The position numbers and the translations under genes are program-made. From Amycolatopsis coloradensis (GTDB taxonomy: Bacteria > Actinomycetota > Actinomycetes > Mycobacteriales > Pseudonocardiaceae): DNA of 64,000 bases. The notes beneath the pieces were generated by a model. The model searched no databases and was not told the origin of the DNA. It saw only the letters and a list, made by a program, of their open reading frames with translations. Of this stretch, positions 1 through 64,000 are shown one piece after another. The DNA lies in the NCBI RefSeq assembly GCF_001953865.1, contig NZ_MQUQ01000012.1, positions 434,001-498,000 on the forward strand, written 5' to 3'. Positions within the stretch are counted from its first letter, which is position 1, and the number at the start of each line of letters is the position of its first letter.

Positions 1-1315
1 GCTCACCGCGCACGCGTCCGCCGGCCGCGAGTGGACGGTCGTGGCGATCGCCGGTGTCCAGGAGGGCAGCTGGCCGGATCTGCGGCTGCGCGGTTCCGTG
101 CTCGGCGTCGAGCGGCTGGTCGACCTCATGTCCGGCGTCGACGACGAAAAGGTGTCCGCCACCGCGCCGATCCTCGCCGAAGAGCGGCGGCTGTTCTACC
201 TCGCCGCGAGCCGCGCGCGGAAGACGTTGCTGGTCAGCGCGGTCGCGGGGGAGGACGAGCAGCCCTCGCGGTTCATCGACGACCTGGAGGAGAACGGCGC
301 GGACGACGGCGGCCTCGATTCGCGGATGAAACCGGCGGGCCGTTCGCTGGTGCTCGCCGAACTCGTCGGTGAACTGCGCGAGGTGGTCTGCGACGAGGCG
401 AGCGAGCCGGAAAGGCGGCAACGGGCGGCGCGACAGCTCGCCAAACTGGCCGCCGCCGGGGTGCCGGGAGCGCATCCGGGCACCTGGTACGGGCTGCTGG
501 AACCCTCCACCGGCGAACCCGTGCACGGAGCGGGGGACCTCATCCGCATCTCACCGTCCACCGTGGAGGTTCTGGTCAAATGCCCGCTGCGGTGGCTGAT
601 CGAACGCCACGGCGGCAGTGACCCGGCGCAGCTCGCGGCCGTCACCGGGACCCTGGTGCACGGGCTCGCGCAGGCGGTCGCGGGCGGCAGCAGTGACGAG
701 CAGATCCGCGCGGCGCTGGACGAGGCGTGGGTGCGGGTCGACGCGGGAGCACCGTGGTTCTCGCGCCGCGAGCGGTCACGGGTCGAGCAGATGCTGCGGA
801 ACTTCATCTCCTGGCTGGAAACCAGCCGCAAGGAACTGATCGAGGCCGGGGTCGAGCAGGACATCGAAGTCGAGCTGCCGGTCGGCGAAGGCGACCTCCG
901 CGTGCTCCTGCGCGGCCGCGTCGACCGCGTGGAGATGGACAAGGACGGCCGCCCGGTCGTCATCGACATCAAGACCGGCAAGGTCCCGATCTCCGCCTCC
1001 GACGCCGAACAACATCCGCAGCTGGCCGCGTACCAGCTGGCCGTGCTGCTCGGCGCGGTCGAGGGCGGTTCGAAACCCGGCGGCGCACGGTTGGTCTACG
1101 TCGCGAAGTCCAACAACAAGACCGGATCCACCCAGCGTGAGCAGGCGCCGCTCGACGAGGACGGTGGCAAGCAATGGCTGGAGCTGGTGCGGTCGGCGGC
1201 CGGATCGGCCGTCGGCCCGGAGTACGGGGTCACCGAGAACCCGGACTGTGATCGTTGCCCGGCAAGGGGTTGCTGCCCGCTGCGGCCCGAGGGCAGGCAG
1301 GTGACCGGTCCTTGA
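1..1315 (+). CDS. adnA: ATP-dependent helicase-nuclease AdnA subunit, C-terminal part
   Basis: This is the 3' end of a UvrD-like helicase fused to a RecB-type nuclease; the start lies left of the window. The visible frame opens with helicase motif V (TAHASAGREW) and motif VI (EERRLFYLAASRA). The C-terminal nuclease domain follows, with GTLVHGLAQ, the catalytic VIDIKTG strand and QLAAYQLA. One cysteine in EVLVKCPLRW and three near the end (CDRCPARGC) match the four-cysteine iron-sulfur site of AddB/AdnA nucleases. AdnA works with AdnB in the actinobacterial double-strand-break resection motor. The stop codon overlaps the adnB start (TTGA), so the two are translationally coupled. The identification is firm; only the truncation limits it. 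Confidence 0.9.
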   Translation, partial: LTAHASAGREWTVVAIAGVQEGSWPDLRLRGSVLGVERLVDLMSGVDDEKVSATAPILAEERRLFYLAASRARKTLLVSAVAGEDEQPSRFIDDLEENGADDGGLDSRMKPAGRSLVLAELVGELREVVCDEASEPERRQRAARQLAKLAAAGVPGAHPGTWYGLLEPSTGEPVHGAGDLIRISPSTVEVLVKCPLRWLIERHGGSDPAQLAAVTGTLVHGLAQAVAGGSSDEQIRAALDEAWVRVDAGAPWFSRRERSRVEQMLRNFISWLETSRKELIEAGVEQDIEVELPVGEGDLRVLLRGRVDRVEMDKDGRPVVIDIKTGKVPISASDAEQHPQLAAYQLAVLLGAVEGGSKPGGARLVYVAKSNNKTGSTQREQAPLDEDGGKQWLELVRSAAGSAVGPEYGVTENPDCDRCPARGCCPLRPEGRQVTGP

Positions 1316-4300
1316 TCTCCCACCTCCAGCGCCGCCAGGTCGAACCGGCCGAGATCGCCCGCGCGCTGGGACTGCACAGCCCGACCGACGAGCAGGCCGA
1401 GGTCATCGCCGCCCCCATCGAGCCGTCGCTGGTGGTGGCGGGCGCCGGCGCGGGCAAGACCGAGACGATGGCCGCACGCGTGGTGTGGCTGGTGGCCAAC
1501 AGTGTCGTGCCGCCGGAACGCGTCCTCGGCCTGACCTTCACCCGCAAAGCCGCCCGCCAGCTCGGTGAACGCGTCCGCACCCGGCTGCGCCGCCTGGTCG
1601 GATCGGGGCTGCTCGACAGGATCGACCCGACCGGCGACCTCCGCATGACGGTGACCGCAGGGGAGCCGACGGTGCTCACCTATCACGCGTACGCCGGGCG
1701 GCTGCTGTCCGAACACGGCCTGCGGTTGCCGGTCCAGCCCGGGGTGCGGCTCCTGTCGGAGACATCTTCGTGGCAGTTCTCGCATCGCGTGGTGTCCACT
1801 TGGGACAATGACCTCGACACCGATCGTGTGCCCGCCACGGTGACCGCGCAGCTGCTGGCACTGGCCGGGGAACTCGGTGAGCACCTGGTCGAGACCGAAC
1901 GGCTGGCGCAGTACACGTCGTGGCTGTGCGAGGTCATCGAGAACGCGCCGCGGGCAAAGGGGCAGCGCGCGGCGCTGCCACAGAAACTGGCCGAAGTCAT
2001 GACGGCACAACGGTTCCGGCTCGCGCTCCTGCCGCTGGTCGAGGCGTATCACGCGCGCAAGCGGGCCGAGGGCGCACTCGACTTCGCCGACCAGATGTCG
2101 CTGGCGGCGCAGCTCGCGAGCAGTTATCCGGCGGTGGTCGCGGGGGAACGCGAGCGCTACGGCGCGGTGCTCCTCGACGAGTACCAGGACACCGGCCACG
2201 CTCAGCGGATCCTGCTGCGGTCGCTGTTCGGTGGCGTCGAGCATCCGCCGATGCCGGTGACGGCGGTGGGAGACCCGGCGCAGGCCATCTACGGCTGGCG
2301 CGGGGCCAGTGCGGCGAACCTGCCGCGGTTCACCACGGACTTCCCGCGCGACAACGGCGAACGGCTCGTCCCGGCACTGGATTTCGGGCTGCTGACCAGT
2401 TTCCGCAACCCACCCGAGGTACTGGACTTGGCCAACGCGATCTCGGAACCGTTGCGGGAGCGTGGTCTCGGTGTCGCGCGGCTACGCGCGCTGGAAGGCG
2501 CGGGCACGGCCGACATCGCCTCCGCGTTGCTGCCGGACATTCGCGCCGAACGCGAGTGGGTGGCCGACGCGGTGGCGAAGCGCTGGTTCGAAACCGTGGA
2601 GGAGACCGGAAAACCGCCGACCGCCGCGGTGCTGGTGCGCCGCCGCGCCGACATGGCGCCGATCGCGGCCGAAATGCGGGCCCGCGGGCTTCCGGTGGAG
2701 GTGGTCGGCCTCGGCGGTCTGCTTGACGAACCCGAGGTCGCGGACCTGGTCAGCACGTTGCGGGTGCTCGCCGATCCGCTCGCGGGCAGTGCCGCCGCAC
2801 GGTTGCTGACCGGGGCGCGCTGGCGGATCGCGGCGGCCGACCTCGCGGCGTTGTGGCGCCGCGCGGGCGAACTCTCCTCGCCGGTGCCGCCTTCGGAAAA
2901 GTCCGATGTGGACGAACCGGTGCTGGTGACCGAACGGGTCGAGCAGGCCGGGCTCGCCGACGCGATCGACGATCCCGGAACGCCGGAACGATACTCAACC
3001 GAGGGTTACCGGCGGATCCGGCGGGTGGGTGGCGAGCTTTCGGCGTTGCGCCGCCGCCTCGACCAGTCGCTGCCCGAACTCGTCGCCGACGTGGAACGCA
3101 CCATGCTGCTCGACGTCGAATCGCTGGCCCGCCCCGGGCCGGCCGGGCGCGCGCACCTGGACGCTTTCGCCGACGTCGTCACGGATTTCGCCGAGACCTC
3201 GCCGACGGCCACCCTTTTGTCCTTTGTGGACTACCTGAACACCGCCGCGCACGCGGAGGACGGGCTCACCCCCGGGGAGGTGGAGGTCGTCCCGGACCGG
3301 GTCCAGGTGCTGACCGTGCACTCGGCCAAAGGGCTGGAATGGCGCATCGTCGCGGTTCCGCACCTGGTCAAGGAAGTCTTCCCTGGCAGGCGGCGCTCGT
3401 CTTCGTGGCTGCGGACGTCGACCTCGCTCCCGGCCGCGCTGCGCGGGGACTCGGAGGACCTGCCGGAGCTGAGGGTGTCCGAAGGCTTCGACCGTAAGGA
3501 AGTCCAGGAAGCGCTGGAATCGCACGAAGAAGGTTTCGTGGCGCGGGAGGCGGATGAGGAGCGGCGGCTCTGCTACGTCGCACTGACCCGCTCCGAGCAC
3601 ACGTTGCTGGTTTCCGGGCATTGGTGGAACGAGAGCAGCGCGCGGCCGAAAGGGCCTTCGGAGTTCCTGCTCGAAATCGGTGAGGTGATGCGGGGCAACT
3701 CGGTCGGCCGCATCGAGCACTGGGCCGAAGAGCCCGAGGCCGACGGGGAGAACCCGCTGGTCGCCGATGCACGCAAGGCGCGATGGCCGGTCGATCCGCT
3801 GTGGCCGCGGCGCGAGGGCGTCACCAACGGTGTCGATCTGGTGCTCGGTGCCATGGAAGACGCCGAAGACGCGGAAGACACTGAGGAAGAGGACGATCCG
3901 GACGGCTGGATCTCCGACACCAAGGTGCTGCTGGAGGAACGCGCGCGGGCGCAGAACCGGGTCCAGCAGGTGGTGCTGCCGTCGCACCTTTCGGTGAGTC
4001 AGCTGGTGGAGCTGTCGGCCGATCCGGCCGCGCTGGCCAAACGGCTGCGACGGCCGCTTCCCGTGCGTCCCAACACTTACGCGCGCCGGGGGACGGCTTT
4101 CCACGGCTGGCTGGAGCAGCGGTTCGGCGGTGAGCAGCTGCTGGAGATCGACGACCTGCCGGGTGCGGCGGACGTCGACGAGGCGCCGGATTCCGAGCTG
4201 GAAGCACTGCAGACGGCGTTCGAGAAGAGCGAGTGGGCGAATCGGGTGCCGCACGCGGTCGAGGTCCCGTTCTCGGCCGACGTCGTGGGGGTGACGCTGC

Positions 4301-4572
4301 GCGGGCGGATGGACGCGGTGTTCGCCGACCCCGACGGCGGCTGGACCGTCGTCGACTGGAAGACCGGTGCCGTGCCGGACAAGGACCGGCTCGCGCCGCT
4401 GGCCGTGCAGCTGGCGGCGTACCGGCTGGCGTGGGCGGCCTTGAGGAAGATCCCCGTGGAGAAGGTGCGGGCGGCGTTCCACTACGTGAAACACGACAAG
4501 ACCATCCGCCCGGCGGACCTGCTGGACGCTGAAGGACTGCGAGACCTCTTACGCCGCGTCCCGACGATCTAG
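1312..4572 (+). CDS. adnB: ATP-dependent helicase-nuclease AdnB subunit
   Basis: The protein has about 1086 residues, close to the usual AdnB length. Walker A (AGAGAGKT) is near residue 45 and Walker B (LLDEYQD) near 288. Further UvrD motifs follow (VGDPAQAIYGWRGA, TVHSAKGLEW, EERRLCYVALTR). A C-terminal RecB-type nuclease domain carries GTAFHGWLE, a metal-binding aspartate in GRMDAVF and the catalytic VVDWKTG near residue 1015. It is the partner of the upstream AdnA and processes DNA ends for recombination. I chose the TTG that overlaps the adnA stop (TTGA). The longer frame from 1255 would lie inside adnA and adds no conserved sequence. An acidic low-complexity stretch (residues about 840-865) separates the helicase and nuclease parts. 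Confidence 0.93.
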   Translation: MISHLQRRQVEPAEIARALGLHSPTDEQAEVIAAPIEPSLVVAGAGAGKTETMAARVVWLVANSVVPPERVLGLTFTRKAARQLGERVRTRLRRLVGSGLLDRIDPTGDLRMTVTAGEPTVLTYHAYAGRLLSEHGLRLPVQPGVRLLSETSSWQFSHRVVSTWDNDLDTDRVPATVTAQLLALAGELGEHLVETERLAQYTSWLCEVIENAPRAKGQRAALPQKLAEVMTAQRFRLALLPLVEAYHARKRAEGALDFADQMSLAAQLASSYPAVVAGERERYGAVLLDEYQDTGHAQRILLRSLFGGVEHPPMPVTAVGDPAQAIYGWRGASAANLPRFTTDFPRDNGERLVPALDFGLLTSFRNPPEVLDLANAISEPLRERGLGVARLRALEGAGTADIASALLPDIRAEREWVADAVAKRWFETVEETGKPPTAAVLVRRRADMAPIAAEMRARGLPVEVVGLGGLLDEPEVADLVSTLRVLADPLAGSAAARLLTGARWRIAAADLAALWRRAGELSSPVPPSEKSDVDEPVLVTERVEQAGLADAIDDPGTPERYSTEGYRRIRRVGGELSALRRRLDQSLPELVADVERTMLLDVESLARPGPAGRAHLDAFADVVTDFAETSPTATLLSFVDYLNTAAHAEDGLTPGEVEVVPDRVQVLTVHSAKGLEWRIVAVPHLVKEVFPGRRRSSSWLRTSTSLPAALRGDSEDLPELRVSEGFDRKEVQEALESHEEGFVAREADEERRLCYVALTRSEHTLLVSGHWWNESSARPKGPSEFLLEIGEVMRGNSVGRIEHWAEEPEADGENPLVADARKARWPVDPLWPRREGVTNGVDLVLGAMEDAEDAEDTEEEDDPDGWISDTKVLLEERARAQNRVQQVVLPSHLSVSQLVELSADPAALAKRLRRPLPVRPNTYARRGTAFHGWLEQRFGGEQLLEIDDLPGAADVDEAPDSELEALQTAFEKSEWANRVPHAVEVPFSADVVGVTLRGRMDAVFADPDGGWTVVDWKTGAVPDKDRLAPLAVQLAAYRLAWAALRKIPVEKVRAAFHYVKHDKTIRPADLLDAEGLRDLLRRVPTI

Positions 4573-4633
4573 CGTTTCGTCCTCTAGTTGCGGTACTTGC
4601 ACGCGCAACTACCGCAACCAGAGGACGAAACGC
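4572..4633. repeat. PAL-1 inverted repeat, copy 1 (convergent terminator candidate)
   Basis: Arms of 24 bases (4572-4595 and 4610-4633) pair with one mismatch around a 14-base centre that holds a smaller TTGC/GCAA stem. The left arm begins with the last base of the adnB stop codon, and the right arm ends 8 bases before the stop of the convergent DoxX gene. The position suits a bidirectional terminator, but there is no T tract. The same arm core (GTCCTCTAGTTGCGGT) recurs at five more places in this window. Confidence 0.85.
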
Positions 4634-4641
4634 GGTGGGGA

Positions 4642-5028
4642 TCAGGCGCGATCGCGCACCTTCAGGGCCCAGGTGACCAGCGGGATCTGGAGCGGGACGC
4701 GAGCCCAGAAGGCCGCCCGTAAGACCTTCGGGGCCTTCCGGCGATCGGCGTCGGCGGCCATCTTCACGTTCCCCGGCAGAACCACGACGAACAGCAGCGC
4801 GGCCGCCAGCCCGCCGAGCCGTCGCGTCTTCGGAGCGGCGACCGCGGCGGCGACCCCCAGCTCGGCGACACCGGAGCCGTAGGTCCACGCCCGCGGCGAG
4901 CCCGGCAGCTGCTTCGGGATGATCGCGTCGAAGGGCTTCGGCTGGACGAAGTGCAGGACACCGGCCGCGCCGAGCAGGCAGGCGAGGAAGTATGCGGGCC
5001 GCTGGGACGGCCGGGAATCCGAGGACAT
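4642..5028 (-). CDS. DoxX-family membrane protein
   Basis: This is a 128-residue protein with four hydrophobic segments (about residues 10-25, 45-62, 70-85 and 108-122). The GVLHF motif near the N-terminus and VLPGNVKMA in the third segment fit the DoxX/DoxD-like family of small four-helix membrane proteins. Family members have been linked to thiosulfate oxidation or redox homeostasis, but most are uncharacterised, so no substrate can be named here. It runs convergently to adnB across a palindrome and divergently from the potassium channel gene; the roughly 90-base gap to that gene must contain both promoters. Confidence 0.7.
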   Translation of the reverse strand: MSSDSRPSQRPAYFLACLLGAAGVLHFVQPKPFDAIIPKQLPGSPRAWTYGSGVAELGVAAAVAAPKTRRLGGLAAALLFVVVLPGNVKMAADADRRKAPKVLRAAFWARVPLQIPLVTWALKVRDRA

Positions 5029-5117
5029 GCCCCTGAGCTTCGCATACCGCGCTGAACGTAAGGTTCTTCGGCTATCCTCCCGACCGTGAGTGACGCGGAC
5101 CAGGCCGGAGCCTGTGC

Positions 5118-6194
5118 ATGAGGGTTCTCAAGCGTTTCCCGGTCAGGCTGAGCGACCGCCCGGACCATGAGCTCGTCGGCGTGATCCGGATGCCGGAACT
5201 GACGGTCAGCCCGATGCGGTCGATCCTGAAGCGGATCATCGGCGCGATGCTCGCCCTGCTGGCGACCGTGCTGATCGTCTACCTCGACCGGGACGGCTAT
5301 CGCGACGCCAACGGCGACGGGCTCAGCCTTCTCGACAGCCTCTATTACGCGACCGTGTCGCTGTCGACCACCGGGTACGGTGACATCGCGCCCGCGACGT
5401 CGTCCGCGCGGCTGGTCAACGTCCTGGTGATCACCCCGCTGCGGGTGCTCTTCCTCATCGTCCTGGTCGGTACCACACTCGAAGTGCTCACCGAGCGCTC
5501 CCGCCAGGCTTTCAAGATCCAAAAGTGGAGGACGAAGGTGCGTGACCACACGGTCGTCGTCGGTTTCGGCACGAAGGGCCGGTCGGCGGTCAACGCGCTG
5601 CTCGGGGACGAGAACGTCGAACCCGACCACATCGTCGTCGTCGACACCGACCAGCAGGCCCTCGAAGCGGCCACTTCACTCGGCCTGGTGACCGTGCACG
5701 GCTCGGCCACCCGCGCCGACGTCCTGCGGGTCGCCGGCGTGCAGCGGGCCAAGGCCGTCGTCGTCGCCCCGAACCGGGACGACACCGCGGTGCTGGTCAC
5801 GCTGACCGCTCGCGAGCTGGCACCGAAGGCACACATCGTGGCGTCGGTGCGGGAGGCGGAGAACGTCCACCTGCTCAAGCAGTCGGGCGCGAACCAGGTC
5901 GTGGTGTCGAGCGAGACCGCCGGGCGCCTGCTCGGCATGGCGACGTCGACACCGCTGGTGGTCGACATGGTCGAGGACCTGCTCACCCCCGAGTCCGGCC
6001 TCGCGATCGCCGAACGCCCGGTGGAGCCGTCGGAAGAGGGCGGTTCGCCGCGGCATCTGCCGGACATCGTGCTGGGTGTCGTCCGCGACGGCGTCCTGTA
6101 CCGCGTGGACGCCCCGCAGGCGGACGCGATCGAGCCGGGCGACAAGCTGCTGTACATCCGGAAGGTGACGTCCGCGGAGACGATCGAGCGGTAG
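5118..6194 (+). CDS. Potassium channel with RCK/TrkA-N regulatory domain
   Basis: The protein has 358 residues. Two transmembrane helices (about 37-55 and 100-120) flank a pore loop with the K+ selectivity filter STTGYGD near residue 83. A cytoplasmic RCK/TrkA-N domain follows, starting at VVVGFGTKGRS, a Rossmann nucleotide-binding loop, and ends with a TrkA-C-like module. Known relatives form tetrameric K+ channels gated by Ca2+ or nucleotides bound to the RCK ring. The ATG at 5118 gives a short basic N-terminus before the first helix. Mycobacteria also carry a TrkA-type channel gene beside adnAB, which supports old synteny. The stop codon abuts a fragment of repeat family PAL-3. Confidence 0.88.
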   Translation: MRVLKRFPVRLSDRPDHELVGVIRMPELTVSPMRSILKRIIGAMLALLATVLIVYLDRDGYRDANGDGLSLLDSLYYATVSLSTTGYGDIAPATSSARLVNVLVITPLRVLFLIVLVGTTLEVLTERSRQAFKIQKWRTKVRDHTVVVGFGTKGRSAVNALLGDENVEPDHIVVVDTDQQALEAATSLGLVTVHGSATRADVLRVAGVQRAKAVVVAPNRDDTAVLVTLTARELAPKAHIVASVREAENVHLLKQSGANQVVVSSETAGRLLGMATSTPLVVDMVEDLLTPESGLAIAERPVEPSEEGGSPRHLPDIVLGVVRDGVLYRVDAPQADAIEPGDKLLYIRKVTSAETIER

Positions 6195-6231
6195 CAAGGG
6201 ACCTTTGGTCACCCTCCTCCGGCCGGGAGGG
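6192..6231 (+). terminator. PAL-3 fragment plus GC hairpin after the K+ channel gene
   Basis: TAGCAAGGGACCTTTG overlaps the channel stop codon and matches the core of repeat family PAL-3. It is followed at 6212-6230 by a CCCTCC/GGGAGG hairpin. The position suggests a terminator; there is no clear T tract. Confidence 0.5.
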
Positions 6232-6263
6232 CTCGCTGTGTTTTGCCGCCGGGTTCTGGAAGC

Positions 6264-6737
6264 ATGGCGTTCGTGCGCAAGCGATCGGACCCCGCCAGAG
6301 GGCTCACCCCGGGATGGAACTCCCTGGCGGTGGCGGCCGGTGCCTGCCTGCTGGTGATCTTTCTCGCCTGGTTCGCCGGGCCGGGGCTGTTCGGCATCAC
6401 GAGCGAGGCCAAGGGGACGACCGTCCAGGCCGAGGTCGTCCAGCCCGCGCCGTGCGCGGCGGGCGGGGCCACCGAGACCGTCAAGTTCGAATTCGGCGGC
6501 AAGCCGGTGGAGGGTTCGCTCAACGGCTGCGGGCACGGCAAGGGGGAGCGGCTCGAGGTCGTCGTCCCCGACGGCGCTTCCGGCGACGCGGTCTCGGTGC
6601 ACGCGGCCGACGCGGCGGCGGGGGCCAGCGACGCGCGGCGCCCGGTCGGGCTGGCTCTGCTGGTGTTCAGCTGCTTCGCCGGTGGGATGTACGTCTATCT
6701 CGTGGTGCGCGGGCCGCGTCGGCTGGCGACGGCCTGA
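6264..6737 (+). CDS. Membrane protein of unknown function (two helices)
   Basis: This is a 157-residue protein that I cannot assign to a named family. A hydrophobic helix (about 19-42, VAAGACLLVIFLAWFAG) is followed by an extracellular-type domain of roughly 80 residues with two cysteines. A second helix (about 130-148) precedes a short basic tail. The ATG at 6264 is preferred over the in-frame TTG at 6243 because GGAAG lies just upstream and the TTG adds only seven residues. The topology suggests a small sensor or structural envelope protein. It is followed by a PAL-1 palindrome. Confidence 0.6.
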   Translation: MAFVRKRSDPARGLTPGWNSLAVAAGACLLVIFLAWFAGPGLFGITSEAKGTTVQAEVVQPAPCAAGGATETVKFEFGGKPVEGSLNGCGHGKGERLEVVVPDGASGDAVSVHAADAAAGASDARRPVGLALLVFSCFAGGMYVYLVVRGPRRLATA

Positions 6738-6743
6738 CCCGCC

Positions 6744-6807
6744 GCGTTTCGTCCTCTGGTTGCGGTACTTGCACGGGCAACTACCGCAACTAGAGGACTA
6801 GTTGCGG
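6744..6807. repeat. PAL-1 inverted repeat, copy 2
   Basis: The left arm 6744-6767 and the right arm 6782-6798 pair nearly perfectly. After the GAGGAC core the distal right arm departs from the GAAACGC ending of other copies and instead reads TAGTTGCGG. It starts 7 bases after a stop codon, in a convergent intergenic region. Confidence 0.8.
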
Positions 6808-6850
6808 CTTCGCAGATCCGGACGTCAAACCGGGCACCGCGCCGGCAGCC

Positions 6851-6925
6851 GGCACGTGTGCCTGGGTGGACGGCACGTGTGCCTGGATGGACGACACGCG
6901 TGTTTAGCCGGACGGCACGCGTGAA
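6851..6925. repeat. 21-bp tandem repeat, about 3.5 units
   Basis: Units start at 6851, 6872, 6893 and 6914. The first two are nearly identical (GGCACGTGTGCCTGGGTGGAC), the third is diverged but keeps ACACGCGTGT, and the fourth is partial and merges into the end of the metallopeptidase gene. The 21-base period equals two helical turns. The position between convergent genes argues against an ordinary promoter role. Confidence 0.7.
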
Positions 6926-6926
6926 G

Positions 6927-8015
6927 TCAGGAGACAGCGCTGGCTGGGGCGGAGAAGGTGTTGCAGTCGGCGACGCGGTTGTTGCTCGCGCCCGCCCGCC
7001 ACCAGGACGCGTAATGCGCGTTCGTCCCGTGGTCCTGGCTGCGCGAGGTGTTGTCGCCCCGGGTCTCCTGGTCGTTCCACGCCTTGTTGTACATGTCCCG
7101 GCTGACCGTGCCGCCCTGGTCGACGTGCGCGCCGAGGAACATCCCGGAGAAGCACTGCGCCTGTAGTTCCTTGCGCCGCGACATCTCCAGCCCGGCGGGG
7201 CTGTTCTGGCCTGTTTCGTAGATCTTCTGCCAGGCCGCGTCCATCAGCCCGGCGACCTCCTGCACGTGATGCCCGTACTCGTGCGCGAAAAGGGCGAGGT
7301 AGACGCCGGGGTTGTTGCCGTACTGGTCGGTCTGAAGACCCCGGAACGGCACGTAGAGGTTGTTCTCGCAGTAGTACGCCGCCGTCGCGATGCCCACCTG
7401 GATCGTGCCGCATTCGGTTTCGAAGCTGGCGCCGGTCGGGAAGTGCAGGGCGGGCGGGGTGAACGGCAGGCGGTAGGCCTCGAGGAACGGGCCCCACGCG
7501 TCGTCGAGGCATTTGCCCGCCGCGGTGAAGAACGCCTCGGCGGCCTGCTGGCTGCTCTGCCACTGCGGCAGCGAGCAGACGCGGTTCTGCAGGCCCGCGT
7601 TGGGATCCTGGAGAATCGGGTGGTCGCCCAGTTTGAGGATCTTCTGCGGCCCGCTCGACGACGAAGGCGCCCTGGACGACGAGGTCGGGAACGGGTCCGG
7701 GGACGACGAAGGTGACGACGACCCGCTCGGCGGCAGGGCGGCCTGGGAAGTCGGGTTCGGGAGGGTCTGGTAGCCCGCGTTCGCCACGTGATCCTTGTCG
7801 TCACGATTGAGTGAAACGATCGCGACCAGGCCGAGGGCCAGCACGGCGACCGCCCCGAGGCAGATACCGACGATCGCGCCGACGGACCGGCGCGGTGACG
7901 GCGGCGGGAACTGGTGCGGAGCACCGTGATGCCACTGGGCGGGGGGCTGGCCGTGCACCGGCGGTGGCTGGACGGCGCCGCGTGGCGGCCACTGGCCGTG
8001 GGGCGGTTGCGTCAT
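6927..8015 (-). CDS. Membrane-anchored neutral zinc metallopeptidase (YpfJ-like)
   Basis: The protein has 362 residues. A proline- and glutamine-rich N-terminus is followed by a single transmembrane helix (about 46-68, VGAIVGICLGAVAVLALGL), a Ser/Pro linker, and a C-terminal metallopeptidase domain. The zinc motif HEYGHH carries the HExxH signature. GLEMSRRKELQAQCFSG follows, as is typical of the putative neutral zinc metallopeptidase family (PF04228). The catalytic domain should lie outside the membrane. The ATG at 8015 is preferred; a TTG sits one codon upstream. A paralog with the same architecture lies at 15624-17042. The substrate is unknown. Confidence 0.85.
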   Translation of the reverse strand: MTQPPHGQWPPRGAVQPPPVHGQPPAQWHHGAPHQFPPPSPRRSVGAIVGICLGAVAVLALGLVAIVSLNRDDKDHVANAGYQTLPNPTSQAALPPSGSSSPSSSPDPFPTSSSRAPSSSSGPQKILKLGDHPILQDPNAGLQNRVCSLPQWQSSQQAAEAFFTAAGKCLDDAWGPFLEAYRLPFTPPALHFPTGASFETECGTIQVGIATAAYYCENNLYVPFRGLQTDQYGNNPGVYLALFAHEYGHHVQEVAGLMDAAWQKIYETGQNSPAGLEMSRRKELQAQCFSGMFLGAHVDQGGTVSRDMYNKAWNDQETRGDNTSRSQDHGTNAHYASWWRAGASNNRVADCNTFSAPASAVS

Positions 8016-8231
8016 CAAGTCGGTCCCGGTGGTTCTAGGGGCGAACCGGGGGTGCCCGGCCCGATGTTCAGCATAACGAGCTAACGGCTTCCCCTCCCAC
8101 TACTCGGCAGCAGAGGGTATCCAGCGTGAGCCGAACGGTCACCCATCAGTGTCGTCCCCCCAGCTCTGGCTGGGTGTCGGACCCTCTGGAAGAGTGTGCG
8201 TAAGCAACGCGAACGGGTAAGGGGCTGTCGC

Positions 8232-9341
8232 ATGACGGAGACCGGCGGACCGTCCGGGCCGGAAGGTACCGAGAAGCCGCAGGCGGGCACACCTCCGCAG
8301 GCGGACGCACCGACGCCGCCGCGGGGTGAAATGCCGCCGCCACCGGCGCCGGACCAGCAGTGGCAGTCCCCGTCAGGGGCGACCCCGCCGCCGCTGCCGT
8401 CCTATCAGCCGCCGCCGCAGCAGGCCCCGAACTGGAAGGTCGGCCTCGGCAGGCCCGGGGTCATCCCGCTGCGCCCGCTGAACCTGACCGACATCCTCGA
8501 CGGCGCGGTCACGGCCATGCGCAAGTACTGGCGGATGGTCTTCGGCGCCGCCGCCGTGACCGCCGTGCTCACCGCGGCCCTCAACCTGGTCGGGTTGCTG
8601 CTGGTCGACACCACCGGCGACCTCGAACAGGTCCGCGATCTCGGCCCCGCGGCCACCGATCAGGAGCTGATGAACCAGATGCTCGGCCTGCTCGGCGGGA
8701 CACTGGCGTCGTCGTTCATCACCCTCGTGGCCACCCTGCTCGGGACGACCATCCTCACCGGATTCCTGACCGTCCTGATGGGCAAGGCCGTCCTCGGCAA
8801 GCCGGTCACCTTCAAGGAAGCCATGAAGGAGGCGACGCCCCGGCTGTTGCCGCTGCTCGGGCTGACCGTGCTCTACACCCTGGCGATCCTGGTCGGGGCG
8901 ATCTTCTGCCTGCTGCCGGCGATCATCCCCTACACCTTCTGGGCACTGGCCAGTCCGGCGTTCATCCTCGAACGCGGCACCGTGATGGAGGCGTTCCGCC
9001 GGTCGGTGAAACTGGTCTCGGGCATGTTCTGGCGGGTCTTCGGGATCCTGCTGCTGGCCTACGTGATCTCGTCGTTCCTGGCGTCGATCATCACGCTGCC
9101 GTTCAGCTTCAGCGCGTTCCTGTCGATCTTCGGCAACCTGGACCAGATGTACATCCCCTCGACCGGTGACCTGATCCTGCAGTCGGTGGGCACGGTGATC
9201 GCGCAGACCATCGTCGGGCCGTTCACCGCGCTGGTCACCGTGATCCTCTACATCGATCAGCGGATGCGCCGCGAGGGCATGGACATCGAACTGGCCCGCG
9301 CGGCCGGGATCGCGACACCGCCCCCGCCGCGGGCATGGTGA
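8232..9341 (+). CDS. Proline-rich multi-pass membrane protein
   Basis: This 369-residue protein starts at an ATG preceded by a good ribosome site (AAGGGG, 8 bases upstream). Residues 1-75 are proline-rich and probably cytoplasmic. They are followed by PLNLTDILDGAVTAMRKYWR and about six hydrophobic segments, as in the glycerophosphoryl-diester-phosphodiesterase-like membrane domain found in many actinobacterial envelope proteins. It lacks any catalytic phosphodiesterase motif. The stop overlaps the start of the DUF4129 gene (ATGGTGA), so it heads the MoxR operon. I infer a structural or scaffolding role there. Confidence 0.65.
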   Translation: MTETGGPSGPEGTEKPQAGTPPQADAPTPPRGEMPPPPAPDQQWQSPSGATPPPLPSYQPPPQQAPNWKVGLGRPGVIPLRPLNLTDILDGAVTAMRKYWRMVFGAAAVTAVLTAALNLVGLLLVDTTGDLEQVRDLGPAATDQELMNQMLGLLGGTLASSFITLVATLLGTTILTGFLTVLMGKAVLGKPVTFKEAMKEATPRLLPLLGLTVLYTLAILVGAIFCLLPAIIPYTFWALASPAFILERGTVMEAFRRSVKLVSGMFWRVFGILLLAYVISSFLASIITLPFSFSAFLSIFGNLDQMYIPSTGDLILQSVGTVIAQTIVGPFTALVTVILYIDQRMRREGMDIELARAAGIATPPPPRAW

Positions 9342-9976
9342 CGCGCTTCCTCACCGAGGTCCCGGTCGACATCGACCGGGACACCGCCCGGCTGCGCGCC
9401 ATCGAGGAACTCTCGGACCCGACCTACCAGGCCGCGAGGCCTGGTTGGTTGTCCGAAGCGTTCACCTGGCTGGTCGAACGGGTGCTGCGCTTCCTGGACA
9501 CCGTCGACGGCGCCGTACCCGGCGGGATCTTCGCGGTCGTGCTGCTCGTCGTCGTGCTGATCGTGCTGGTGGTGGTGATTCGGCTGAGGTCCGGGCCCCT
9601 GGCGACGGCGGCCAAGGGCGCCAGGGCCGTGTTCGCCGGACAGCGCAAGGCTTCCGGTGCACATCGGAAGGCGGCCGAGGACGCCGCGTCGCGAGGCGAC
9701 TTGGACGAAGCCGTCCGTGAGATGTTCCGTGCCGTGGTGCGGTCTCTGGAGGAGCGGGCGCTGCTGGACGAGAAGTCCGGCCGCACCGCCGACGAGGCGG
9801 CCGTCGAAGCCGGGCGCCTGCTCCCGGACGTCGCTGACGCGTTGCGCGCCGGTGCCCGGTTGTTCGACGACGTCCACTATGGCGGGATCCCGGCCACCGT
9901 GGCCGGCTACCGTTCACTGTCCGCATTGGACGAACGCTGCCGCCGCGCGAGGCCCGTCGCACTGGCGGCCGGATGA
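9335..9976 (+). CDS. DUF4129 domain membrane protein
   Basis: The protein has 213 residues with one central transmembrane helix (about 62-86, IFAVVLLVVVLIVLVVVI). The C-terminal DUF4129 domain (about 120-205) contains LDEAVREMFRAVVRSLEERAL, a TADEAA segment and FDDVHYGG. DUF4129 is otherwise seen at the C-terminus of transglutaminase-like membrane proteins and in MoxR clusters. ATG at 9335 or GTG at 9338 are both possible starts, and both overlap the preceding stop. It overlaps the next gene by ATGA. Its role is inferred to be with the adjacent MoxR ATPase. Confidence 0.8.
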   Translation: MVTRFLTEVPVDIDRDTARLRAIEELSDPTYQAARPGWLSEAFTWLVERVLRFLDTVDGAVPGGIFAVVLLVVVLIVLVVVIRLRSGPLATAAKGARAVFAGQRKASGAHRKAAEDAASRGDLDEAVREMFRAVVRSLEERALLDEKSGRTADEAAVEAGRLLPDVADALRAGARLFDDVHYGGIPATVAGYRSLSALDERCRRARPVALAAG

Positions 9977-11097
9977 CCTCCGTTTCGCCCGACGCCCGCC
10001 GGATCTGGCGCGGGGTGAGGCTCCCGCTCGCGGTCGTCCTCCTGATCGTGCTGACCGGGACCCTGCTCGTCCTCTTCCGCGGTGAGCAGACCACCGGCGC
10101 GCTCGACCCGGGTTCGTACGAGCCCGGCGGAAGCCGTGCGCTGGCCGCCTTGCTGGAACGGGAAGGCGTCAAGATCACCCCGGTGCGCACGGCGGCCGAG
10201 GCCAGGGACTTCGCCGACGGCGCGACCGTCCTGATCACCCAGCCCGGCTTCGTGCCCAAGAGCACGTTCACGGAACTCCGGCGGATCTCCCCGCATATCG
10301 CGCTGGTGCAGCCGAGCCCGAGCACGGTCGACGAGATGCTTCCCGGTGTGCGGGTGAACGGTCAGCTCGAAACGGAGACTCGACGGCCCGACTGTCCGGC
10401 CGCGGATCCCGTCGCGGCGGGCGGCGCGACCATGGGCGGACTGAAGTACACGGCCACGCAGCCGAGGGCGCAGGAATGCTACGGCGGCTCGTACCTCGAA
10501 GTACCCGGTCCACAAGGGACGGTCACCGTCCTCGGCGCCCCCGAACCGCTGTCCAACGAATGGCTGGGCGACGAGGGCAACGCGGCATTGACGACGCGGA
10601 TGCTCGGAAAACACGAGCGGCTGGTCTGGTACCTGCCGACGCCCGCTGATCCGTCGCTGGAGAACGAGAAGAAGCCGCTGTCCGAACTGATCCCGGCAGG
10701 CTGGTCGTACGCCGCGTTGCAGGCCGGGATCGCGGTGGTGCTGCTGGCGCTGTGGCGTTCCCGGCGGCTCGGGCCGGTGGTGACCGAGCCGATCCCGGTC
10801 GTGGTGCGCGCGGCCGAGGCCACCGAGGGACGGGCTCGGCTGTATCGCAAAGCGAAGGCCGCCGCGCACGCCGGGGAGACCTTGCGCGAGGCGGCCCGCG
10901 CGCGGCTCCGGCCGTTGCTGGGGCTGCCCCGTGACGCGGAACCCGCGGCGCTGGTGGAATCCGTCGCCGCGCGGACCGGCCGTGCCCCGGCCGAGCTCGG
11001 CGCACTGCTGTACGGGGACCCGCCCGCCGACGACACCGCGCTGGTGCGGCTGGCGGACGGACTCGATGTCGTGGAACGAGAGGTGGAGCGGTCTTGA
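9973..11097 (+). CDS. DUF4350 domain membrane protein
   Basis: This is a 374-residue protein. An N-terminal helix (about 18-34) is followed by an extracytoplasmic DUF4350 domain with SYEPGGSRALAALLEREGV and the segment TVLITQPG. A second helix (about 240-258) and a cytoplasmic tail rich in arginine and alanine follow. DUF4350 resembles the GATase-like fold found in gliding and MoxR-associated proteins, though no catalytic residues are obvious. It overlaps the upstream gene by ATGA and the downstream moxR by TTGA, so the proteins are probably made in fixed ratio. Confidence 0.8.
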   Translation: MTSVSPDARRIWRGVRLPLAVVLLIVLTGTLLVLFRGEQTTGALDPGSYEPGGSRALAALLEREGVKITPVRTAAEARDFADGATVLITQPGFVPKSTFTELRRISPHIALVQPSPSTVDEMLPGVRVNGQLETETRRPDCPAADPVAAGGATMGGLKYTATQPRAQECYGGSYLEVPGPQGTVTVLGAPEPLSNEWLGDEGNAALTTRMLGKHERLVWYLPTPADPSLENEKKPLSELIPAGWSYAALQAGIAVVLLALWRSRRLGPVVTEPIPVVVRAAEATEGRARLYRKAKAAAHAGETLREAARARLRPLLGLPRDAEPAALVESVAARTGRAPAELGALLYGDPPADDTALVRLADGLDVVEREVERS

Positions 11098-12083
11098 GTA
11101 CCGAACAGACCGGACAGTCCGGTGTGGACAGCGCGGCCGAAGCACGGGCGGCGCTGATCGCCCTGCGCGCCGAGGTCGGGAAGGCCGTTGTCGGCAACGA
11201 CGCGGCCGTCACCGGGCTCATCATCGCGTTGCTGTGCCGGGGACACGTGCTGCTCGAAGGCGTACCGGGCGTGGCGAAGACCTTGCTGGTGCGGGCACTG
11301 GCCGCGGCGCTGGACCTGGAAACGACCCGGGTGCAGTTCACCCCGGACCTCATGCCGGGCGACATCACCGGCTCGATCGTTTACGACGCGCACAGCGGCG
11401 AGTTCTCCTTCCGCGAGGGCCCGGTGTTCACGAACCTGTTGCTGGCGGACGAGATCAACCGCACCCCGCCGAAGACGCAGTCGTCACTGCTGGAGGCGAT
11501 GGAGGAGCGTCAGGTCTCCAGCGACGGCAAGACCCGGCCGCTGCCCGATCCGTTCATCGTCATCGCGACGCAGAACCCGGTCGAATACGAAGGCACGTAT
11601 CCGCTTCCCGAGGCGCAGCTGGACCGGTTCCTGCTGAAGCTGACCATGCCGACACCGTCCCGTGAGGACGAATTCGGCATTCTTTCCCGGCACGCGCAGG
11701 GTTTCGACCCGCGGAACCTGGTCGCGGCCGGGATCAAGCCGGTCGCCGGGATCGCCGAACTCGACGCGGCGCGGCGTGCCGTCTCGGGGGTCACCGTGCG
11801 GCCCGAAGTGCTCGCCTACATCGTCGACGTCTGCCGGGCGACGCGGGCGCTGCCGTCGGTGCGTATCGGTGTCTCGCCGCGTGGCGCGACCGCGCTGCTG
11901 GCCGCGACGCGGGCGTGGGCGTGGCTCGCGGGCCGCGACTACGCCACCCCGGACGACGTCAAAGCCTTGGCACGGCCGTCTTTGCGGCACCGGCTCGATC
12001 TGCGGCCCGAGGCCGAACTCGAAGGCGTGACCGCCGACGGTGTGCTGGACCGCGTCCTCGCGTCCGTGCCCGTTCCACGCTGA
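11094..12083 (+). CDS. MoxR-family AAA+ ATPase
   Basis: The 329-residue protein has a MoxR-type Walker A (GVPGVAKT, with alanine in the usual glycine place) near residue 59. Walker B LLLADEIN is followed by RTPPKTQSSLLEAMEERQV, with sensor 1 in ATQNPVEYEGTYPLPEAQLDRF. MoxR proteins are chaperone-like AAA+ ATPases that act with von Willebrand-type proteins to mature or insert partner complexes. The start is a TTG overlapping the upstream stop, with GAGGTGGAG as ribosome site. Its nearest partner is the DUF58 protein that follows in TGATG overlap. Confidence 0.93.
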   Translation: MSTEQTGQSGVDSAAEARAALIALRAEVGKAVVGNDAAVTGLIIALLCRGHVLLEGVPGVAKTLLVRALAAALDLETTRVQFTPDLMPGDITGSIVYDAHSGEFSFREGPVFTNLLLADEINRTPPKTQSSLLEAMEERQVSSDGKTRPLPDPFIVIATQNPVEYEGTYPLPEAQLDRFLLKLTMPTPSREDEFGILSRHAQGFDPRNLVAAGIKPVAGIAELDAARRAVSGVTVRPEVLAYIVDVCRATRALPSVRIGVSPRGATALLAATRAWAWLAGRDYATPDDVKALARPSLRHRLDLRPEAELEGVTADGVLDRVLASVPVPR

Positions 12084-13369
12084 TGGCCGTCACCGGGCGG
12101 CTCGGGCTGCTGGCGCTCCTCGCGGCGCCGGTGGTCGGCCTGCTGCTGCCCTCGTGGGCCGGGATCGGGCTCGCCGCCGCGGTGCTGCTTTTGCTGGTGG
12201 TGCTGGATCTCCTGCTCGCCGGGAGTGTGCGGCGGCTGCGGTTCGCGCGGTCCGGAGCGACGTCCGTGCGGCTGGGGGAGGCTTGCGAAGTCACGCTGAC
12301 CGTGGCCAATCCCGGTGTCCGCCCGGTGCGCGCGTGGCTCCGGGACGCCTGGCCGCCCAGCGCCGGAGCCGACGACAGGCACCGGCTTTCCTTGCCCGCG
12401 GGCGAACGCCGCATCGTGACCACCCGGCTCCTGCCGACCCGGCGCGGCGACCGGCGGGCGGCCAGGGTCACCGTCCGGTCGACCGGGCCGCTGGGCCTCG
12501 CGGCGCGGCAGGGTTCGCACGACGTGCCGTGGACCGTGCGGGTGCTGCCGCCGTTCCACAGCCGCAAGCATCTGCCGTCCCGGCTGGCCCGCCTGCAGCA
12601 GCTCGACGGCCGCAACGCGGTGCTGATCCGGGGCCAGGGCACGGAATTCGACTCCTTGCGCGAGTACGTGATCGGCGACGACGTCCGGTCGATCGACTGG
12701 CGTGCTTCGGCCCGCGCGTCCGACGTCATGGTGCGGACCTGGCGGCCCGAACGTGATCGGCGCGTGGTGCTGGTCCTCGACACGGGCCGTGTTTCGGCGG
12801 GCCGGGTCGGCGACGCGCCGCGGCTCGACGCGGCGATGGACGCGGCACTGCTGCTGGCCGTGCTGGCGGCGCGGGCGGGGGACCACGTCGACCTCCTGGC
12901 CTATGACCGTCAGGTGCACGCGGCCGTCCAGGGTTCGACGGATCTGCTGCCCTCCCTGGTGAACGCGATGGCGCCGCTGGAGCCGTCGCTCATCGAGACC
13001 GACGCGCGCGGCATGGTCGCGGAAGTGCTGCGGCGGACCAGGCGGCGCGCGCTGGTCGTCCTGCTGACCGGACTGGACGCGGCACCGCTGGAAGAAGGCC
13101 TGTTCCCGGTGCTGTCGAAGCTGACCTCGCGGCACCAGCTGGTGATCGCTTCGGTGGCGGACCCGCGGGTCGCCGAGATGGCGGCGGGCCGCGGCGATGC
13201 GGAAGCCGTCTACGACGCGGCCGCCGCCGAGCGCGTGCTGGCGGAACGGCGCCAGGTCACCGCGCGGCTGGCACGGCACGGGGTCGAGGTCGTCGACGCC
13301 GTTCCCGAGGACCTGCCGCCGCGGCTGGCCGACCGGTATCTCGCGCTGAAGGCCGCCGGACGGCTGTGA
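12083..13369 (+). CDS. DUF58 domain protein (MoxR partner)
   Basis: The 428-residue protein has two hydrophobic helices (about 7-22 and 26-44) followed by an extracytoplasmic-like segment. The signature DUF58 stretch DSLREYVIGDDVRSIDWRAS is near residue 195, and a degenerate vWA-like fold begins at VLVLDTGR. DUF58 proteins are almost always encoded beside MoxR and are thought to be its vWA-type clients or adaptors. The ATG overlaps the moxR stop (TGATG). The longer open frame from 11915 runs inside moxR and is not coding. The metal-binding DxSxS motif of true vWA domains is reduced to DTGRVS. Confidence 0.88.
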   Translation: MAVTGRLGLLALLAAPVVGLLLPSWAGIGLAAAVLLLLVVLDLLLAGSVRRLRFARSGATSVRLGEACEVTLTVANPGVRPVRAWLRDAWPPSAGADDRHRLSLPAGERRIVTTRLLPTRRGDRRAARVTVRSTGPLGLAARQGSHDVPWTVRVLPPFHSRKHLPSRLARLQQLDGRNAVLIRGQGTEFDSLREYVIGDDVRSIDWRASARASDVMVRTWRPERDRRVVLVLDTGRVSAGRVGDAPRLDAAMDAALLLAVLAARAGDHVDLLAYDRQVHAAVQGSTDLLPSLVNAMAPLEPSLIETDARGMVAEVLRRTRRRALVVLLTGLDAAPLEEGLFPVLSKLTSRHQLVIASVADPRVAEMAAGRGDAEAVYDAAAAERVLAERRQVTARLARHGVEVVDAVPEDLPPRLADRYLALKAAGRL

Positions 13370-13628
13370 ACCCGACGGGGTGGTGCCGGTGACGGCGGGT
13401 GTCCCGAGCGGTTGGACCGGCAGGATCGGGGTCCGGTGTGCGCGAAGGTCGTGCTGTTCTTCGCGGTGCTCGTTTCGCCCGCGTGGGCGCGACCGGCCGG
13501 GGCACCGTGGCTGTACGCCAAGGCGGCTCTTTCGTACCAACATGTCGCGGGTGGACAGTGCCTGGCGGCGATCAGCCCGCCCGCCGGGGCGCGGCGATAG
13601 CAAAGCTCCCTTGCTCTCTTTTCGCAGG
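13370..13628. other. Convergent gap between the DUF58 and SpoIIM genes
   Basis: This gap of about 260 bases holds no convincing gene. A GTG at 13436 opens a 54-codon frame whose first 16 residues resemble a signal peptide, but there is no ribosome site or similarity to support it. The right end is a PAL-3 repeat at 13596-13631 that runs into the SpoIIM stop codon. Confidence 0.5.
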
Positions 13629-13631
13629 TCA
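13596..13631 (-). repeat. PAL-3 element at the SpoIIM stop codon
   Basis: Read on the minus strand, the stop codon TGA is the first part of the element: TGACCTGCGAAAAGAGAG followed by the core GCAAGGGAGCTTTGC and TATC. The same arrangement (TGACCTGCG, an A/G-rich spacer, then the core) is seen at 38629-38664 and at 58381-58416. Confidence 0.75.
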
Positions 13632-14636
13632 GCCCGCTTCTGGGCGGGCATCTCCGGCGTATCGCCAGTCCACGTCGCCCACTTCGCCCGCCTTCGCGGC
13701 CTTACGCCCGACTACGAACACGTAGAGCAAGAAGAGGACTTCGGCGACTACGCCGATCCCGATCCGCGCCCAGGTCGGCAGACCCGACGGCGTCACGAAG
13801 CCCTCGATCACGCCGGAGATCAGCAGCACCACGGTCAGCCCCAGTGCCATCACCACGACCGATCGGCCCTGTTCGCCGAGCGCCGCGGTCCGGGAACGGC
13901 GTCCCGGGTCGATGACCGTCCAGCCGAGCTTCAGTCCCGTCCCGGCCGCGACGAACACCGCGGTCAGCTCCAGCAGGCCGTGCGGCAGGATCAGGCCGAA
14001 GAAGACGTCGAGCCGTCCGGCCGACGACATCAGCGCCGCGCCGATCGCGAGGTTCAGCGAGTTCGCCCAGAGCGCGTAGATCACCGGCACACCCAGCACC
14101 ACGCCGAGGAACAGACAGGTCGCCGCCACCCACGCGTTGTTGGTCCAGACGCGTGCGGCGAAGGACCCCGCCGGATCGGACGAGTAGTACGTCTCGTACT
14201 TCCCGCCCGGCGCCGTCAGGTCCTTGAACTCCTCCGGCGACGCCAGCGACGCGAGCACCTGCGGGTCACCGGCGATCCACACCGCCGCGATCGCCATCAC
14301 CGCGATCGACGCCGCCGCCGACGCCAGCCACCAGCGCCTGCTCAGGTACAGCGCCGCCGGGAACCGTCGGGTGAAGAACAGGCCGACCTCACGCCAGGCG
14401 GGGCTGTGCGAACCCGTGACGGCCGACCGGGCCTTCGCGACCAGGCCGGACAGGTGCGCGACGAGCACGGGGTCGGGGGCGACCGAGCGGATGATCGAAA
14501 GGTGCGTCGCGACGCGCTGGTACAGCGTCACCAGCTCGTCGGCGTCCGGGCCGCTGAGTTTCCCGGCGCGGCCGACGAGGTCACGCAGCCGATTCCATTC
14601 GGCCTGGTGCGCGGCGACGAACACGTCCACGTCCAA
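13629..14636 (-). CDS. Stage II sporulation protein M-like membrane protein
   Basis: The 335-residue protein has a soluble N-terminal helical part (DVDVFVAAHQAEWNRL) followed by several transmembrane helices. The family core WTNNAWVAATCLFLGVVLG leads into FGLILPHGLLELTAVFVAAG, which is typical of SpoIIM-like proteins. I chose the TTG at 14636 because GGGAGG lies upstream and actinobacterial members start with this DVD segment. The longer frame runs into the divergent RDD gene. In actinomycetes this family sits beside MoxR and RDD genes. The link to sporulation is by name only and should not be assumed. Confidence 0.85.
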   Translation of the reverse strand: MDVDVFVAAHQAEWNRLRDLVGRAGKLSGPDADELVTLYQRVATHLSIIRSVAPDPVLVAHLSGLVAKARSAVTGSHSPAWREVGLFFTRRFPAALYLSRRWWLASAAASIAVMAIAAVWIAGDPQVLASLASPEEFKDLTAPGGKYETYYSSDPAGSFAARVWTNNAWVAATCLFLGVVLGVPVIYALWANSLNLAIGAALMSSAGRLDVFFGLILPHGLLELTAVFVAAGTGLKLGWTVIDPGRRSRTAALGEQGRSVVVMALGLTVVLLISGVIEGFVTPSGLPTWARIGIGVVAEVLFLLYVFVVGRKAAKAGEVGDVDWRYAGDARPEAG

Positions 14637-14696
14637 CTCGGAGCCCTCCCGGCGATCGTCCTTGGTGGCCAGCCTATTCGTCACTACGCTTGCCGG

Positions 14697-15587
14697 GTGG
14701 AACAAGAGTCCGAACTCGTCACCGGCGAGGCCGTCGTCCTGGACGTGCGCGCGGCGAAACTGGCCAGCCGCGGGCTCGCCATGATGCTCGACGTCGCCCT
14801 CCAGCTGATCACGCTGATCGTCGCGATGCTGGTGCTGAGCCAGGTCGCCGCGTTCGGTGACGAAGCGCTGGCGCTGACCCTGTTCCTGGTGACCCTCGTG
14901 CTGATCATGGTCGGCTACCCGGTGATCTTCGAGACGCTGAGCCGCGGCCGGACGCTCGGAAAGATGGCGCTCGGCCTGCGCGTGGTCCGCACCGACGGCG
15001 GACCGGTCCGGTTCCGGCACGCGCTGGTCCGCGGGCTCGCGGGGTTCTTCATCGACTTCTGGGCGCTGGGCCTGCTCGGCGTCGTGGCGGTGGTCACGTC
15101 GCTGCTGTCCACCAACGGCCGCCGCGTCGGCGACTACCTCGCCGGCACCCTGGTGATCCGGGAACGCATGCCCGCCTCGCGGACGCCGTATGTCGGGATG
15201 CCGCCGCAGCTGGCGTACTGGGCTTCGCAGCTGGACCTGACCCGCCTGCCGAACGAGCTCGCGCTCGCCGTCCGCCAGTACTTGAGCCGCACTAGTGAGC
15301 TTCGCCCCGAAGCGGTCGAAGCCCTCGGGTACGGGCTCGCGCAGCAGGTCGAGGCGGCGATCGGGGCGCCGGTGCCGCCCGGGGTGCCGTCCTGGGCGTT
15401 CCTGTCGGCGGTGCTGGCCGAGCGACGGCGACGGGACCAGGTGAAGTCACAACCCCAGTACGCGCCGCCGCAGCCTCAGTACTCGCCGCAGTACCCGCAG
15501 AGCGCCGCTCCGGTGGCCGCGCCGGTTCCGGTGCCGCAGCCTGCGCCGGAACCTGTGCCGGAAAACCCCTTCGCGCCACCAGGCTGA
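14697..15587 (+). CDS. RDD-family membrane protein
   Basis: The 296-residue protein has an N-terminal RDD domain (LASRGLAMMLDVALQLI, with the R/D pair in SRG..LD) and three hydrophobic helices. SRGRTLGKMALGLRVVRTDG is a family hallmark. A roughly 130-residue C-terminal tail ends in proline- and glutamine-rich sequence. RDD proteins are small integral membrane proteins; some act as ion exchangers, but most are unassigned. The GTG at 14697 is the first start after the divergent SpoIIM gene, 60 bases away, so the two genes share a promoter region. Confidence 0.82.
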   Translation: MEQESELVTGEAVVLDVRAAKLASRGLAMMLDVALQLITLIVAMLVLSQVAAFGDEALALTLFLVTLVLIMVGYPVIFETLSRGRTLGKMALGLRVVRTDGGPVRFRHALVRGLAGFFIDFWALGLLGVVAVVTSLLSTNGRRVGDYLAGTLVIRERMPASRTPYVGMPPQLAYWASQLDLTRLPNELALAVRQYLSRTSELRPEAVEALGYGLAQQVEAAIGAPVPPGVPSWAFLSAVLAERRRRDQVKSQPQYAPPQPQYSPQYPQSAAPVAAPVPVPQPAPEPVPENPFAPPG

Positions 15588-15598
15588 CCAGCACCCGC

Positions 15599-15622
15599 CG
15601 CAAGTAGTCCTCTAGTTGCGGG
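15599..15622. repeat. PAL-1 half element
   Basis: CGCAAGTAGTCCTCTAGTTG continuing with CGG matches, in inverse orientation, the right arm of PAL-1 copy 3 (18944-18966). Only one arm is present here, next to the metallopeptidase stop codon and 12 bases after the RDD stop. Confidence 0.65.
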
Positions 15623-15623
15623 T

Positions 15624-17042
15624 TCAGGAGACGTCGGAGGAGTTCGCCGCCCACGTGTTGCACTGCGCCATCCGGTTCTTCTGCGCGCCGTGCTGCCACC
15701 ATGAGATCGCGTGCGCGTCGGAGCCGTGGTCGCGGGGGCCGCCGTTGTGGTCGCCGCGGTCCTGCGAACCCCACGCGTCCCGGTACATCGACTGATCGAC
15801 CGAGCCGCCGCGGCCCACCGTCGAGCCAAGGAACGTCCCGGACAGACACTGCGCCGAAAGTTCGTTCCGCCGCGACATCTCCAGGCCCGCCGCCGAGTCG
15901 ACACCGGCGTCGTACCGCGCGTCCCAATAGGCCTCCATGACACCGGAGAGCGCCTGGACGTGGTGCGCGTATTCGTGCGCGAAGACCGCGAGGTACACCC
16001 CGGGCTTGTTGCCGTACTGATCGACCTGAAGGCCGTCGTACGGTATGTACAGCGTTTCGTTCTGCGAGCAGTAGAACGCCGCCCAGCCCTTGCCGGCGTC
16101 ACCGCACGGGCTCGACCAGTTCTTGCCGGACGGGTATTTCACGGTAGGGACCCGGAACGGCAGTTTCGAGTAGTTCATGACCTGCTGCCAAACACTGTCC
16201 AGGCAAGGCCGCGCGCTTTCGAAGAACGCCGAAGACGCGTTCGCGTTGTTCGCCCAGCGCGAGAGGTTGCACGCCTGGTTCGGCAGGCCGACGTCGGAAT
16301 CGAGCCACAGCGGGTTGTCCGCCAGCTTGTGGTGTGGCTGCGGGCCGGACGGGGTCCGGCTGGCCGACGTCTCGCGGGTCGAGCCCGCCGACGTCTCGCG
16401 CGAGGCGGTCGAATCACGCGACCTGGTGGCCGTGGTCGTCGACGTGTCACTGGCCGTGGTGGTCGTCGAGTACTCCGAAGACGAGGTCGTCGGGTACGTC
16501 GAGTAACCGGCGTCGGCGACGTGCCGTGAGCCGCCGTTCGCGATGGCGATCACCATGATCAGCCCGCCCATCACCGCCATCACGGCCACGATCGCGACGG
16601 CCGCGATCACCCCGCCGTTCGACTTCTTGGCGCGGTATCCCCCGTAGGTCGTGAACGCGGGCTGAGCGAAACGCGGGCCATAGGGGAGTCGCGGCGGGCC
16701 GACGGCGCCGGGCTGGAACGGGACCGGCGCGCCGATCCGCGGCGGCGGCAGCGGAGCCGCGCCCGGCGGGGGCAACGGCATCCCGCCGCTCGGCGGACCC
16801 GGCCGGAACGGCGGCGGGATCGGCGGCGGGATCGGCATCGGGGCCGGCTGTGAGATCGGCGGACGGCCGGGAACCGGGCGTCCGCCGGGGCCCGGCCGGT
16901 TCGGCGGCGGCATCGGCGGGCCACCGCGCGGTGGCAGCGGCCGCGCGCCCGGCGGCGGGAGCGGACGGCCGCCCTGCGGCGGTCGCGGTGGCGGAGTCGG
17001 CCGGCGCCGCGGATCAGGCGGGCCGGGCGGCTGCTGGTTCAT
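15624..17042 (-). CDS. Second membrane-anchored neutral zinc metallopeptidase
   Basis: The 472-residue paralog of the 6927-8015 gene has a much longer proline/glycine-rich cytoplasmic segment (residues 1-155). A transmembrane helix (about 165-190) is followed by a Ser/Thr-rich linker with repeated TSA-type motifs and the PF04228 metallopeptidase domain. The zinc motif HEYAHH is followed by GLEMSRRNELSAQCLSG. The ATG at 17042 has GGGGGAT about 8 bases upstream; the longer frame to 17114 lacks support. A divergent promoter region of about 100 bases separates it from the DUF2207 gene. The catalytic domain should be extracytoplasmic; the substrate is unknown. Confidence 0.85.
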   Translation of the reverse strand: MNQQPPGPPDPRRRPTPPPRPPQGGRPLPPPGARPLPPRGGPPMPPPNRPGPGGRPVPGRPPISQPAPMPIPPPIPPPFRPGPPSGGMPLPPPGAAPLPPPRIGAPVPFQPGAVGPPRLPYGPRFAQPAFTTYGGYRAKKSNGGVIAAVAIVAVMAVMGGLIMVIAIANGGSRHVADAGYSTYPTTSSSEYSTTTTASDTSTTTATRSRDSTASRETSAGSTRETSASRTPSGPQPHHKLADNPLWLDSDVGLPNQACNLSRWANNANASSAFFESARPCLDSVWQQVMNYSKLPFRVPTVKYPSGKNWSSPCGDAGKGWAAFYCSQNETLYIPYDGLQVDQYGNKPGVYLAVFAHEYAHHVQALSGVMEAYWDARYDAGVDSAAGLEMSRRNELSAQCLSGTFLGSTVGRGGSVDQSMYRDAWGSQDRGDHNGGPRDHGSDAHAISWWQHGAQKNRMAQCNTWAANSSDVS

Positions 17043-17141
17043 CGAGTGGATCCCCCATGCGGTCGGCAACGCCGTTCCCCAGGTGGCGGGATCCGGCGTT
17101 TCGGCGGTCAGCATAGATCGGCTGTCCTAGAGTGTGTGGCT

Positions 17142-18893
17142 GTGTTGACGAAATGGGGGACGGCGGTCGTGGCCGTCGCGGCGAGTACGGCCTTGATGGC
17201 CCCGCCGACGGAATCGAACGTTCCGAAGGCGCCCGAAGCGGGCCCTTCGCTGACGAACGCGCCACAATTGCCGAAGCCGCCGCCGATCGGCGCGCGCGGT
17301 CAGCTCGGCCTGCTCCAGCCGCCGGGCGGCGCGGCCGCGAACGTCGCGGTGAAGGTGGAACGCGACGGTTCGCTCTCGATCACGGAGCAGGTGACCGTCC
17401 CGGGTGGACAGCATCTGGTGCGCCGGATCCCGTTGAAGGTTCCCGCCGGTGAGGAACAGGACCGCGTCTACGGGGTCCGTGACGTGACCGTCGAGGGCGC
17501 GGGCAAGACCGAGTCGAACGGCGAACAGCTGGTCGCCGCCTTCGACGGCGGCGCGTCCACCCTCAGGTACAAAGTGGACGGAGCGGTCGCCGACGTCACC
17601 GGCGCGCAGCAGGTGCGCTGGCAGGTCGCGAGCGGATGGGACGGCGAACTGTCCCGGGTGTCCGCTTCGTTCAGCGCGCCGACGCGCGAAATGCCCACAG
17701 TGGACTGTTTCGCCGGGCCGCTCGGTTCGGACAGGCAGTGTTCGCTCGCCGAAACCGACCACAGCGGTGTCGTCCGCATCGAGCAGGACAAGCTCGCCGC
17801 GGGCGAACGGGTCGACCTCGCCGTCCAGCTTCCGGCGGGCACCGTCCCCGCGAACGCGCGTTTCGAGCGGATCGCCTCGGTCGGCGGCGCGTTCGCCCTC
17901 ACCACGCTCACCGGCATCGGTTTCGGCGCACTGGCACTGTTCCTTCTTCTCGGCGCGCTGGCCGTCTGGTCGCTGCGCCGACGCGACAGGGGCGCGCTCA
18001 CCGCGGGCACCGGCCCGGTCGACGTCCTCATGCGCGACGGTGATCGCGCCTCCTTCGCCTCTCCCGACGGTGTCCTGCCCGGCCAGGTCGGCACGGTCGT
18101 CGACGAGACGGTCGACGTCGTGGACGTCAGCGGCACGGTGGTCGACCTCGCGGTCCGCAACTACCTCATGCTCGCCGAGGTCCGCGGCGCGGGCACCGTC
18201 GACTGGCGGATCGCCCGCCGTAACGCGCCGGACGAGCACCTCGTCGCCTTCGAACGCGAGATCTACACCGCGATCCTCCCCGAGGGCACCGATTCCGTGC
18301 TGCTGTCGGAACTCCGCGGCCGCGGCACCGTCGATCTCCGCGTGGCGGGCCAGGCGATGTACACCGATGTCGTGCGCAAGGGCTGGTTCTCGCGCCGTCC
18401 CGACAAGGGCAAGAGCAAGCTCACCTTGGCGGGTATCGGCCTGGTCGTGCTCGGACTCGTGGGCACCGCGGTCCTGACGTTCACGGCCGGGCACGCGCTG
18501 CTCGGTGTCGCGGTCGCGCTCGCCGGGGTCGCCGTGCTGCTCGGCGCCTCCTGGGTGCCGCCGCGGACCTCGCGCGGCAGGCGCCTGGTCGGCCAGGTGC
18601 GCGGTCTGCTCGAATACCTGCACACGGTCAAGGTCGCCGAGATTCCGCCGGGGGACCGGGAAATGGTGTTCTCCCGGTCGCTGCCGTACGCGATCGTCCT
18701 CGGCGACACCGAACACTGGCTCCGGACTTTCGAAGCGCTCGACCCGTCGGCGGACGGTTCGGCCGGGCTGTACTGGTTCGGCGGGTTCGAAGGCGATCGG
18801 GATCTGCGCCGGTTCGCCACGCATCTGCCGTCGTTCCTGTCCGCTTTGGACGGTCTTCTCGCCGAGTCCGGGCATCTGCGCTCGATTGCCTGA
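17142..18893 (+). CDS. DUF2207 membrane protein, copy 1
   Basis: The 583-residue protein has an N-terminal hydrophobic stretch that could be a signal sequence. An extracytoplasmic DUF2207 domain follows, beginning near VKVERDGSLSITEQVTVPGG with RRIPLKVP. One helix (about 255-277) leads to a cytoplasmic region (FASPDGVLPGQVGTV, VVDLAVRNYL), and two more helices lie near 430-470. The GTG start (17142) is followed directly by TTG; the longer frame from 17046 crosses the divergent promoter. DUF2207 proteins are predicted membrane proteins of unknown function. This copy is about 50 residues longer than copy 2. Confidence 0.82.
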   Translation: MLTKWGTAVVAVAASTALMAPPTESNVPKAPEAGPSLTNAPQLPKPPPIGARGQLGLLQPPGGAAANVAVKVERDGSLSITEQVTVPGGQHLVRRIPLKVPAGEEQDRVYGVRDVTVEGAGKTESNGEQLVAAFDGGASTLRYKVDGAVADVTGAQQVRWQVASGWDGELSRVSASFSAPTREMPTVDCFAGPLGSDRQCSLAETDHSGVVRIEQDKLAAGERVDLAVQLPAGTVPANARFERIASVGGAFALTTLTGIGFGALALFLLLGALAVWSLRRRDRGALTAGTGPVDVLMRDGDRASFASPDGVLPGQVGTVVDETVDVVDVSGTVVDLAVRNYLMLAEVRGAGTVDWRIARRNAPDEHLVAFEREIYTAILPEGTDSVLLSELRGRGTVDLRVAGQAMYTDVVRKGWFSRRPDKGKSKLTLAGIGLVVLGLVGTAVLTFTAGHALLGVAVALAGVAVLLGASWVPPRTSRGRRLVGQVRGLLEYLHTVKVAEIPPGDREMVFSRSLPYAIVLGDTEHWLRTFEALDPSADGSAGLYWFGGFEGDRDLRRFATHLPSFLSALDGLLAESGHLRSIA

Positions 18894-18910
18894 CATGAAC
18901 TCCCGCGATT

Positions 18911-18966
18911 CGTCCTCTGGTTGCGGTCCTTGCGCGCGCATATACCGCAACAAGAGGACTACTTGC
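18911..18966 (+). repeat. PAL-1 inverted repeat, copy 3, carrying a Shine-Dalgarno site
   Basis: The arms 18911-18927 and 18944-18959 pair around an internal GCGCGCGC-rich centre. The right arm contains AGAGGA (18953-18958), exactly 8 bases before the GTG start of the second DUF2207 gene. The ribosome site is therefore part of the stem. The element begins 14 bases after the stop of the first DUF2207 gene. Confidence 0.75.
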
Positions 18967-20565
18967 GTGCTCTTCGTGGTCTTCCTGCTGGTGCTGGGCG
19001 CGGCACCGGCGGGAGCGCAGGGCGAGACTCCGCTGCCGACGCTCCCCAACAGCGCGGAGATCTCGCTCAGGGTGGAACGCGACGGCGCCCTCTCGGTCGT
19101 CGAGGCGGTGTCCGTGCCGAGCGAGGCGACCATGACCCGCCGCATTCCGTTGCGGACGGCCGCGCCCCACGCTCGCGACCGGATCATCGGCATCCGTGAC
19201 GTCGTCATCGAAGGCGCGGGCAACTCCGAACTGACCGACGACGCATTCGTCGTCCGCCTCAAGGGCGGCACCTCGATCGTCCGGTACACAGTGGATGGTG
19301 CGGTCGCCGAAGCCGACGGAGTGGCGCGGGTCGGCTGGCAGCTCACGGGCGGCTGGGACACCCGCCTCGAACTCGTGCGCGCGAGCTTCGCCGCACCCGC
19401 CATCCCGAACGCGGTCACCTGTCACGCCGGTCCCGAGGGGTCGCGCGCGCACTGCGGGGCCGCGCAGATCGCGCATTCCGGGCTGACCCGGTTCAGCCAG
19501 CAGAACCTCGCGGCCGGGCAGCGGATGGAGATCTCGGTCGAGTTGCCCGGCGGCACCGTCCCGGCGAACGCGCGGCTGGAGCCGTCGAAGACGCTCGCCG
19601 GCGCGTTCGTGCTCACCGCTCCGGTGGGCTGGGCTTGGGGTGGCTTCGCGCTCGCGCTGGTCGCGGCCGCCGTGGCGCTGGCCTTGCTCCGGAGGCGGGA
19701 CGAACACCCCGGCGACGCACTACCGGTCGAGCTGCTCACCGGAAAGGATGACCAGGCCGCGTTCGCGTCGCCCGACGGCGTGCTGCCGGGACAGGCCGGG
19801 ATGGTCCTTTCGGGGCAGGCCGACGCCGTCGATCTCGCGGCGACGGTCGTCGACCTCGCGGTTCGTAACTACCTGTGGGTGAGCGAGGAGCCCGGCGAAC
19901 TGACCGGCTGGCGGCTCGTCCGCCGCAATCCGCCGGACGAACAGCTGAACCCGTTCGAACGGGCCGTGTTCGACGCGCTGCTGCCGGACGGGCGCGAGTC
20001 GGTGCTGCTGTCGGAGATCCAGTCCGCCCGGATCGGGATCGAGACGGTTCGCGGCGAGCTGCGCGACAGCGTCGTCGAACGCCGCTGGTATTCGCGCCTG
20101 CCCGGCAGACTCGCCCGCGTCGGCCCGCGTGTCTGTTTCCACGGTTTGTTCCTTACCGTCTTGCTGGCGTTGACCGTCGGCTACGCGCAGCTCGGGCTGA
20201 TCGTCGTCGCGGCGGGCGCGGTACTCGCCGTCGCCGCCCGGTGGCTGCCGGTGCGCACCGGCGCCGGTGTCGCGCTGCACCGCCGGCTGCTCGGCGTCCG
20301 CGAGACGCTGCTGGCGACCAAGCCGTCGGCCGTTCCGAAGCTCGAACGCGAGGTGCTCCTTTCCCGGGCGCTGCCCTACGCGCTCGCTCTCGGCGAACAA
20401 GAACAGTGGCTCGCCGGATTCGCCGCGCTGAAGGGTCCGCCGAAGATCTACTGGTACGGAAAGGAAGGCGCCGAGGGGGACGGCCTCGCGCGGGTGAGTG
20501 ACTTCACGGCCGCGGTGGTGGGAACCTTCGCCACGACCCGCCAGGGTCGTCGCCTGGAGGCCTGA
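18967..20565 (+). CDS. DUF2207 membrane protein, copy 2
   Basis: The 532-residue protein begins with a clear signal peptide (VLFVVFLLVLGAAPAGAQG). The DUF2207 domain contains VERDGALSVVEAVSVPSE and RRIPLRTA, closely parallel to copy 1 in order and spacing. Helices lie at about 220-240 and 395-425. The GTG at 18967 is chosen because it opens directly on the signal peptide and has AGAGGA 8 bases upstream, inside a PAL-1 stem. Upstream in-frame sequence overlaps the first copy. Tandem duplication is the likely origin. Function unknown; envelope location is well supported. Confidence 0.82.
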   Translation: MLFVVFLLVLGAAPAGAQGETPLPTLPNSAEISLRVERDGALSVVEAVSVPSEATMTRRIPLRTAAPHARDRIIGIRDVVIEGAGNSELTDDAFVVRLKGGTSIVRYTVDGAVAEADGVARVGWQLTGGWDTRLELVRASFAAPAIPNAVTCHAGPEGSRAHCGAAQIAHSGLTRFSQQNLAAGQRMEISVELPGGTVPANARLEPSKTLAGAFVLTAPVGWAWGGFALALVAAAVALALLRRRDEHPGDALPVELLTGKDDQAAFASPDGVLPGQAGMVLSGQADAVDLAATVVDLAVRNYLWVSEEPGELTGWRLVRRNPPDEQLNPFERAVFDALLPDGRESVLLSEIQSARIGIETVRGELRDSVVERRWYSRLPGRLARVGPRVCFHGLFLTVLLALTVGYAQLGLIVVAAGAVLAVAARWLPVRTGAGVALHRRLLGVRETLLATKPSAVPKLEREVLLSRALPYALALGEQEQWLAGFAALKGPPKIYWYGKEGAEGDGLARVSDFTAAVVGTFATTRQGRRLEA

Positions 20566-20586
20566 CTAGCCCGTAGGGTGGTGCGC

Positions 20587-21891
20587 ATGGCCGATCCCGA
20601 GCTTGTCCGATTCACCCTCGACAACGGTCTGCGTGTGGTGCTCGCGCCCGACGCGACCGCTCCGGTGGTGGGTGTCAGCGTCCACTATGACGTGGGCTTC
20701 CGTTCCGAGCCCGAAGGGCGCACCGGTTTCGCGCACCTCTTCGAGCATTTGATGTTCCAGGGGAGCGAGAGCCTGGAGAAGCTCGCGCACTTCAGGTACG
20801 TCCAGTCGAGTGGTGGCAGCTTCAACGGCTCCACCCATCCGGACTACACGGACTACTTCGAGGTCCTCCCCGCCGCGGCTCTCGAGCGCGCCCTGTTCCT
20901 CGAAGCGGACCGGATGCGGGCGCCGAAGCTGACGCAGGAGAACCTGGCCAACCAGATCGACGTGGTCAAGGAGGAGATCCGCCTCAACGTGCTGAACCGG
21001 CCGTACGGCGGGTTCCCGTGGATCACCCTCCCGCCGGTGCTGTACTCCACGTTCCCCAACGCGCACAACGGTTACGGCGGTTTCGAGGACCTCGAGCAGG
21101 CCACCCTGGACGACTGCGCGGCCTTCTTCGACACCTACTACTCGCCGGCGAACGCGGTGCTGACCGTCGCCGGTGACTTCACCGTCGAGCAGGCCCGCGA
21201 GCTGATCGAGAAGCACTTCGGCGACGTGCCGCACCGGCCCGCGCCCGTGCGTCCCTCGTTCGCCGAGCCCGCCCCCGAGGGCGAGCTGCGCGGCGAGCAG
21301 GTGGACCCGCACGCCCCGCTGCCCGCGGTCGGCGTCGGCTACCGGATGCCGGACCCGATCAACGACCTCGATGGTTACCTGGCGAACCTCGTGCTCGCCG
21401 GCGTGCTGACCGACGGCGACGGCTCCCGGCTGCAACAACGCCTGGTGCACCGCGAGCCGCTGGTCGTCGACATCGGCGCCGGTGCCGGGCTCTTCGGCCC
21501 GTTCGAGGCGCGTGACCCGGACACGTTCACCATCACCGCGATCCACCCGCCGGAAGTGAGTACCGACCAGGTCCTCACCGCGCTGGACGAGGAACTGGAG
21601 AAGCTGGCGGCCACGCCGCCGGGGGACCAGGAGATCAAGAAGGTCACCGCGCGCTGGGCCGCGAGTCTGCACTCCGAGCACGACAAGCTGGTGTCCCGGA
21701 CGCTCGCGCTCGGCTCGTTCGAGCTGCTGTACGGCGACGCGTCGCTGGTGTACCGGCTCGCCGAGAAGATCTCGGCGGTCACCGGGGAGGCCGTTTCGGC
21801 GGCGGCGAAGGCGCTGCGGCCGGATTCGCGCGCCGTGCTCGTCGTCCGCCCGGGCAGTGCCGATTCAGATCAGGAAGGTACCGAGCAGTGA
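20587..21891 (+). CDS. M16-family zinc metallopeptidase, catalytic subunit
   Basis: The 434-residue protein has the inverted zinc motif HxxEH (HLFEHLMFQGS) near residue 50 and the downstream glutamate in the region DVVKEEIRLNV. This is the active half of a pitrilysin-family pair. Such two-gene M16 peptidases form a heterodimer that degrades peptides inside a clamshell. The ATG at 20587 is chosen; GTAGGGTGG upstream gives a ribosome site. It overlaps the next gene by GTGA, as expected for subunits of one complex. Confidence 0.9.
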   Translation: MADPELVRFTLDNGLRVVLAPDATAPVVGVSVHYDVGFRSEPEGRTGFAHLFEHLMFQGSESLEKLAHFRYVQSSGGSFNGSTHPDYTDYFEVLPAAALERALFLEADRMRAPKLTQENLANQIDVVKEEIRLNVLNRPYGGFPWITLPPVLYSTFPNAHNGYGGFEDLEQATLDDCAAFFDTYYSPANAVLTVAGDFTVEQARELIEKHFGDVPHRPAPVRPSFAEPAPEGELRGEQVDPHAPLPAVGVGYRMPDPINDLDGYLANLVLAGVLTDGDGSRLQQRLVHREPLVVDIGAGAGLFGPFEARDPDTFTITAIHPPEVSTDQVLTALDEELEKLAATPPGDQEIKKVTARWAASLHSEHDKLVSRTLALGSFELLYGDASLVYRLAEKISAVTGEAVSAAAKALRPDSRAVLVVRPGSADSDQEGTEQ

Positions 21892-23264
21892 GCGCACCGC
21901 ACCGCACCGCCGAGGAGATCGGCCGCACGGCCGCCGGGCCGCGTCCGGTCCCGCCGCTGGGAACGCAGCGCGCCGCCGCCGACCTGTCCCATGTGGACAC
22001 CACGCTGAGCAACGGGCTGCGGGTGCTCGCCGTCCGCAAGGCCACCGTGCCACTGGTCGAGCTGCGGATGTGGATCCCGTTCGGCGGCGACGACGCACTG
22101 CACCCGGCGACCGCCGAAGTGCTGGCCGAGACCCTGCTGACCGGCACCGCCCGCCGCGACCGCATCGAGATCGACGCGGACCTGGCCCTGATCGGTGGTG
22201 ACCTCGCGTCCGGCGTCGACCCGGAGCGGCTGGCCATCACCGGTACCTCGCTGGCCGACGGCCTGCCGACGATGCTCGACGTCCTCGCCGACGCGCTCAC
22301 CGGCGCGTCGTACGCCGACGCCGAGGTCGAGCGGGAACGCGAGCGGCTCATCGAGCGGATCGCGGTCTCCCGCACGCACCCGAGGACGATCGCCCGCGAG
22401 GCCCTGCAGAAACACCGCTACGGCAACCACCCCGCGGTTCGCGAGGTTCCGCAGGCCGAGGACGTCGCCGTCGTGACGCCGGAGCAGGTTCGCGCGCTGC
22501 ATCAGGCTTCGGTGCTGCCGCGGGGATCCGTGCTGGTGCTGGTCGGTGACATCGACCCGCAGACCGTCGTCGGCGACCTGGAGAAGGCGCTCGCCGGCTG
22601 GGCTTCGGACCGTTCCGCCGTCCGCCTGCCCGCACTGCCCGACCTCACCGGCGGCCACGTGCTGCTGGTGCCGCGCGCGGGTGCCGTGCAGTCGCAGATC
22701 CGGCTGTCCGCGCAGGCCGTGTCGCGCACGGACCCGGGTTATGCCGCGCTGCAACTGGCGAACCTCGCGTACGGCGGGTACTTCTCGTCGCGGCTGGTCG
22801 AGAACATCCGTGAGGACAAGGGTTACACCTACAGCGCGCACTCGGGATTCGAGTTCACCGACCAGACCGCCGTGGTGAACGTCGAGGCGGACACCGCCAC
22901 CGACGCGACCGCGGCCGCCCTCCTGGAGACGCGGTACGAGCTGGCCAGGCTCGGTCTCGTGCCGCCGACCGCCGAGGAGGTCGAGTCGGTACGCCAGTAC
23001 GCGATCGGTTCGCTGGTCACGGCGGCGTCGTCGCAGGGCGGCCTCGCCGCGCAGCTGGCCGCGCTCGCCGCGACCGGTCTCGGCGCCGAATGGCTCGCCG
23101 AGCACCCGGCACGGCTCGCCGCGGTCACCGCCGGAGAAGTGGCCGATGCCGCGCTGGAGTTCTTCGCGCCCAAGCGGTTCACCGGGGTCGTCGTCGGTGA
23201 CGCCGACGTCCTCGCGCCGAAGCTGGCAGCGCTGGGCGACGTGACCGTCGGGGAGCCCGCCTGA
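21888..23264 (+). CDS. M16-family peptidase, non-catalytic subunit
   Basis: The 458-residue protein has the M16 fold, but the zinc site is lost: where HxxEH should lie the sequence reads HPATAEVLAETLLTG. It keeps the C-terminal substrate-binding pair, with R and Y in FSSRLVENIREDKGYTYS, which non-catalytic subunits supply to their partner. The GTG start overlaps the upstream stop, with AGGAAGGT as ribosome site. It pairs with the preceding active subunit, and its stop overlaps nudC (TGATG). Confidence 0.88.
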   Translation: MSAPHRTAEEIGRTAAGPRPVPPLGTQRAAADLSHVDTTLSNGLRVLAVRKATVPLVELRMWIPFGGDDALHPATAEVLAETLLTGTARRDRIEIDADLALIGGDLASGVDPERLAITGTSLADGLPTMLDVLADALTGASYADAEVERERERLIERIAVSRTHPRTIAREALQKHRYGNHPAVREVPQAEDVAVVTPEQVRALHQASVLPRGSVLVLVGDIDPQTVVGDLEKALAGWASDRSAVRLPALPDLTGGHVLLVPRAGAVQSQIRLSAQAVSRTDPGYAALQLANLAYGGYFSSRLVENIREDKGYTYSAHSGFEFTDQTAVVNVEADTATDATAAALLETRYELARLGLVPPTAEEVESVRQYAIGSLVTAASSQGGLAAQLAALAATGLGAEWLAEHPARLAAVTAGEVADAALEFFAPKRFTGVVVGDADVLAPKLAALGDVTVGEPA

Positions 23265-24277
23265 TGGAGACACCGTTCGGGTTGGGGGCGCTCCCGACGC
23301 TTTCGCGCTCCACGGCGGACCGTCAGGAATCCTTGCGCACCAACCCGGACAGGCTCGCCGAGCGCTGGCCGGACGCGCATGTCGTCCTGCTCGACGAGCA
23401 CGCGCGCACCCCGGTGGTGGAAGGTTCCGGCACGCTCGCGACCCGCAAGGCGCAGGACTTCGGCGCCGAACCGCCCGCGGACGCGGTCTTCCTGGGGGAG
23501 TGGCAGGGCACCGACTTCTGGTCGCTGCCCGGCCGTCCCGCCGGGGAGACCGAGACGGTCGAGATGGCGGGCAGCTGGGGCGTCGTCGAAGAGGTCCCGC
23601 GACACGAAGGCGAGATCTGGGTCGACCTGCGCGGCTACGGTGACCTGCTCGACGACACGTCGGCCGGGTTGTTCACCACCGCGCAGGCGCTGCGGAACTG
23701 GCGGAACCAGGCGAAGTTCTGCACGCGCTGCGGGAGCCCGGTCGAGGTGGTCCAGCTGGGCTGGGCGAGCGAATGCACCGGCTGCGGCCGGGAGGAATAC
23801 CCGCGCACCGACCCCGCCGTGATCTGCCTCGTGCACGACGACGCCGGTGTCAACGGCGAGCACGTCCTGCTGGCGCGGCAGCCGATCTGGCCGGAAAACC
23901 GGTACTCGATCCTCGCCGGATTCGTCGAGGCGGGCGAGTCGCTCGAAGGCTGTGTCGAGCGGGAGATCCGCGAAGAGGTCGGCCTCGAGGTGCGCGATGC
24001 GCGTTATCTCGGCAGCCAGCCTTGGCCGTTCCCGCGGTCGATCATGCTCGGCTTCACCGCGCGGGCCGACATCTCCGCTCCGCTGATGCCCGCGGAGGGG
24101 GAGATCGAGGAGGCGTTCTGGGTCTCGCGCGCGGAGGTGCGGGCCGCTTTCGCGAACAGTCAGCTGCGGAACGCGGGCGCCGTGCCGACCCCGATCGCCG
24201 GTGGTACCCGTGAGCTGGTGCTGCCGGGGAATTCATCGATCGCGCGCGTCATGTTGGCGGCCTGGGCAGGCGTTTAG
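23264..24277 (+). CDS. nudC: NADH pyrophosphatase NudC
   Basis: The 337-residue protein has an N-terminal domain, then a zinc ribbon with two CxxC pairs (FCTRCG near residue 153 and ECTGCG about 18 residues on). The Nudix box GFVEAGESLEGCVEREIREE begins near residue 220. The array SQPWPFPRS downstream of the box is the diagnostic NADH-specificity motif. NudC hydrolyses NAD(H) to NMN(H) and AMP and can remove NAD caps from RNA. nudC lies close to adnAB and the K+ channel gene in mycobacteria too, which supports conserved local order. A near-perfect palindrome follows 4 bases after its stop. Confidence 0.95.
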   Translation: METPFGLGALPTLSRSTADRQESLRTNPDRLAERWPDAHVVLLDEHARTPVVEGSGTLATRKAQDFGAEPPADAVFLGEWQGTDFWSLPGRPAGETETVEMAGSWGVVEEVPRHEGEIWVDLRGYGDLLDDTSAGLFTTAQALRNWRNQAKFCTRCGSPVEVVQLGWASECTGCGREEYPRTDPAVICLVHDDAGVNGEHVLLARQPIWPENRYSILAGFVEAGESLEGCVEREIREEVGLEVRDARYLGSQPWPFPRSIMLGFTARADISAPLMPAEGEIEEAFWVSRAEVRAAFANSQLRNAGAVPTPIAGGTRELVLPGNSSIARVMLAAWAGV

Positions 24278-24281
24278 TCTC

Positions 24282-24340
24282 AGAAGTACGTGAAGGCCCC
24301 CTTCATTGCGCTAGGCGCAATGAAGGGGGCCTTCACGTAC
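24282..24340. repeat. PAL-2 inverted repeat, copy 1
   Basis: Perfect arms of 28 bases (24282-24309 and 24313-24340) flank a 3-base centre, with arm core GTGAAGGCCCCCTTCATTGC. It starts 4 bases after the nudC stop and probably ends the M16/nudC transcript, although no T tract follows. Three related copies are at 31392-31450, 47608-47662 and 58199-58253. Confidence 0.88.
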
Positions 24341-24438
24341 TTGCCGGTTGTCCGGCCACCCGTAGCCACCCTCCGCAGCGGTACATCTACCCGCTGTGCG
24401 GAACACGGCAAGCGTTACCTCCCCGTTTCCCAGGCCCG

Positions 24439-24467
24439 TTGACGACTGTGGTTCGGCTCACTACAGT
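24439..24467 (+). promoter_or_regulatory. Sigma-70-type promoter of the ROK/sugar operon
   Basis: TTGACG (24439-24444) and TACAGT (24462-24467) are separated by 17 bases, a close match to the housekeeping consensus. This is unusually good for a high-GC actinomycete and lies 51 bases upstream of the ROK start codon. Confidence 0.65.
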
Positions 24468-24481
24468 CCCCGGAAACCGTC

Positions 24482-24496
24482 TGTAAAGTTTCCTAA
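24482..24496 (+). promoter_or_regulatory. Candidate operator for the ROK regulator
   Basis: TGTAAAGTTTCCTAA is an imperfect inverted repeat centred on AAAGTTT, 15 bases past the -10 box and so around the transcription start. A/T-rich AAA-x-TTT palindromes are typical operators of ROK repressors. The position fits repression of the whole operon by its first gene product. Confidence 0.5.
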
Positions 24497-24517
24497 CGAA
24501 GTCGGGAGCGAGCCCCA

Positions 24518-25789
24518 GTGCGAGCCGGTAGTCCGCGAATGCTGCGCGAGATCAACGATCGCGCGGCCATCGAGGTCCTCCTCCGAGACGGCCCGCTGAC
24601 GCGCTCCGAACTCGAGGTCTCGATCGGCCTCTCCAAACCCGCGACGGCGCAGCTGCTCACCCGCCTCGAACAGGACGACGTCGTCGCCAAGGCGGGCGTG
24701 CGTGGTGGGGGCCGCGGGCCGAGGGCGCAGCTCTGGCAGGTCAACGGCTGCGTCGCCTATGTCGCGGCCGTGGACCTGACGCCCCGGAAAGCCGATTTCG
24801 TCGTCGCCGACGTCACGGGTGCGGTGCTCGCGGAGTACCAGGTGCCGTTGCCGGTCCACGAGGGCGCGGACGTCGTCGGCACCTTCGGTGCGGCCCTCAG
24901 TCACGTGGCCGGTGAAGCAGGGCTCGCCGCCACCGACCTCCGACACGTCGTCATCGGCGCGCAGGGCGCTTTCGATCCGCGCACCGGCCTGCTCTCTTCG
25001 GCGCCGCACATCCCCGGCTGGCTTGGGTTCGACGTGCCGAGCAGGCTCAGCCAGGACCTCGGCGTCGGGGTCACCATCGAGAACGACGTCAACCTCGTCG
25101 CGATCGTCGAAATGACCGCCGGACAGGCCGCCGGGCTGGACGACTTCGTGATGATCTGGCTCAGCGACGGCGTCGGCGGCGCGGTGGTGGTCGGGCGGCG
25201 GCTGCTGCGCGGCGCGACCGGCGGTGGCGGCGAGATCGACTGGATGCGCGTCCCCGACCCGGTTTCCGTCGCCACCCCGGGCCCCAAGCCCCGCGCCGGA
25301 GACCGGTTCGGCGACATCGTCGCGTCGCCCGCGGTCGTCGCGCTGGCGGCCGCGCACGGCATCGAAGCCGAGACCGGCGCGGACGCCGTCACCAAGGCGC
25401 GACAAGCCGAAAACGAAGGTTTCCTCGACGACCTCGCCCGCCGCGTCGCGGGCGGCGCGGCGGGTCTGATCGCGGTCGTCGACCCCGAACTCGTGCTGCT
25501 GTCGGGTGACACCAGCCGCGCCGGTGGCGACGAATTCGCCGCGCTGGTCGCGACAAGGCTGCACGAACTCGTCTTGCCCCGCACCCCCGTCGGGGTCGCG
25601 TCGGTGCAGGGCAACGCGGTGCGCGAGGGAGCGCTTCAGTCGGCCCTCGCCACCGTTCGCAGGGACGTCTTCGGCGTCAACACCCCTTCACTCCTCGGGC
25701 CTCGCCGGTCCGGGGCGGGAGAGCCCCATCCGATCGTGGCGATCCCGGATTCACGAACAGAACCACCATCTCCCGCCCCAACCAACTAG
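24518..25789 (+). CDS. ROK-family transcriptional repressor
   Basis: The 423-residue protein has an N-terminal winged helix-turn-helix (RDGPLTRSELEVSIGLSKPAT, about 25-48). A ROK domain follows, with the ATP/sugar-kinase-like fold (VDLTPRKADFVVADV) and the effector-binding segment SDGVGGAVVVGRRLL. The GEIDWM segment replaces the usual GE.GH, and the CxCGxxGC zinc motif is absent. It is therefore a divergent, probably non-kinase ROK regulator. The GTG at 24518 has GGGAGCGAG 6 bases upstream. It is 10 bases from the ABC binding-protein gene, so it most likely controls this transporter operon in response to an imported sugar. Confidence 0.85.
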   Translation: MRAGSPRMLREINDRAAIEVLLRDGPLTRSELEVSIGLSKPATAQLLTRLEQDDVVAKAGVRGGGRGPRAQLWQVNGCVAYVAAVDLTPRKADFVVADVTGAVLAEYQVPLPVHEGADVVGTFGAALSHVAGEAGLAATDLRHVVIGAQGAFDPRTGLLSSAPHIPGWLGFDVPSRLSQDLGVGVTIENDVNLVAIVEMTAGQAAGLDDFVMIWLSDGVGGAVVVGRRLLRGATGGGGEIDWMRVPDPVSVATPGPKPRAGDRFGDIVASPAVVALAAAHGIEAETGADAVTKARQAENEGFLDDLARRVAGGAAGLIAVVDPELVLLSGDTSRAGGDEFAALVATRLHELVLPRTPVGVASVQGNAVREGALQSALATVRRDVFGVNTPSLLGPRRSGAGEPHPIVAIPDSRTEPPSPAPTN

Positions 25790-25799
25790 GAGGAGGGTC

Positions 25800-27182
25800 A
25801 TGAGTTCCACGACCCAGGTTCGGAGAAGTGGCCGCCGTTGGCGCGGCTCGATAGTGCTCGGCGCGGTCACCGTCGCCGCACTGGTGTCCGCTTGTTCGGG
25901 CGCCGCAAGCGGCCCGGCCGGGGGAGCGGGTGACGCGGCGGCCGCACCCGCCGCGGACGCGAAGCTCACGCTGACCGTCTACAGCAAGTTCACCGACCGC
26001 GAGTACAACGTGGTCACCGCCGGGCTCAACAAGCTCAAGGCGAAGTTCCCGAACATCGAGATCAAGCACGAAGGCCAGCAGGACGACGACAAGATCACCC
26101 AGTCCATCCGCGGTGGCAACCCGCCGGACGTGGCGATCTCGTTCTTCACCGACAACCTCGGCGCGTGGTGCTCCACGGGCAGCTTCCAGGATCTCAAGCC
26201 CTACATCGACCGTGACAAGATCGACCTGACACAGATCCCCGACGCGGTCCGCAGCTACACCGAGTTCCAGGGCAAGCGCTGCGCCATGCCCTTGCTCGCC
26301 GACGTCTACGGCTTCTACTACAACAAGGACATGTTCGCGGCGAAGGGCATCACGTCGCCGCCGAAGACGACCTCGGAACTGTTCGAGGCCACCAAGAAGC
26401 TGACCGAGTTCAACCCCGACGGCTCGATCAAGGTCGCCGGGTTCATGCCGTCGATGCCGTTCTACGCCAACTTCGCGCAGTACTGGGCTCCGAACTTCGG
26501 CGCCACCTACCTTGGCCCGGACGGCCAGTCGCATCTCGCCGACAGCCCCGAGTGGAAGGCGATGTTCGACTTCCAGAAGCAGCTCGTCGACTTCTACGGC
26601 GGCCACGCCAAGGTCGAGCAGTTCAAGGCAGGCCTCGGCGAGGAGTACTCGGCGGACCACGGTTTCCAGCGTGGCAAGCTCGCGATGATGATCGACGGCG
26701 AGTACCGCACCGCGTTCATCAAGGACCAGGCGCCGGACCTGAAGTTCGGCACCGCGGCCCCGCCGGTGCTCGACAGCAAGCCGGACCGCTACGGCGGCGC
26801 GTTCACCACGGGCACGATCATCGCGATCCCCAAGGGCGCCAAGAACCCCGGCGCGGCTTGGGAGCTGATCAAGCAGGTCACGCTGGACACCTCGACGCTG
26901 GTCGAACTCTCCAACGGGCTCAAGAACGTGCCGAGCACCAAGGCCGCGCTGACCGACCCGAAGCTCGAGGTCACGCCGGAGTTCAAGACGTTCCTCGACC
27001 TGTACAACGGCGGGAAGCTGCTGCCGAACCCGTCGACCCCGATCGGTGACGCGCACCTCAAGGCCGTCAACGACTTCGCGGAGAAGTGGCAGGCGGGCAA
27101 CATCCCCGACATGGCCGCGGGTCTCAAGCAGGTCGACGCTCAGATCAACGACGAGCTGGCCCAGAAACGCGCCGGCGGCTGA
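25800..27182 (+). CDS. Sugar ABC transporter substrate-binding lipoprotein
   Basis: The 460-residue protein has a lipoprotein signal: basic start, hydrophobic core and lipobox LVSAC (cysteine near residue 32), then an Ala/Gly/Pro linker. The mature part fits the family-1 solute-binding fold (LTVYSKFTDREYNVVTAGL, GNPPDVAISFFTDN, PLLADVYGFYYNKDMFAA). The start is marked by a strong AGGAGGAGG site 2-3 bases upstream; the longer frame from 25506 lies in the ROK gene. It binds a carbohydrate outside the membrane and hands it to the two permeases that follow. The ligand cannot be read from the sequence. No ATPase gene lies in the operon, so a shared MsiK-type ATPase elsewhere is likely. Confidence 0.9.
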   Translation: MSSTTQVRRSGRRWRGSIVLGAVTVAALVSACSGAASGPAGGAGDAAAAPAADAKLTLTVYSKFTDREYNVVTAGLNKLKAKFPNIEIKHEGQQDDDKITQSIRGGNPPDVAISFFTDNLGAWCSTGSFQDLKPYIDRDKIDLTQIPDAVRSYTEFQGKRCAMPLLADVYGFYYNKDMFAAKGITSPPKTTSELFEATKKLTEFNPDGSIKVAGFMPSMPFYANFAQYWAPNFGATYLGPDGQSHLADSPEWKAMFDFQKQLVDFYGGHAKVEQFKAGLGEEYSADHGFQRGKLAMMIDGEYRTAFIKDQAPDLKFGTAAPPVLDSKPDRYGGAFTTGTIIAIPKGAKNPGAAWELIKQVTLDTSTLVELSNGLKNVPSTKAALTDPKLEVTPEFKTFLDLYNGGKLLPNPSTPIGDAHLKAVNDFAEKWQAGNIPDMAAGLKQVDAQINDELAQKRAGG

Positions 27183-27186
27183 TCGC

Positions 27187-28176
27187 ATGACCTCGACCCT
27201 GGATTCCAGGGCGGTCGGTTCCCCTTCCTCGTCCACCAGGACGCGGAAGGGGAACGCAGCGCGCCGCCGTCGCACCGTCTTCTACTTCATCGCACCGGCG
27301 ATGCTCGGGTTCCTGATCTTCTTCGGCTACCCGCTGATCGCCACGGTGTATTACTCGTTCACCCGCTACGACCTGATCAACGCGCCGGAATTCGTCGGCT
27401 TCGACAACTACATCCGGATGTTCACCAGTGAGCCGCTGGTCGGCACCGCCGCGTACAACACGCTGTGGCTGGTGATCGTCCTGACGTTCTGCCGCGTGGT
27501 GTTCGCCCTCGGCACGGCGTCGATCATCTCCCGGCTCAAGTCGGGTGTCGGCCTGGTGCGGACGCTCTGTTACCTGCCTTCGCTGGCCCCGCCCGCCGCG
27601 GCGACCCTGGCCTTCGTGTTCCTGTTCAACCCGGAATACGGCCCGGTCAACGCGTTCCTGCGCGCGGTCGGCATCGACGGCGGCCTGTGGTTCAACGACC
27701 CGGCGATGTCGAAGCCCGCGCTGACCCTGCTGGTGATGTGGGGTTCGGGCGAGCTGATGATCATCATCCTGGCGGCGCTGCTCGACGTGCCGCAGGAACA
27801 GTACGAGGCCGCCGCACTCGACGGCGCCGGTCCGGTCCGCCGGTTCTGGCACGTCACGCTCCCGTCGATCTCGCCGGTGCTGCTGTTCGGCGTCGTCAAC
27901 TCGATGATCTTCGCGTTGCAGTTCTTCACACAGGCGATCGTCGCGGGTTCGGCGGCCGCGGGCGCGGCGGACGTCGCGGGCAACACGAGATTCATCGGCG
28001 CACCACAGAACTCGACGCTGACCTACCCGGTCTGGCTGTACGTCCAGGGTTTCCGGTACTTCAACATGGGTTACGCGGCGGCGATGGCGGTCCTGCTGTT
28101 CATCGTCTCGGCCGGGTTCACCTGGATTCTCGTGCGGCAGCTCCGTAAATCCCAGCATCAGGAGGAGGGGGCATGA
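27187..28176 (+). CDS. Sugar ABC transporter permease (MalF-type)
   Basis: The 329-residue protein has six predicted helices. The cytoplasmic EAA loop is EAAALDGAGPVRRFWHVTLP, which contacts the ATPase. A basic N-terminus (RKGNAARRRRTVFYF) precedes the first helix. The ATG at 27187 is 4 bases after the binding-protein stop. It forms the membrane channel together with the next gene. Confidence 0.9.
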   Translation: MTSTLDSRAVGSPSSSTRTRKGNAARRRRTVFYFIAPAMLGFLIFFGYPLIATVYYSFTRYDLINAPEFVGFDNYIRMFTSEPLVGTAAYNTLWLVIVLTFCRVVFALGTASIISRLKSGVGLVRTLCYLPSLAPPAAATLAFVFLFNPEYGPVNAFLRAVGIDGGLWFNDPAMSKPALTLLVMWGSGELMIIILAALLDVPQEQYEAAALDGAGPVRRFWHVTLPSISPVLLFGVVNSMIFALQFFTQAIVAGSAAAGAADVAGNTRFIGAPQNSTLTYPVWLYVQGFRYFNMGYAAAMAVLLFIVSAGFTWILVRQLRKSQHQEEGA

Positions 28177-28246
28177 TCATATCCTCGCGACAGCCTGTTC
28201 ATGGCCCCGACCGGGTGCGGGTGCCCCGCATGAGCGGAGCGGGCGG

Positions 28247-29140
28247 ATGACCACACTGGCCGAACCCCGGCACGCCGCCCCGGCGTCCGAACCGCCGAAG
28301 GTACGGATGCGGCGTCAATGGGACAAGAAGCTGTACTGGATCGCGACGCACAGCCTGGGGATCGCGATGGGCGTGATCTTCATGCTGCCTATCCTCTTCG
28401 TGTTCCTCACCGCGGTGATGTCCAGCGAACAGGCGCTTTCGTCGAACTTCTGGCCGAAGGAATGGCACTTCGAGAACTTCATCGAGGTGTTTGAGAAGGC
28501 GCCGCTGCTGCAGTACTTCGGCAACAGCATGCTCTATTCGTCGCTGGCCACCCTCGGTGCGCTCATTTCGGCGATCCCGGCGGCGTACGCGCTTTCGAAG
28601 CTGAAGTTCCGCGGGCAGAACCTGTTCTTCATGCTCACCGTGGCCGCGATGATGCTGCCCCCGCAGGTCACCGTCGTGCCGCTGTACGACCTGTGGGTAC
28701 GGCTCGGGTTCACCGGGACGCTGATCCCGTTGATCGTGCCGTACTTCTTCTTCGACGCGTTCTCGATCTTCCTGCTGCGGCAGTTCTTCCTCACCATTCC
28801 GAAGGACTATCTGGAAGCGGCGAAGATCGACGGCTGCAACGAGTTCCAGGCGATGATCAAGGTGCTGATCCCGATGGCGAAGCCGGGGATCGCGGCCACC
28901 GCGATGTTCTGCTTCCTGTTCACCTGGAACGACTACTTCGGACCGCTGCTCTACACCGGTGAAACCCGCGACAGCTGGCCGCTTTCGCTGGCGATCGCGT
29001 CGTTCCGCGGGATGCATCACGTGGAATGGAACCTCACCATGGCGGCCACCGCGCTGATCATGCTGCCGGTGATCGTGCTGTTCGTATTCGCGCAGAAGTC
29101 CTTCGTCAAGGGCGTCACATTCACAGGGGTCAAGGGATGA
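28247..29140 (+). CDS. Sugar ABC transporter permease (MalG-type)
   Basis: The 297-residue protein has six helices, with the EAA loop EAAKIDGCNEFQAMIKVLIP. It is the second permease of the importer. A 70-base gap separates it from the first permease, while it overlaps the GH4 gene by ATGA. The transporter is thus directly coupled to the intracellular hydrolase. Confidence 0.9.
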   Translation: MTTLAEPRHAAPASEPPKVRMRRQWDKKLYWIATHSLGIAMGVIFMLPILFVFLTAVMSSEQALSSNFWPKEWHFENFIEVFEKAPLLQYFGNSMLYSSLATLGALISAIPAAYALSKLKFRGQNLFFMLTVAAMMLPPQVTVVPLYDLWVRLGFTGTLIPLIVPYFFFDAFSIFLLRQFFLTIPKDYLEAAKIDGCNEFQAMIKVLIPMAKPGIAATAMFCFLFTWNDYFGPLLYTGETRDSWPLSLAIASFRGMHHVEWNLTMAATALIMLPVIVLFVFAQKSFVKGVTFTGVKG

Positions 29141-30402
29141 AACTGGCAGTCGTCGGTGGTGGATCCACTTACACACCCGAGTTGATCGACGGGATCGCCG
29201 GGCGGCGGTCCACTTTGGACGTCGACGAGATCGTGCTGATCGATCCGGACGCCTATCGGGTGGAGGCGGTCGGAGACTTCAGCAACCGGTTGCTGAACCA
29301 CGCCGGTCATCCGGCGCGGGTGCGGACCACCGCGAATCTCGAAGAAGGTGTCGACGGCGCGTCGGCGGTGCTGATCCAGTTGCGGGTCGGCGGACAGCGT
29401 GCGCGGCGCGGGGACGAAACATTCCCGCACGCCTGTGGCTGCGTGGGGCAGGAGACCACAGGCGCGGGCGGCCTCGCGAAGGCACTCCGCACCGTGCCGG
29501 TGGTGCTCGACATCGCTGACAGGGTCCGGAAAATCGCCGGAGACGACACCTGGATCGTCAACTTCACCAATCCGGTCGGCATCGTCACCCGCGCACTGCT
29601 GAACGAGGGCCACCGCGCCGTCGGACTGTGCAACGTCGCGATCCACCTCCAGCGCACGTTCGCGCACCTGCTCGGCGCCGGAGTCGACGACGTCAAGCTC
29701 GTGCACACCGGGCTCAATCACCTGAGCTGGGAACGGAAAGTGCTCGTCAACGGCGAGGACAGGCTGCCGGAACTCCTTGCCGAGCACGCGGAATTCCTCG
29801 GCGAGCACGTCACCGCGCCGGTGGAGTGGATGCGGCGGATGAACGTCGTGCCGTCTTACTACCTGAAGTACTACTACGGGCACGACGAGCAGGTCATGAA
29901 GCAGCGCACCGAGCGGCCGCGCGCGGACGTCGTCAGCGACGTCGAGGAGGAACTGCTCAAGGTGTACCTCGACCCGGAGGTGGTGACCAAACCGGAGCAG
30001 CTGGAAAAGCGGGGCGGTGCCTACTATTCCGAGGCCGCGGTGCAGCTCGTGCACGCGCTCACCTCGGGTGGCCCCGCGGAGGAACACGTCGTCAACGTCC
30101 GTAACGAAGGCACTTTCGACTTCCTGCCGGACGACGCCGTCATCGAAGTTCCGTCCCTTGTGGACGGTAAGGGTCCTCGCCCGATCCCGCAGGCGCCGGT
30201 TGAGCAGCGGTTCGCCGGGCTCATCGCGGGCGTGACCGCGTACGAGCATCTCGCGCTGGAGGCGGCGATCAAGGGCGGCCGGGACCGGGTGGCCGACGCG
30301 CTGCTCGCCCATCCGCTCGTCGGCCAGTACACCAAGGCCGACCAGCTCGCGGACACGCTGGTGGGAACCAATCGCCAGTTCCTGCCGTGGGCCGGGGCAT
30401 GA
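29137..30402 (+). CDS. NAD-dependent GH4 glycosidase (6-phospho-beta-glucosidase-like)
   Basis: The 421-residue protein opens with the GH4 NAD-binding loop (VVGGGSTYTPEL, residues 5-16). NFTNPVGIVT is the second family signature. C165 in GLCN and H195 in GLNH are the Mn2+ ligands. GH4 enzymes cleave glycosides through transient oxidation at C3, and members resembling this one mostly use 6-phosphorylated beta-glycosides. Here the importer is an ABC system, which delivers unphosphorylated sugar, and a kinase gene follows in ATGA overlap. I infer that the kinase phosphorylates the imported disaccharide or its product. An unphosphorylated substrate remains possible. Confidence 0.85.
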   Translation: MKLAVVGGGSTYTPELIDGIAGRRSTLDVDEIVLIDPDAYRVEAVGDFSNRLLNHAGHPARVRTTANLEEGVDGASAVLIQLRVGGQRARRGDETFPHACGCVGQETTGAGGLAKALRTVPVVLDIADRVRKIAGDDTWIVNFTNPVGIVTRALLNEGHRAVGLCNVAIHLQRTFAHLLGAGVDDVKLVHTGLNHLSWERKVLVNGEDRLPELLAEHAEFLGEHVTAPVEWMRRMNVVPSYYLKYYYGHDEQVMKQRTERPRADVVSDVEEELLKVYLDPEVVTKPEQLEKRGGAYYSEAAVQLVHALTSGGPAEEHVVNVRNEGTFDFLPDDAVIEVPSLVDGKGPRPIPQAPVEQRFAGLIAGVTAYEHLALEAAIKGGRDRVADALLAHPLVGQYTKADQLADTLVGTNRQFLPWAGA

Positions 30403-31391
30403 CGGCGGGCTCAGCCGACGTCGTCGTCGCGATCGACGGCGGCAACAGCAAGACCGACGTCCTGATCGTCTCCCGGGACGGACGGGTGCTCGGGCAGTCA
30501 CGGGGTCCGGGCACGTCCCCGCAGAACATCGGGGTCGACGCCAGCGTCCGCGCGCTGGAGGAGCTGGTCCTGGAGGCTCTTCGCGAGGCTGGGATTCCCG
30601 ACGAACGTCCTTTCGCGACACACACGTCCGCGTACCTCGCGGGGCTGGACTTCCCCGAGGAGGAGGCGATCCTGCACGCGGCGCTGGCCGCACGCGGGTG
30701 GAGCGACACGCTGATCGTCGGCAATGACACGCTCGCGCTGCTGCGCGCGGGCAGTTCCGACGGGACGGGCGTGGCGGTGGTGTGCGGTGCCGGGATCAAC
30801 GGCGCCGGTATCAGCGCCGACGGTCGCGAGCACCGTTTTCCGGCGCTGGGCAAGATCTCCGGCGACTGGGGCGGCGGCTACCGGCTCGGTGAGGAAGCGC
30901 TGTGGTGGGCCGTCCGCGCCGAAGACGGCAGGGGCCCCGGCACGGCTTTGCAGACGGCCGTCGCCGCGCACTTCAAGGCGTCGACAGTGCTGGAAGTGGT
31001 GCGGCGCCTGCACTTCGAGGAGCTGCACACCGATTCGATCCACGGCCTGTGCCCGCTGCTGTTCGCCGTCGCGGCGGACGGTGACGAGGTGGCGCAGGAC
31101 GTGGTCGACCGGTTCGTCGACGAGGTCGCCGTCCTGGTCACGGTGATTCTGCGGCGGCTCGAACTGACCGAGGAGGCGCCCGAGGTCATCCTTGGCGGGG
31201 GAGTGCTGACCGGGGTCGGCGCGCAGGTGATCGCGGAGATCGAGCGGCGGTGCCTGAAGGTGGCGCCGCGCGCCGCGATCCAGGTCGTGGACGTCGCCCC
31301 CGTGGTCGGCGCGGCGTTGTTCGCCCTGGACACCGTCGGTGCCGCCGACACCGCGAAGGCCTCCCTGAAGGCCGCCACCAAGCGGGTCTGA
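30399..31391 (+). CDS. BadF/BadG-type sugar kinase (N-acetylglucosamine-kinase-like)
   Basis: The 330-residue protein has the ASKHA ATPase fold. The phosphate-1 loop VAIDGGNSKTDVLI is at residues 9-22, a second phosphate loop follows at VVCGAGINGAGIS, and the adenosine segment is VILGGGVLTGVG. Eukaryotic and bacterial GlcNAc kinases belong to this BadF/BadG/BcrA/BcrD group. With the ABC importer and GH4 enzyme it suggests uptake of a beta-linked, perhaps GlcNAc-containing, oligosaccharide. The start overlaps the GH4 stop (ATGA); an upstream in-frame ATG lies inside the GH4 gene. A PAL-2 palindrome follows the stop directly. Confidence 0.82.
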   Translation: MTAGSADVVVAIDGGNSKTDVLIVSRDGRVLGQSRGPGTSPQNIGVDASVRALEELVLEALREAGIPDERPFATHTSAYLAGLDFPEEEAILHAALAARGWSDTLIVGNDTLALLRAGSSDGTGVAVVCGAGINGAGISADGREHRFPALGKISGDWGGGYRLGEEALWWAVRAEDGRGPGTALQTAVAAHFKASTVLEVVRRLHFEELHTDSIHGLCPLLFAVAADGDEVAQDVVDRFVDEVAVLVTVILRRLELTEEAPEVILGGGVLTGVGAQVIAEIERRCLKVAPRAAIQVVDVAPVVGAALFALDTVGAADTAKASLKAATKRV

Positions 31392-31450
31392 ACGCGCGTG
31401 AAGGCCCCCTTCCCTCGACTGAGCCGAGGAAAGGGGGCCTTCACACGCGT
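31392..31450. repeat. PAL-2 inverted repeat, copy 2
   Basis: The arms pair from ACGCGCGTGAAGGCCCCCTT inward to CCTCG/CGAGG, with a few mismatches near the centre. It begins directly after the kinase stop and ends 10 bases before the stop of the convergent SRPBCC gene. It is a plausible bidirectional terminator. Confidence 0.85.
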
Positions 31451-31460
31451 TGGCGGAGCG

Positions 31461-31985
31461 TCAGGAAGCGGCCGGGACCAGCGGCTCATCGGTCTCCAGC
31501 AGAGACTTGAGGTCCGACAGGATCCACGCCCAGCCGCCACCGGCGTTCTCGCCCGGACCGGCGTTGATGTCCTCCTGCGAACCGTTGATCAGCGCGGCGG
31601 TCGTGGGCGCGTCGGTGACGTCGTGGGTGACGGTCAGCCGGGTGCCCGCGGTTTTCGTCTCTTCGATCTCGTAGGTGAGCTTGGTGTACGGCTCCTTCTC
31701 GAAGGACGGGTCCATCAGCAGCTTCCAGGTGATGACCAGCTTGCGTGGCGGATCGACTTCGAGCACCTCGCCGTCGGTGAGGTCGCTGGTGAATCCGGCG
31801 TCGATGAAGTCCTTCGTCGGGTGGGTGGCGTGCTTGCCGCCCGGGCGCAGGTCGTAGTCGACGAGGCCGGTGTAGCCGTACTTCTGCGACCACTCGGGCT
31901 TCGTGATGGCGTCCCAGATCTTCTCCGGGGTGGCCTTGATGTAGACGCGGTAGACCTGGGTCGTGGCGACGGTGGTGTCGGTCAT
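31461..31985 (-). CDS. SRPBCC (AHSA1-like) domain protein
   Basis: The 174-residue single-domain protein has the START/SRPBCC fold: TQVYRVYIKATPEKIWDAIT at the N-terminus, an LRPGGKHATH turn and a C-terminal amphipathic helix (WILSDLKSLLET). Such proteins bind hydrophobic ligands in a helix-grip pocket. The ATG at 31985 overlaps the ArsR stop by ATGA, so it is the second gene of a regulator-SRPBCC pair common in actinomycetes. Ligand unknown. Confidence 0.82.
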   Translation of the reverse strand: MTDTTVATTQVYRVYIKATPEKIWDAITKPEWSQKYGYTGLVDYDLRPGGKHATHPTKDFIDAGFTSDLTDGEVLEVDPPRKLVITWKLLMDPSFEKEPYTKLTYEIEETKTAGTRLTVTHDVTDAPTTAALINGSQEDINAGPGENAGGGWAWILSDLKSLLETDEPLVPAAS

Positions 31986-32311
31986 GAGGGTGGCTCCTCG
32001 GTTTCGAGTTCGGCTTTGAGGTCGAGCAACATGGTCACGTTGCGTTCCGTGAACTTGTCGATCCACCGGTCGTGGATCTGCCGGATCGGAACCGGGTTGA
32101 GGAAATGCCGCTTCTCCCGGCCCTCCTTGCGCGTGACGACAAGTCCGGCTTCTTCCAGCAGTTTCAGATGCTTCATCACACCGAACCGGCTCATGTCCAC
32201 TTCGGACTCGAGTTCGGTCAGTGTGCGGCCGTCACGCGCGAACAGCTGGTCGAGCAGGAACCGGCGAGTCGGATCCGCCAGGGCCTTGAAAACCAGGTCG
32301 TCGTCGGGCAC
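31982..32311 (-). CDS. ArsR-family transcriptional regulator
   Basis: The 109-residue winged-helix protein has FKALADPTRRFLLDQLFARD, the recognition region LESEVDMSRFGVMKHLKLL and the wing VVTRKEGREKRHFLN. It has no CxC metal site, so it is probably not a metal sensor. The GTG at 32311 is the best start; there is almost no Shine-Dalgarno sequence, and a palindrome lies 14 bases upstream. The transcript may therefore be leaderless or very short-leadered. The longer frame to 33391 crosses the gluconate permease and is not coding. Confidence 0.85.
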   Translation of the reverse strand: MPDDDLVFKALADPTRRFLLDQLFARDGRTLTELESEVDMSRFGVMKHLKLLEEAGLVVTRKEGREKRHFLNPVPIRQIHDRWIDKFTERNVTMLLDLKAELETEEPPS

Positions 32312-32324
32312 GCCAGAAGAATAG

Positions 32325-32340
32325 GTGACCAAAAGGTCAC
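32325..32340. promoter_or_regulatory. Palindromic operator upstream of arsR
   Basis: GTGACCAAAAGGTCAC has perfect 6-base arms with a 4-base A/T centre, 14 bases before the ArsR start. It is the natural candidate for autoregulation of the ArsR/SRPBCC pair. Confidence 0.6.
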
Positions 32341-32358
32341 ATGTCAACCGGGCGGTCG

Positions 32359-33726
32359 CTAAAGGAGTGCGCCGAGGGGAAGGATCAGGGCGATCGCGAC
32401 CACGGAGATGATCGTCTCCATGATCGACCAGCTCTTCAGCGTCTGCCCGACCGAAAGTCCGAAGTATTCCTTGACCAGCCAGAACCCGGCGTCGTTGACA
32501 TGCGAGAAGAACAGCGAACCGGCGCCGATCGCCAGCACCAGCAGTGCGCTGTGCGACGGGTCCATGGTCGCCGCGAGCGGTGCCACGATGCCCGCCGCGG
32601 ATACGGTCGCGACCGTCGCGGAACCGGTGGCGAGGCGGATCGCGACCGCGACCAGCCAGCCAAGCAGCAGTGGCGACAGGTTCGCGCCGGTCGCCAGGTT
32701 GGTGATGACGTTGCCGACCCCGCCGTCGACGAGGGTCTGCTTGAAGCCGCCACCCGCACCGACGATGAGCAGGATGCCGGCGATCGGCGGGAGCGAGTCT
32801 CCGATGGTGGACGACATCTTGTCGCGGGTGAAGCCCGCGGCCTTGCCCAGGGTGATCATGCCGAGCAGGACGGCGGCGAGCAGGGCGACCAGCGGGTCGC
32901 CGATGAAGTCGAGCACGCGGCGGACGTGGCTTTCCTTCTCCAGCAGGATGTCCGCGAGTGCTTTGCCCATCATCAGCGCGACCGGCAGCAACACTGTCGA
33001 CAACGTGGCGAGGAAGCCGGGGCGCCGCCGGTCTCCCGAGGACGATTCGGGGACGAGCCGTTCCGGCGCGACGGCGTCCGGGACCATCTTGGCGGCGAGC
33101 CTGCCGAACAGCGGCCCGGCGACGATCACCGTCGGGATCGCGACGAGCAGGCCGAAGGCGAGGGTGAGGCCGACGTTCGCGTTCAGCGCGCCGGCGGCGG
33201 CGAGCGGTCCGGGGTGCGGCGGGACGAGGCCGTGCAGCACCGAAAGCCCGGCGAGCGCGGGAATGCCCAGCAGCAGCAACGGTTTCCCGGTGCGCTTGGC
33301 GACCAGCAGGATCACCGGGATCAGCATGACCAGGCCGATCTCGAAGAACATCGGCAGTCCGATGAGGACGGCGACCAGTGCCATCGCCCACGGCAGCGTC
33401 CGGTCGCTCGCCCGGCGCAGGATCGTGTCGACGATCTGGTCCGCGCCGCCGGAGTCGGCGAGCAGTTTGCCGAGCATCGCGCCGAGTGCGATCAGCACGC
33501 CGACCGAGGCGACCGTGGAGCCGACGCCGGAACTGAAGCTCTTGATCAGCTTGTCCACCGGCATGCCGCCGACGAGCCCGAGCACGCCGGAGCCGAGGAT
33601 GAGCGCCAGGAACGGATGCAGTTTCGCTTTGGTGATCAGCACGACGATCGCGGCGATGGCGAGCACCGTCGCGCCGATGAGGCGAGTGTCGTGCCCGGTC
33701 CAGGAGGCGGCGAGAGTGGTGGTCAT
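32359..33726 (-). CDS. gntP: Gluconate permease (GntP family)
   Basis: The 455-residue protein has about 12 hydrophobic helices and GntP family landmarks: HPFLALILGSGVLGLVGG, a HGLVPPHPGPLAA motif and GSLFFSHVNDAGFWLVKEYF. GntP transporters take up gluconate or related sugar acids with protons. The start overlaps the gntK stop by one base (TGATG), so uptake and phosphorylation are coupled. The frame extending to 34254 runs through gntK and is not coding. Confidence 0.92.
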   Translation of the reverse strand: MTTTLAASWTGHDTRLIGATVLAIAAIVVLITKAKLHPFLALILGSGVLGLVGGMPVDKLIKSFSSGVGSTVASVGVLIALGAMLGKLLADSGGADQIVDTILRRASDRTLPWAMALVAVLIGLPMFFEIGLVMLIPVILLVAKRTGKPLLLLGIPALAGLSVLHGLVPPHPGPLAAAGALNANVGLTLAFGLLVAIPTVIVAGPLFGRLAAKMVPDAVAPERLVPESSSGDRRRPGFLATLSTVLLPVALMMGKALADILLEKESHVRRVLDFIGDPLVALLAAVLLGMITLGKAAGFTRDKMSSTIGDSLPPIAGILLIVGAGGGFKQTLVDGGVGNVITNLATGANLSPLLLGWLVAVAIRLATGSATVATVSAAGIVAPLAATMDPSHSALLVLAIGAGSLFFSHVNDAGFWLVKEYFGLSVGQTLKSWSIMETIISVVAIALILPLGALL

Positions 33727-34217
33727 CAGCGGTCCTTGAAGGCGGAAAGGGTGGTTTCGACGATCTGTTCCGGTGACTTGGCGATGTCGGCGACGTAGCC
33801 GAACTCGTCCGGCTGCAACGGTTCGAGGTCGGCGAGCTGGGAGTCCAGAAGGGACACCGGCATGAAGTGCCCGGAGCGCGTCTTCATCCGGTCCGCGAGC
33901 AGGGCGCGGTCGCCGTGCAGGTGCAGGAACCAGACGTCGCCGCCACCGCGCAGGACGTCGCGGTACCGGTACTTGAGGGCCGACGACGTGACGACGCCGC
34001 CCGAGTCCTGGTGGTCGGAGATCCAGCCGGCGATGGCTTCGAGCCATGGCTGCCGGTCCTCGTCGTTCAGCGGGTGGCCGGAACTCATCTTGTCGATGTT
34101 CGCCCGCGGATGGAACGTGTCCGCTTCGGCGTAGTCGACGCCGAGGCGTTCGGCCAGTTCCGTGCCGACGGTCGTCTTCCCCGAGCCGGAAACACCCATC
34201 ACCACGATGACGGTCAT
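33726..34217 (-). CDS. gntK: Gluconokinase
   Basis: The 163-residue P-loop kinase has Walker A GVSGSGKT at residues 8-15, the family segment EADTFHPRANIDKMSSGHPL and SALKYRYRDVLRGG. It phosphorylates gluconate to 6-phosphogluconate for the pentose phosphate pathway. The ATG at 34217 has GGGAGGT 5 bases upstream; a longer frame from 34259 would run into the operator region. It is divergent from the GntR-type regulator across paired operator repeats. Confidence 0.93.
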   Translation of the reverse strand: MTVIVVMGVSGSGKTTVGTELAERLGVDYAEADTFHPRANIDKMSSGHPLNDEDRQPWLEAIAGWISDHQDSGGVVTSSALKYRYRDVLRGGGDVWFLHLHGDRALLADRMKTRSGHFMPVSLLDSQLADLEPLQPDEFGYVADIAKSPEQIVETTLSAFKDR

Positions 34218-34259
34218 CCGTACCTCCCACGTCGTTGTAGCCGGATGAGTACAACTCAA

Positions 34260-34293
34260 AAGTACTACTTAAGCAATATCAAGTACTACTTAA
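34260..34293. promoter_or_regulatory. Paired operators of the gluconate regulator
   Basis: Two identical 13-base sequences AAGTACTACTTAA (34260-34272 and 34281-34293) lie exactly 21 bases apart, two helical turns. Each contains the short palindrome AAGTA-C-TACTT. They sit between the divergent gntK and regulator genes, as expected for a GntR/FadR-family dimer site controlling both. Confidence 0.75.
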
Positions 34294-34319
34294 TCGAGTC
34301 AGAACGCTAAGGTCGCCTG

Positions 34320-35027
34320 GTGGGCAACGACAGGCATGCCGAAATGCTCGACGCGTTCGGCTCCGCGATCGCGAACGGGGAGATCCCGCCGGGTTCGGTG
34401 CTGCGCTCCGACGAAATCCAGGAGCGGTTCGGCGCGTCCCGCACGGTGGCGCGCGAGGTCGTGCGCGCACTGGAGACGATGTGCCTGACCAGCAGCAAAC
34501 GCCGGGTCGGGATGATCGTGCGCGAGCCACGTGACTGGAACCATTACGACCCGAGGCTGCTCCGCTGGCAGCTCGACGGCTCCGAGCGGAAGACCGCGCT
34601 GCGCACGCTGACCGAACTGCGTTCCGGCGTCGAACCGTGCGCGGCCCGGTTCGCCGCGCTGCGGGCGACGCCGGAAGAGGGCGGCCGTCTCCGGGCTTTG
34701 GCGAAGCGGCTGGAGGAGACGGCGCGCCGCCGGGATCTCGCGACGTTCCTCGGTCACGACGTCGCTTTCCATGAGCTGCTCCTGACCGCGTCGCGGAATC
34801 CGATGTTCGCGCAGCTTTCGGCGGTCGTGGCCGAAGTGCTCGCCGGGCGGACCGAGCATGGCCTGATGCCGGAGGAACCGCAGCCCGAAGCCGTCGCGCT
34901 GCACGTCGAAGTCGCGGCCGCCATCGACGCGGGCGCCCCTGACCGGGCCGAACGCGCGATGCGGGCCATCGTCATCCAGGCGCGGGACGAGATGGCCCTC
35001 GGCGTCGGACAGATGATCTTCGAGTAA
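34320..35027 (+). CDS. FadR-subfamily GntR regulator of gluconate genes
   Basis: The 235-residue protein has an N-terminal winged helix (IANGEIPPGSVLRSDEIQER followed by FGASRTVAREVVRALE). The C-terminal FCD effector domain has the conserved histidine pattern (HDVAFHELLL) and a second ligand-binding histidine in LHVEVAAAI. FCD regulators bind small carboxylates, often with a metal; gluconate or 6-phosphogluconate is the likely effector from context. The GTG at 34320 has AAGG 7-8 bases upstream. It is divergent from gntK-gntP. Confidence 0.87.
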   Translation: MGNDRHAEMLDAFGSAIANGEIPPGSVLRSDEIQERFGASRTVAREVVRALETMCLTSSKRRVGMIVREPRDWNHYDPRLLRWQLDGSERKTALRTLTELRSGVEPCAARFAALRATPEEGGRLRALAKRLEETARRRDLATFLGHDVAFHELLLTASRNPMFAQLSAVVAEVLAGRTEHGLMPEEPQPEAVALHVEVAAAIDAGAPDRAERAMRAIVIQARDEMALGVGQMIFE

Positions 35028-35055
35028 TCTCTGCAGGTCTTTCGAGGGAAACGGC

Positions 35056-36009
35056 ATGCAGGGGGCGACGGTGAGCGCGGCACGCGCGATCGGCTTGGTG
35101 TTGGGGGTGGTCGCGGACGGGGCGATCGGGGATCCCCGCTCACGCCGCCCGGTGACGGCGTTCGCCAGGGCGGCCTCGGCCATGGACGTGAAGGTCCGGT
35201 CGAAACACCCGGCGGCCGGTCTGCTGTGGACCGGCGGTCTCGCGGGTTCCGCCGTGCTGGCGGGCGTACTCGTCGAACGCGCCGGGCGACGCAGTCCTGT
35301 CTTGCAGGCGACCACGACCGCGGTGACCACTTGGGCCGTCCTCGGCGCCGCCGGCCTCGCCGCGAGCGGCACCTCGCTCGCGCGCGATCTCGAAGAAGGC
35401 GAACTCGAAACCGCCCGCGGCACACTGTCCACACTGGACCCGCGAGTCGCCGACGACCTCGGCGTCATCGGCCTCTCGCGTGCTTCGGTGGAAACACTCG
35501 CCGAGAACACCGCGGACGTCGTCATCGCGCCGCTGGTGTGGGGAGCGCTGGCCGGTGCGCCCGGCCTGCTCGGCTCGCGCGCGATCAGCCTGCTGCGCGG
35601 CCTCGGCCGGGGGCGTCCCGAGCGGTACCGTTGGTTCGTCGCGCGGCTGGACGAAATCGTCCATCTCGTGCCCACCCGGGTCGCCGCCGGGCTGACCGTC
35701 CTCGCCGCGCCGGTCGTCGGCGGCTCGGCGGGCGGCGCCTGGCGGGCCTGGCGCCGCGACACGACCGCGCACCCGAGCCCGAACGCGGGCCGCGTCGAAG
35801 CCGCGTTCGCCGGGGCGCTGGAGGTCCGGGTCGGCGGGCGGACGGTGTACCCGCACGGGGTCGAGGAACTGCCGGTGCTCGGCATCGGCCGCAACCCGGA
35901 CGCCGGGCACGTGACGCGGGCCGTGGAGCTTTCGCGGGTGGCCGGGTGGCTGGGCGCGATCAGCTCGGTGGTGCTGGCGGTCTTGATGGGCCTCTGGCGG
36001 CGGCGCTGA
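35056..36009 (+). CDS. cobD: Adenosylcobinamide-phosphate synthase CobD/CbiB
   Basis: The 317-residue membrane protein has the family blocks LSRASVETLAENTADVVIAP, RVAAGLTVLAAP and PSPNAGRVEAAFAGALEVRV. CobD joins aminopropanol to adenosylcobyric acid in B12 synthesis. No cobalamin riboswitch fits in the 28-base gap upstream, and no other cobalamin gene lies nearby except the distant phosphatase fusion at 41060. The ATG at 35056 has AGGGAAA upstream; GTG at 35071 is a weaker alternative. Confidence 0.9.
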   Translation: MQGATVSAARAIGLVLGVVADGAIGDPRSRRPVTAFARAASAMDVKVRSKHPAAGLLWTGGLAGSAVLAGVLVERAGRRSPVLQATTTAVTTWAVLGAAGLAASGTSLARDLEEGELETARGTLSTLDPRVADDLGVIGLSRASVETLAENTADVVIAPLVWGALAGAPGLLGSRAISLLRGLGRGRPERYRWFVARLDEIVHLVPTRVAAGLTVLAAPVVGGSAGGAWRAWRRDTTAHPSPNAGRVEAAFAGALEVRVGGRTVYPHGVEELPVLGIGRNPDAGHVTRAVELSRVAGWLGAISSVVLAVLMGLWRRR

Positions 36010-36046
36010 CCCCCGGCTTCACGGACTTCAGGTGAGCAGCGGGGGA

Positions 36047-36142
36047 GCAAGGGACCTTTGCTATCGCCGGGCGCTCTGAACTGCGGAAATAGCTCCTCGT
36101 CGCCGCCTCCCCCAAGTGCGTGAGGGGGTTTTCACGCACTTG
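36047..36142. repeat. PAL-3 core followed by an 11-bp-arm hairpin
   Basis: The PAL-3 core GCAAGGGACCTTTGC and the following TATCG occupy 36047-36066. A separate hairpin has perfect arms CAAGTGCGTGA (36113-36123) and TCACGCACTTG (36132-36142) with an 8-base loop. Both lie in the convergent gap after cobD and could end transcription from both sides. No gene is visible between 36010 and 36175. Confidence 0.65.
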
Positions 36143-36175
36143 AGAAGGGTGTCCTTCCGCTCACGAGGCGTGAGT

Positions 36176-36796
36176 TCACCGCTCCCGCCGGGCCAGCTGC
36201 GCCCGTGCCCGCGCGTCCCTCGGACCGTCGCGCCGCTCCAGCTCGGCATCGATCCGTGACCGGTCGCCGGACGTCTTGTTCCCGCCGAACTTGAACTTCG
36301 CCCGCACCCCGGTCACGGTCAGCTCGACCCCGCGGATGGCAGGCAGCAGCCGCTTGTCCGGCGCCCCGGTGGCGCTCACCGCCAACCGGCCCGAGCCGGG
36401 CTCGAAGTGTGCCAGCTGCCGGTCCAGGAGCGCGGCCTTCTCCCGCGCGTCGTCGATCAGCCGGACGTCGCATTCGAGCTGGACGGACGCGTAATACGAC
36501 GTCGGGACGCCGTGCGGCGGGTCGGCCGGGGTGTTCCAGCCGGATCGGATGTAGGTGTGGTCGTCGGTCACCGCGAGCAGCGCGCGCGGATGCTCTTCGA
36601 GCAACGGCCAGACCGGGTTGGAGCGCGCGAGGTGCAGCAGGATCGTCCGGTCGCCGTCGTAGATGAAGTGCGCCGGGTTGACGATCGGCAGGTCACGGCC
36701 CGCGCCACCGGCGATCAGCTGGCCGAAGTCGTGGCCGGACAGCCAGGCCTTCCACTCGGCGTCGTCGTGGGCGGCGTCCCACGGGTGAATCAGCAT
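36176..36796 (-). CDS. PaiB-like FMN-binding protein
   Basis: The 206-residue protein matches the FMN-binding split-barrel family of PaiB: MLIHPWDAAHDDAEWKAWL, NPAHFIYDGDRTILLHLARS and SAALLAVTDDH-type strands (here RALLAVTDDHTYIRSGW). The segment VPTSYYASVQLECDV is followed by a helical tail. Bacillus PaiB affects protease and sporulation gene expression, but most homologs are uncharacterised, so the label regulator should be taken lightly. The ATG at 36796 matches the conserved N-terminus better than the upstream one at 36814. Confidence 0.78.
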   Translation of the reverse strand: MLIHPWDAAHDDAEWKAWLSGHDFGQLIAGGAGRDLPIVNPAHFIYDGDRTILLHLARSNPVWPLLEEHPRALLAVTDDHTYIRSGWNTPADPPHGVPTSYYASVQLECDVRLIDDAREKAALLDRQLAHFEPGSGRLAVSATGAPDKRLLPAIRGVELTVTGVRAKFKFGGNKTSGDRSRIDAELERRDGPRDARARAQLARRER

Positions 36797-36818
36797 GATC
36801 GAGTATGAGTACACACAA

Positions 36819-36837
36819 TGGACCTATAAAAGGTCCA
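36819..36837. promoter_or_regulatory. Palindrome upstream of the PaiB-like gene
   Basis: TGGACC (36819-36824), a 7-base A/T spacer TATAAAA and GGTCCA (36832-36837) form a perfect 6-base inverted repeat, 22 bases before the gene start. It resembles an operator overlapping a promoter. No regulator gene is adjacent. Confidence 0.55.
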
Positions 36838-36850
36838 GTTTCACGCCGGG

Positions 36851-37672
36851 TCAGGTGGCCACTTCGGATCGCTCGTCCTCGGCCAGCATCTCCGCGACAC
36901 TCTTGCGCCGCTGCGGCCGTTCCGTGGTCAGCACGCCGCCCGGCTTCAGCTCGCGGACGGTGAAGTACAGCCAGCCCATCAGCGCCATGGCCCCGAACGC
37001 GATCCATTGGAGCGCGTAGGAAAAGAACGGTCCCGAGTCGGTCTGCGGCAGCGGCAGCGCCCCCAGCACGCCCGGCTGCTCGACGTCGAGCTGGAAGTAG
37101 CCGGGCCGGATGTCGAGCTTCGCGGCCCGCGCGACGACCTGCGAATCGACTACGTAGCTCTGAAGCTTCCCGCCGGTCGACTCGTCGGCGAAAGCGTCGC
37201 GGTTCTTGCCGTCCCGCTCGTCGTGACGGGCCCGCGTGATGATGTCGACGGTCCCGGCGGGCGGCCGGGCGAAGGGGAGCGCGCGCGATTTGTCGTCGAG
37301 CCGGACGTAGCCGCGATCCACCAGCACGATCGTGCCTTCGACGGTCCGGAACGGCGTCAGCACCTCGTAGGCTGCTTCGCCCTGCACGGAGCGCAGACGG
37401 GCTACGACCTCGCCCTCGGGAAGGTACGTCCCCTTCATCGCGACCAGGTGCCATTCGGTGCGCTGATCAGGGGCGGCTCCGTCGGGAAGCAGCTGGTCGA
37501 GCGACCTCGGCTGCCCGGTGAACGACTCCCTCAGCGCCGCGTTCTGGTGCTCGCGCTCGGTGTTGCGGGAGAACTGCCACGGCGCCAGCAGGGTGAAGCA
37601 GCAGACGGCGAAGGTGAACACCACCAATGTCAACGCCAGCCAGCCGGGCTTCAGCAGGAACTTCAACCGCAC
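36851..37672 (-). CDS. SURF1-family cytochrome oxidase assembly protein
   Basis: The 273-residue protein has the SURF1 layout: one helix at the N-terminus (LALTLVVFTFAVCCFTLLAP, about 12-31), a large extracytoplasmic domain with WHLVAMKGTYLPEGEV, VLVDRGYV and PYFQ-type strands, and a second helix near 218-236 (YALQWIAFGAMALMGWLYF). SURF1 helps insert heme a into cytochrome c oxidase. The GTG at 37672 opens just before the basic N-terminal turn. It lies 23 bases from the phosphatase gene and may share its transcript. Confidence 0.88.
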   Translation of the reverse strand: MRLKFLLKPGWLALTLVVFTFAVCCFTLLAPWQFSRNTEREHQNAALRESFTGQPRSLDQLLPDGAAPDQRTEWHLVAMKGTYLPEGEVVARLRSVQGEAAYEVLTPFRTVEGTIVLVDRGYVRLDDKSRALPFARPPAGTVDIITRARHDERDGKNRDAFADESTGGKLQSYVVDSQVVARAAKLDIRPGYFQLDVEQPGVLGALPLPQTDSGPFFSYALQWIAFGAMALMGWLYFTVRELKPGGVLTTERPQRRKSVAEMLAEDERSEVAT

Positions 37673-37695
37673 CCCACCACGGTAAGCGGTCCGCC

Positions 37696-38157
37696 TCAGG
37701 CGTGTGCGCGCACCCAGTCGAGCAGGCCGGGAACGGACCGCTCGATCATGCCGAGGACGTCCTCGAAACCGTCGTCCTCGCCGTAATACGGGTCCGGGAT
37801 CTCGGCGCCTTCGGGAGCGGACGGGTCGAACTCGCGCAGCAGGCGGACCTTCGACGGGTCCGGCACTTTGCGCTTCAGGAACGTGAGGTGGCTGTCGTCC
37901 GCGGCGAGCAGCAGGTCGGCGGCGAGATGCCCACGATCGACCTCGGCCGCGACGTGACCGGTCGGGTAGCCGTGTTCGGCCAGCTTCGCGCGGGCCCGCT
38001 TGTCGGCGGCCTCGCCGACGTGCCAGCCGCCGGTACCCGCGCTGGACACCTGCACGAGGTGATCGAGACCGGCCTCCTCGACCTTCGTGCGGAAGACGAG
38101 TTCGGCCATCGGCGAGCGGCAGATGTTGCCGGAGCAGACGAAGACGATGTGCACCAC
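37696..38157 (-). CDS. Low-molecular-weight protein tyrosine phosphatase
   Basis: The 153-residue protein has the active-site loop CSGNICRS with catalytic C8 and R14 (Cx5R) at the N-terminus. The general-acid aspartate is in IPDPYYGED near residue 118. In actinobacteria these enzymes dephosphorylate tyrosine residues, and some are secreted effectors. Here no kinase gene is adjacent. The GTG at 38157 is the only start that keeps the first beta strand. Confidence 0.92.
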   Translation of the reverse strand: MVHIVFVCSGNICRSPMAELVFRTKVEEAGLDHLVQVSSAGTGGWHVGEAADKRARAKLAEHGYPTGHVAAEVDRGHLAADLLLAADDSHLTFLKRKVPDPSKVRLLREFDPSAPEGAEIPDPYYGEDDGFEDVLGMIERSVPGLLDWVRAHA

Positions 38158-38286
38158 CCGATCAGTGTGAAGGCAGGGGGAGTCGACCGCTCACCGGCTC
38201 CGAACGGCTTCCGGGCGCGCGAAGCTGGAAAGCCGGGGTGAAGCGGGAGTAGACCTCCTGGGAAGAAACACGCAGGAAGGTCGCGT

Positions 38287-38607
38287 ATGAGCGCCCCAAC
38301 ACCCACCGTGGAATCCCCGGCAACCGGGCTCCACTGGTACCGCATCACCGTCAAGCATCCGCACCCCTACGAGGTCGGGCGGATCCTTTCGGAACACCGC
38401 TTCGTCCAGGCGAGATCGCCGAAAGAGGCGATGACCAGGATGCCGTTGCACCTCCGGTCGAGCGCGTCCGTCGCGCCCTATCAGGTCGACCACTCCGACG
38501 TCCCCGATCACTCGACGAAGGCCTACCGGGCGATGCTCTGGACCGGCCGCGTCATGCGCGCGGCAGGCCGCTGGGCAGTCAACAAGGACGCGAAGGCGCT
38601 GGAGTGA
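38287..38607 (+). CDS. Small conserved-type hypothetical protein
   Basis: The 106-residue soluble protein is not assignable to a family I know. It has a central WYRITVKHPHPYEVGRILSE strand-helix unit and a basic C-terminus. A good ribosome site (AGGAAGGT) precedes the ATG, and codon use matches the neighbours, so it is likely real. A PAL-3 repeat lies 22 bases after the stop. Confidence 0.65.
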   Translation: MSAPTPTVESPATGLHWYRITVKHPHPYEVGRILSEHRFVQARSPKEAMTRMPLHLRSSASVAPYQVDHSDVPDHSTKAYRAMLWTGRVMRAAGRWAVNKDAKALE

Positions 38608-38628
38608 CCTCGCCCCTCCTGCCGCCGC

Positions 38629-38664
38629 GATAGCAAAGGTCCCCTGCTCTCTTTTCGCAGGTCA
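38629..38664. repeat. PAL-3 element before the mosaic repeat
   Basis: GATAGCAAAGGTCCCCTGC, a CT-rich spacer and TTTTCGCAGGTCA match the element at the SpoIIM stop (13596-13631) over about 36 bases with few changes. It is the left piece of the mosaic repeat region that runs to 38887. Confidence 0.75.
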
Positions 38665-38693
38665 GCGGCGCGGTTGGTCGATCCGGAGCGTGT

Positions 38694-38742
38694 CGCGAAA
38701 GCCACTTTCGGGACATCAGACGTCCCGAAAGTGGCTTTCGCG
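38694..38742. repeat. PAL-4 inverted repeat
   Basis: Perfect 21-base arms (38694-38714 and 38722-38742), core AAAGCCACTTTCGGGAC, flank a 7-base loop. This sequence family is seen only once in the window. It is followed without a gap by a 7-bp tandem array. Confidence 0.85.
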
Positions 38743-38833
38743 CCACGCGCCACGCGCCACGCGCCACGCGCCACGCGCCACGCGACACGCGCCACGCGAC
38801 ACGCGCCACGCGACACGCGCCACGCGACACGCG
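38741..38833. repeat. 7-bp tandem array, about 13 units
   Basis: Units CGCCACG and the variant CGACACG run head to tail for about 93 bases. From the sixth unit on the two variants alternate, giving a 14-bp higher-order repeat. The spurious open frames across it in several phases are a consequence of the repeat and are not genes. Confidence 0.85.
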
Positions 38834-38850
38834 GCGCAGGCCGGGCCGGG

Positions 38851-38887
38851 CAGGTCAGCGGCGCAGGTGATAGCAAAGGTCCCTTGC
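38851..38887. repeat. 14-bp direct repeat and second PAL-3 core
   Basis: CAGGTCAGCGGCGC at 38851-38864 is an exact copy of 38658-38671. It is followed by the PAL-3 core (38869-38887). The copies bracket the PAL-4/tandem segment. The chorismate mutase stop lies 14 bases further on. Confidence 0.7.
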
Positions 38888-38900
38888 TCCCGCCCCACGG

Positions 38901-39455
38901 TCAGCGGTGGGAGCAGGCCGACCTGACGGACTCCCCGAGCGCCACCGAGTGCAGCCGGTCCAGCCCGCGCCGCGCGTCGACCAGCCGCGCCGTGACCGCG
39001 AGCCGCGCGTCGCAGGACGGCCGCGCCCGCGCGTCCCGCGTCGCCGCGAGTTCGGTGAGCAGACCCGCGTTGAGCCGGTCGATCACCGGCCGGACCTCGG
39101 TCGCCAGATCGGGCCGTCCCGGCGGCCGCGAGCCGGGATGCGTGGTCCACCGCGCGTACAGGCCGCGCTGCACGACCTTGTTCGCTTCGATCTGGTCGCG
39201 AAAGAACCGCACCACGCTCGCCGCGTCGAGGCCGAGACCGGGCGCCTTCGCCGCCACCGAGTCGAGGATCTGCTGTTCGCGCACCGGGTCGTCGATCGGC
39301 GACGGCGTGCCGAACTTGGCGGCCGCGACCTTGTCGGCGATTTGCCCGCGCTGAGCGGCCAATTCGGTCAACGTCCAAAAACCTGAGGACGCCGAAGCGG
39401 GCGAGGGCAGGCCCACGAGAAGCAACACGACGGCACAGAGCACCCGAAGTCGCAT
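38901..39455 (-). CDS. Secreted chorismate mutase (AroQ gamma type)
   Basis: The 184-residue protein has a clear Sec signal peptide ([22 protein letters not shown]). An all-helical mature domain follows, with [40 protein letters not shown] and [19 protein letters not shown], which are AroQ gamma landmarks also seen in the exported Mycobacterium tuberculosis enzyme. A C-terminal pair of cysteines probably forms a disulfide. It converts chorismate to prephenate; why actinobacteria export it is unclear. The ATG at 39455 opens directly on the signal peptide. It is divergent from the Nif3 gene 31 bases away. Confidence 0.87.
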
Positions 39456-39486
39456 GTCCGGAAACGCTACATGCGAAAATCCCCGG

Positions 39487-40308
39487 GTGCCCGCGCTAGC
39501 CGAAGTCATCGCCGCCCTCGAGCAGGCCTACCCGCCCGAACTCGCCGAATCGTGGGACGCCGTCGGACTCGTCTGCGGCGACCCCGCCGAGAACGTGGAC
39601 AAGGTGCTGTTCTGTGTCGATCCGGTCGACGAGACCGTCGACGAGGCGATCGCCGACGGCGCGCAGCTGATCGTCGCGCACCACCCGCTGCTGCTGCGCG
39701 GCGTGCACGGCGTCCCGGCCGACAGCACCAAGGGCCGTCTCGTGCACCGCATGATCCGCGCGGGCGTCGCCCTCTACTGCGCGCACACCAACGCCGATTC
39801 CGCGTCACCCGGCGTCTCCGACGCGCTCGCCGACGCCATCGGCCTGACCGTCCTCGGCCCGCTCGACCCCCGCGAGGACGGCGTCACCGGCATCGGCCGC
39901 ATCGGCGAACTGCCCGCCCCCGAACCGTTCTCGGTCTTCGTCGAACGCGTCGCGAACGCCTTGCCCCGCACGGAACCCGGCGTCTACGGCGCGGGCGATC
40001 CGGCCCGCCCCATCCGCCGCGTCGCCGTTTCCGGCGGTTCCGGCGACAGCTATCTCAAGCGTGCCACCGCCGCCGGGGTCGACGCGTACGTCACCGCCGA
40101 TCTCCGGCATCATCCCGCCGGCGAACACCTCGCCGAGATCGCCGAAGTCCCCGCCCTGGTCGGCGTCACACACTGGGCGAGCGAATGGCCGTGGTGCGAG
40201 CAAGCCTCGGCCGTCGTCCGCGCCGCGTTTGCGGGTAACGTCGACATTCACGTCTCCACGCGGTGCACCGACCCGTGGACGCTACGGGCCACCCGAACCG
40301 AGCACTAA
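39487..40308 (+). CDS. Nif3-like dinuclear metal centre protein
   Basis: The 273-residue protein has the NIF3/GTP-cyclohydrolase-I type 2-like fold. Metal ligands are visible in [12 protein letters not shown] (HH pair), an aspartate in [10 protein letters not shown] and VGVTHWASE near the C-terminus. The N-terminal [14 protein letters not shown] is typical. Members form hexameric toroids with two metals, and their reaction is unsettled. The GTG at 39487 gives the conserved start. It heads a three-gene run with the zinc-ribbon protein and the RNase HI fusion, an order widely conserved in actinobacteria. Confidence 0.9.
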
Positions 40309-40325
40309 GAATCACAAGGAGCACC

Positions 40326-41063
40326 GTGAAGGCCGACCCCGCCGTCCAGCGCCAGCTGCTCGAACTCGCGAAGGTGGACGCCGAACTCTCGCGTACCGCC
40401 CACCGCCGCCGCACCCTGCCGGAAATCGCCGAGATCGACGCGGGCGAGAAAACGGTGCGCGACCGACGTGACGCGCTGGTCTCGGTCCAGACCGCGGCGT
40501 CCGACCTCGACCGTGAGATCGCCCGCCAGGAGAAGGAGATCGAGTCGGTGCGCGCTCGCGGCGACCGCGACCGCAAGCTCCTCGAATCCGGCTCCGTCGC
40601 GGCGAAGCAGATGACCGACATCGAGCACGAGCTGAACAGCCTCAACCGGCGTCAGGCCGCGCTCGAGGACGACCTGCTCGAATTGATGGAACGCCGCGAG
40701 GCGCTCGATCTCGACGCCCAGCGCACCAGCGCCGAGGTCGCGAAGGCCGAGAACGAGGTCGCCGAGGCCGTCCGCCGCCGTGACGAGAACTTCACCGACT
40801 TCGACACCACGAAGGCCCGCCGCGACGAAGACCGCGCCAAACTCCTGCCGCGGTTTCCGGAAGACCTGCTGAAGCTCTACGAGCGGGTCCGCGCGCACAA
40901 GGGCATCGGCGCGGCGCTGCTGCGGGCCCGCCGTTGCGGCGCCTGCCAGCTCGACATCGACCGTCGCGAGATCGCCGAGATCAAGGCCGCTCCCGAGGAC
41001 AACGTCATCCAGTGCGAGAACTGCGGCGCCATCCTGGTGCGCACACTGGAGTCCGGCCTGTGA
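40326..41063 (+). CDS. Coiled-coil protein with C4 zinc ribbon
   Basis: The 245-residue protein has a long helical hairpin coiled coil (about 10-180, heptads rich in E, R and A). The C-terminal zinc ribbon has RRCGACQLD and QCENCGAILVR, with two CxxC pairs. This is the zf-RING_7/DUF164 family, a likely nucleic-acid-associated protein encoded with Nif3 and RNase HI. The GTG has AAGGAG 5 bases upstream. Its stop overlaps the next start (GTGA). Confidence 0.85.
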   Translation: MKADPAVQRQLLELAKVDAELSRTAHRRRTLPEIAEIDAGEKTVRDRRDALVSVQTAASDLDREIARQEKEIESVRARGDRDRKLLESGSVAAKQMTDIEHELNSLNRRQAALEDDLLELMERREALDLDAQRTSAEVAKAENEVAEAVRRRDENFTDFDTTKARRDEDRAKLLPRFPEDLLKLYERVRAHKGIGAALLRARRCGACQLDIDRREIAEIKAAPEDNVIQCENCGAILVRTLESGL

Positions 41064-42172
41064 CCGACCACGTGCTGATCGAGGCCGACGGTGGCTCGCG
41101 GGGCAACCCCGGGCCCGCCGGCTACGGCGCGGTCGTCAAGGACGCGAACACCGGTGAGGTGCTGGCCGAGCGCAAGGCCTACGTCGGGATCGCGACCAAC
41201 AACGTCGCCGAGTACTCCGGCCTGATCGCCGGGCTCGCCGCGGCCGCCGAACTCGGAGCGTCCACAGTGGACGTCCGGATGGACTCGAAGCTCGTGGTGG
41301 AGCAGATGTCCGGGCGCTGGAAGGTCAAGCATCCGTCGATGCAGCCGCTGAACGCCGAAGCCAAGGAACTCGCGGCGCGCTTTTCCCGCGTGCGCTACGA
41401 GTGGATCCCGCGCGCGGAGAACTCCCACGCGGACGGGCTCGCGAACGAGGCGATGGACGCCGGGGCCGCGAAGAACTCAGAAGCGCCGAAGACCGTGAAG
41501 CAGGACAGGACCAGCCCTGTCGGCTGGACCGGCGCCACCGGGACACCGACGAAACTGCTTCTCGTGCGGCACGGCCAAACGGCGATGTCGGTCGAGAAGC
41601 GTTACTCCGGCCGCGGTGACGTGCCCCTCACCGAGCACGGCAAGCAGCAGGCGGCCGCCGCCGCGAAACGCCTCGGCTCGATGGAGGGCCTGGTCGTCGA
41701 CGGTGAGGCCGCGCCGATCATCGCCTCACCGCTGATCCGCACCCAGCAGACCGCGCAGGCGATCGCGGACGCGCTCGGCGGCCGCGTCGAGACCCATCCC
41801 GGGCTGATCGAGACCGACTTCGGCGATTGGGAAGGCCTCACCTTCAAAGAGGCCATGGACCGCGACCCCGAATTCCAGACCGCCTGGCTTTCGGACACCT
41901 CGATCGCGGCGCCGGGCGGCGAGAGCTTCGACGGCGTCCACCGTCGGGTCCGCAAGGCCCGCGACGAGCTGATCGCGAAGTACGGCGGGCGGACACTCGT
42001 GCTGGTCAGCCATGTCACGCCGATCAAGGCGCTGCTGCGGATGGGCCTCGACGCCGGGCCGTCGCTGCTGTTTCGACTGCACCTTGACCTGGCCTCGCTG
42101 TCGATCGTCGAGTTCTACCCCGACGGCAACGCCTCGGTCCGCTTGGTGAACGACATCTCGCATCTGTCCTGA
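41060..42172 (+). CDS. Bifunctional RNase HI / histidine (acid) phosphatase
   Basis: The 370-residue fusion has an N-terminal RNase HI domain (EADGGSRGNPGPAGYGAVV, catalytic D10, the E in NNVAEYSGL, the D in RMDSKL, and HADGLANEA). It is joined by a charged linker (about 140-160) to a phosphoglycerate-mutase-like phosphatase (LLLVRHGQT near residue 170, IASPLIRTQQTA, ETDFGDWEG, LVSHVTPIKAL). Mycobacteria have the same fusion. The RNase half removes RNA from RNA-DNA hybrids. The phosphatase half resembles CobC alpha-ribazole phosphatases, which fits the presence of cobD in this window. Confidence 0.93.
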   Translation: MTDHVLIEADGGSRGNPGPAGYGAVVKDANTGEVLAERKAYVGIATNNVAEYSGLIAGLAAAAELGASTVDVRMDSKLVVEQMSGRWKVKHPSMQPLNAEAKELAARFSRVRYEWIPRAENSHADGLANEAMDAGAAKNSEAPKTVKQDRTSPVGWTGATGTPTKLLLVRHGQTAMSVEKRYSGRGDVPLTEHGKQQAAAAAKRLGSMEGLVVDGEAAPIIASPLIRTQQTAQAIADALGGRVETHPGLIETDFGDWEGLTFKEAMDRDPEFQTAWLSDTSIAAPGGESFDGVHRRVRKARDELIAKYGGRTLVLVSHVTPIKALLRMGLDAGPSLLFRLHLDLASLSIVEFYPDGNASVRLVNDISHLS

Positions 42173-42287
42173 CGCGCCGTGAATGTGGCGCGGATCACGC
42201 CTGGATATGACGTGTCGCGGGCAGCCGATGGGGTATTGGCTACAGTTTCGGCGACGGGCACGTGAGCGAAAAGGCGAAGACGGGGAC

Positions 42288-44024
42288 ATGACGGCGAGCG
42301 CACTCAGCGAAGCTTCCGAAAAAGACGTGCCCGACCCGGCGGAGACGCCGGCCCGTCGTGGCCCGGCCGCCCGGATCGCGCCGTACCTGGCGGTGCTGGC
42401 CGGTGTCGCGGCGCTGGCCTGGCACGCCACCCTCTACGGCCACTGGATCGTCGACGACGCGGCCATCACCTTCTCCTACGCGCGCAGCTTCGCCGATGGG
42501 CTCGGCCCCGTGCTGCAGCCGGGGCAGCCGTCGGTCGAGGGATGGTCGAACTCGACGTGGCTGGTGCTGCTGGCGGTCGGCAAGCTTTTCGGGATCTTCG
42601 ACAGCGGAACGCTGTTCGGCCTTCCCGACTACGTCCTGTTCCCGAAGCTGCTCGGGCTCCTGTTCACCGCCGGGACGCTGGCCGCCTGCCACATCGCCGC
42701 GAAGCAGGTCTTCAAGCGCTTCGCCTGGCTGGCGACGCTGGTCGTCGGGCTGACGCTCGCCGCGATCCCGTCGTTCGTCATCTGGACCGTCTCCGGTCTG
42801 GAGAACTCCCTGTTCGGGATGGCCGTCGCCTGGCTCGCGGTGCTGCTGTTCGTGGCCGTGCGCAAGAACACCGTGCTCACCGCGAAGATCGCCATCTGGT
42901 CCGGGGTGCTCGTCGCGTTCGCCGCGCTGACCCGTCCCGAAGGTCTGATCTACGGCGGGGCGTACCCGCTCGTCGTGCTTTTCCAGCTGCGGAAGCCGCT
43001 GTTGGGGCAGAGCGTCAAGTTCATCGTGGTGTCCGTGGTCGCGTTCGCGATCCCGTTCGGCGCGTATCTCGCCTGGCGGATCGCGGAGTTCGGCAGGCTG
43101 CTGGCGAACCCGTCGATCGCGAAGGGGCAGGGACTTCCCGGCCTTTCGGCGCTGAAGCAGCCGTTCGAGCTGGTCGGCTACGCCGGTGTCGCCGGGACGA
43201 TCCTGCTGGCCCTGACCCTCGGTTACGCGCTGGTCCGCGCGGAATGGCGGCGCGCGCTGATCGCGTTGCTCACGCCGTTGGCGCTGGGGATCATCGCTTA
43301 CGGCGTGATGGTGCCGGACTGGATGGGCCAGCACCGCTTCGCCACCCCGATCTGGATTCTCGCCGCGCTGGCCGGAACGCTGGCCGCGGGCGAACTGCTG
43401 CGCCGTTCGCGTGCGGCCCTGCGGACCGTCGTGGTGCTCGTGCTGGTCGCGGCCGCGATCCCGTCCGGGATGGGTTTCGCGTCGTCGTCGGAGAAGTTCC
43501 AAGAGGTCCCGACGGTGCCCGCGTGCCTCATCGCCGACCGGTTCGGCCGCGGTTTCAACACCATCGCCGACATTCTCGGCTTGCAGCAGGCGTCGTTGCT
43601 GCTGCCCGACCTCGGCGGCTCGTCGATGACCAGCCGCCTGCACCTGGTCGACATGGCCGGGCTGGTCGAGGCGGACGTCGCGGACTTCCTCAAGAACGGC
43701 GACCTGCCTGGCCTGCGCGACTACGTGTTCGACAAGGTCAAGCCGACCTTCATCCACTCGTGGGGCCCGTGGGCCGCGGGCAACGGCATCACCGTCGACC
43801 CGCGGATCGACCGCGACTACGAGCCGATCTTCGTGTACCCGGGCAGCGGGCCGCGCAACGGGGACTTCGTGCGCAAGGACGCCGTCTCCAGCCCGGAGAA
43901 GCTGAAGGCGGCCCAGGACTACGCCGCGAAGACCCTGCCGGACGTCGAGAAGGCGCGCTTCGGCGGTCCGCTCAAGGACTGCGGCCCCACCATGCACCCG
44001 GGCCAGACCGTCCACCTGCCCTAG
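42288..44024 (+). CDS. GT-C-type integral membrane glycosyltransferase (AftB/ZomB-like)
   Basis: The 578-residue protein has about ten transmembrane helices and a C-terminal extracytoplasmic domain. After the first helix comes the GT-C catalytic loop with the acidic pair in HWIVDDAAITFSYARSFADG. GQPSVEGWSNSTWLVLLA follows, a signature of lipid-linked sugar transferases of the AftB/ZomB group. Mycobacterial AftB adds terminal arabinofuranose to arabinogalactan; whether this enzyme does the same is inference. The ATG at 42288 has GGGGA close upstream; the longer frame from 42183 has no support. A PAL-1 palindrome follows the stop. Confidence 0.75.
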   Translation: MTASALSEASEKDVPDPAETPARRGPAARIAPYLAVLAGVAALAWHATLYGHWIVDDAAITFSYARSFADGLGPVLQPGQPSVEGWSNSTWLVLLAVGKLFGIFDSGTLFGLPDYVLFPKLLGLLFTAGTLAACHIAAKQVFKRFAWLATLVVGLTLAAIPSFVIWTVSGLENSLFGMAVAWLAVLLFVAVRKNTVLTAKIAIWSGVLVAFAALTRPEGLIYGGAYPLVVLFQLRKPLLGQSVKFIVVSVVAFAIPFGAYLAWRIAEFGRLLANPSIAKGQGLPGLSALKQPFELVGYAGVAGTILLALTLGYALVRAEWRRALIALLTPLALGIIAYGVMVPDWMGQHRFATPIWILAALAGTLAAGELLRRSRAALRTVVVLVLVAAAIPSGMGFASSSEKFQEVPTVPACLIADRFGRGFNTIADILGLQQASLLLPDLGGSSMTSRLHLVDMAGLVEADVADFLKNGDLPGLRDYVFDKVKPTFIHSWGPWAAGNGITVDPRIDRDYEPIFVYPGSGPRNGDFVRKDAVSSPEKLKAAQDYAAKTLPDVEKARFGGPLKDCGPTMHPGQTVHLP

Positions 44025-44041
44025 CCCCCTCCCTACCGCCC

Positions 44042-44103
44042 GCGTTTCGTCCTCTAGTTGCGGTAGTTGCGCGTGCAAGGACCGCAACTAGAGGACGAAA
44101 CGC
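44042..44103. repeat. PAL-1 inverted repeat, copy 4
   Basis: Arms of 23 bases (44042-44064 and 44081-44103) pair perfectly; the 16-base centre can form a small GCGC stem. It lies between the convergent GT-C and SfnG-like genes and ends one base before the latter's stop codon. Confidence 0.88.
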
Positions 44104-44104
44104 G

Positions 44105-45232
44105 TCAGGGGGCGGAGGTGACGAGGGGTTCGGGGGTGGCGGCGCCTCGCTCGAGGTCCGCCTCCTTGGCCCGGATCACCGGCAGCACGTGCTTCCCGAA
44201 GTGCTCGACGTCCTCCAGGTAGTGCAGGAATCCGAGCAGCAACAGGTTCGCCCCGCGCGTCTTGTACTCGATGGCCTGGTCCGCGATCTGCTCCGGCGTG
44301 CCGATCAGCCCGGTGCGGAAGCCGTCGTTGTACTGCACCAGATCCTTGAACTCCGAGTCGGCCCACATTCCCTTCTTGTCCGAAGTGGAGCTTCCCGCCT
44401 GCTTGACGGCGTTGCGGAATCCCTCGACGGCGTCGGTGTTCGCCTTCTCGACGATCTCGCGCAGCACGGCCTTCGCCTCGCTGTCGGTCTCCCGCGCGAT
44501 CAGGAAACCGTTGAGCCCGAAGCGGACGGAGTGATCGTTCTCGACCGCGTAGCCGCGGACCTCCGAGACCTGCTCGCTGAAGCCGTCGAAGTCCTTGCCG
44601 TTGCTGAAGTACCAGTCGGAGACCCGGCCCGCGAGCTTCCGCGCCGCGGTCGAATTGCCGCCCTGGAAGATCTCCGGATGCGGCCGCCCGACCGGTTTGG
44701 GCTTGATGTCGAAATCGTGGATCCGGTAGAAATCACCGTTGAATTCGGCGTGGTCGCTCGTCCAGAGTTCCTTCAGTACGCGAATGAACTCTTCCGAACG
44801 CCGGTACCGTTCGTCGTGTTCGAGCCACGCTTCACCGAGGTTGGTGAATTCGTCCTTGAACCAGCCGCTGACCACGTTGACCGCCGCGCGCCCACCGGAG
44901 ATCACGTCCGCACTGGCGATGAACTTCGCGAGCACGCCGGGATGCCACAGCCCGGGGTGGATCGCCGCGATCACCTTCAGCCGCTGGGTCGCGAGCAGCA
45001 GCGCGAGGCTGAATCCGGTCGATTCATGCTGGTAGGCGGCACCGTAGCTGGCCGTGTAGCGGACTTGGCTCAGCGCGTATTCGAACCCGCTGTTCTCCGC
45101 GAGGACGGCGAGATCCCGGTTGTACTCGTATCCCCAGTCGGTGCGCTGCTCGATGTCGCTGGTGACCAGCCCGCCGCTCACATTGGGGACCCAGTAGGCG
45201 AATTTGAGTGGTTCGGATTCGATTCCCGGCAT
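44105..45232 (-). CDS. sfnG: FMNH2-dependent dimethylsulfone monooxygenase (SfnG-like)
   Basis: The 375-residue luciferase-like monooxygenase has the SfnG N-terminal signature LKFAYWVPNVSGGLVTSDIE and ENSGFEYALSQVRYTASYG. NVVSGWFKDEFTNLG and PEIFQGGNS are general to the SsuD group. SfnG uses reduced FMN and O2 to convert dimethylsulfone to methanesulfinate in sulfur scavenging. No flavin reductase or sulfonate transporter is adjacent, so it is an orphan here and must borrow FMNH2. The ATG at 45232 opens directly at the conserved region. Confidence 0.85.
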   Translation of the reverse strand: MPGIESEPLKFAYWVPNVSGGLVTSDIEQRTDWGYEYNRDLAVLAENSGFEYALSQVRYTASYGAAYQHESTGFSLALLLATQRLKVIAAIHPGLWHPGVLAKFIASADVISGGRAAVNVVSGWFKDEFTNLGEAWLEHDERYRRSEEFIRVLKELWTSDHAEFNGDFYRIHDFDIKPKPVGRPHPEIFQGGNSTAARKLAGRVSDWYFSNGKDFDGFSEQVSEVRGYAVENDHSVRFGLNGFLIARETDSEAKAVLREIVEKANTDAVEGFRNAVKQAGSSTSDKKGMWADSEFKDLVQYNDGFRTGLIGTPEQIADQAIEYKTRGANLLLLGFLHYLEDVEHFGKHVLPVIRAKEADLERGAATPEPLVTSAP

Positions 45233-45249
45233 GCCGCGGAGTGAACCCG

Positions 45250-45770
45250 CCGCGCACGGAGACCGTCAATCACCGTCCAAGCGCTGGGAACGGCCGAGCG
45301 CGGAACTCAATTCGGTGCGCCCGGTGATCCCCAGTTCGCGGTAGGCCCCGGCCTAATGCAGTTCGACGGTCCGGCGAGGTCAGGTGCGGCGCCTCGGCGA
45401 TCTCCCGGCTGGTGAGACCTTGTGGCGCCATCGCCGCGACGCGGTACTCCTGTTGGGTGAGCCGTCTTCGTTGTCCTTCACCATCGCCAGGCTTGCCCGC
45501 GCATTTCCGCACCGCAGTGCTTGCTCGACCGCGCGGCCTGCCACAACGTGTTGATCGACTTCTCACCCTGTCCGTGCCGGTCCTGCGACGCGCCGAGTTC
45601 GGTCAGTGCCTCGGCTCGAATGCGTCTCCAGCCGGGACGCGGCGGCGATCGCGACGGTGAACCCGGCCGCCTCGGCCAGTTCGCCCGCCGGAACAGTCCG
45701 GTGATCGCGTCGAGTTCGCTGTCGCGACCCAGCAGCCCGGCGGCGTGGCGCTTCGGTACCGAAGGGACTC
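45250..45770 (-). pseudogene. Frameshifted LuxR-type regulator remnant
   Basis: Pieces of a LuxR-family regulator C-terminus are readable in different minus-strand frames. Near 45430 RLTQQEYRVAAMAPQGLTSR and EIAE match HTH helices 1-3. After a frameshift and an in-frame stop, YRELGITGRTELSSALGR (about 45285-45340) completes the HTH. Upstream fragments (LLGRDSELDAITGLF, GELAEAAGFTVAIAAASRL, RIRAEALTELGASQD) sit in at least three frames. At least three frameshifts and one stop show it is dead. Its edges are approximate. Confidence 0.75.
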
Positions 45771-45778
45771 TCGGGATT

Positions 45779-46153
45779 TACTTCGGTATGCACCGAAGAG
45801 ACCGTCGTGTCGGCTTGCGGCAAACTACTCGAACGTAAGCGGTCGTAGGAGTAAGCGCTGGTCGATGTCCGTATCCGGCGAGTCCCGCGGAAACCGGCGA
45901 GACGATCGTTGTGACGACGACACACGCCAGGAAGATCACCACGAGGTTGGCCGTGATCAGCGACAGCCGTCCGCGCCGCCGGGTGGCGCCAGAGGGCAGG
46001 GCGGATCGGCCCTCGCCAGCGCGTTCTCCACCGACGAGAATCCCGCGACCTGGTGCCCGCAGCTGTTCTTCGAAGGCGTATGCCTCGGTTCGATCGAGCA
46101 CACCGAGCACACAGGGCCGCGACGTCGGTGTGTTTCGTCTTTCGCTTCCTCAT
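45779..46153 (-). pseudogene. Frameshifted anti-sigma factor remnant
   Basis: An ATG at 46153 overlaps the sigma-factor stop by ATGA and opens MRKRKTKHTDVAA. In the next frame the sequence continues VLGVLDRTEAYAFEEQL, which resembles the N-terminal zinc-binding half of ECF anti-sigma factors. A third frame gives CGHQVAGFSSVENALARAD, then it returns to GATRRRG and a transmembrane helix (LITANLVVIFLACVVVTTIV). Joined across the frames this is the expected order of a membrane anti-sigma factor. No single frame is intact. The open frame 45778-46110 alone could be misread as a small membrane protein. Confidence 0.55.
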
Positions 46154-46626
46154 CGCGAACCCAGCTCTCCTAACGACCGTCGCAATGTCCTCATAGCCGC
46201 GTACAGCCGTGATTTGACCGTGCCCTCCGGTATTCCCAATATCACCGCCGCCTCCCGGACCGTATGTCCGGTCAGATATGTCTCGTAGATGACAGCCTGG
46301 TATTTGCTGTCCAGATATCGTAGTGCCTCGGAAATGGCGAGTGCGGACAGCGACTGATCCACCTGGTCCGCTGTTTCGGCGTTTTCGGGACTTTCCAGCT
46401 CCGCCTCCTGTGGCCGGGCGCTCTGGTTTCTCCAGCCGTCGATCACGATCCGCTTCGTGACCGTGAGCAGGCAGCCGCGCAGCATTCCCGGCTCGCGGTT
46501 CAGCGTGTCGGAATGTTGCCAGGCGCGAATCAGCGTCTCTTGGACAACGTCCTCTGTCCATTGTCGATCATGGCCGGTCAGGTACAGGACCTGGCTGAAC
46601 AGGGTCTCCCGCGGCCGAACCTGCAC
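46150..46626 (-). CDS. ECF-type RNA polymerase sigma factor
   Basis: Region 2 (RETLFSQVLYLTGHDRQWTE then DVVQETLIRAWQ) and region 4 (YLDSKYQAVIYETYLTGHTV then REAAVILGIPEGTVKSRLYA) are well preserved. They resemble the SigL/SigK-like ECF group. The start is uncertain. The frame is open to 46788, but conserved sequence begins only near the GTG at 46626. A strong GAGGAGGT site (46657-46664) precedes an ATG at 46646 in another frame, so the true N-terminus may itself carry a one-base frameshift. About 15-20 residues of region 2.1 seem to be missing or out of frame. Its anti-sigma partner appears broken. Confidence 0.7.
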   Translation of the reverse strand: MQVRPRETLFSQVLYLTGHDRQWTEDVVQETLIRAWQHSDTLNREPGMLRGCLLTVTKRIVIDGWRNQSARPQEAELESPENAETADQVDQSLSALAISEALRYLDSKYQAVIYETYLTGHTVREAAVILGIPEGTVKSRLYAAMRTLRRSLGELGSR

Positions 46627-46791
46627 CCTCTGCTCACTGCTTCCATAGGGTTCGCGACCTCCTCGGCGGTGGAGGATTTCACAGGTCGGTACACCGTAGC
46701 GCAGACTTTCGCCGTAAGCCATGTGCAGTAGTGCTCCAATTACCATTAATCGGCCGGTACGTATGACGGCGAGAAACGGTTCAAACATGCT

Positions 46792-46804
46792 ATGTGATTC
46801 ACAT
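46792..46804. promoter_or_regulatory. ATGTGATTCACAT palindrome upstream of the sigma gene
   Basis: A 13-base perfect palindrome (six-base arms) resembles a CRP/FNR-type half-site pair with a very short centre. It lies about 145-165 bases upstream of the probable sigma start. The role is a guess. Confidence 0.35.
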
Positions 46805-46861
46805 CACACTTGAGTAAGTGGGCAGAAATCGAACCGGCCGCTCCGGTTTGCCGTATTTCCC

Positions 46862-47165
46862 ATGAAGCTGCTCGGAGTGGTGATCGCCTGCCTGAAGATA
46901 TTGGTAGGAATGCCCGCCCATGCCTTCGCGAAAATGACCGGGAACTGCTCACCATCGCGCGACAGGCGGGGTCCGGTCGGTCGCCAGGCGGAACAGTGCG
47001 GAGGCGCGCAACGGGTGTGCGAGGTCCGGGCGGCCACCCGTGACGACGCGATGCGGTCCTTCGCCGAAGCTCGGCTAAGTTCGCCAACGCGCGGCCCGGC
47101 GAATGGACCGGACAGGGCACCGGCCACGGCTGGTTCGTGATCAGACCCGACGGGTAGCGCAACCT
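46862..47165 (+). pseudogene. Unidentified decayed coding remnant
   Basis: Short protein-like stretches appear in different plus-strand frames: ENDRELLTIARQAGSG near 46940, DDAMRSFAEARLS near 47045, and KFANARPGEWTGQGTGHGWF near 47090-47150, ending in VIRPDG and a stop at 47157. Together they look like one protein broken by frameshifts. I cannot name the family. The region from 46805 to rnpB has no intact gene. Confidence 0.35.
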
Positions 47166-47203
47166 GAATCGCCTGCCCACCCCCGTGCAGTAGGATTCGC
47201 CGA

Positions 47204-47605
47204 CGGACGAGTCGGCAGGGCGGCCGCGAGCCGGGAGACCGGTTCGAGGAAAGTCCGGACTCCACAGGGCAGGGTGGTTGTTAACGGCAACCCGGGGCGA
47301 CCCGCGGGACAGTGCCACAGAAAACAGACCGCCTCCGCGCGCTTCGCGGGCGGAGGTAAGGGTGAAACGGTGGTGTAAGAGACCACCAGCGTCCTGGGTG
47401 ACCAGGACGGCTAGGTAAACCCCACCCGGAGCAAGGCCAAGAGGGAGCCCCGAGGCTCCTGCGCAGACGACCGAGGGCTGCCCGCCCGAGTCTGCGGGTA
47501 GGCCGCTCGAGCCCGCCGGCGACGGCGGGCCTAGATGGATGGCCGCCACTCGCTCAGCCGCGAGGCGAGGCGAGGACAGGATCCGGCTTACACGCCGGCT
47601 CGTCC
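47204..47605 (+). ncRNA. rnpB: RNase P RNA (type A)
   Basis: The sequence shows the conserved RNase P core: GAGGAAAGTCCGGACTCC near the 5' end, ACAGTGCCACAGAAAACAG, AAGGGTGAAACGGTGGTG then TAAGAG, TAGGTAAACCCC, and GATGGATGGCCGCC with ACAGGATCCGGCTTA at the 3' end. The ends pair as helix P1 (GACGAGTCGG with CCGGCTCGTC), which fixes the limits to within a few bases and gives about 400 nucleotides, the normal type A length. A TAGGAT box at 47191-47196 is a suitable -10 element. The RNA is the catalytic part of the tRNA 5'-processing enzyme. A PAL-2 palindrome starts 3 bases after it and probably terminates it. Confidence 0.96.
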
Positions 47606-47607
47606 CG

Positions 47608-47662
47608 GTACATGAAGGCCCCCTTCCTTGCGCCAGGCGCAAGGAAGGGGGCCTTCATGTAC
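47608..47662. repeat. PAL-2 inverted repeat, copy 3
   Basis: Two perfect 27-base arms flank a single central base, with arm core GTACATGAAGGCCCCCTTCC. It is placed directly after rnpB, a strong candidate for the rnpB terminator. Confidence 0.88.
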
Positions 47663-47751
47663 TTCAGGCCGGGGTGGGAGCGCGCGGTGGGCATTTCTTC
47701 ACGGACCGTCCCCTGCCTCATTCCCCGAGAATTCGCCCCACCTGCGGAAGT

Positions 47752-47770
47752 GATAGCAAAGGTCCCTTGC
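47752..47770. repeat. PAL-3 core upstream of the SCO6745-family gene
   Basis: GATAGCAAAGGTCCCTTGC is identical to the core at 38869-38887. It lies 60 bases before the next gene start, so here it is in a leader or promoter region and not behind a gene. Confidence 0.7.
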
Positions 47771-47830
47771 TTCCCACCTCGGCCCCTTGGAACGCTGCGC
47801 CCCCTGACTACTTGCCGGTAGGGTGCACCC

Positions 47831-48694
47831 ATGGGCGAAGCGAGTCGGGTCACGGGACGGTTCCGCGGGACGTTCGATGCACTGCATTCCCTCACTTATT
47901 TCGCCCCCGAGACGGAGGCCGCGCTCACCGACGCTGGACTCCGGCCGGGGCGCATGACGTACTTCGCGGGCCGCGCGGCCCCCATGGGCGCGGTGAGCCC
48001 GGGTGTCGTCGCCGCCACGTTCTACAACTTCAATCCCGAGCTGGTCGCCCGCCACATCCCGCGCGCGTGGACGCTGGCCAGCCCGGATCGGATCATCGAG
48101 GCCAGGTTCGAAGCGGTCGACGCGACCCTGACCCGGCTGCTCGGCAAGGACACCATCGACTCCGAACAGGTCGCCGAGGCCGCCGAACTCGCCCGCGAGG
48201 CGACCGGAGGTTGCCAGGCCGACGGGCGCCCGCTCTACGCCGGGCACGCCGACCTCGACTGGCCGAGCGAGCCGCACCTCGTCCTCTGGCACGCCGTCAC
48301 CCTGTTGCGTGAGCACCGCGGGGACGGCCACATCGCCGCACTCGTCCTCAACGGTCTCGGCGGGCTCGAAGCTCTCGTCACGCACACCGCCACCGGCAAG
48401 GGCTTCCAGGCCGCCGCGGCCAAGGCTACCCGTGGCTGGAGCGACGAGCAGTGGGACGCCGCGGGCGACGCTCTCCGCGAGAAGGGTGTCCTCGACGCCG
48501 AGGGCGGCTTGACCGAGGCCGGGAACGATCTTCGCGAGCGGATCGAGGTCGCCACCAACGCGGCGTCGACCGGGCCGTGGGAGCACCTCGGCGAGGAGAA
48601 GACCAAGCGGCTTCACGAGCTGTGCGGGTCCTTGAGCCGCCAGGCCGTCGAAGCAGGCGCTTTTCCCGCGAATGTGTTCTCCAAGGGCCAATAA
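47831..48694 (+). CDS. SCO6745-family protein
   Basis: The 287-residue soluble protein matches the actinobacterial SCO6745 family: RFRGTFDALHSLTYFAPETE, RMTYFAGRAAPMGAVSPGVV, an ATFYNFNPELV segment, HADLDWPSEPHLVLWHAVT and GWSDEQWDAAGDALREKGVL in a C-terminal winged-helix-like part (LTEAGNDLRERIE). The function is unproven; relatives occur in antibiotic clusters and in primary loci. The ATG at 47831 has GGTAGGG upstream. Confidence 0.8.
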   Translation: MGEASRVTGRFRGTFDALHSLTYFAPETEAALTDAGLRPGRMTYFAGRAAPMGAVSPGVVAATFYNFNPELVARHIPRAWTLASPDRIIEARFEAVDATLTRLLGKDTIDSEQVAEAAELAREATGGCQADGRPLYAGHADLDWPSEPHLVLWHAVTLLREHRGDGHIAALVLNGLGGLEALVTHTATGKGFQAAAAKATRGWSDEQWDAAGDALREKGVLDAEGGLTEAGNDLRERIEVATNAASTGPWEHLGEEKTKRLHELCGSLSRQAVEAGAFPANVFSKGQ

Positions 48695-49146
48695 TTACGC
48701 TATGTAGTGAAAATGCGGGTTCGGTTTTCGCTTTGGGTAACGGAAGCGTGACTTCCCCTGATCGGTGCCCATGATTTTTGTCGAATACGCGCTCACGCAG
48801 TGGACTCGCGGAAAGCCACCGAACGAGTCATGTCACACTGGTCGTGGCCCGATTCCCGGCCGCCGACCCGTACTCACAGTGAGCAAGAATCTCGCAACCG
48901 GGTGAGTTCGTCAGCACACTGCGAAATCCGGGTGGCCGGGGTTAATCCTGACGACCCTTGCAACGATGATGGAGACCGAGGATGGTCGTGGTGCTGCGCC
49001 TCGCTCTGTGCTCAGCAGACGCTGCGTAATACAAGAGGTATCCACAGAGCGCGCTTTGACCACTACCCCTCGTGACGTCATGATGTTCGAAGCACCACCG
49101 AGCCAGAACCGCGCGAACCCCCTCTCCGCGCACCGGGAGTAATGCG
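48695..49146. other. Gene-free 450-base gap upstream of the type IV-like operon
   Basis: No convincing coding frame is present. The right third contains an inverted repeat CGCTCTGTG (49002-49010) / CACAGAGCG (49043-49051) enclosing a small GCAG-ACG-CTGC stem, about 96 bases before the first gene of the operon. The leader probably carries the operon promoter, but I see no clear consensus boxes. Confidence 0.45.
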
Positions 49147-49413
49147 ATGATGACCTTGACCACCCTCGACACGCTGGCCGCCGGCGAGCTCGGCACCGGC
49201 AACGTCCGCACCTGGCTGATCGACAACATCATCCCCCTGGTGCTGCTGGCCGTCGCACTTCTGCTGCTGTGGCTGGGTGGCGGCAAGGGGGACAACGCCG
49301 GTGTCATGCGCCGTCTCGCCGGTGTCGTGATCGCGCTGGCGATCATCGGCCTCGCGGTGAGTGGTGCCGGAGTCAACGTGGGCCAGTGGATCGCCGGCCT
49401 CTTCACGGGCTGA
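49147..49413 (+). CDS. Small two-helix membrane protein (VirB2/TrbC-like position)
   Basis: The 88-residue protein has two hydrophobic helices (about 28-44 and 59-76) separated by a Gly/Lys-rich loop (GGGKGDNAGVMRR). The size and topology recall VirB2/TrbC pilins, but there is no sequence signature, so the assignment rests on its place in front of a VirB4-like gene. ATG codons at 49147 and 49150 are both possible; GGGAG lies 8-11 bases upstream. Confidence 0.65.
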   Translation: MMTLTTLDTLAAGELGTGNVRTWLIDNIIPLVLLAVALLLLWLGGGKGDNAGVMRRLAGVVIALAIIGLAVSGAGVNVGQWIAGLFTG

Positions 49414-49426
49414 GGCAGGGCCCGCG

Positions 49427-49903
49427 TTGCGTATCCGCACCGATGACGAGGTTTACCGGGTCGATGCCGTGTGGCTCGGCCCGCCGAAAGCGACTTTTCC
49501 CTGGAGGGCCCGCTACGTCGCGTGGCTCGTCGGTATCCCGGTCTTCCTGCTCGTGCTCACCGCCGAACGGTGGGCGGGCTGGAGCTTCGGGTTCTTCTCG
49601 ACCGCCTGGGCTTTCGTCGCCACAATTGTGATCACGAGATTGATCACGTCCAAGATCAGCCACGAGCGCCCGCTGGGCGCGGTGGCCGGGATGGCGGCGA
49701 AAGAGCTCAACTCACCTAGAGAACGGACCACGGGTACGGGCGGCGCGGCCAGCGCTTCCCGCGTCCGGGTGCGGGCGACCCGCCCGTTGCCGAAGCACCG
49801 CAGGAGACGGCAGTACCAGCAACACGGCTACGGCGGCGGCGCCGGAGCTCAGGGAACACCACGAGCGCGTCGGAGCCGCCCTGCGGCTCGGGCCGGGAGG
49901 TAG
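49427..49903 (+). CDS. Two-helix membrane protein, VirB3/PrgI-like by context
   Basis: The 158-residue protein has an N-terminal LRIRTDDEVYRVDAVWLG segment. Two close helices (about 28-44 and 50-66: YVAWLVGIPVFLLVL and FFSTAWAFVATIVIT) precede a basic, Gln/Gly-rich cytoplasmic tail. VirB3 and PrgI-type proteins of type IV systems have the same helix pair and lie next to VirB4, as here. The start is a TTG 13 bases after the previous stop; the frame open from 49361 overlaps the previous gene. Confidence 0.6.
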   Translation: MRIRTDDEVYRVDAVWLGPPKATFPWRARYVAWLVGIPVFLLVLTAERWAGWSFGFFSTAWAFVATIVITRLITSKISHERPLGAVAGMAAKELNSPRERTTGTGGAASASRVRVRATRPLPKHRRRRQYQQHGYGGGAGAQGTPRARRSRPAARAGR

Positions 49904-49906
49904 TCG

Positions 49907-52864
49907 TTGTTCGGTCGCGGCGGAAGCCGAGGAAAACGTGATCGTGACCTGCAGCAAGGGGCCTGGAGCCAGCCCCAGCAGGTCCGCTCCGCGCAGCCCA
50001 AGAAGGCCGGCAAGGGAAGGCGGCTGCCCGGTGAGGCGGCGATACCTGCCTATACCCCGTCCATCGCGGCGCGAAGCATCGACGGGCACCTGTTACGTAC
50101 CGGTTATGAGGTCTACGCCTGGTACCGGCTCGCGCCGCAGCGCTGGTCGTTCCGGTCGGACTCGCAGCGCCGCGACCTGATCGCGGCCATCGCGGGCCAG
50201 TACGCGGAATTCCAGGGCCGCTGGCTGCACCTGCGCGTGACCAACCGGCCGTACCCGATCCGCATGTGGGCCGAGGCCCACGTGCACAACGCCGTCGGCC
50301 GTCCCCAGGACGTCCGAGGGGCGCTCTCCTTCGACGACTATCTCATCGGTGAGCAACAGCAGCTCATGGGCCGCTCGATGGCCGAGAAAGAGGTCTATCT
50401 CGGCATCCAGGTGCAGACCCGGCGGATGATCGACCGCGCGGTCGAGAGCGCCGCGCCGGTGCTGCGCAAGATCCTGCCGGAGGCCGTCGACGCCGAACTG
50501 GCCGCGCTCGACTCCGAGGTCGAGCACCTCGACCAGGTGATCGGCTCGGCCGGGCTCGAGGGCCGCCCGGTGCACGCCGAAGAGATGTCCTGGCTGATGC
50601 ACCGCTCGTGCTCGCTGGGCCTGCCCGCGCCACGCAACATGCCCGCGGTGCCCGGCGCCGCCTGGGAGCCCGAAGACCTCGCCAGTTTCACCGACGCGGC
50701 GGACTTCCACGCCGAGCCGTACGCGCCGACGGTCACCGTGCGCGGCCGCACCGGGTCGAACGCCGGGGTCTCGCGGCATCTCGCCGTCCTCACCGTCGGC
50801 CAGATGCACGGTCTTCAGATCCCCGAGGTCGACGACCCGTGGATCCAGCACGCGGACCGGCTGCCCGCCGCGGTCGAGGTGTCCGCGCGGATCTACGTCC
50901 GGCGACCGGAAGAGGTCGCCGGTGAGCTGCAGCGCCAGATGAACAAGGTGCGTTCGCAGGTCAAGCACTACACCGACGAGCACGAACTGGAGCCGCCGCA
51001 GTCGCTGGCGCGCCAGGCGGGCCGGGTGCTGGAGATCGACGACGAGATGACGTCGGGCTTCACCGCGCTGGCCACCCGTGTGCGCTCCTGGTGGCGCCTG
51101 GCGGTCTCCGGGCCGACAGAGCGTGACGCGCTGCGCCTCGCTCAGCAGCTTCTCGACCTCTACAAGCCGAAGATCGCCGTCGAGCACCCTGAGGCTCAGT
51201 ACGCGCTGGCCCGGGAGTTCATCCCCGGCGAGCCGCTGGCCTCGGCGGCGTACATGCGCCGCGGTTCGGTCGTGTGGGCGTCCTCGTCGGTGCCGACGGC
51301 GACGGCCGAGGTGGGCGACCGCCGCGGCATCCTGCTCGGCGAGACGGTGACCGCGACCCGGCGCCCGGTGGCGTGGGATCCGTGGATGGCGCAGGAGATC
51401 CGCGACGGTTCGGGCCTGACCGCGATGGTCGCCGGTCTCGGTGGCGGCAAGTCGTTCCTCGGTGGCGGCATCGTCTACAAGACGCTCCGCGCGGGCGCGC
51501 ACTGGACGATCCTCGACCCGTCGGGACCGCTGTCGCGCCTGTGCGACCTGCCCGAACTGCGGCCGTACGCGCGGAACATCAACCTGCTCAACGCGCAGCC
51601 CGGCATCCTCAACCCGTACCGGGTGGTCGCCGAGCCGCAGATCGAGCATTTCATGGACGAGGACGACCCCGAGCGCTCCTGGCGGCGGGAGAAGGCCCTC
51701 GCGGGCGCGACCCGGCGACGGCTCGTACTCGACGTCCTCACCGGTGTCCTGCCGTACGAGGTCTCGCGGATGGCGCAGACCCGGATCGTGCTGCTGCGCG
51801 CCGTCCGCGCGGTCGGCGGCCGGTTCGAAGCCGACCCCGGCCAGGTCATCGACGCGCTGCGCCGCGACTCCAGCGAGCACCACGAGCACGCCGTCGTCGT
51901 CGCGGACTTCCTCGACGAGATGCGCGAGCGGATGGCGCTGCTCATCCCGGAGACCGACGCGGACCCGTACGCCGAGACCCGCGACGACCGGATGACCGTG
52001 CTGACCATGGCGGGGCTGACCCTGCCCAAGGACGGCGTCCCGCGCGAGTACTGGACGGACGCGGAATCCCTCGGCGTCGAGATGCTGAACCTCGCCGCGT
52101 GGCTGACGCAGCGGTCGGTGTACGAGAAGCCGAAGGAACTGCGCAAGGGCGTCTGGATCGACGAGGCGTTCTTCCTCTCCGAGGTCCCGACCGGTCGCGT
52201 GCTGATGAACCGTTTCGCACGTGACTCGCGTAAGTGGAACGTCCGGGTGCTGCTGTCCTCGCAGATCCCCGCGGACTTCCTGAAGATCCAGGGTTTCGTG
52301 GCGCTGCTGGACTCGGTGTTCGTCGGCCGCCTCGACGACGACGACGCCCAGGCCGACGCGCTGCGCCTGCTCAAGGTCCCGGTCGGCGTCGGCTACGAAC
52401 AGGTCGTCGCGGCGCTGGGCCGCCGTCCCGGCTCGTCACGCGATCTCCAGCGGGACGTCGAGCCGCGCCAGTTCATCTTCGGTGACGGTGCCGGTGGCGT
52501 GGAGCGGATCCGCGTCGACTTCTCCGGACCGCACCTGGAACACCTGCGCCGGGTCATGGACACCACGCCGGGTTCGCCCGACGCCAAGCCTTCCCGGCGG
52601 GGCAACGAACTCGCGGTCCCGGCGGAGAAGCAGTTCGTGGCGTCGCCGCCGGAGGAAGACGACTTCGAACTCGAGGAAGACCTCGAACTCGCGGCCGAAC
52701 TCGAAGTCGGCCTCACCGACGAGCAGATGCTCGGCGCGCCCGACCCGCTGGCCGCCGAGACGGGCGAAGTGCACGGCGCTGTCCAAAATGGACACATCAC
52801 GAACGGGGAAAAGGGCGAGCACGCGCGCGCCGGCAAGGGTGGCACCGGCAGGGATGCCGCATGA
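49907..52864 (+). CDS. VirB4/TraC-like type IV secretion ATPase
   Basis: The 985-residue protein has an N-terminal half typical of VirB4-like proteins (YAWYRLAPQRWSFRSDSQRR, the YLGIQVQ region and LQIPEVDDP). A RecA-type motor domain begins near residue 500. Walker A reads AGLGGGKS (lysine near 515), lacking the first glycine of the usual loop. Walker B is KGVWIDEAFF near residue 750, and a later motif is VLLSSQIPADFLKIQG. The last 100 residues are acidic. VirB4 ATPases energise assembly and substrate transfer at the inner membrane. The TTG start has GGGAGG 6 bases upstream. It overlaps the next gene by ATGA. Confidence 0.8.
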   Translation: MFGRGGSRGKRDRDLQQGAWSQPQQVRSAQPKKAGKGRRLPGEAAIPAYTPSIAARSIDGHLLRTGYEVYAWYRLAPQRWSFRSDSQRRDLIAAIAGQYAEFQGRWLHLRVTNRPYPIRMWAEAHVHNAVGRPQDVRGALSFDDYLIGEQQQLMGRSMAEKEVYLGIQVQTRRMIDRAVESAAPVLRKILPEAVDAELAALDSEVEHLDQVIGSAGLEGRPVHAEEMSWLMHRSCSLGLPAPRNMPAVPGAAWEPEDLASFTDAADFHAEPYAPTVTVRGRTGSNAGVSRHLAVLTVGQMHGLQIPEVDDPWIQHADRLPAAVEVSARIYVRRPEEVAGELQRQMNKVRSQVKHYTDEHELEPPQSLARQAGRVLEIDDEMTSGFTALATRVRSWWRLAVSGPTERDALRLAQQLLDLYKPKIAVEHPEAQYALAREFIPGEPLASAAYMRRGSVVWASSSVPTATAEVGDRRGILLGETVTATRRPVAWDPWMAQEIRDGSGLTAMVAGLGGGKSFLGGGIVYKTLRAGAHWTILDPSGPLSRLCDLPELRPYARNINLLNAQPGILNPYRVVAEPQIEHFMDEDDPERSWRREKALAGATRRRLVLDVLTGVLPYEVSRMAQTRIVLLRAVRAVGGRFEADPGQVIDALRRDSSEHHEHAVVVADFLDEMRERMALLIPETDADPYAETRDDRMTVLTMAGLTLPKDGVPREYWTDAESLGVEMLNLAAWLTQRSVYEKPKELRKGVWIDEAFFLSEVPTGRVLMNRFARDSRKWNVRVLLSSQIPADFLKIQGFVALLDSVFVGRLDDDDAQADALRLLKVPVGVGYEQVVAALGRRPGSSRDLQRDVEPRQFIFGDGAGGVERIRVDFSGPHLEHLRRVMDTTPGSPDAKPSRRGNELAVPAEKQFVASPPEEDDFELEEDLELAAELEVGLTDEQMLGAPDPLAAETGEVHGAVQNGHITNGEKGEHARAGKGGTGRDAA

Positions 52865-55029
52865 ACACGGTGATCACGCTGGCGTGCGTGCTCGCGTTCG
52901 CCGCCGGCTGGCACGCGCTGCGCCGCCGTCTCAAAGAGGGGCCGCGACCGGGTAAAACCATGCCCAGCCGCCGCGCGACCATGTTCGTCGTCATGCTGAT
53001 CCTCGGCTTGCAGGCGGTGGCGACCGCTCCGGCGGCGTCGGCCGCGGCCTGTGGCGAAGCGCCGAACCCGGAACGGCCCGGCGCGGGCATGGTCGGCGCC
53101 CTCGACCCGCCCGCGACCGCTCGCGGTGAAGGCGGCAGCCCGTACAACGTCTACGGGTACGCGGGCCACGTCTGGGACACGTTCGAAACCGACTGCGGCC
53201 CGCTGGCCGGGATCACCTCGCCCAACTCCACGATCGACACCTGGGCTGGCAACCAGCTCTTCAACATCGGCAAGAACCTCGTCGGCGCCACGAACTCGCT
53301 GCACTACACCGTGTTGCAGGGCAGCCTGCTCAGCCCGCTGTACAACGCCGTCAAGGCCGGGGCCGAGAAGGTCTACAACAACATCTACGCCCAGTTGTTC
53401 GGCCTGGCCGCGCTGATCATGTCGATCATGCTGTTCCGCAACATCTGGCGGGGCGACCTCGCGGCGGTCAGCAAACGGGCGCTGTACGGGCTGGCCGCGG
53501 TCTGGCTGGCGGCGTCTTCGTTGGCACTGCTGCGTTTCCTCGATCCGATCGACAACGCGATCGTGCAGACCACGACCAACATCCAGGCAGGCTTCATCGA
53601 CGAGCCCAAGACGCCGCCGCCGTCCCAGCCGCCGCCGCCCTCGGCGCAACCGTGCCAGGCGACGCCGGAGGCCGTGGCCGCCCGCCAGCCATGGGACCGC
53701 GTCCCGACCGAACTGCATTGCCGGGTCGTCTACGACAACTGGCTCCGTGGGGAGTTCGGCAGTCCGGACTCGCCGCAGGCACTGCAATACGGTCCGCCGC
53801 TGCTGGACGCCCGCGCCTTCACCTGGGGCCAGATCCAGCAGGGCGGCGACGCCGACACCGCGCTGGTGGATTCCAAGAAGGCCGCGTTCAAGGACATCTC
53901 GACCAAACTCGGTCCGGCGACCGGGTACTTCACCGGTGAGGACGGCAGCCGCGTCGGCGCCGGTTTCCTTTCCCTCGGCCAGGGAATCTTCTACTCGCTG
54001 TTCCAGTTGCTGGCCAAGGCCACGGTGCTGCTCGCGCAGGTGCTGATCAGGATCTTCGTCCTGACGGCTCCGCTGATCGGCCTGATCGCGCTACTCCAGC
54101 CGCAGATCATGCAGCGCATTCTCAAGGTCGTCGGCGCGGTCGCCTTCAACCTCATGGTGCTTTCCGTGCTGGCCGGCGTGCACACGCTCTTGCTCGAGGC
54201 GATCTTCACCGCCGGGAACTCGCTCTCCCTGCTGACGAAGATGGCGCTGGCGGCAATCATCACCGTGTTGCTGTTCATGATCGGCCGCCCCGTGCGGCGG
54301 CTGTGGCAGATGGTGGAGATGTCCGTCGGCATGGTCGGCGGCGCGGTGCCCTCGCCCCGCGGCGGGCTCTTCTCCCGCTTCCGCAAGAAGAACAACGAGC
54401 AGACCCCGCAGGACGCGTTCTGGCAGAACGTCCGCGACACCGACGACGTCGTCGACGGCGACCTCCGTGGTCCCGTCGGCGCGACCGTCGGCGGCGGGCG
54501 ATTCCGGCCGGAGGCGACGATCTTCGCCAGTTCCCAGCGGCTCGACAACGGTTCCGGCGCGATCCGGCCCGCCGCGGCCTGGTCCGGAGCGCCCTGGCCG
54601 GGCGCGGTCGGCAGTGGTGGTGGCGGCATGCCCGCGCTGCCCGCCGGTGGTGGCGGAGGCGTTCCGGTGTTCGGCCAGTACAACCCGTCCGCGGGCATCC
54701 CCGGCGACTCGATGTTCACCTCGGGTGGGCGGAGCCCTGTCCAGATACCGAGCCGCCGCGTCGACACGTCGCCGGTCGCCGACCGGCGCTGGAGCGACGA
54801 ACCGGAGCCGGTCGTGGTGCCGTCGCGGATGAACTCCGCCGGTGGCGGCTACGCCACTCCCGACCATTCGGGCGTCGTACCGGTGCAAGCAGGCCCGTCC
54901 ACACCTCGTCCCCGCCGCGTCGATCCCGAAGTCGTCGCGGGCAAGCAGGTCTTCGTGGTGTACCGGCCTTCGCGCGGGCTCGAGGTCCGAGAGGACTTCC
55001 GGGACACCGACCACGCAGTGGGCCGGTGA
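52861..55029 (+). CDS. Polytopic membrane protein, VirB6/TrbL-like
   Basis: The 722-residue protein has one N-terminal helix and a second at about 40-60 (FVVMLILGLQAVATAP). A periplasmic-type segment with cysteines follows, then several helices between residues 180 and 480 (LFGLAALIMSIMLF, LYGLAAVWLAASSLALL, VLIRIFVLTAPLIGLIALL, LAAIITVLLFMIG). The long Gly/Pro/Arg-rich C-terminal tail (about 500-722) is predicted cytoplasmic. The helix arrangement and the place after VirB4 match VirB6/TrbL channel components. Family assignment is by architecture, without a diagnostic motif. Confidence 0.68.
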   Translation: MNTVITLACVLAFAAGWHALRRRLKEGPRPGKTMPSRRATMFVVMLILGLQAVATAPAASAAACGEAPNPERPGAGMVGALDPPATARGEGGSPYNVYGYAGHVWDTFETDCGPLAGITSPNSTIDTWAGNQLFNIGKNLVGATNSLHYTVLQGSLLSPLYNAVKAGAEKVYNNIYAQLFGLAALIMSIMLFRNIWRGDLAAVSKRALYGLAAVWLAASSLALLRFLDPIDNAIVQTTTNIQAGFIDEPKTPPPSQPPPPSAQPCQATPEAVAARQPWDRVPTELHCRVVYDNWLRGEFGSPDSPQALQYGPPLLDARAFTWGQIQQGGDADTALVDSKKAAFKDISTKLGPATGYFTGEDGSRVGAGFLSLGQGIFYSLFQLLAKATVLLAQVLIRIFVLTAPLIGLIALLQPQIMQRILKVVGAVAFNLMVLSVLAGVHTLLLEAIFTAGNSLSLLTKMALAAIITVLLFMIGRPVRRLWQMVEMSVGMVGGAVPSPRGGLFSRFRKKNNEQTPQDAFWQNVRDTDDVVDGDLRGPVGATVGGGRFRPEATIFASSQRLDNGSGAIRPAAAWSGAPWPGAVGSGGGGMPALPAGGGGGVPVFGQYNPSAGIPGDSMFTSGGRSPVQIPSRRVDTSPVADRRWSDEPEPVVVPSRMNSAGGGYATPDHSGVVPVQAGPSTPRPRRVDPEVVAGKQVFVVYRPSRGLEVREDFRDTDHAVGR

Positions 55030-55032
55030 CCC

Positions 55033-55629
55033 ATGCCGATCCGGACGAATCGCGGGCGTACCGCGGTCTATCGCAGGCTGTGGGGGTGGCCGCTGCGCTC
55101 ACCCCGCCACCTCATCGGCACGCTGGTGATCCTCGCGGTGGCGCTCACCGCGGTGGGCATCCTGCTGCCCAAGGCCATCGGAAAACCGGGGCAGACGGCC
55201 GCCGGGCCGGGTTCTTCGGCGACCAGCACCTCACGGCCGGGCGTCGCGGCGCCGGTGACCGTGACGTCGACGCTGCCGCCGAGGCTGACCACCCAGCCGC
55301 CGCCGTCGTCCGCACCACCTGACCAGAGCGGTGTCCGGGTCGCCAAGGAGTGGGTGACGGCATGGGCGAACCATCCCGACGGTACGACGACCGAGCAGTG
55401 GCTGAACGGCTTACGGCCGTACACCACCGAGGAATACCTGGCCGGGGAAATGACGACGGTGGATCCCGCGAACATCACCGCCACGAAGGTGACCGGGGAG
55501 CCGCAGGTCGTGTCGTCCCTCACCGGATCGATGGAGGTGGATGTCCCGACGGACGGGCCCAGGGTCCGGGTCACCGTCGCCAAGCTGAACTTCGGGTGGC
55601 GGGTCACCAAGTTCACGCAAGCGGGCTGA
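55033..55629 (+). CDS. Single-pass protein with NTF2-like domain, VirB8/TcpC-like position
   Basis: The 198-residue protein has a basic cytoplasmic start, one helix (about 29-46, LIGTLVILAVALTAVGIL) and a Ser/Thr/Pro linker. The C-terminal domain of about 95 residues (VRVAKEWVTAWANHPDGTTT ... RVRVTVAKLNFGWRVTKF) is consistent with the NTF2-like fold of VirB8 and TcpC. It is only 3 bases from the VirB6-like gene and 4 bases from the wall hydrolase. The role as periplasmic scaffold is inferred. Confidence 0.62.
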   Translation: MPIRTNRGRTAVYRRLWGWPLRSPRHLIGTLVILAVALTAVGILLPKAIGKPGQTAAGPGSSATSTSRPGVAAPVTVTSTLPPRLTTQPPPSSAPPDQSGVRVAKEWVTAWANHPDGTTTEQWLNGLRPYTTEEYLAGEMTTVDPANITATKVTGEPQVVSSLTGSMEVDVPTDGPRVRVTVAKLNFGWRVTKFTQAG

Positions 55630-55633
55630 TCCG

Positions 55634-56632
55634 ATGAAGATCGGGATCATCGTCGGCGTGCTGATAGCCGCGGTCTTCGCCGCGGTGGTCACCACGAACA
55701 CGGTCACCGAGGTGGTGACCGAGCATATGGAGGCGCAGGCGGGCGGCGTCGTCAAGACCTCCTGTGACGCGTCGATCGGGCCGACCCTGCCCGGGCAGGC
55801 CGATCACGGTTCTTCGGACATCGACAAACTCGACGAGGAACAGCGGGGGATCGTCGCGCTGATCATCTCGATCGGCAAGCAGCGGACCCTGTCGCCGCGC
55901 GCGTGGCAGGTGGCGATCCAGGCCGGGATGACCGAGTCCAAGCTGCGGAACCTGACCTACGGCGATCGCGACTCGCTCGGCATCTTCCAGATGCGGCCCT
56001 CGATGGGCTGGGGCACCGTCGCGCAGGTCACCGACCCGCCGTATCAGGTCAACAAGTTCTTCGACGTGCTGCTCGCGGTGCCGGACTGGGAGAACATGCG
56101 TCCCGGTGACGCGGCCCAGCGGGTGGAACGGTCCGGTTTCCCCGACCGCTACCACAACTGGGAGCCGATGGCGGCGCTCCTCGTGCAGAACGAGGGCCAG
56201 ATCGTCGACGTCGTCGGCTGTGGGACGAGCGTGGGCAGCGTGGTGCCGCCGAGCCAGGCCGCGGCACAGGCCATCAAGTTCGCCCTCGGCGAGCAGGGCA
56301 AGCCGTACATCTGGGGCGCCACCGGGCCGAATTCCTACGACTGCTCCGGGCTGATGCTGCGGGCATACGAGTCGGCCGGGATCATCATCCCGCGGGTTTC
56401 GCGGGACCAGTACAAGGGCGGCGCGATGCTGCCGGTCCGCCAGGCGCAGCCGGGTGACCTGCTGTTCCTCGCCACCGTCCCGTCGAACCCGGCGACCATC
56501 CACCACGTGATGATGTACCTGGGTGACGGCAAGATCGTCGAGGCGCAGCAGACCGGGGTCCCGGTGCACATCCGCGACTTCTCCTTCGACGAGGCCGAAG
56601 TGGTCGCGCAGGCGGTCCGTCCTGGCGTTTAG
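55634..56632 (+). CDS. Bifunctional wall hydrolase: lytic transglycosylase-like plus NlpC/P60
   Basis: The 332-residue protein has an N-terminal signal or anchor helix (MKIGIIVGVLIAAVFAAVVT). A lysozyme-like domain (AIQAGMTESKLRNLTYGDRD then SLGIFQMRPSMGWG; catalytic E near 101) is followed by a C40 peptidase domain with DCSGLMLRAYESAG (C near 236) and HHVMMYLGDGKIVEA (H near 290). Conjugation systems of Gram-positive bacteria use exactly this kind of two-domain VirB1-like enzyme to open peptidoglycan. Its presence strongly supports an envelope-spanning machine. Confidence 0.87.
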   Translation: MKIGIIVGVLIAAVFAAVVTTNTVTEVVTEHMEAQAGGVVKTSCDASIGPTLPGQADHGSSDIDKLDEEQRGIVALIISIGKQRTLSPRAWQVAIQAGMTESKLRNLTYGDRDSLGIFQMRPSMGWGTVAQVTDPPYQVNKFFDVLLAVPDWENMRPGDAAQRVERSGFPDRYHNWEPMAALLVQNEGQIVDVVGCGTSVGSVVPPSQAAAQAIKFALGEQGKPYIWGATGPNSYDCSGLMLRAYESAGIIIPRVSRDQYKGGAMLPVRQAQPGDLLFLATVPSNPATIHHVMMYLGDGKIVEAQQTGVPVHIRDFSFDEAEVVAQAVRPGV

Positions 56633-56734
56633 CATGGTGAAAGCGTGGTTTCGCGACCGCGGGACCATCGGATTCACCCGAAGTGGCGGCCTGTCCACCG
56701 GCAAGCGGCCGCACACTGGCAGAGGATGAAGCAC

Positions 56735-57916
56735 GTGGCACGGAAATTCGGAAGGCGAGGCAAGCCCGCGGCGGCGCACGGCCCGGAGGTCGATCCCCGC
56801 GATCTTTTCGGTACTCCGCAGCCCGCGCGGCAGGCCGCGAGGCCGGCGTCGAGCACGCCGCTGGCCGACCAGCTGAACCAGGGCTGGCCGGGCGTCGACC
56901 CCGGTTACGTGGTGTTGCCGCGTTCGCTGGCCGAAGGGATGTCGCTGCCCTGGCAGCAGCAGATGGCCGCCCTGCTGGCCCAGTTCCACCACGAGAACGC
57001 CCATCTGGCCTGGCCGATCTACCGCGTCGTCCCTTCGCGGTACGAAAAGCTCGTTGATCTTGACGAGGAGCAGCTGGCGGAGGCAGGCTACCTGGTCGAG
57101 ATGGACACCGAAGGCGAGATGATCTACCGCGAGCGCAGCGGCCGGAAGATCGATGACCCGGCGAACACCACGGTGCTCGTGTCCTGCCTCGACCCGATCC
57201 CGAAGCCAGTGCAGCGTCAAGCGCCTCCGCCGCCTTCGCAGGCCGCGCCGCCCGTGACCGGGCAGCCGCCGCGAGCCCCGGCGCCGATGAACATCGGACC
57301 GGCCCCGGTGTGGCGCACGGTCACCCCGCCCGCCGGTCCGCCCGCGTCGCCGGTGCCGGGTGGGACCTCGCCACCTGCCCCTCCTCAGGCAGGCCCGCCC
57401 GCCGCTGCCCCGGTCGCGCCTCCGCCGGTGCGGCCTCAGCCGGTTCAAGCTCCTCCCGCGCAGGCTCCGGCCGCGCAGACTCCGACCGCGCAGACGCCGC
57501 CTCCGGCGCAGGCTCCGGCGGCGCAGGCTCCGGCGCAGACGCCGCCTCCGGCGGTCAGCGCGCCTCCGGCCACGCCGGAAACGCAGTCCGCCGTGCCGTC
57601 CCAGGCCGAACCGCAGCCCCAGGCCGAACCGCAGCCGGATCCGCCGCAGGCCGCGAGCCCGCCGATGCCGGTCACCCCACCGGCGACCCCGCCGCCAGGA
57701 CCCTTGCCGCAGCCGGTGTCACCCGGTTCACCACCGCAGGGCATCCCCGTCACGCCGGAGCTTGCCACCCCGCCGCGCGGCATCCCGGTGCACCGCGGGT
57801 GGTTCGACGAAATGGGCGAAAACGTGCCCGAAAGCTCAAAACTGGATCCGCCCGAGAACGCCGAGTTCGGCCCGACCGGCGATCCCACGGAGATCCCCTA
57901 TCGCTACCGCAAGTGA
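56735..57916 (+). CDS. Proline-rich protein of the type IV-like operon
   Basis: This 393-residue protein has no assignable domain. A basic N-terminus (VARKFGRRGK) leads to a folded-looking segment of about 120 residues (YVVLPRSLAEGMSLPWQQQM then AALLAQFHHENAHLAWPIYR, RYEKLVDLDEEQLAEAGYLV). About 200 residues of Pro/Ala/Gln repeats follow, then a short conserved-looking end (IPVHRGWFDEMGENVPESS). The GTG at 56735 has AGAGGA 8 bases upstream; an ATG at 56726 is the alternative. It may be a cytoplasmic adaptor of the export machine; that is only a guess from position. Confidence 0.6.
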   Translation: MARKFGRRGKPAAAHGPEVDPRDLFGTPQPARQAARPASSTPLADQLNQGWPGVDPGYVVLPRSLAEGMSLPWQQQMAALLAQFHHENAHLAWPIYRVVPSRYEKLVDLDEEQLAEAGYLVEMDTEGEMIYRERSGRKIDDPANTTVLVSCLDPIPKPVQRQAPPPPSQAAPPVTGQPPRAPAPMNIGPAPVWRTVTPPAGPPASPVPGGTSPPAPPQAGPPAAAPVAPPPVRPQPVQAPPAQAPAAQTPTAQTPPPAQAPAAQAPAQTPPPAVSAPPATPETQSAVPSQAEPQPQAEPQPDPPQAASPPMPVTPPATPPPGPLPQPVSPGSPPQGIPVTPELATPPRGIPVHRGWFDEMGENVPESSKLDPPENAEFGPTGDPTEIPYRYRK

Positions 57917-57950
57917 TGACAGGACGTCCGGGTGATGTCACGCTAGACCT

Positions 57951-58148
57951 ATGTCGAGCGACCCGAACCCGGATCAGGGCTGGTACTTCAACACCAAGAC
58001 GAATCAGGTCGAGCACCTGGAACGCGGCCGGAGCGTCGACCTCCTCGGCCCGTACCCGGACGAGGCGACGGCCCGGCGCGCACTGGACATCGCCAAGGAA
58101 CGCACCCGTCAGGCCGACGCCGAGGACGCCAAGTGGAACGGTGACTGA
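57951..58148 (+). CDS. Small SPOR-like conserved protein
   Basis: The 65-residue protein GWYFNTKTNQVEHLERGRSV followed by DLLGPYPDEATARRALDIAK resembles a short SPOR-type fold (the GPYPDEATARRAL helix is typical). It is widespread as a single small gene in actinobacteria. It has an acidic C-terminus and no signal peptide. It is 34 bases after the proline-rich gene on the same strand. Function unknown. Confidence 0.65.
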   Translation: MSSDPNPDQGWYFNTKTNQVEHLERGRSVDLLGPYPDEATARRALDIAKERTRQADAEDAKWNGD

Positions 58149-58198
58149 GGCCCGCCACCCCACTGACCCTCCCGGCACCGGCGCCCTTGTCGTCTGAA

Positions 58199-58253
58199 GT
58201 ACATGAAGGCCCCCTTCCTTGCGCCTAGGTACATGAAGGGGTCCTTTATGTAC
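58199..58253. repeat. Degenerate PAL-2 element, copy 4
   Basis: The left arm (58199-58225) is identical to copy 3. The right side instead restarts as GTACATGAAGGGGTCCTTTA and TGTAC, itself a near palindrome. It looks like two partial elements joined by a deletion or recombination event. Confidence 0.7.
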
Positions 58254-58397
58254 TGGGGAAGGGGTCCGTGAGGGATCCAGGACATCGGCAGTCTTCTCGC
58301 GTGGGTCCGTACACGCGCTTCGCATGCTCGGCCTTCGCGGAGCGTCCGCCTACGCCCTGCGCTCTACCCCTATACCTCGCTGACCTGCGGAAAGGAA

Positions 58398-58460
58398 GCA
58401 AGGGACCTTTGCTATCGCTTACGTAGGCATGCTAAGCAAGCGATAGCAAAGGTCCCTTGC
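58398..58460. repeat. PAL-3 elements as an inverted pair
   Basis: Perfect 23-base arms (58398-58420 and 58438-58460), GCAAGGGACCTTTGCTATCG plus CTT, flank a 17-base centre. The left copy is preceded by TGACCTGCGG as in other PAL-3 units. The gap 58149-58488 (about 340 bases) holds only these repeats and no gene. Confidence 0.85.
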
Positions 58461-58488
58461 TGCTGTTCACTTCACCCAACGCAGAAAC

Positions 58489-59454
58489 TCAGGCGTCCTG
58501 CCCGGCCAGCACCGGTCCCAGCACGAACCCCGGATCCACCTGGGCGGTGAGGTCTTCCCCCGCTCGCCCGCTGCCCCACGCCCGCGCGTTGCGCAGGTGG
58601 AACTCGACGCCCTGACGCTGATAGCGAGCCCAGTCCCGCCGCTCGGCGTCGACGGTCGTGAGCATCGAGCCCAGCGTCCCGAGGTTGTGCGCCTCGAGTT
58701 CGCCGATCGGGCGCGCGCGGCCGCGTTCGGCGGCGCGGACATGCCGCGAGTTCTCCATCCAGCCCAGCAGGGCGTCGCCGACCTCGTCGCGCAGGAACTC
58801 GATGTCCTCGTCCTCGGTCACCTTGTTCCCCACGACGACCAGCCGCACCCCGAAGTCCCGCGCGTAGTCGGCGTACTGCCGGTACACGCCGACGCTGCGG
58901 ACGGTCGGCTCGCACACCAGGAACGTCACATCGAACCGCGTGAACAGCCCGGACGCGAACGCGTCGGCGCCGGCGGTCATGTCCATGACCACGTATTCGC
59001 CCGCGTCGTCGACCATGTGGTTCAGCAGCAGTTCCGCCGCGCCGACCTTCGAGTGGTAGCAGGCGACACCGAGGTCGTCCTCGTCGAACTGCCCGGTGAC
59101 GCCGAGCCGCACGCCGCCGAAGTCGCGGAAACAGGCCTGGAAAATCGGGTTGTCCTCGAACGGCCGGACCAGCCGCGACCCGCGACCCGGCGGGGTCGTC
59201 TTGATCATCGAGGCCGCGTCGGCGATCCGCGGGTTGTCGCCGCGCAGGTAGTCCTTGATCAGGCCCATGTTGTCGCCCAGCGTCGGCCACGCGATGGCCT
59301 CTTCCTCGCTCGCGCCGAGCGCGACGGCGAGATGCTGGTTGATGTCCGCGTCGATCGCCAGTACCGGTTTCCCGGCCCCGGCCAGGTACGCGGTGAACAG
59401 CGACGCCAGCGTGGTCTTGCCGCTGCCGCCCTTCCCGACGAACGCGATCTTCAC
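58489..59454 (-). CDS. CooC/ParA-type ATPase (deviant Walker A)
   Basis: The 321-residue SIMIBI-class ATPase has the deviant Walker A GKGGSGKTT at residues 7-15, with the signature lysine in KGG. The segment VLAIDADINQHLAVALG and the switch-II motif VVMDMTAGADAFASG are near residue 158. CooC-like members insert nickel into carbon monoxide dehydrogenase; other relatives are ParA/MinD-like positioning factors. No CODH or parB gene is near, so its partner is unknown. It is convergent to the type IV-like operon and divergent from the RNB gene. Confidence 0.82.
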   Translation of the reverse strand: MKIAFVGKGGSGKTTLASLFTAYLAGAGKPVLAIDADINQHLAVALGASEEEAIAWPTLGDNMGLIKDYLRGDNPRIADAASMIKTTPPGRGSRLVRPFEDNPIFQACFRDFGGVRLGVTGQFDEDDLGVACYHSKVGAAELLLNHMVDDAGEYVVMDMTAGADAFASGLFTRFDVTFLVCEPTVRSVGVYRQYADYARDFGVRLVVVGNKVTEDEDIEFLRDEVGDALLGWMENSRHVRAAERGRARPIGELEAHNLGTLGSMLTTVDAERRDWARYQRQGVEFHLRNARAWGSGRAGEDLTAQVDPGFVLGPVLAGQDA

Positions 59455-59573
59455 GCCTCGGCCCTTCCTGTCGTTTTGAAAAGGGTATCGGTTTTCATTT
59501 CGGCTCGTAACCTACACCCGACCGGCCCGCGCCCGAACGGGCGATCAACCGGGCCGGATCGGGATAGGGTTGG

Positions 59574-60998
59574 GTGGTGCCTCCACTCGTGATCAGGACA
59601 CACACGGCCGGAGGGGACTTCGGTCGCCTGCGAGCCGAGTTCTCGCTGCCGGAGACGTTCGGGCCCGACGTGCTCGCCGAGGCGGAGACGGCGGTGGTCG
59701 ACCCGCTCGAGTCGGCGGGGGAACGCGAGGACGCCACCGGTCTGCCCTTCGTCACCATCGATCCGCCCGGCTCGAAGGACCTCGACCAGGCGGTGCTGAT
59801 CGAGCGCGCCGAGGGCGGCGGCTTCCGGGTGCACTACGCGATCGCCGATCTGGCGGCGTTCATCCCGCCGGGTGGCGCGCTCGACAAGGAGGCACGCCGC
59901 CGGGGTCAGACGCTCTACCTGCCCGACGGCAACGTCCCGCTTCACCCACCGGTGTTGTCCGAAGGCGCGGCGAGCCTGCTGCCGGGGGAGATCCGGCCCG
60001 CGGTGCTGTGGACCATCGACGTCGACGCCCAGGGCGAACCGACCGCCACCAACGTCCGCCGGGCGCTGGTCCGGTCAGGCGAACAGTTCGACTACGAGAC
60101 CGTCCAGGCCTCGATCGACGCGGGGAATCCCCATCCGTCGGTCGCCGCGCTGCCGGAACTCGGCCGCCTGCGCCGCGAACTCGCGGTCCGGCGCGGCGCC
60201 GTCGAACTCCAGTTGCCGGAGCAGGAGATCAACGGCGATCCCGACGGCGGCTGGGCACTGGTCCAGCGGCCGCGCAACGACGTCGACGCGTGGAACGCCG
60301 AGATCTCGCTGCTCACCGGGATGGCGGCGGCCAAGATCATGATCGATGCCAAGATCGGCGTCCTGCGCACGCTGCCCCAGCCCGACGCCGAAGCGATCGA
60401 GTGGCTGCGGCGGTCCGCGCAGGCGCTGAACATCGAGTGGCCCGAGGGTGCGAGTGTGTCGGAGTTCCTGGCCGCGCTGGATCCCGGCCAGCCCGCTTCC
60501 ATGGCGCTTTTCGCCGACACCACCAGGCTTTTGCGGGGCGCTGGGTACACCGCGTTCGACGGTGAGCTGCCCGCTTTGACCACGCACGCCGGGATCGGCG
60601 GCGCGTATGCCCACGTCACCGCGCCGATCCGGCGCCTGGTCGACCGGTTCGCCACCGAGATCTGTCTCGCCGTGAGCGCCGGCCGCGACGTGCCCGCGTG
60701 GGTCCGCGCGGCGCTGTCCGAAGTGCCCCAGTTGATGACCGCGTCCGACACGCTGGCGGCGAAGGTCGAACGTGCCTGCATCGACCAGGTCGAGGCCTGG
60801 GTGATGGCCGAGCACATCGGCGGCGAGTTCGGCGCGATCGTCCTGCGCGCGGACGAGGCCAAGGCCGAGATCCTCGTCGAGGATCCGCCGGTGATGTCCA
60901 AGTGCACGGGCGAAAAACTGCCCGAGGGCGAGCGGATCCGCGTCCGGCTCACCGCGGTGGACGTCACCAAGCGGAAACTGTCCTTCGAGCGCGCATGA
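59574..60998 (+). CDS. RNB-domain (RNase II-like) ribonuclease
   Basis: The 474-residue protein consists largely of the RNase II catalytic domain: FVTIDPPGSKDLDQAVLIER contains the metal-binding aspartates, HYAIADLAAFIPPG follows, and YAHVTAPIRRLVDRF is near residue 345. It lacks clear N-terminal cold-shock domains and has only a short C-terminal S1-like tail (FGAIVLRADEAKAEILVEDP). It is shorter than RNase R or RNase II, as are many actinobacterial members. GTG at 59574 or 59577 could start translation. It overlaps the next gene by ATGA. Confidence 0.88.
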   Translation: MVPPLVIRTHTAGGDFGRLRAEFSLPETFGPDVLAEAETAVVDPLESAGEREDATGLPFVTIDPPGSKDLDQAVLIERAEGGGFRVHYAIADLAAFIPPGGALDKEARRRGQTLYLPDGNVPLHPPVLSEGAASLLPGEIRPAVLWTIDVDAQGEPTATNVRRALVRSGEQFDYETVQASIDAGNPHPSVAALPELGRLRRELAVRRGAVELQLPEQEINGDPDGGWALVQRPRNDVDAWNAEISLLTGMAAAKIMIDAKIGVLRTLPQPDAEAIEWLRRSAQALNIEWPEGASVSEFLAALDPGQPASMALFADTTRLLRGAGYTAFDGELPALTTHAGIGGAYAHVTAPIRRLVDRFATEICLAVSAGRDVPAWVRAALSEVPQLMTASDTLAAKVERACIDQVEAWVMAEHIGGEFGAIVLRADEAKAEILVEDPPVMSKCTGEKLPEGERIRVRLTAVDVTKRKLSFERA

Positions 60999-61756
60999 TC
61001 GACGATCTCGGCGAAGTGGTCCCGCTGCGCGAACCGGCGTCGCGGGTGGTTTCGCTCGTGCCGTCGTTGACCGAGGCCGTCGAGGTGAGCGCGCCGGGAA
61101 GGCTCGCGGGCGCCACCGACTACTGCACCCACCCGGTTGATTTGGACGTCCCGAGGGTAGGGGGTTCGAAGTACCCGAATGTGGACAAAGTGCTCGAACT
61201 CGCGCCGGATCTGGTGCTGGCCAACTCCGAGGAGAACCGGCCGGAGGACGTGGAACGCTTACGTGCCAACGGGATTGCGGTCTGGGTGATGGAGGCGTCG
61301 GCGACCGTACCCGGCGCGCTCGCCTCGATCCGGCGGATACTGACGCAGGCCTACGACCTCACCGAGCCGGAGTGGCTGGTCGAGGCCGAAGAGGTGTGGC
61401 GGGAGACCCTGCCGGAGCGGTTCCGGGCGGTCGTCCCCGTGTGGCGGAAGCCGTGGATCGTGCTCGGCCGCGACACTTTCGGCGGTGACGTCCTGCATCG
61501 CGTCGGAATCGGCAACGCCTACGTGGACGACGAAGAGCGCTACCCGCGTCCGAAGCTCGATGCGATCCAAGCGCGCTTCGCGGACGAAGACGCGAATCTG
61601 CTCGTACTGCCTGATGAGCCCTACGAGTTCACCGCGGACGACGGTCCCGAAGCGTTCCCCGGCGCGAAGTACGTCCTCGTCTCCGGACGTCACCTAACCT
61701 GGTACGGCCCTTCGCTCGTCGAAGCCCACTCCCACCTCACGCAACTCGTCCTCTAG
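60995..61756 (+). CDS. BtuF-like helical-backbone metal/cobalamin receptor without signal peptide
   Basis: The 253-residue protein has the type III solute-binding fold of BtuF and FepB: RVVSLVPSLTEAVEV at the N-terminus, RVGGSKYPNVDKVLELAPDL as the usual G...NPD(V/L)E..L..PDLV block, and a C-terminal LVSGRHLTWYGPSL. There is no signal peptide or lipobox, so it is probably cytoplasmic or not a transport receptor. It is translationally coupled to the RNB ribonuclease (ATGA). Its stop codon TAG lies inside the left arm of a PAL-1 palindrome, so the last codons are part of the repeat. Confidence 0.8.
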   Translation: MIDDLGEVVPLREPASRVVSLVPSLTEAVEVSAPGRLAGATDYCTHPVDLDVPRVGGSKYPNVDKVLELAPDLVLANSEENRPEDVERLRANGIAVWVMEASATVPGALASIRRILTQAYDLTEPEWLVEAEEVWRETLPERFRAVVPVWRKPWIVLGRDTFGGDVLHRVGIGNAYVDDEERYPRPKLDAIQARFADEDANLLVLPDEPYEFTADDGPEAFPGAKYVLVSGRHLTWYGPSLVEAHSHLTQLVL

Positions 61757-61803
61757 TTGCGGTAGTTCGCGCCACGAACCACCGCAACTAGAGGACGAAA
61801 CGC
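61747..61803. repeat. PAL-1 inverted repeat, copy 5, containing a stop codon
   Basis: The arms 61747-61763 and 61781-61797 pair perfectly (core CGTCCTCTAGTTGCGGT), and the usual GAAACG tail continues to 61803. The TAG of the BtuF-like gene is at 61754-61756 within the left arm. It separates this gene from the convergent aldehyde dehydrogenase gene. Confidence 0.85.
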
Positions 61804-61810
61804 GAGAGGG

Positions 61811-63241
61811 TCAGAGGGTCAGGCCGGTCAGGACGGTGACGCGCTCCTCGGTGAAGTCGGCCATCGCCGACGCGGGGCCCTCGCGGCCGACGCCGGAGTC
61901 CTTCACACCGCCGTAGGGCATCTGGTCGGCCCGGAAGCTCGGCACGTCCCCGACGAGCACGCCGCCGACGCGCAGCTTCGCGGACACATCGAACGCGGTC
62001 GGCAGGTCGCGGGTGAACACGCCCGCCTGAAGCCCGAAGCGCGAGTCGTTGATCCGGCGTACGCCGTCCTCCACCGACTCCACCCGCGTGATCGACACGA
62101 CCGGACCGAAGACCTCGTCGGCCATCACCGACGCGTCTTCCGGCACGTTCGCGAGCACGGTCGGCTCGACGGTCGCGCCGTCACGCTTGCCGCCGGTCAG
62201 CAGCTCGCCACCGGCGTCGACGGCGGCCGCGACCCACGATTCGACCCGCTCGGCCGCGGCGGTGTTGATCAGCGGCCCGACGTCCACGCCGTCCGCCCGC
62301 GGGTTGCCGGTCCCGAGCGCGCGCACCTGCTCCAGCACCTTCGCCTGAAGCTCTTCGTAGACGTCGGCGTGCGCGTACACCCGCTGCACCGAGATGCACG
62401 ACTGTCCGGCCTGGTACATCGCGAAGGTCGCGATACGCTGCGCCGCGAAGTCCAAGTCCGTCCAATCAGGACAGACGAGCACCGCCGCGTTGCCGCCGAG
62501 TTCGAGCGCGACGTGTTTGCGCGGCACACTGTCGCGGATGCCCCAGCCCACCGGCACGGAACCGGTGAACGACACCACCGGCAGCCGCGGATCGGAGACC
62601 AGCCGGGCCGATTCCTCGTTGCCGACCGGGAGGATCGACCAGCTCCCGGCCGGAAGATCGGTCTCGGCCAGGATTTCGCCGAGCAGCAGCGCGGTCAGCG
62701 GCGTCGCGGGCGCGGGCTTGAGCACGATCGGCGCGCCGACCGCGATCGCGGGGGCGACCTTGTGCGCCACCAGGTTCAGCGGGAAGTTGAACGGCGTGAT
62801 GCCCAGCACCGGCCCCTTCGGCACGCGCCGCACGAGCGCGAGCCGTCCGGTGCCGCCCGGGTCGGTGTCGAGCCGCTGCAGGTCACCGGAGAACCGGCGC
62901 GCCTCCTCGGCGGCCCAGCGGAACGTCGACGCCGCGCGCCCGATCTCGCCACGCGACCACTTCAGCGGCTTGCCGGACTCGGCGGTGATCAGCTGCGCGA
63001 GCTCTTCGGACCGCTCACCCAAAACTCGGGACACGTGGTCCAACGCGCCAGCCCGGACGTGCGCGGGCAGCGTCGCGAACTCGTCGGAGACGTCGTGCGC
63101 CGCCTGCACGGCGGTCTCGATGTCCGAAGAGGACGGAACGTGGTGCGAGCCCGCCTCGCTGCCGTCGAAGGAATGGCGGACGACGACGGTCTCGTCGCTG
63201 GTGACCGGCTTTCCGGCTACCCAGAAGGGAAAGGTACTCAC
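61811..63241 (-). CDS. Aldehyde dehydrogenase (succinate-semialdehyde dehydrogenase-like)
   Basis: The 476-residue protein has the ALDH layout: GPVLGITPFNFPLNLVAHKV (NAD-binding region), the general base E in ALELGGNAAVLV near residue 247, and the nucleophile cysteine in YQAGQSCISVQR near 281, with EVFGPVVSI downstream. It overlaps the aminotransferase gene by GTGA, so a 4-aminobutyrate route (GABA to succinate semialdehyde to succinate) is the natural reading. Substrate specificity cannot be proven from motifs, and other omega-amino acids are possible. The frame open to 63835 is not coding beyond 63241. Confidence 0.85.
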   Translation of the reverse strand: MSTFPFWVAGKPVTSDETVVVRHSFDGSEAGSHHVPSSSDIETAVQAAHDVSDEFATLPAHVRAGALDHVSRVLGERSEELAQLITAESGKPLKWSRGEIGRAASTFRWAAEEARRFSGDLQRLDTDPGGTGRLALVRRVPKGPVLGITPFNFPLNLVAHKVAPAIAVGAPIVLKPAPATPLTALLLGEILAETDLPAGSWSILPVGNEESARLVSDPRLPVVSFTGSVPVGWGIRDSVPRKHVALELGGNAAVLVCPDWTDLDFAAQRIATFAMYQAGQSCISVQRVYAHADVYEELQAKVLEQVRALGTGNPRADGVDVGPLINTAAAERVESWVAAAVDAGGELLTGGKRDGATVEPTVLANVPEDASVMADEVFGPVVSITRVESVEDGVRRINDSRFGLQAGVFTRDLPTAFDVSAKLRVGGVLVGDVPSFRADQMPYGGVKDSGVGREGPASAMADFTEERVTVLTGLTL

Positions 63242-64000
63242 TTGGAAGCCTCCGTACGGACAGCGTGCTCCAGGACGGTCAAGCCCTCGTCGAGCAGTTC
63301 GGTGGACAGGGACAGCGGCGGCAGCAGCCGGACGACGTTGCCGTAGGTGCCGCAGGTGAGGACGACGACCCCGGCCTGGTGGCAGGCTCGCGCGACCCGT
63401 TTGGTCAGGTCGGCGTCGGGTTCGGTGGTGCCGGGCTTGACGAACTCGGCGGCCAGCATCGCGCCGCGGCCGCGGACGTCGCCGATCACGCCGGTCTCCT
63501 CGGCCAGCGCCCGCAGCCGCGGCAGCACGGCGTCCTCGATGCGTTTCGCCGACGCCGCGAGGTTTTCCTTGCGCATGACCTCGATCGAGCCGAGCGCCGC
63601 GGCACACGCGATCGGGTTGCCGCCGTAGGTTCCGCCGAGCCCGCCCGGCGGGACGGCGTCGAGCAGCTCCGCGCGGCCGGTGACGGCGGCAAGGGGCAGC
63701 CCGCCCGCGATGCCCTTGGCGGTCGCGATCAGATCGGGCACGACCTCTTCGTGCGTGGACGCGAACCACTCGCCGGTGCGGCAGAAGCCGGTCTGCACCT
63801 CGTCCGCGACGAACACGACGCCGTTCTCGGTGCACCAGCGGGAGAGCGCGGGCAGGAAACCGGGCGCGGGCTCGATGAACCCGCCCTCACCCTGCACCGG
63901 TTCGAGGACGACGGCCGCGACCTGGTCGCCGCCGATCTGCTTCTCGATGCGGTCGATGGCGATGCGTGCCGCTTCGGGACCGGACAGGCCGTCGCGGAAC
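63238..64000 (-). CDS. gabT: 4-aminobutyrate aminotransferase-like, C-terminal part
   Basis: About 254 C-terminal residues of a class-III PLP aminotransferase are visible; the 5' end lies beyond the window. VLEPVQGEGGFIEPAPGFLP and FVADEVQTGFCRTGEWFA are typical of GabT. The PLP lysine is in DLIATAKGIAGGLPLAAVTG. GGLGGTYGGNPIACAAAL follows. It removes the amino group of GABA with 2-oxoglutarate. It overlaps the dehydrogenase gene (GTGA), making a two-gene catabolic unit. Confidence 0.88.
   Translation of the reverse strand, partial: FRDGLSGPEAARIAIDRIEKQIGGDQVAAVVLEPVQGEGGFIEPAPGFLPALSRWCTENGVVFVADEVQTGFCRTGEWFASTHEEVVPDLIATAKGIAGGLPLAAVTGRAELLDAVPPGGLGGTYGGNPIACAAALGSIEVMRKENLAASAKRIEDAVLPRLRALAEETGVIGDVRGRGAMLAAEFVKPGTTEPDADLTKRVARACHQAGVVVLTCGTYGNVVRLLPPLSLSTELLDEGLTVLEHAVRTEASK

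Follow-up and report, generated by a model that had tools for sequence, protein, structure and literature searches.

A type IV secretion-like operon in Amycolatopsis coloradensis, conserved across the sampled Pseudonocardiaceae without linked relaxase or coupling protein

Seven co-oriented genes lie on the forward strand at positions 49147-57916 of the window, the whole 64-kb stretch of Amycolatopsis coloradensis DNA that was analysed. The initial annotation had described seven such genes, and all of them are present and tightly packed; every frame is open, and no intergenic gap or overlap exceeds 14 bp. Judged from sequence, the locus is a minimal Gram-positive type IV secretion system (T4SS) with the following parts:

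A, 49147-49413, + strand: 88 aa with two transmembrane (TM) segments; candidate pilin or channel subunit, VirB2/TcpD-like by layout only
B, 49427-49903, + strand: 158 aa with two TM segments; VirB3/PrgI/TcpE-like
C, 49907-52864, + strand: 985-aa VirB4-type ATPase
D, 52861-55029, + strand: 722-aa polytopic VirB6-like protein with a disordered C-terminal tail
E, 55033-55629, + strand: 198-aa VirB8-like protein with a conserved cytoplasmic N-terminus, one TM segment, a proline-rich linker and an NTF2-like domain
F, 55634-56632, + strand: 332-aa VirB1-like wall hydrolase with an N-terminal TM segment or signal, a lysozyme/SLT-type domain and an NlpC/P60 endopeptidase domain
G, 56645-57916, + strand: 423-aa soluble protein with a conserved domain of ~120 aa and a genus-specific proline-rich tail; candidate cytosolic adaptor

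The small proteins A and B fit VirB2 and VirB3 equivalents in size and layout, and their profile matches are weak: A matched the NCBIfam models TcpD (E 0.12) and CD3337/EF1877 (E 0.005), and one of 20 aligned B sequences matched Pfam TcpE (E 0.013). Comparison with homologues places the start of B most likely at the TTG at 49427, because the homologues begin at that residue. Both genes were found in 20/20 genera, A in 79 and B in 78 of the 80 named loci. As had been proposed from the sequence, C is recognisable as a VirB4-like ATPase, matching Pfam AAA_10 (E 4e-19) and NCBIfam TcpF (E 1e-17), and its Walker A GKS and Walker B DE residues are invariant in all 15 alignment rows. Among sequences of solved structures C had no relative, the two matches obtained (E 0.16 and 0.2) being at chance level. 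No paper on an intein in VirB4 was found by title in the full-text literature. For D, the profile TrbL/VirB6 (PF04610) was matched by one of 24 aligned sequences (E 2e-7), and the top three Foldseek matches of its AlphaFold model (mean pLDDT 65) were all R388 TrwI/VirB6 (E 0.075-0.5, probability 0.93-0.99). The predicted structure of E has a TcpC/TraM-like VirB8 fold with the NTF2-like domain. The VirB6 and VirB8 analogies drawn earlier for D and E are thus supported by structure prediction. For the structure alignments, the named loci supplied 58/76 E homologues and 27/76 long D homologues; alignments A1-A4 and A8 are hand-picked subsets.

Both domains of the proposed two-domain wall hydrolase F were recovered, the second matching NLPC_P60 (E 1e-22) and residues 71-181 matching a solved muramidase chain (E 2e-9), and E101, Q119 and H291 are invariant in 31/31 rows. 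The second domain matches NlpC/P60 in 23/31 homologues, M23 in 9/31 and VanY in 1/31, while the residues of the first domain are kept. G has no TM segment, contains 23% proline, has no Pfam or NCBIfam match and was found in 75/80 named loci. It had been described as a long proline-rich protein, and a proline-rich tail is indeed present here; however, a long tail of this kind is limited to some genera, and the conserved part is the domain of ~120 aa at about residues 70-190. Distant relatives of G (28-33% identity) are encoded on Streptomyces, Kitasatospora and Nonomuraea plasmids, with no T4SS gene annotated alongside in the two stretches inspected. This parts list could also suit a surface filament or wall-remodelling machine that exports no cargo and acts in adhesion or in shaping the septum or hyphal envelope. 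The two wall-cutting domains of F, with their exchangeable second partner, fit such a role, and the VirD4-less T4SS Trw of Bartonella has been proposed to form adhesive pili (PMC12857230, accessible text). We nevertheless regard it as unlikely, since A is short and not recognisable as a pilin by profile, none of the operon's products was recognisable as an adhesin, and wall cutting alone needs no VirB4 motor.

The Pseudonocardiaceae are a large family known for antibiotic producers, and the operon is found in harmless soil genera, some of which can be manipulated genetically. VirB4 was present in all 150 sampled genomes of the family, covering 46/46 genera, and the operon set recurs in 80 named loci. 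Genes A-F have an identical order in 20/20 genera inspected and lie at one chromosomal site in 18 of these. This family-wide conservation excludes chance as the origin of the arrangement. In a VirB4 tree that took in 56 of the 120 loci with a VirB4 match, the 25 Pseudonocardiaceae rows group together in a single clade (SH-aLRT 99) that leaves the plasmid relatives outside. The same machine, in clades distinct from this one, is near-universal in two further families (93/101 and 98/100 genomes). In the protein search, family f31 adjoins Nonomuraea gerenzanensis (88%); family f15 is probably Micromonosporaceae, judging from the GTDB layout and PMC4182475. The patchy distribution expected of a self-transmissible element, named at the outset as a finding that would count against residency, was not seen, with VirB4 in every sampled genome and the site shared by 18/20 genera. 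These results support the proposal of a resident, possibly vertically inherited machine. That the set stays together, mostly at one chromosomal site, and that the A. coloradensis genome lacks either tested relaxase both favour a housekeeping system.

Strong purifying selection acts on VirB4, whose dN/dS values of 0.10-0.15 lie below the 0.24-0.44 of the neighbouring RNB, RNase H and SCO6745-type genes. Two other neighbours, a 65-aa gene and a ParA-like gene, are constrained about as strongly as VirB4; D, E and F show constraint no greater than that of the remaining neighbours. The 65-aa gene (57951-58148) follows the operon in 17/20 genera and was considered as an eighth part, but it was not seen in the two loci where the machine sits elsewhere (L088 and L089). 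It was also not seen in L072, a stretch that ends ~8.6 kb past the VirB4 start. We therefore treated it as a neighbour and not as part of the operon. One could further suppose that the locus is what is left of an integrated conjugative element in decay, as homologous genes occur on plasmids and neither a relaxase nor a coupling protein is linked to it. This is very improbable: each of the seven genes keeps an open frame in the window, the site is the same in 18/20 genera, the VirB4 dN/dS is low with invariant catalytic residues, and no att-like pair was found among flanking repeats of at least 18 nt. At the scale of the family, the conservation data already contradict it.

The initial annotation had seen neither a relaxase nor a coupling ATPase on either side of the operon. 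Neither of the two relaxase families tested, PF03432 and PF08751, had a match in the A. coloradensis genome, and none of the 15 matches of that genome to FtsK_SpoIIIE (PF01580) falls inside the window. Nine open frames with FtsK/SpoIIIE domains lie outside the window, and an unlinked FtsK-type ATPase of this kind could act as a coupling protein in trans. A family-wide survey was run with the two relaxase families, one plasmid-type T4CP query and one FtsK query. TrwC relaxases (PF08751) occur in 24/60 and PF03432 relaxases in 5/60 Pseudonocardiaceae genomes, so that 26/60 carry either family and 34/60 neither. The T4CP query gave weak matches in 2/60 genomes, A. coloradensis not being among them, and one mobile-looking Pseudonocardiaceae copy of the operon has a coupling-type ATPase close by. 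The FtsK/SpoIIIE protein encoded beside the f15 locus was considered as the missing coupling protein. A strong homologue was found in 46/60 Pseudonocardiaceae genomes and an absent or weak one (E above 1e-11) in 14, and the A. coloradensis homologue lies on a separate contig among genes that by eye are kinase- or phosphatase-like. Its distribution does not track the operon, and it is therefore not a required partner.

ARAGORN found no tRNA in the window, and the base composition is native, as claimed earlier. Direct repeats at least 18 nt long flank the locus; each is either a palindrome that is dispersed or a weak pair of the kind expected by chance. Because they are members of palindrome families dispersed through the window, with 8 and 7 matches there, they are not read as attachment sites. 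With at most one mismatch allowed, they had no match in the relative L233, whose stretch spans only ~1.5 kb upstream of VirB4. A role in anti-phage defence was rejected, as PADLOC gave no match to any of eight proteins at E 0.001.

The closest relatives of the operon are T4SS modules of actinobacterial plasmids, for example pSM17C of Streptomyces sp. SM17, a plasmid of Streptomyces sp. 891-h and p1 of Pseudonocardia sp. DSM 110487. In the best seven rows, the VirB4 proteins of these homologues share 40-43% identity with C. Three of the four plasmid records compared (L112, L113 and L115) have the same order of two small proteins, VirB4, a 780-850-aa protein, a protein of VirB8 size and a C40/NlpC peptidase; the domain of G had no match in any of the four (L112-L115). 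An FtsK-type or T4CP-annotated ATPase lies adjacent or within 2 kb in L112, L114 and L115, whereas the Pseudonocardiaceae operon has no linked one; in L113, the annotation shows no coupling-type gene next to the module. Since a coupling-type ATPase stands beside the same genes in three of four plasmid relatives, the operon looks like a domesticated, relaxase-less T4SS, and with relaxase and coupling protein unlinked it presumably does not transfer plasmid DNA on its own. The systems of pCW3 (Tcp), pIP501 (Tra) and Tn916 are Gram-positive conjugation systems. The operon resembles them in its TcpF-like VirB4, the TcpC/TraM-like VirB8 fold and the two-domain VirB1-like hydrolase, but differs in that neither a relaxase nor TcpA/VirD4 was found linked to it, nor att repeats of at least 18 nt.

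The concept of such a system is already known from the "MOBless T4SS" and from Patescibacteria. The operon is a chromosomal VirB4 with further T4SS genes and no nearby relaxase of the two families tested, which is what defines a MOBless T4SS; it shares with those of Guglielmini et al. (2011; PMC3158045) the chromosomal VirB4-type system without linked relaxase. That survey, in its accessible text, has few actinobacterial T4SSs, while the present locus is core to a whole family and also lacks a linked T4CP. The T4SSs of Patescibacteria are likewise of monoderm type, chromosomal, lineage-wide and mostly without relaxase, but belong to another phylum and lifestyle, and VirD4 homologues are common there, mostly far from virB4, according to the available part of that study (PMC12102498); here, the plasmid-type T4CP was weak and found in 2/60 genomes. 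The text available for Micromonospora lupini mentions a single annotated orphan virB4 (Milup_08_42651) amid genes of no known function, and gives no system, distribution or function for it (PMC4182475). This gene is perhaps a relative of the machine seen in family f15. Apart from it, no report of a core T4SS of actinomycete families was found in the full-text literature, a collection with most subscription journals outside it, and the accessible part of PMC12691689 deals with other export routes.

Four points are supported by these data: which parts the operon has, how widely it is conserved, that the Pseudonocardiaceae VirB4 rows belong to a single clade, and that VirB4 is under purifying selection. 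With about even confidence, we propose that a former conjugation module has become a resident, vertically inherited T4SS of Pseudonocardiaceae whose most likely task is to carry at least one host protein across the thick cell wall. In such a machine, C together with B and D would form the membrane motor and platform, A may line the channel or build a short filament, E would cross and stiffen the wall, and F would cut peptidoglycan. G might serve as receptor or adaptor in place of the coupling protein, and that the cargo would be host protein is likewise a guess. Among the known VirD4-less T4SSs, some export proteins and others take up DNA or mediate adhesion (PMC12857230, accessible text). By analogy with ComB of Helicobacter pylori, which likewise has VirB4, VirB6 and VirB8 and lacks VirD4 and VirB11 (PMC12857230, same text), the operon might instead be a resident DNA-uptake machine whose VirB4-powered channel draws DNA through the wall for import by a separate membrane channel. 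The A. coloradensis genome without a match to either relaxase family and the near-universality expected of a housekeeping function are consistent with uptake, but no DNA-receptor- or competence-like gene was recognised among the scanned neighbours. To our knowledge, Pseudonocardiaceae show no general natural competence, and we consider this role improbable.

A different use would be that of a public transfer machine, in which mobilizable elements with their own relaxase and coupling protein, or chromosomal exchange between hyphae, employ the host T4SS in trans. The relaxases found in Pseudonocardiaceae and the coupling-type ATPases adjoining three of the four homologous plasmid stretches fit this account, as does the observation that actinobacteria have many relaxases and surprisingly few T4SSs (Guglielmini et al., 2011; PMC3158045, accessible text). 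However, VirB4 is kept in 150/150 genomes although 34/60 have neither relaxase family, and service to parasites hardly explains strong purifying selection where no element is present; we hold this account to be quite unlikely. A broader version, in which three actinomycete families each own a near-universal T4SS that serves relaxase-bearing elements, mycelial chromosomal exchange and cargo of its own, is more doubtful still; if true, it would explain the many actinobacterial relaxases without their own T4SS. Two surveys of 2011, in the parts available, credit actinobacteria with few T4SSs and with DNA transfer mainly by single FtsK-like proteins (PMC3158045, PMC3218068). A chromosomally fixed, wall-crossing T4SS in this family, with separate clades in two others, would amount to a core path for secretion or uptake outside the published accounts found, and it opens the question of what actinobacteria pass across their wall and what new use a conjugation machine finds without its relaxase and coupling protein.

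The seven co-oriented genes described in the initial annotation (A–G) are all present, are tightly packed (no gap or overlap exceeds 14 bp) and lie in the following setting.

49147-57916, + strand: operon encoding a two-TM protein (A), a TcpE/PrgI-like protein (B), VirB4 (C), VirB6-like (D) and VirB8-like (E) proteins, a wall hydrolase (F) and a soluble protein (G)
47208-47606: RNase P RNA gene, a short way upstream of the operon
58489-59454, - strand: ParA/CooC-like ATPase gene, adjoining the operon in 11 of the 80 named loci (see below)
6193, 13602, 36046, 38635, 38875, 47758, 58397, 58448: palindromic repeat family 1
24289, 24322, 31397, 47611, 47644, 58202, 58235: palindromic repeat family 2

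C was identified by profile as a VirB4-type ATPase (AAA_10, E 4e-19, Pfam; TcpF, E 1e-17, NCBIfam), and its Walker residues were invariant in all 15 aligned rows, two plasmid rows included. The C-terminal part of F is an NlpC/P60 domain (E 1e-22, Pfam). Pfam gave no match at E ≤ 1 for A, D, E, G or the longer frame of B; A had a weak NCBIfam match (E 0.005). The window's base composition was native, as had been claimed, and no tRNA genes were found in its 64 kb. The two dispersed palindrome families matched the window 8 and 7 times, whereas 0.01–0.05 matches were expected.

VirB4 was present in 150 of 150 sampled Pseudonocardiaceae genomes (46 of 46 genera). With this family counted in, matches occurred in 126/298 genomes at the order level, where f13 (5 genomes) and f11 (2 genomes) recurred and the remaining families had few or none, and in 42/296 at the class level. 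When two further families were sampled in depth, VirB4 was found in 93 of 101 f15 genomes (84/89 good ones) and 98 of 100 f31 genomes (87/87 good ones); it is thus near-universal in both. Genus g228 of f15 had no match in any of its three sampled genomes (G685, G714, G732), which reads as natural loss.

Gene order was also conserved. By tblastn, A–F occurred in order in 20 of 20 loci from 20 Pseudonocardiaceae genera and G in 18 of them, with one more (L085) added by gene calling. The window shared its flanking genes with 18 of the 20; L088 and L089 stood at a different site, and in the VirB4 tree they branched as the sister group of all other Pseudonocardiaceae rows. A whole-collection scan yielded 528 relatives from 548 candidates, and among the best 80 of the 528 (the named loci) A was found in 79, B in 78, C and D in 80, E and F in 76 and G in 75. 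Three of these loci (L161, L163, L210) stop at contig edges; L182 lacked a match for B and L226 for G. In L227 (Saccharomonospora iraqiensis) A–D were present and E–G absent before the next conserved neighbour, through either deletion or assembly error. The best 80 were mostly titled Lentzea, Saccharothrix, Kutzneria, Saccharopolyspora, Prauserella, Amycolatopsis and similar; Lentzea belongs to Pseudonocardiaceae, as the others presumably do, and a single record titled Rhodococcus rhodnii was taken as mislabelled.

To place these sequences, a quick maximum-likelihood VirB4 tree was built from 56 rows selected out of 120 loci. The 25 Pseudonocardiaceae rows formed a single clade (SH-aLRT 99), as did f31 (99) and f15 (100), and plasmid sequences fell outside the Pseudonocardiaceae clade. 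Among the outside branches several were long, and their placement drew a warning from the program. VirB4 dN/dS was 0.10–0.15 (four comparisons). Values for chromosomal neighbours were 0.24–0.30 (RNB) and 0.26–0.29 (RNase H; two comparisons each) and 0.30–0.44 (SCO6745-type; three); the 65-aa and ParA-like genes were likewise low (0.11–0.21). D, E and F evolved faster than VirB4 (0.29–0.59), and A, B and G were intermediate (0.06–0.33).

The predicted absence of a relaxase held for the two families tested: the window's genome had no PF03432 or PF08751 (TrwC) match. Among 60 family genomes, PF03432 was found in 5 and PF08751 in 24; 26 had one or both and 34 neither. The absence of a linked coupling protein was likewise borne out: PF01580 gave 15 matches in nine open frames of this genome and none in the window. 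The coupling-protein (T4CP) candidate of plasmid pSM17C, which takes that label from its record and has no Pfam match at E 0.01, had no match in this genome and weak ones (E 7e-6, 2e-4) in 2 of the 60. As a positive control for reading neighbours, a mobile-looking copy within the family, L234:1311-12335 (genome G147, contig 15), is a second module with a 73% identical VirB4; genes matching Replic_Relax (E 6e-41) and, for a coupling protein, TrwB_AAD_bind (E 6e-10) lie within ~8 kb, and the contig has a transposase-like gene. From its gene content, it reads as a mobile relative within Pseudonocardiaceae.

VirB4 relatives occurred in 94 plasmid records (40–43% identity in the best seven rows). 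In four plasmid stretches inspected, six-gene order was shared in three (L112, L113, L115), and an FtsK-type or T4CP-annotated ATPase was adjacent or <2 kb away in three (L112, L114, L115); none was annotated beside the L113 module. In the simplest history, whose direction of change we infer, a conjugation module would have been captured and then fixed in the chromosome, with linked mobilisation genes lost.

The f15 and f31 VirB4 proteins, in separate clades, were ~39% and ~28% identical to the window's. Five f15 and five f31 loci gave no match to any of the genes tested from the window's flanks. Three of the five f15 loci (L092, L095, L096) share a site, whose neighbours read, by eye, as folate genes. 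A related gene lies upstream of VirB4 in five f31 clusters and L105 (range L105–L110); the one tested, from L107, encodes a TcpC-domain protein (PF12642, E 2e-11), and therefore these clusters may hold two VirB8-type proteins. Also inside the L107 T4SS cluster (5137-7371), a protein different from the window's ParA/CooC-like ATPase had a sub-threshold CbiA/MinD match (E 3e-4). An f31 protein was 88% identical to one from Nonomuraea gerenzanensis, and Nocardiopsis secondary replicons of 91–145 kb (H56–H58) carried f31-type VirB4 (71–74%).

Four family genomes (L229 in G066, L230 in G112, L231 in G069, L232 in G028) carried an in-frame VirB4 insertion of ~392–397 aa that splits Walker A precisely at its K–S junction; HN ends it and S follows. 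One of the four was tested and matched LAGLIDADG_3 (E 4e-7); the insertion reads as a putative intein in the T4SS motor.

The kind of machine is known already, and its relaxase-less state has a name (MOBless T4SS). As far as a full-text literature search shows, several points are new: a T4SS that forms part of the core genome in Pseudonocardiaceae and in two further families, a locus in the window with no coupling protein linked to it, gene G itself, the swapping of domains in F, and inteins that interrupt the P-loop of VirB4. Of these points, the search was aimed directly at core-locus status and the intein alone.

Among VirD4-less T4SSs, an excerpt of PMC12857230 lists Ptl (two-step protein export), Brucella (protein export, steps unclear), ComB (DNA uptake) and Bartonella Trw (pili, as proposed), and a passage of PMC3158045 argues that MOBless T4SSs are mostly protein secretion systems. 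Going by an extract of PMC12102498, the Patescibacteria T4SS is the nearest lineage-wide monoderm analogue of the Pseudonocardiaceae machine. Because these known systems set the prior, we favour by analogy, at about an even chance and with other uses possible, that the Pseudonocardiaceae machine may export protein, with G as a possible adaptor.
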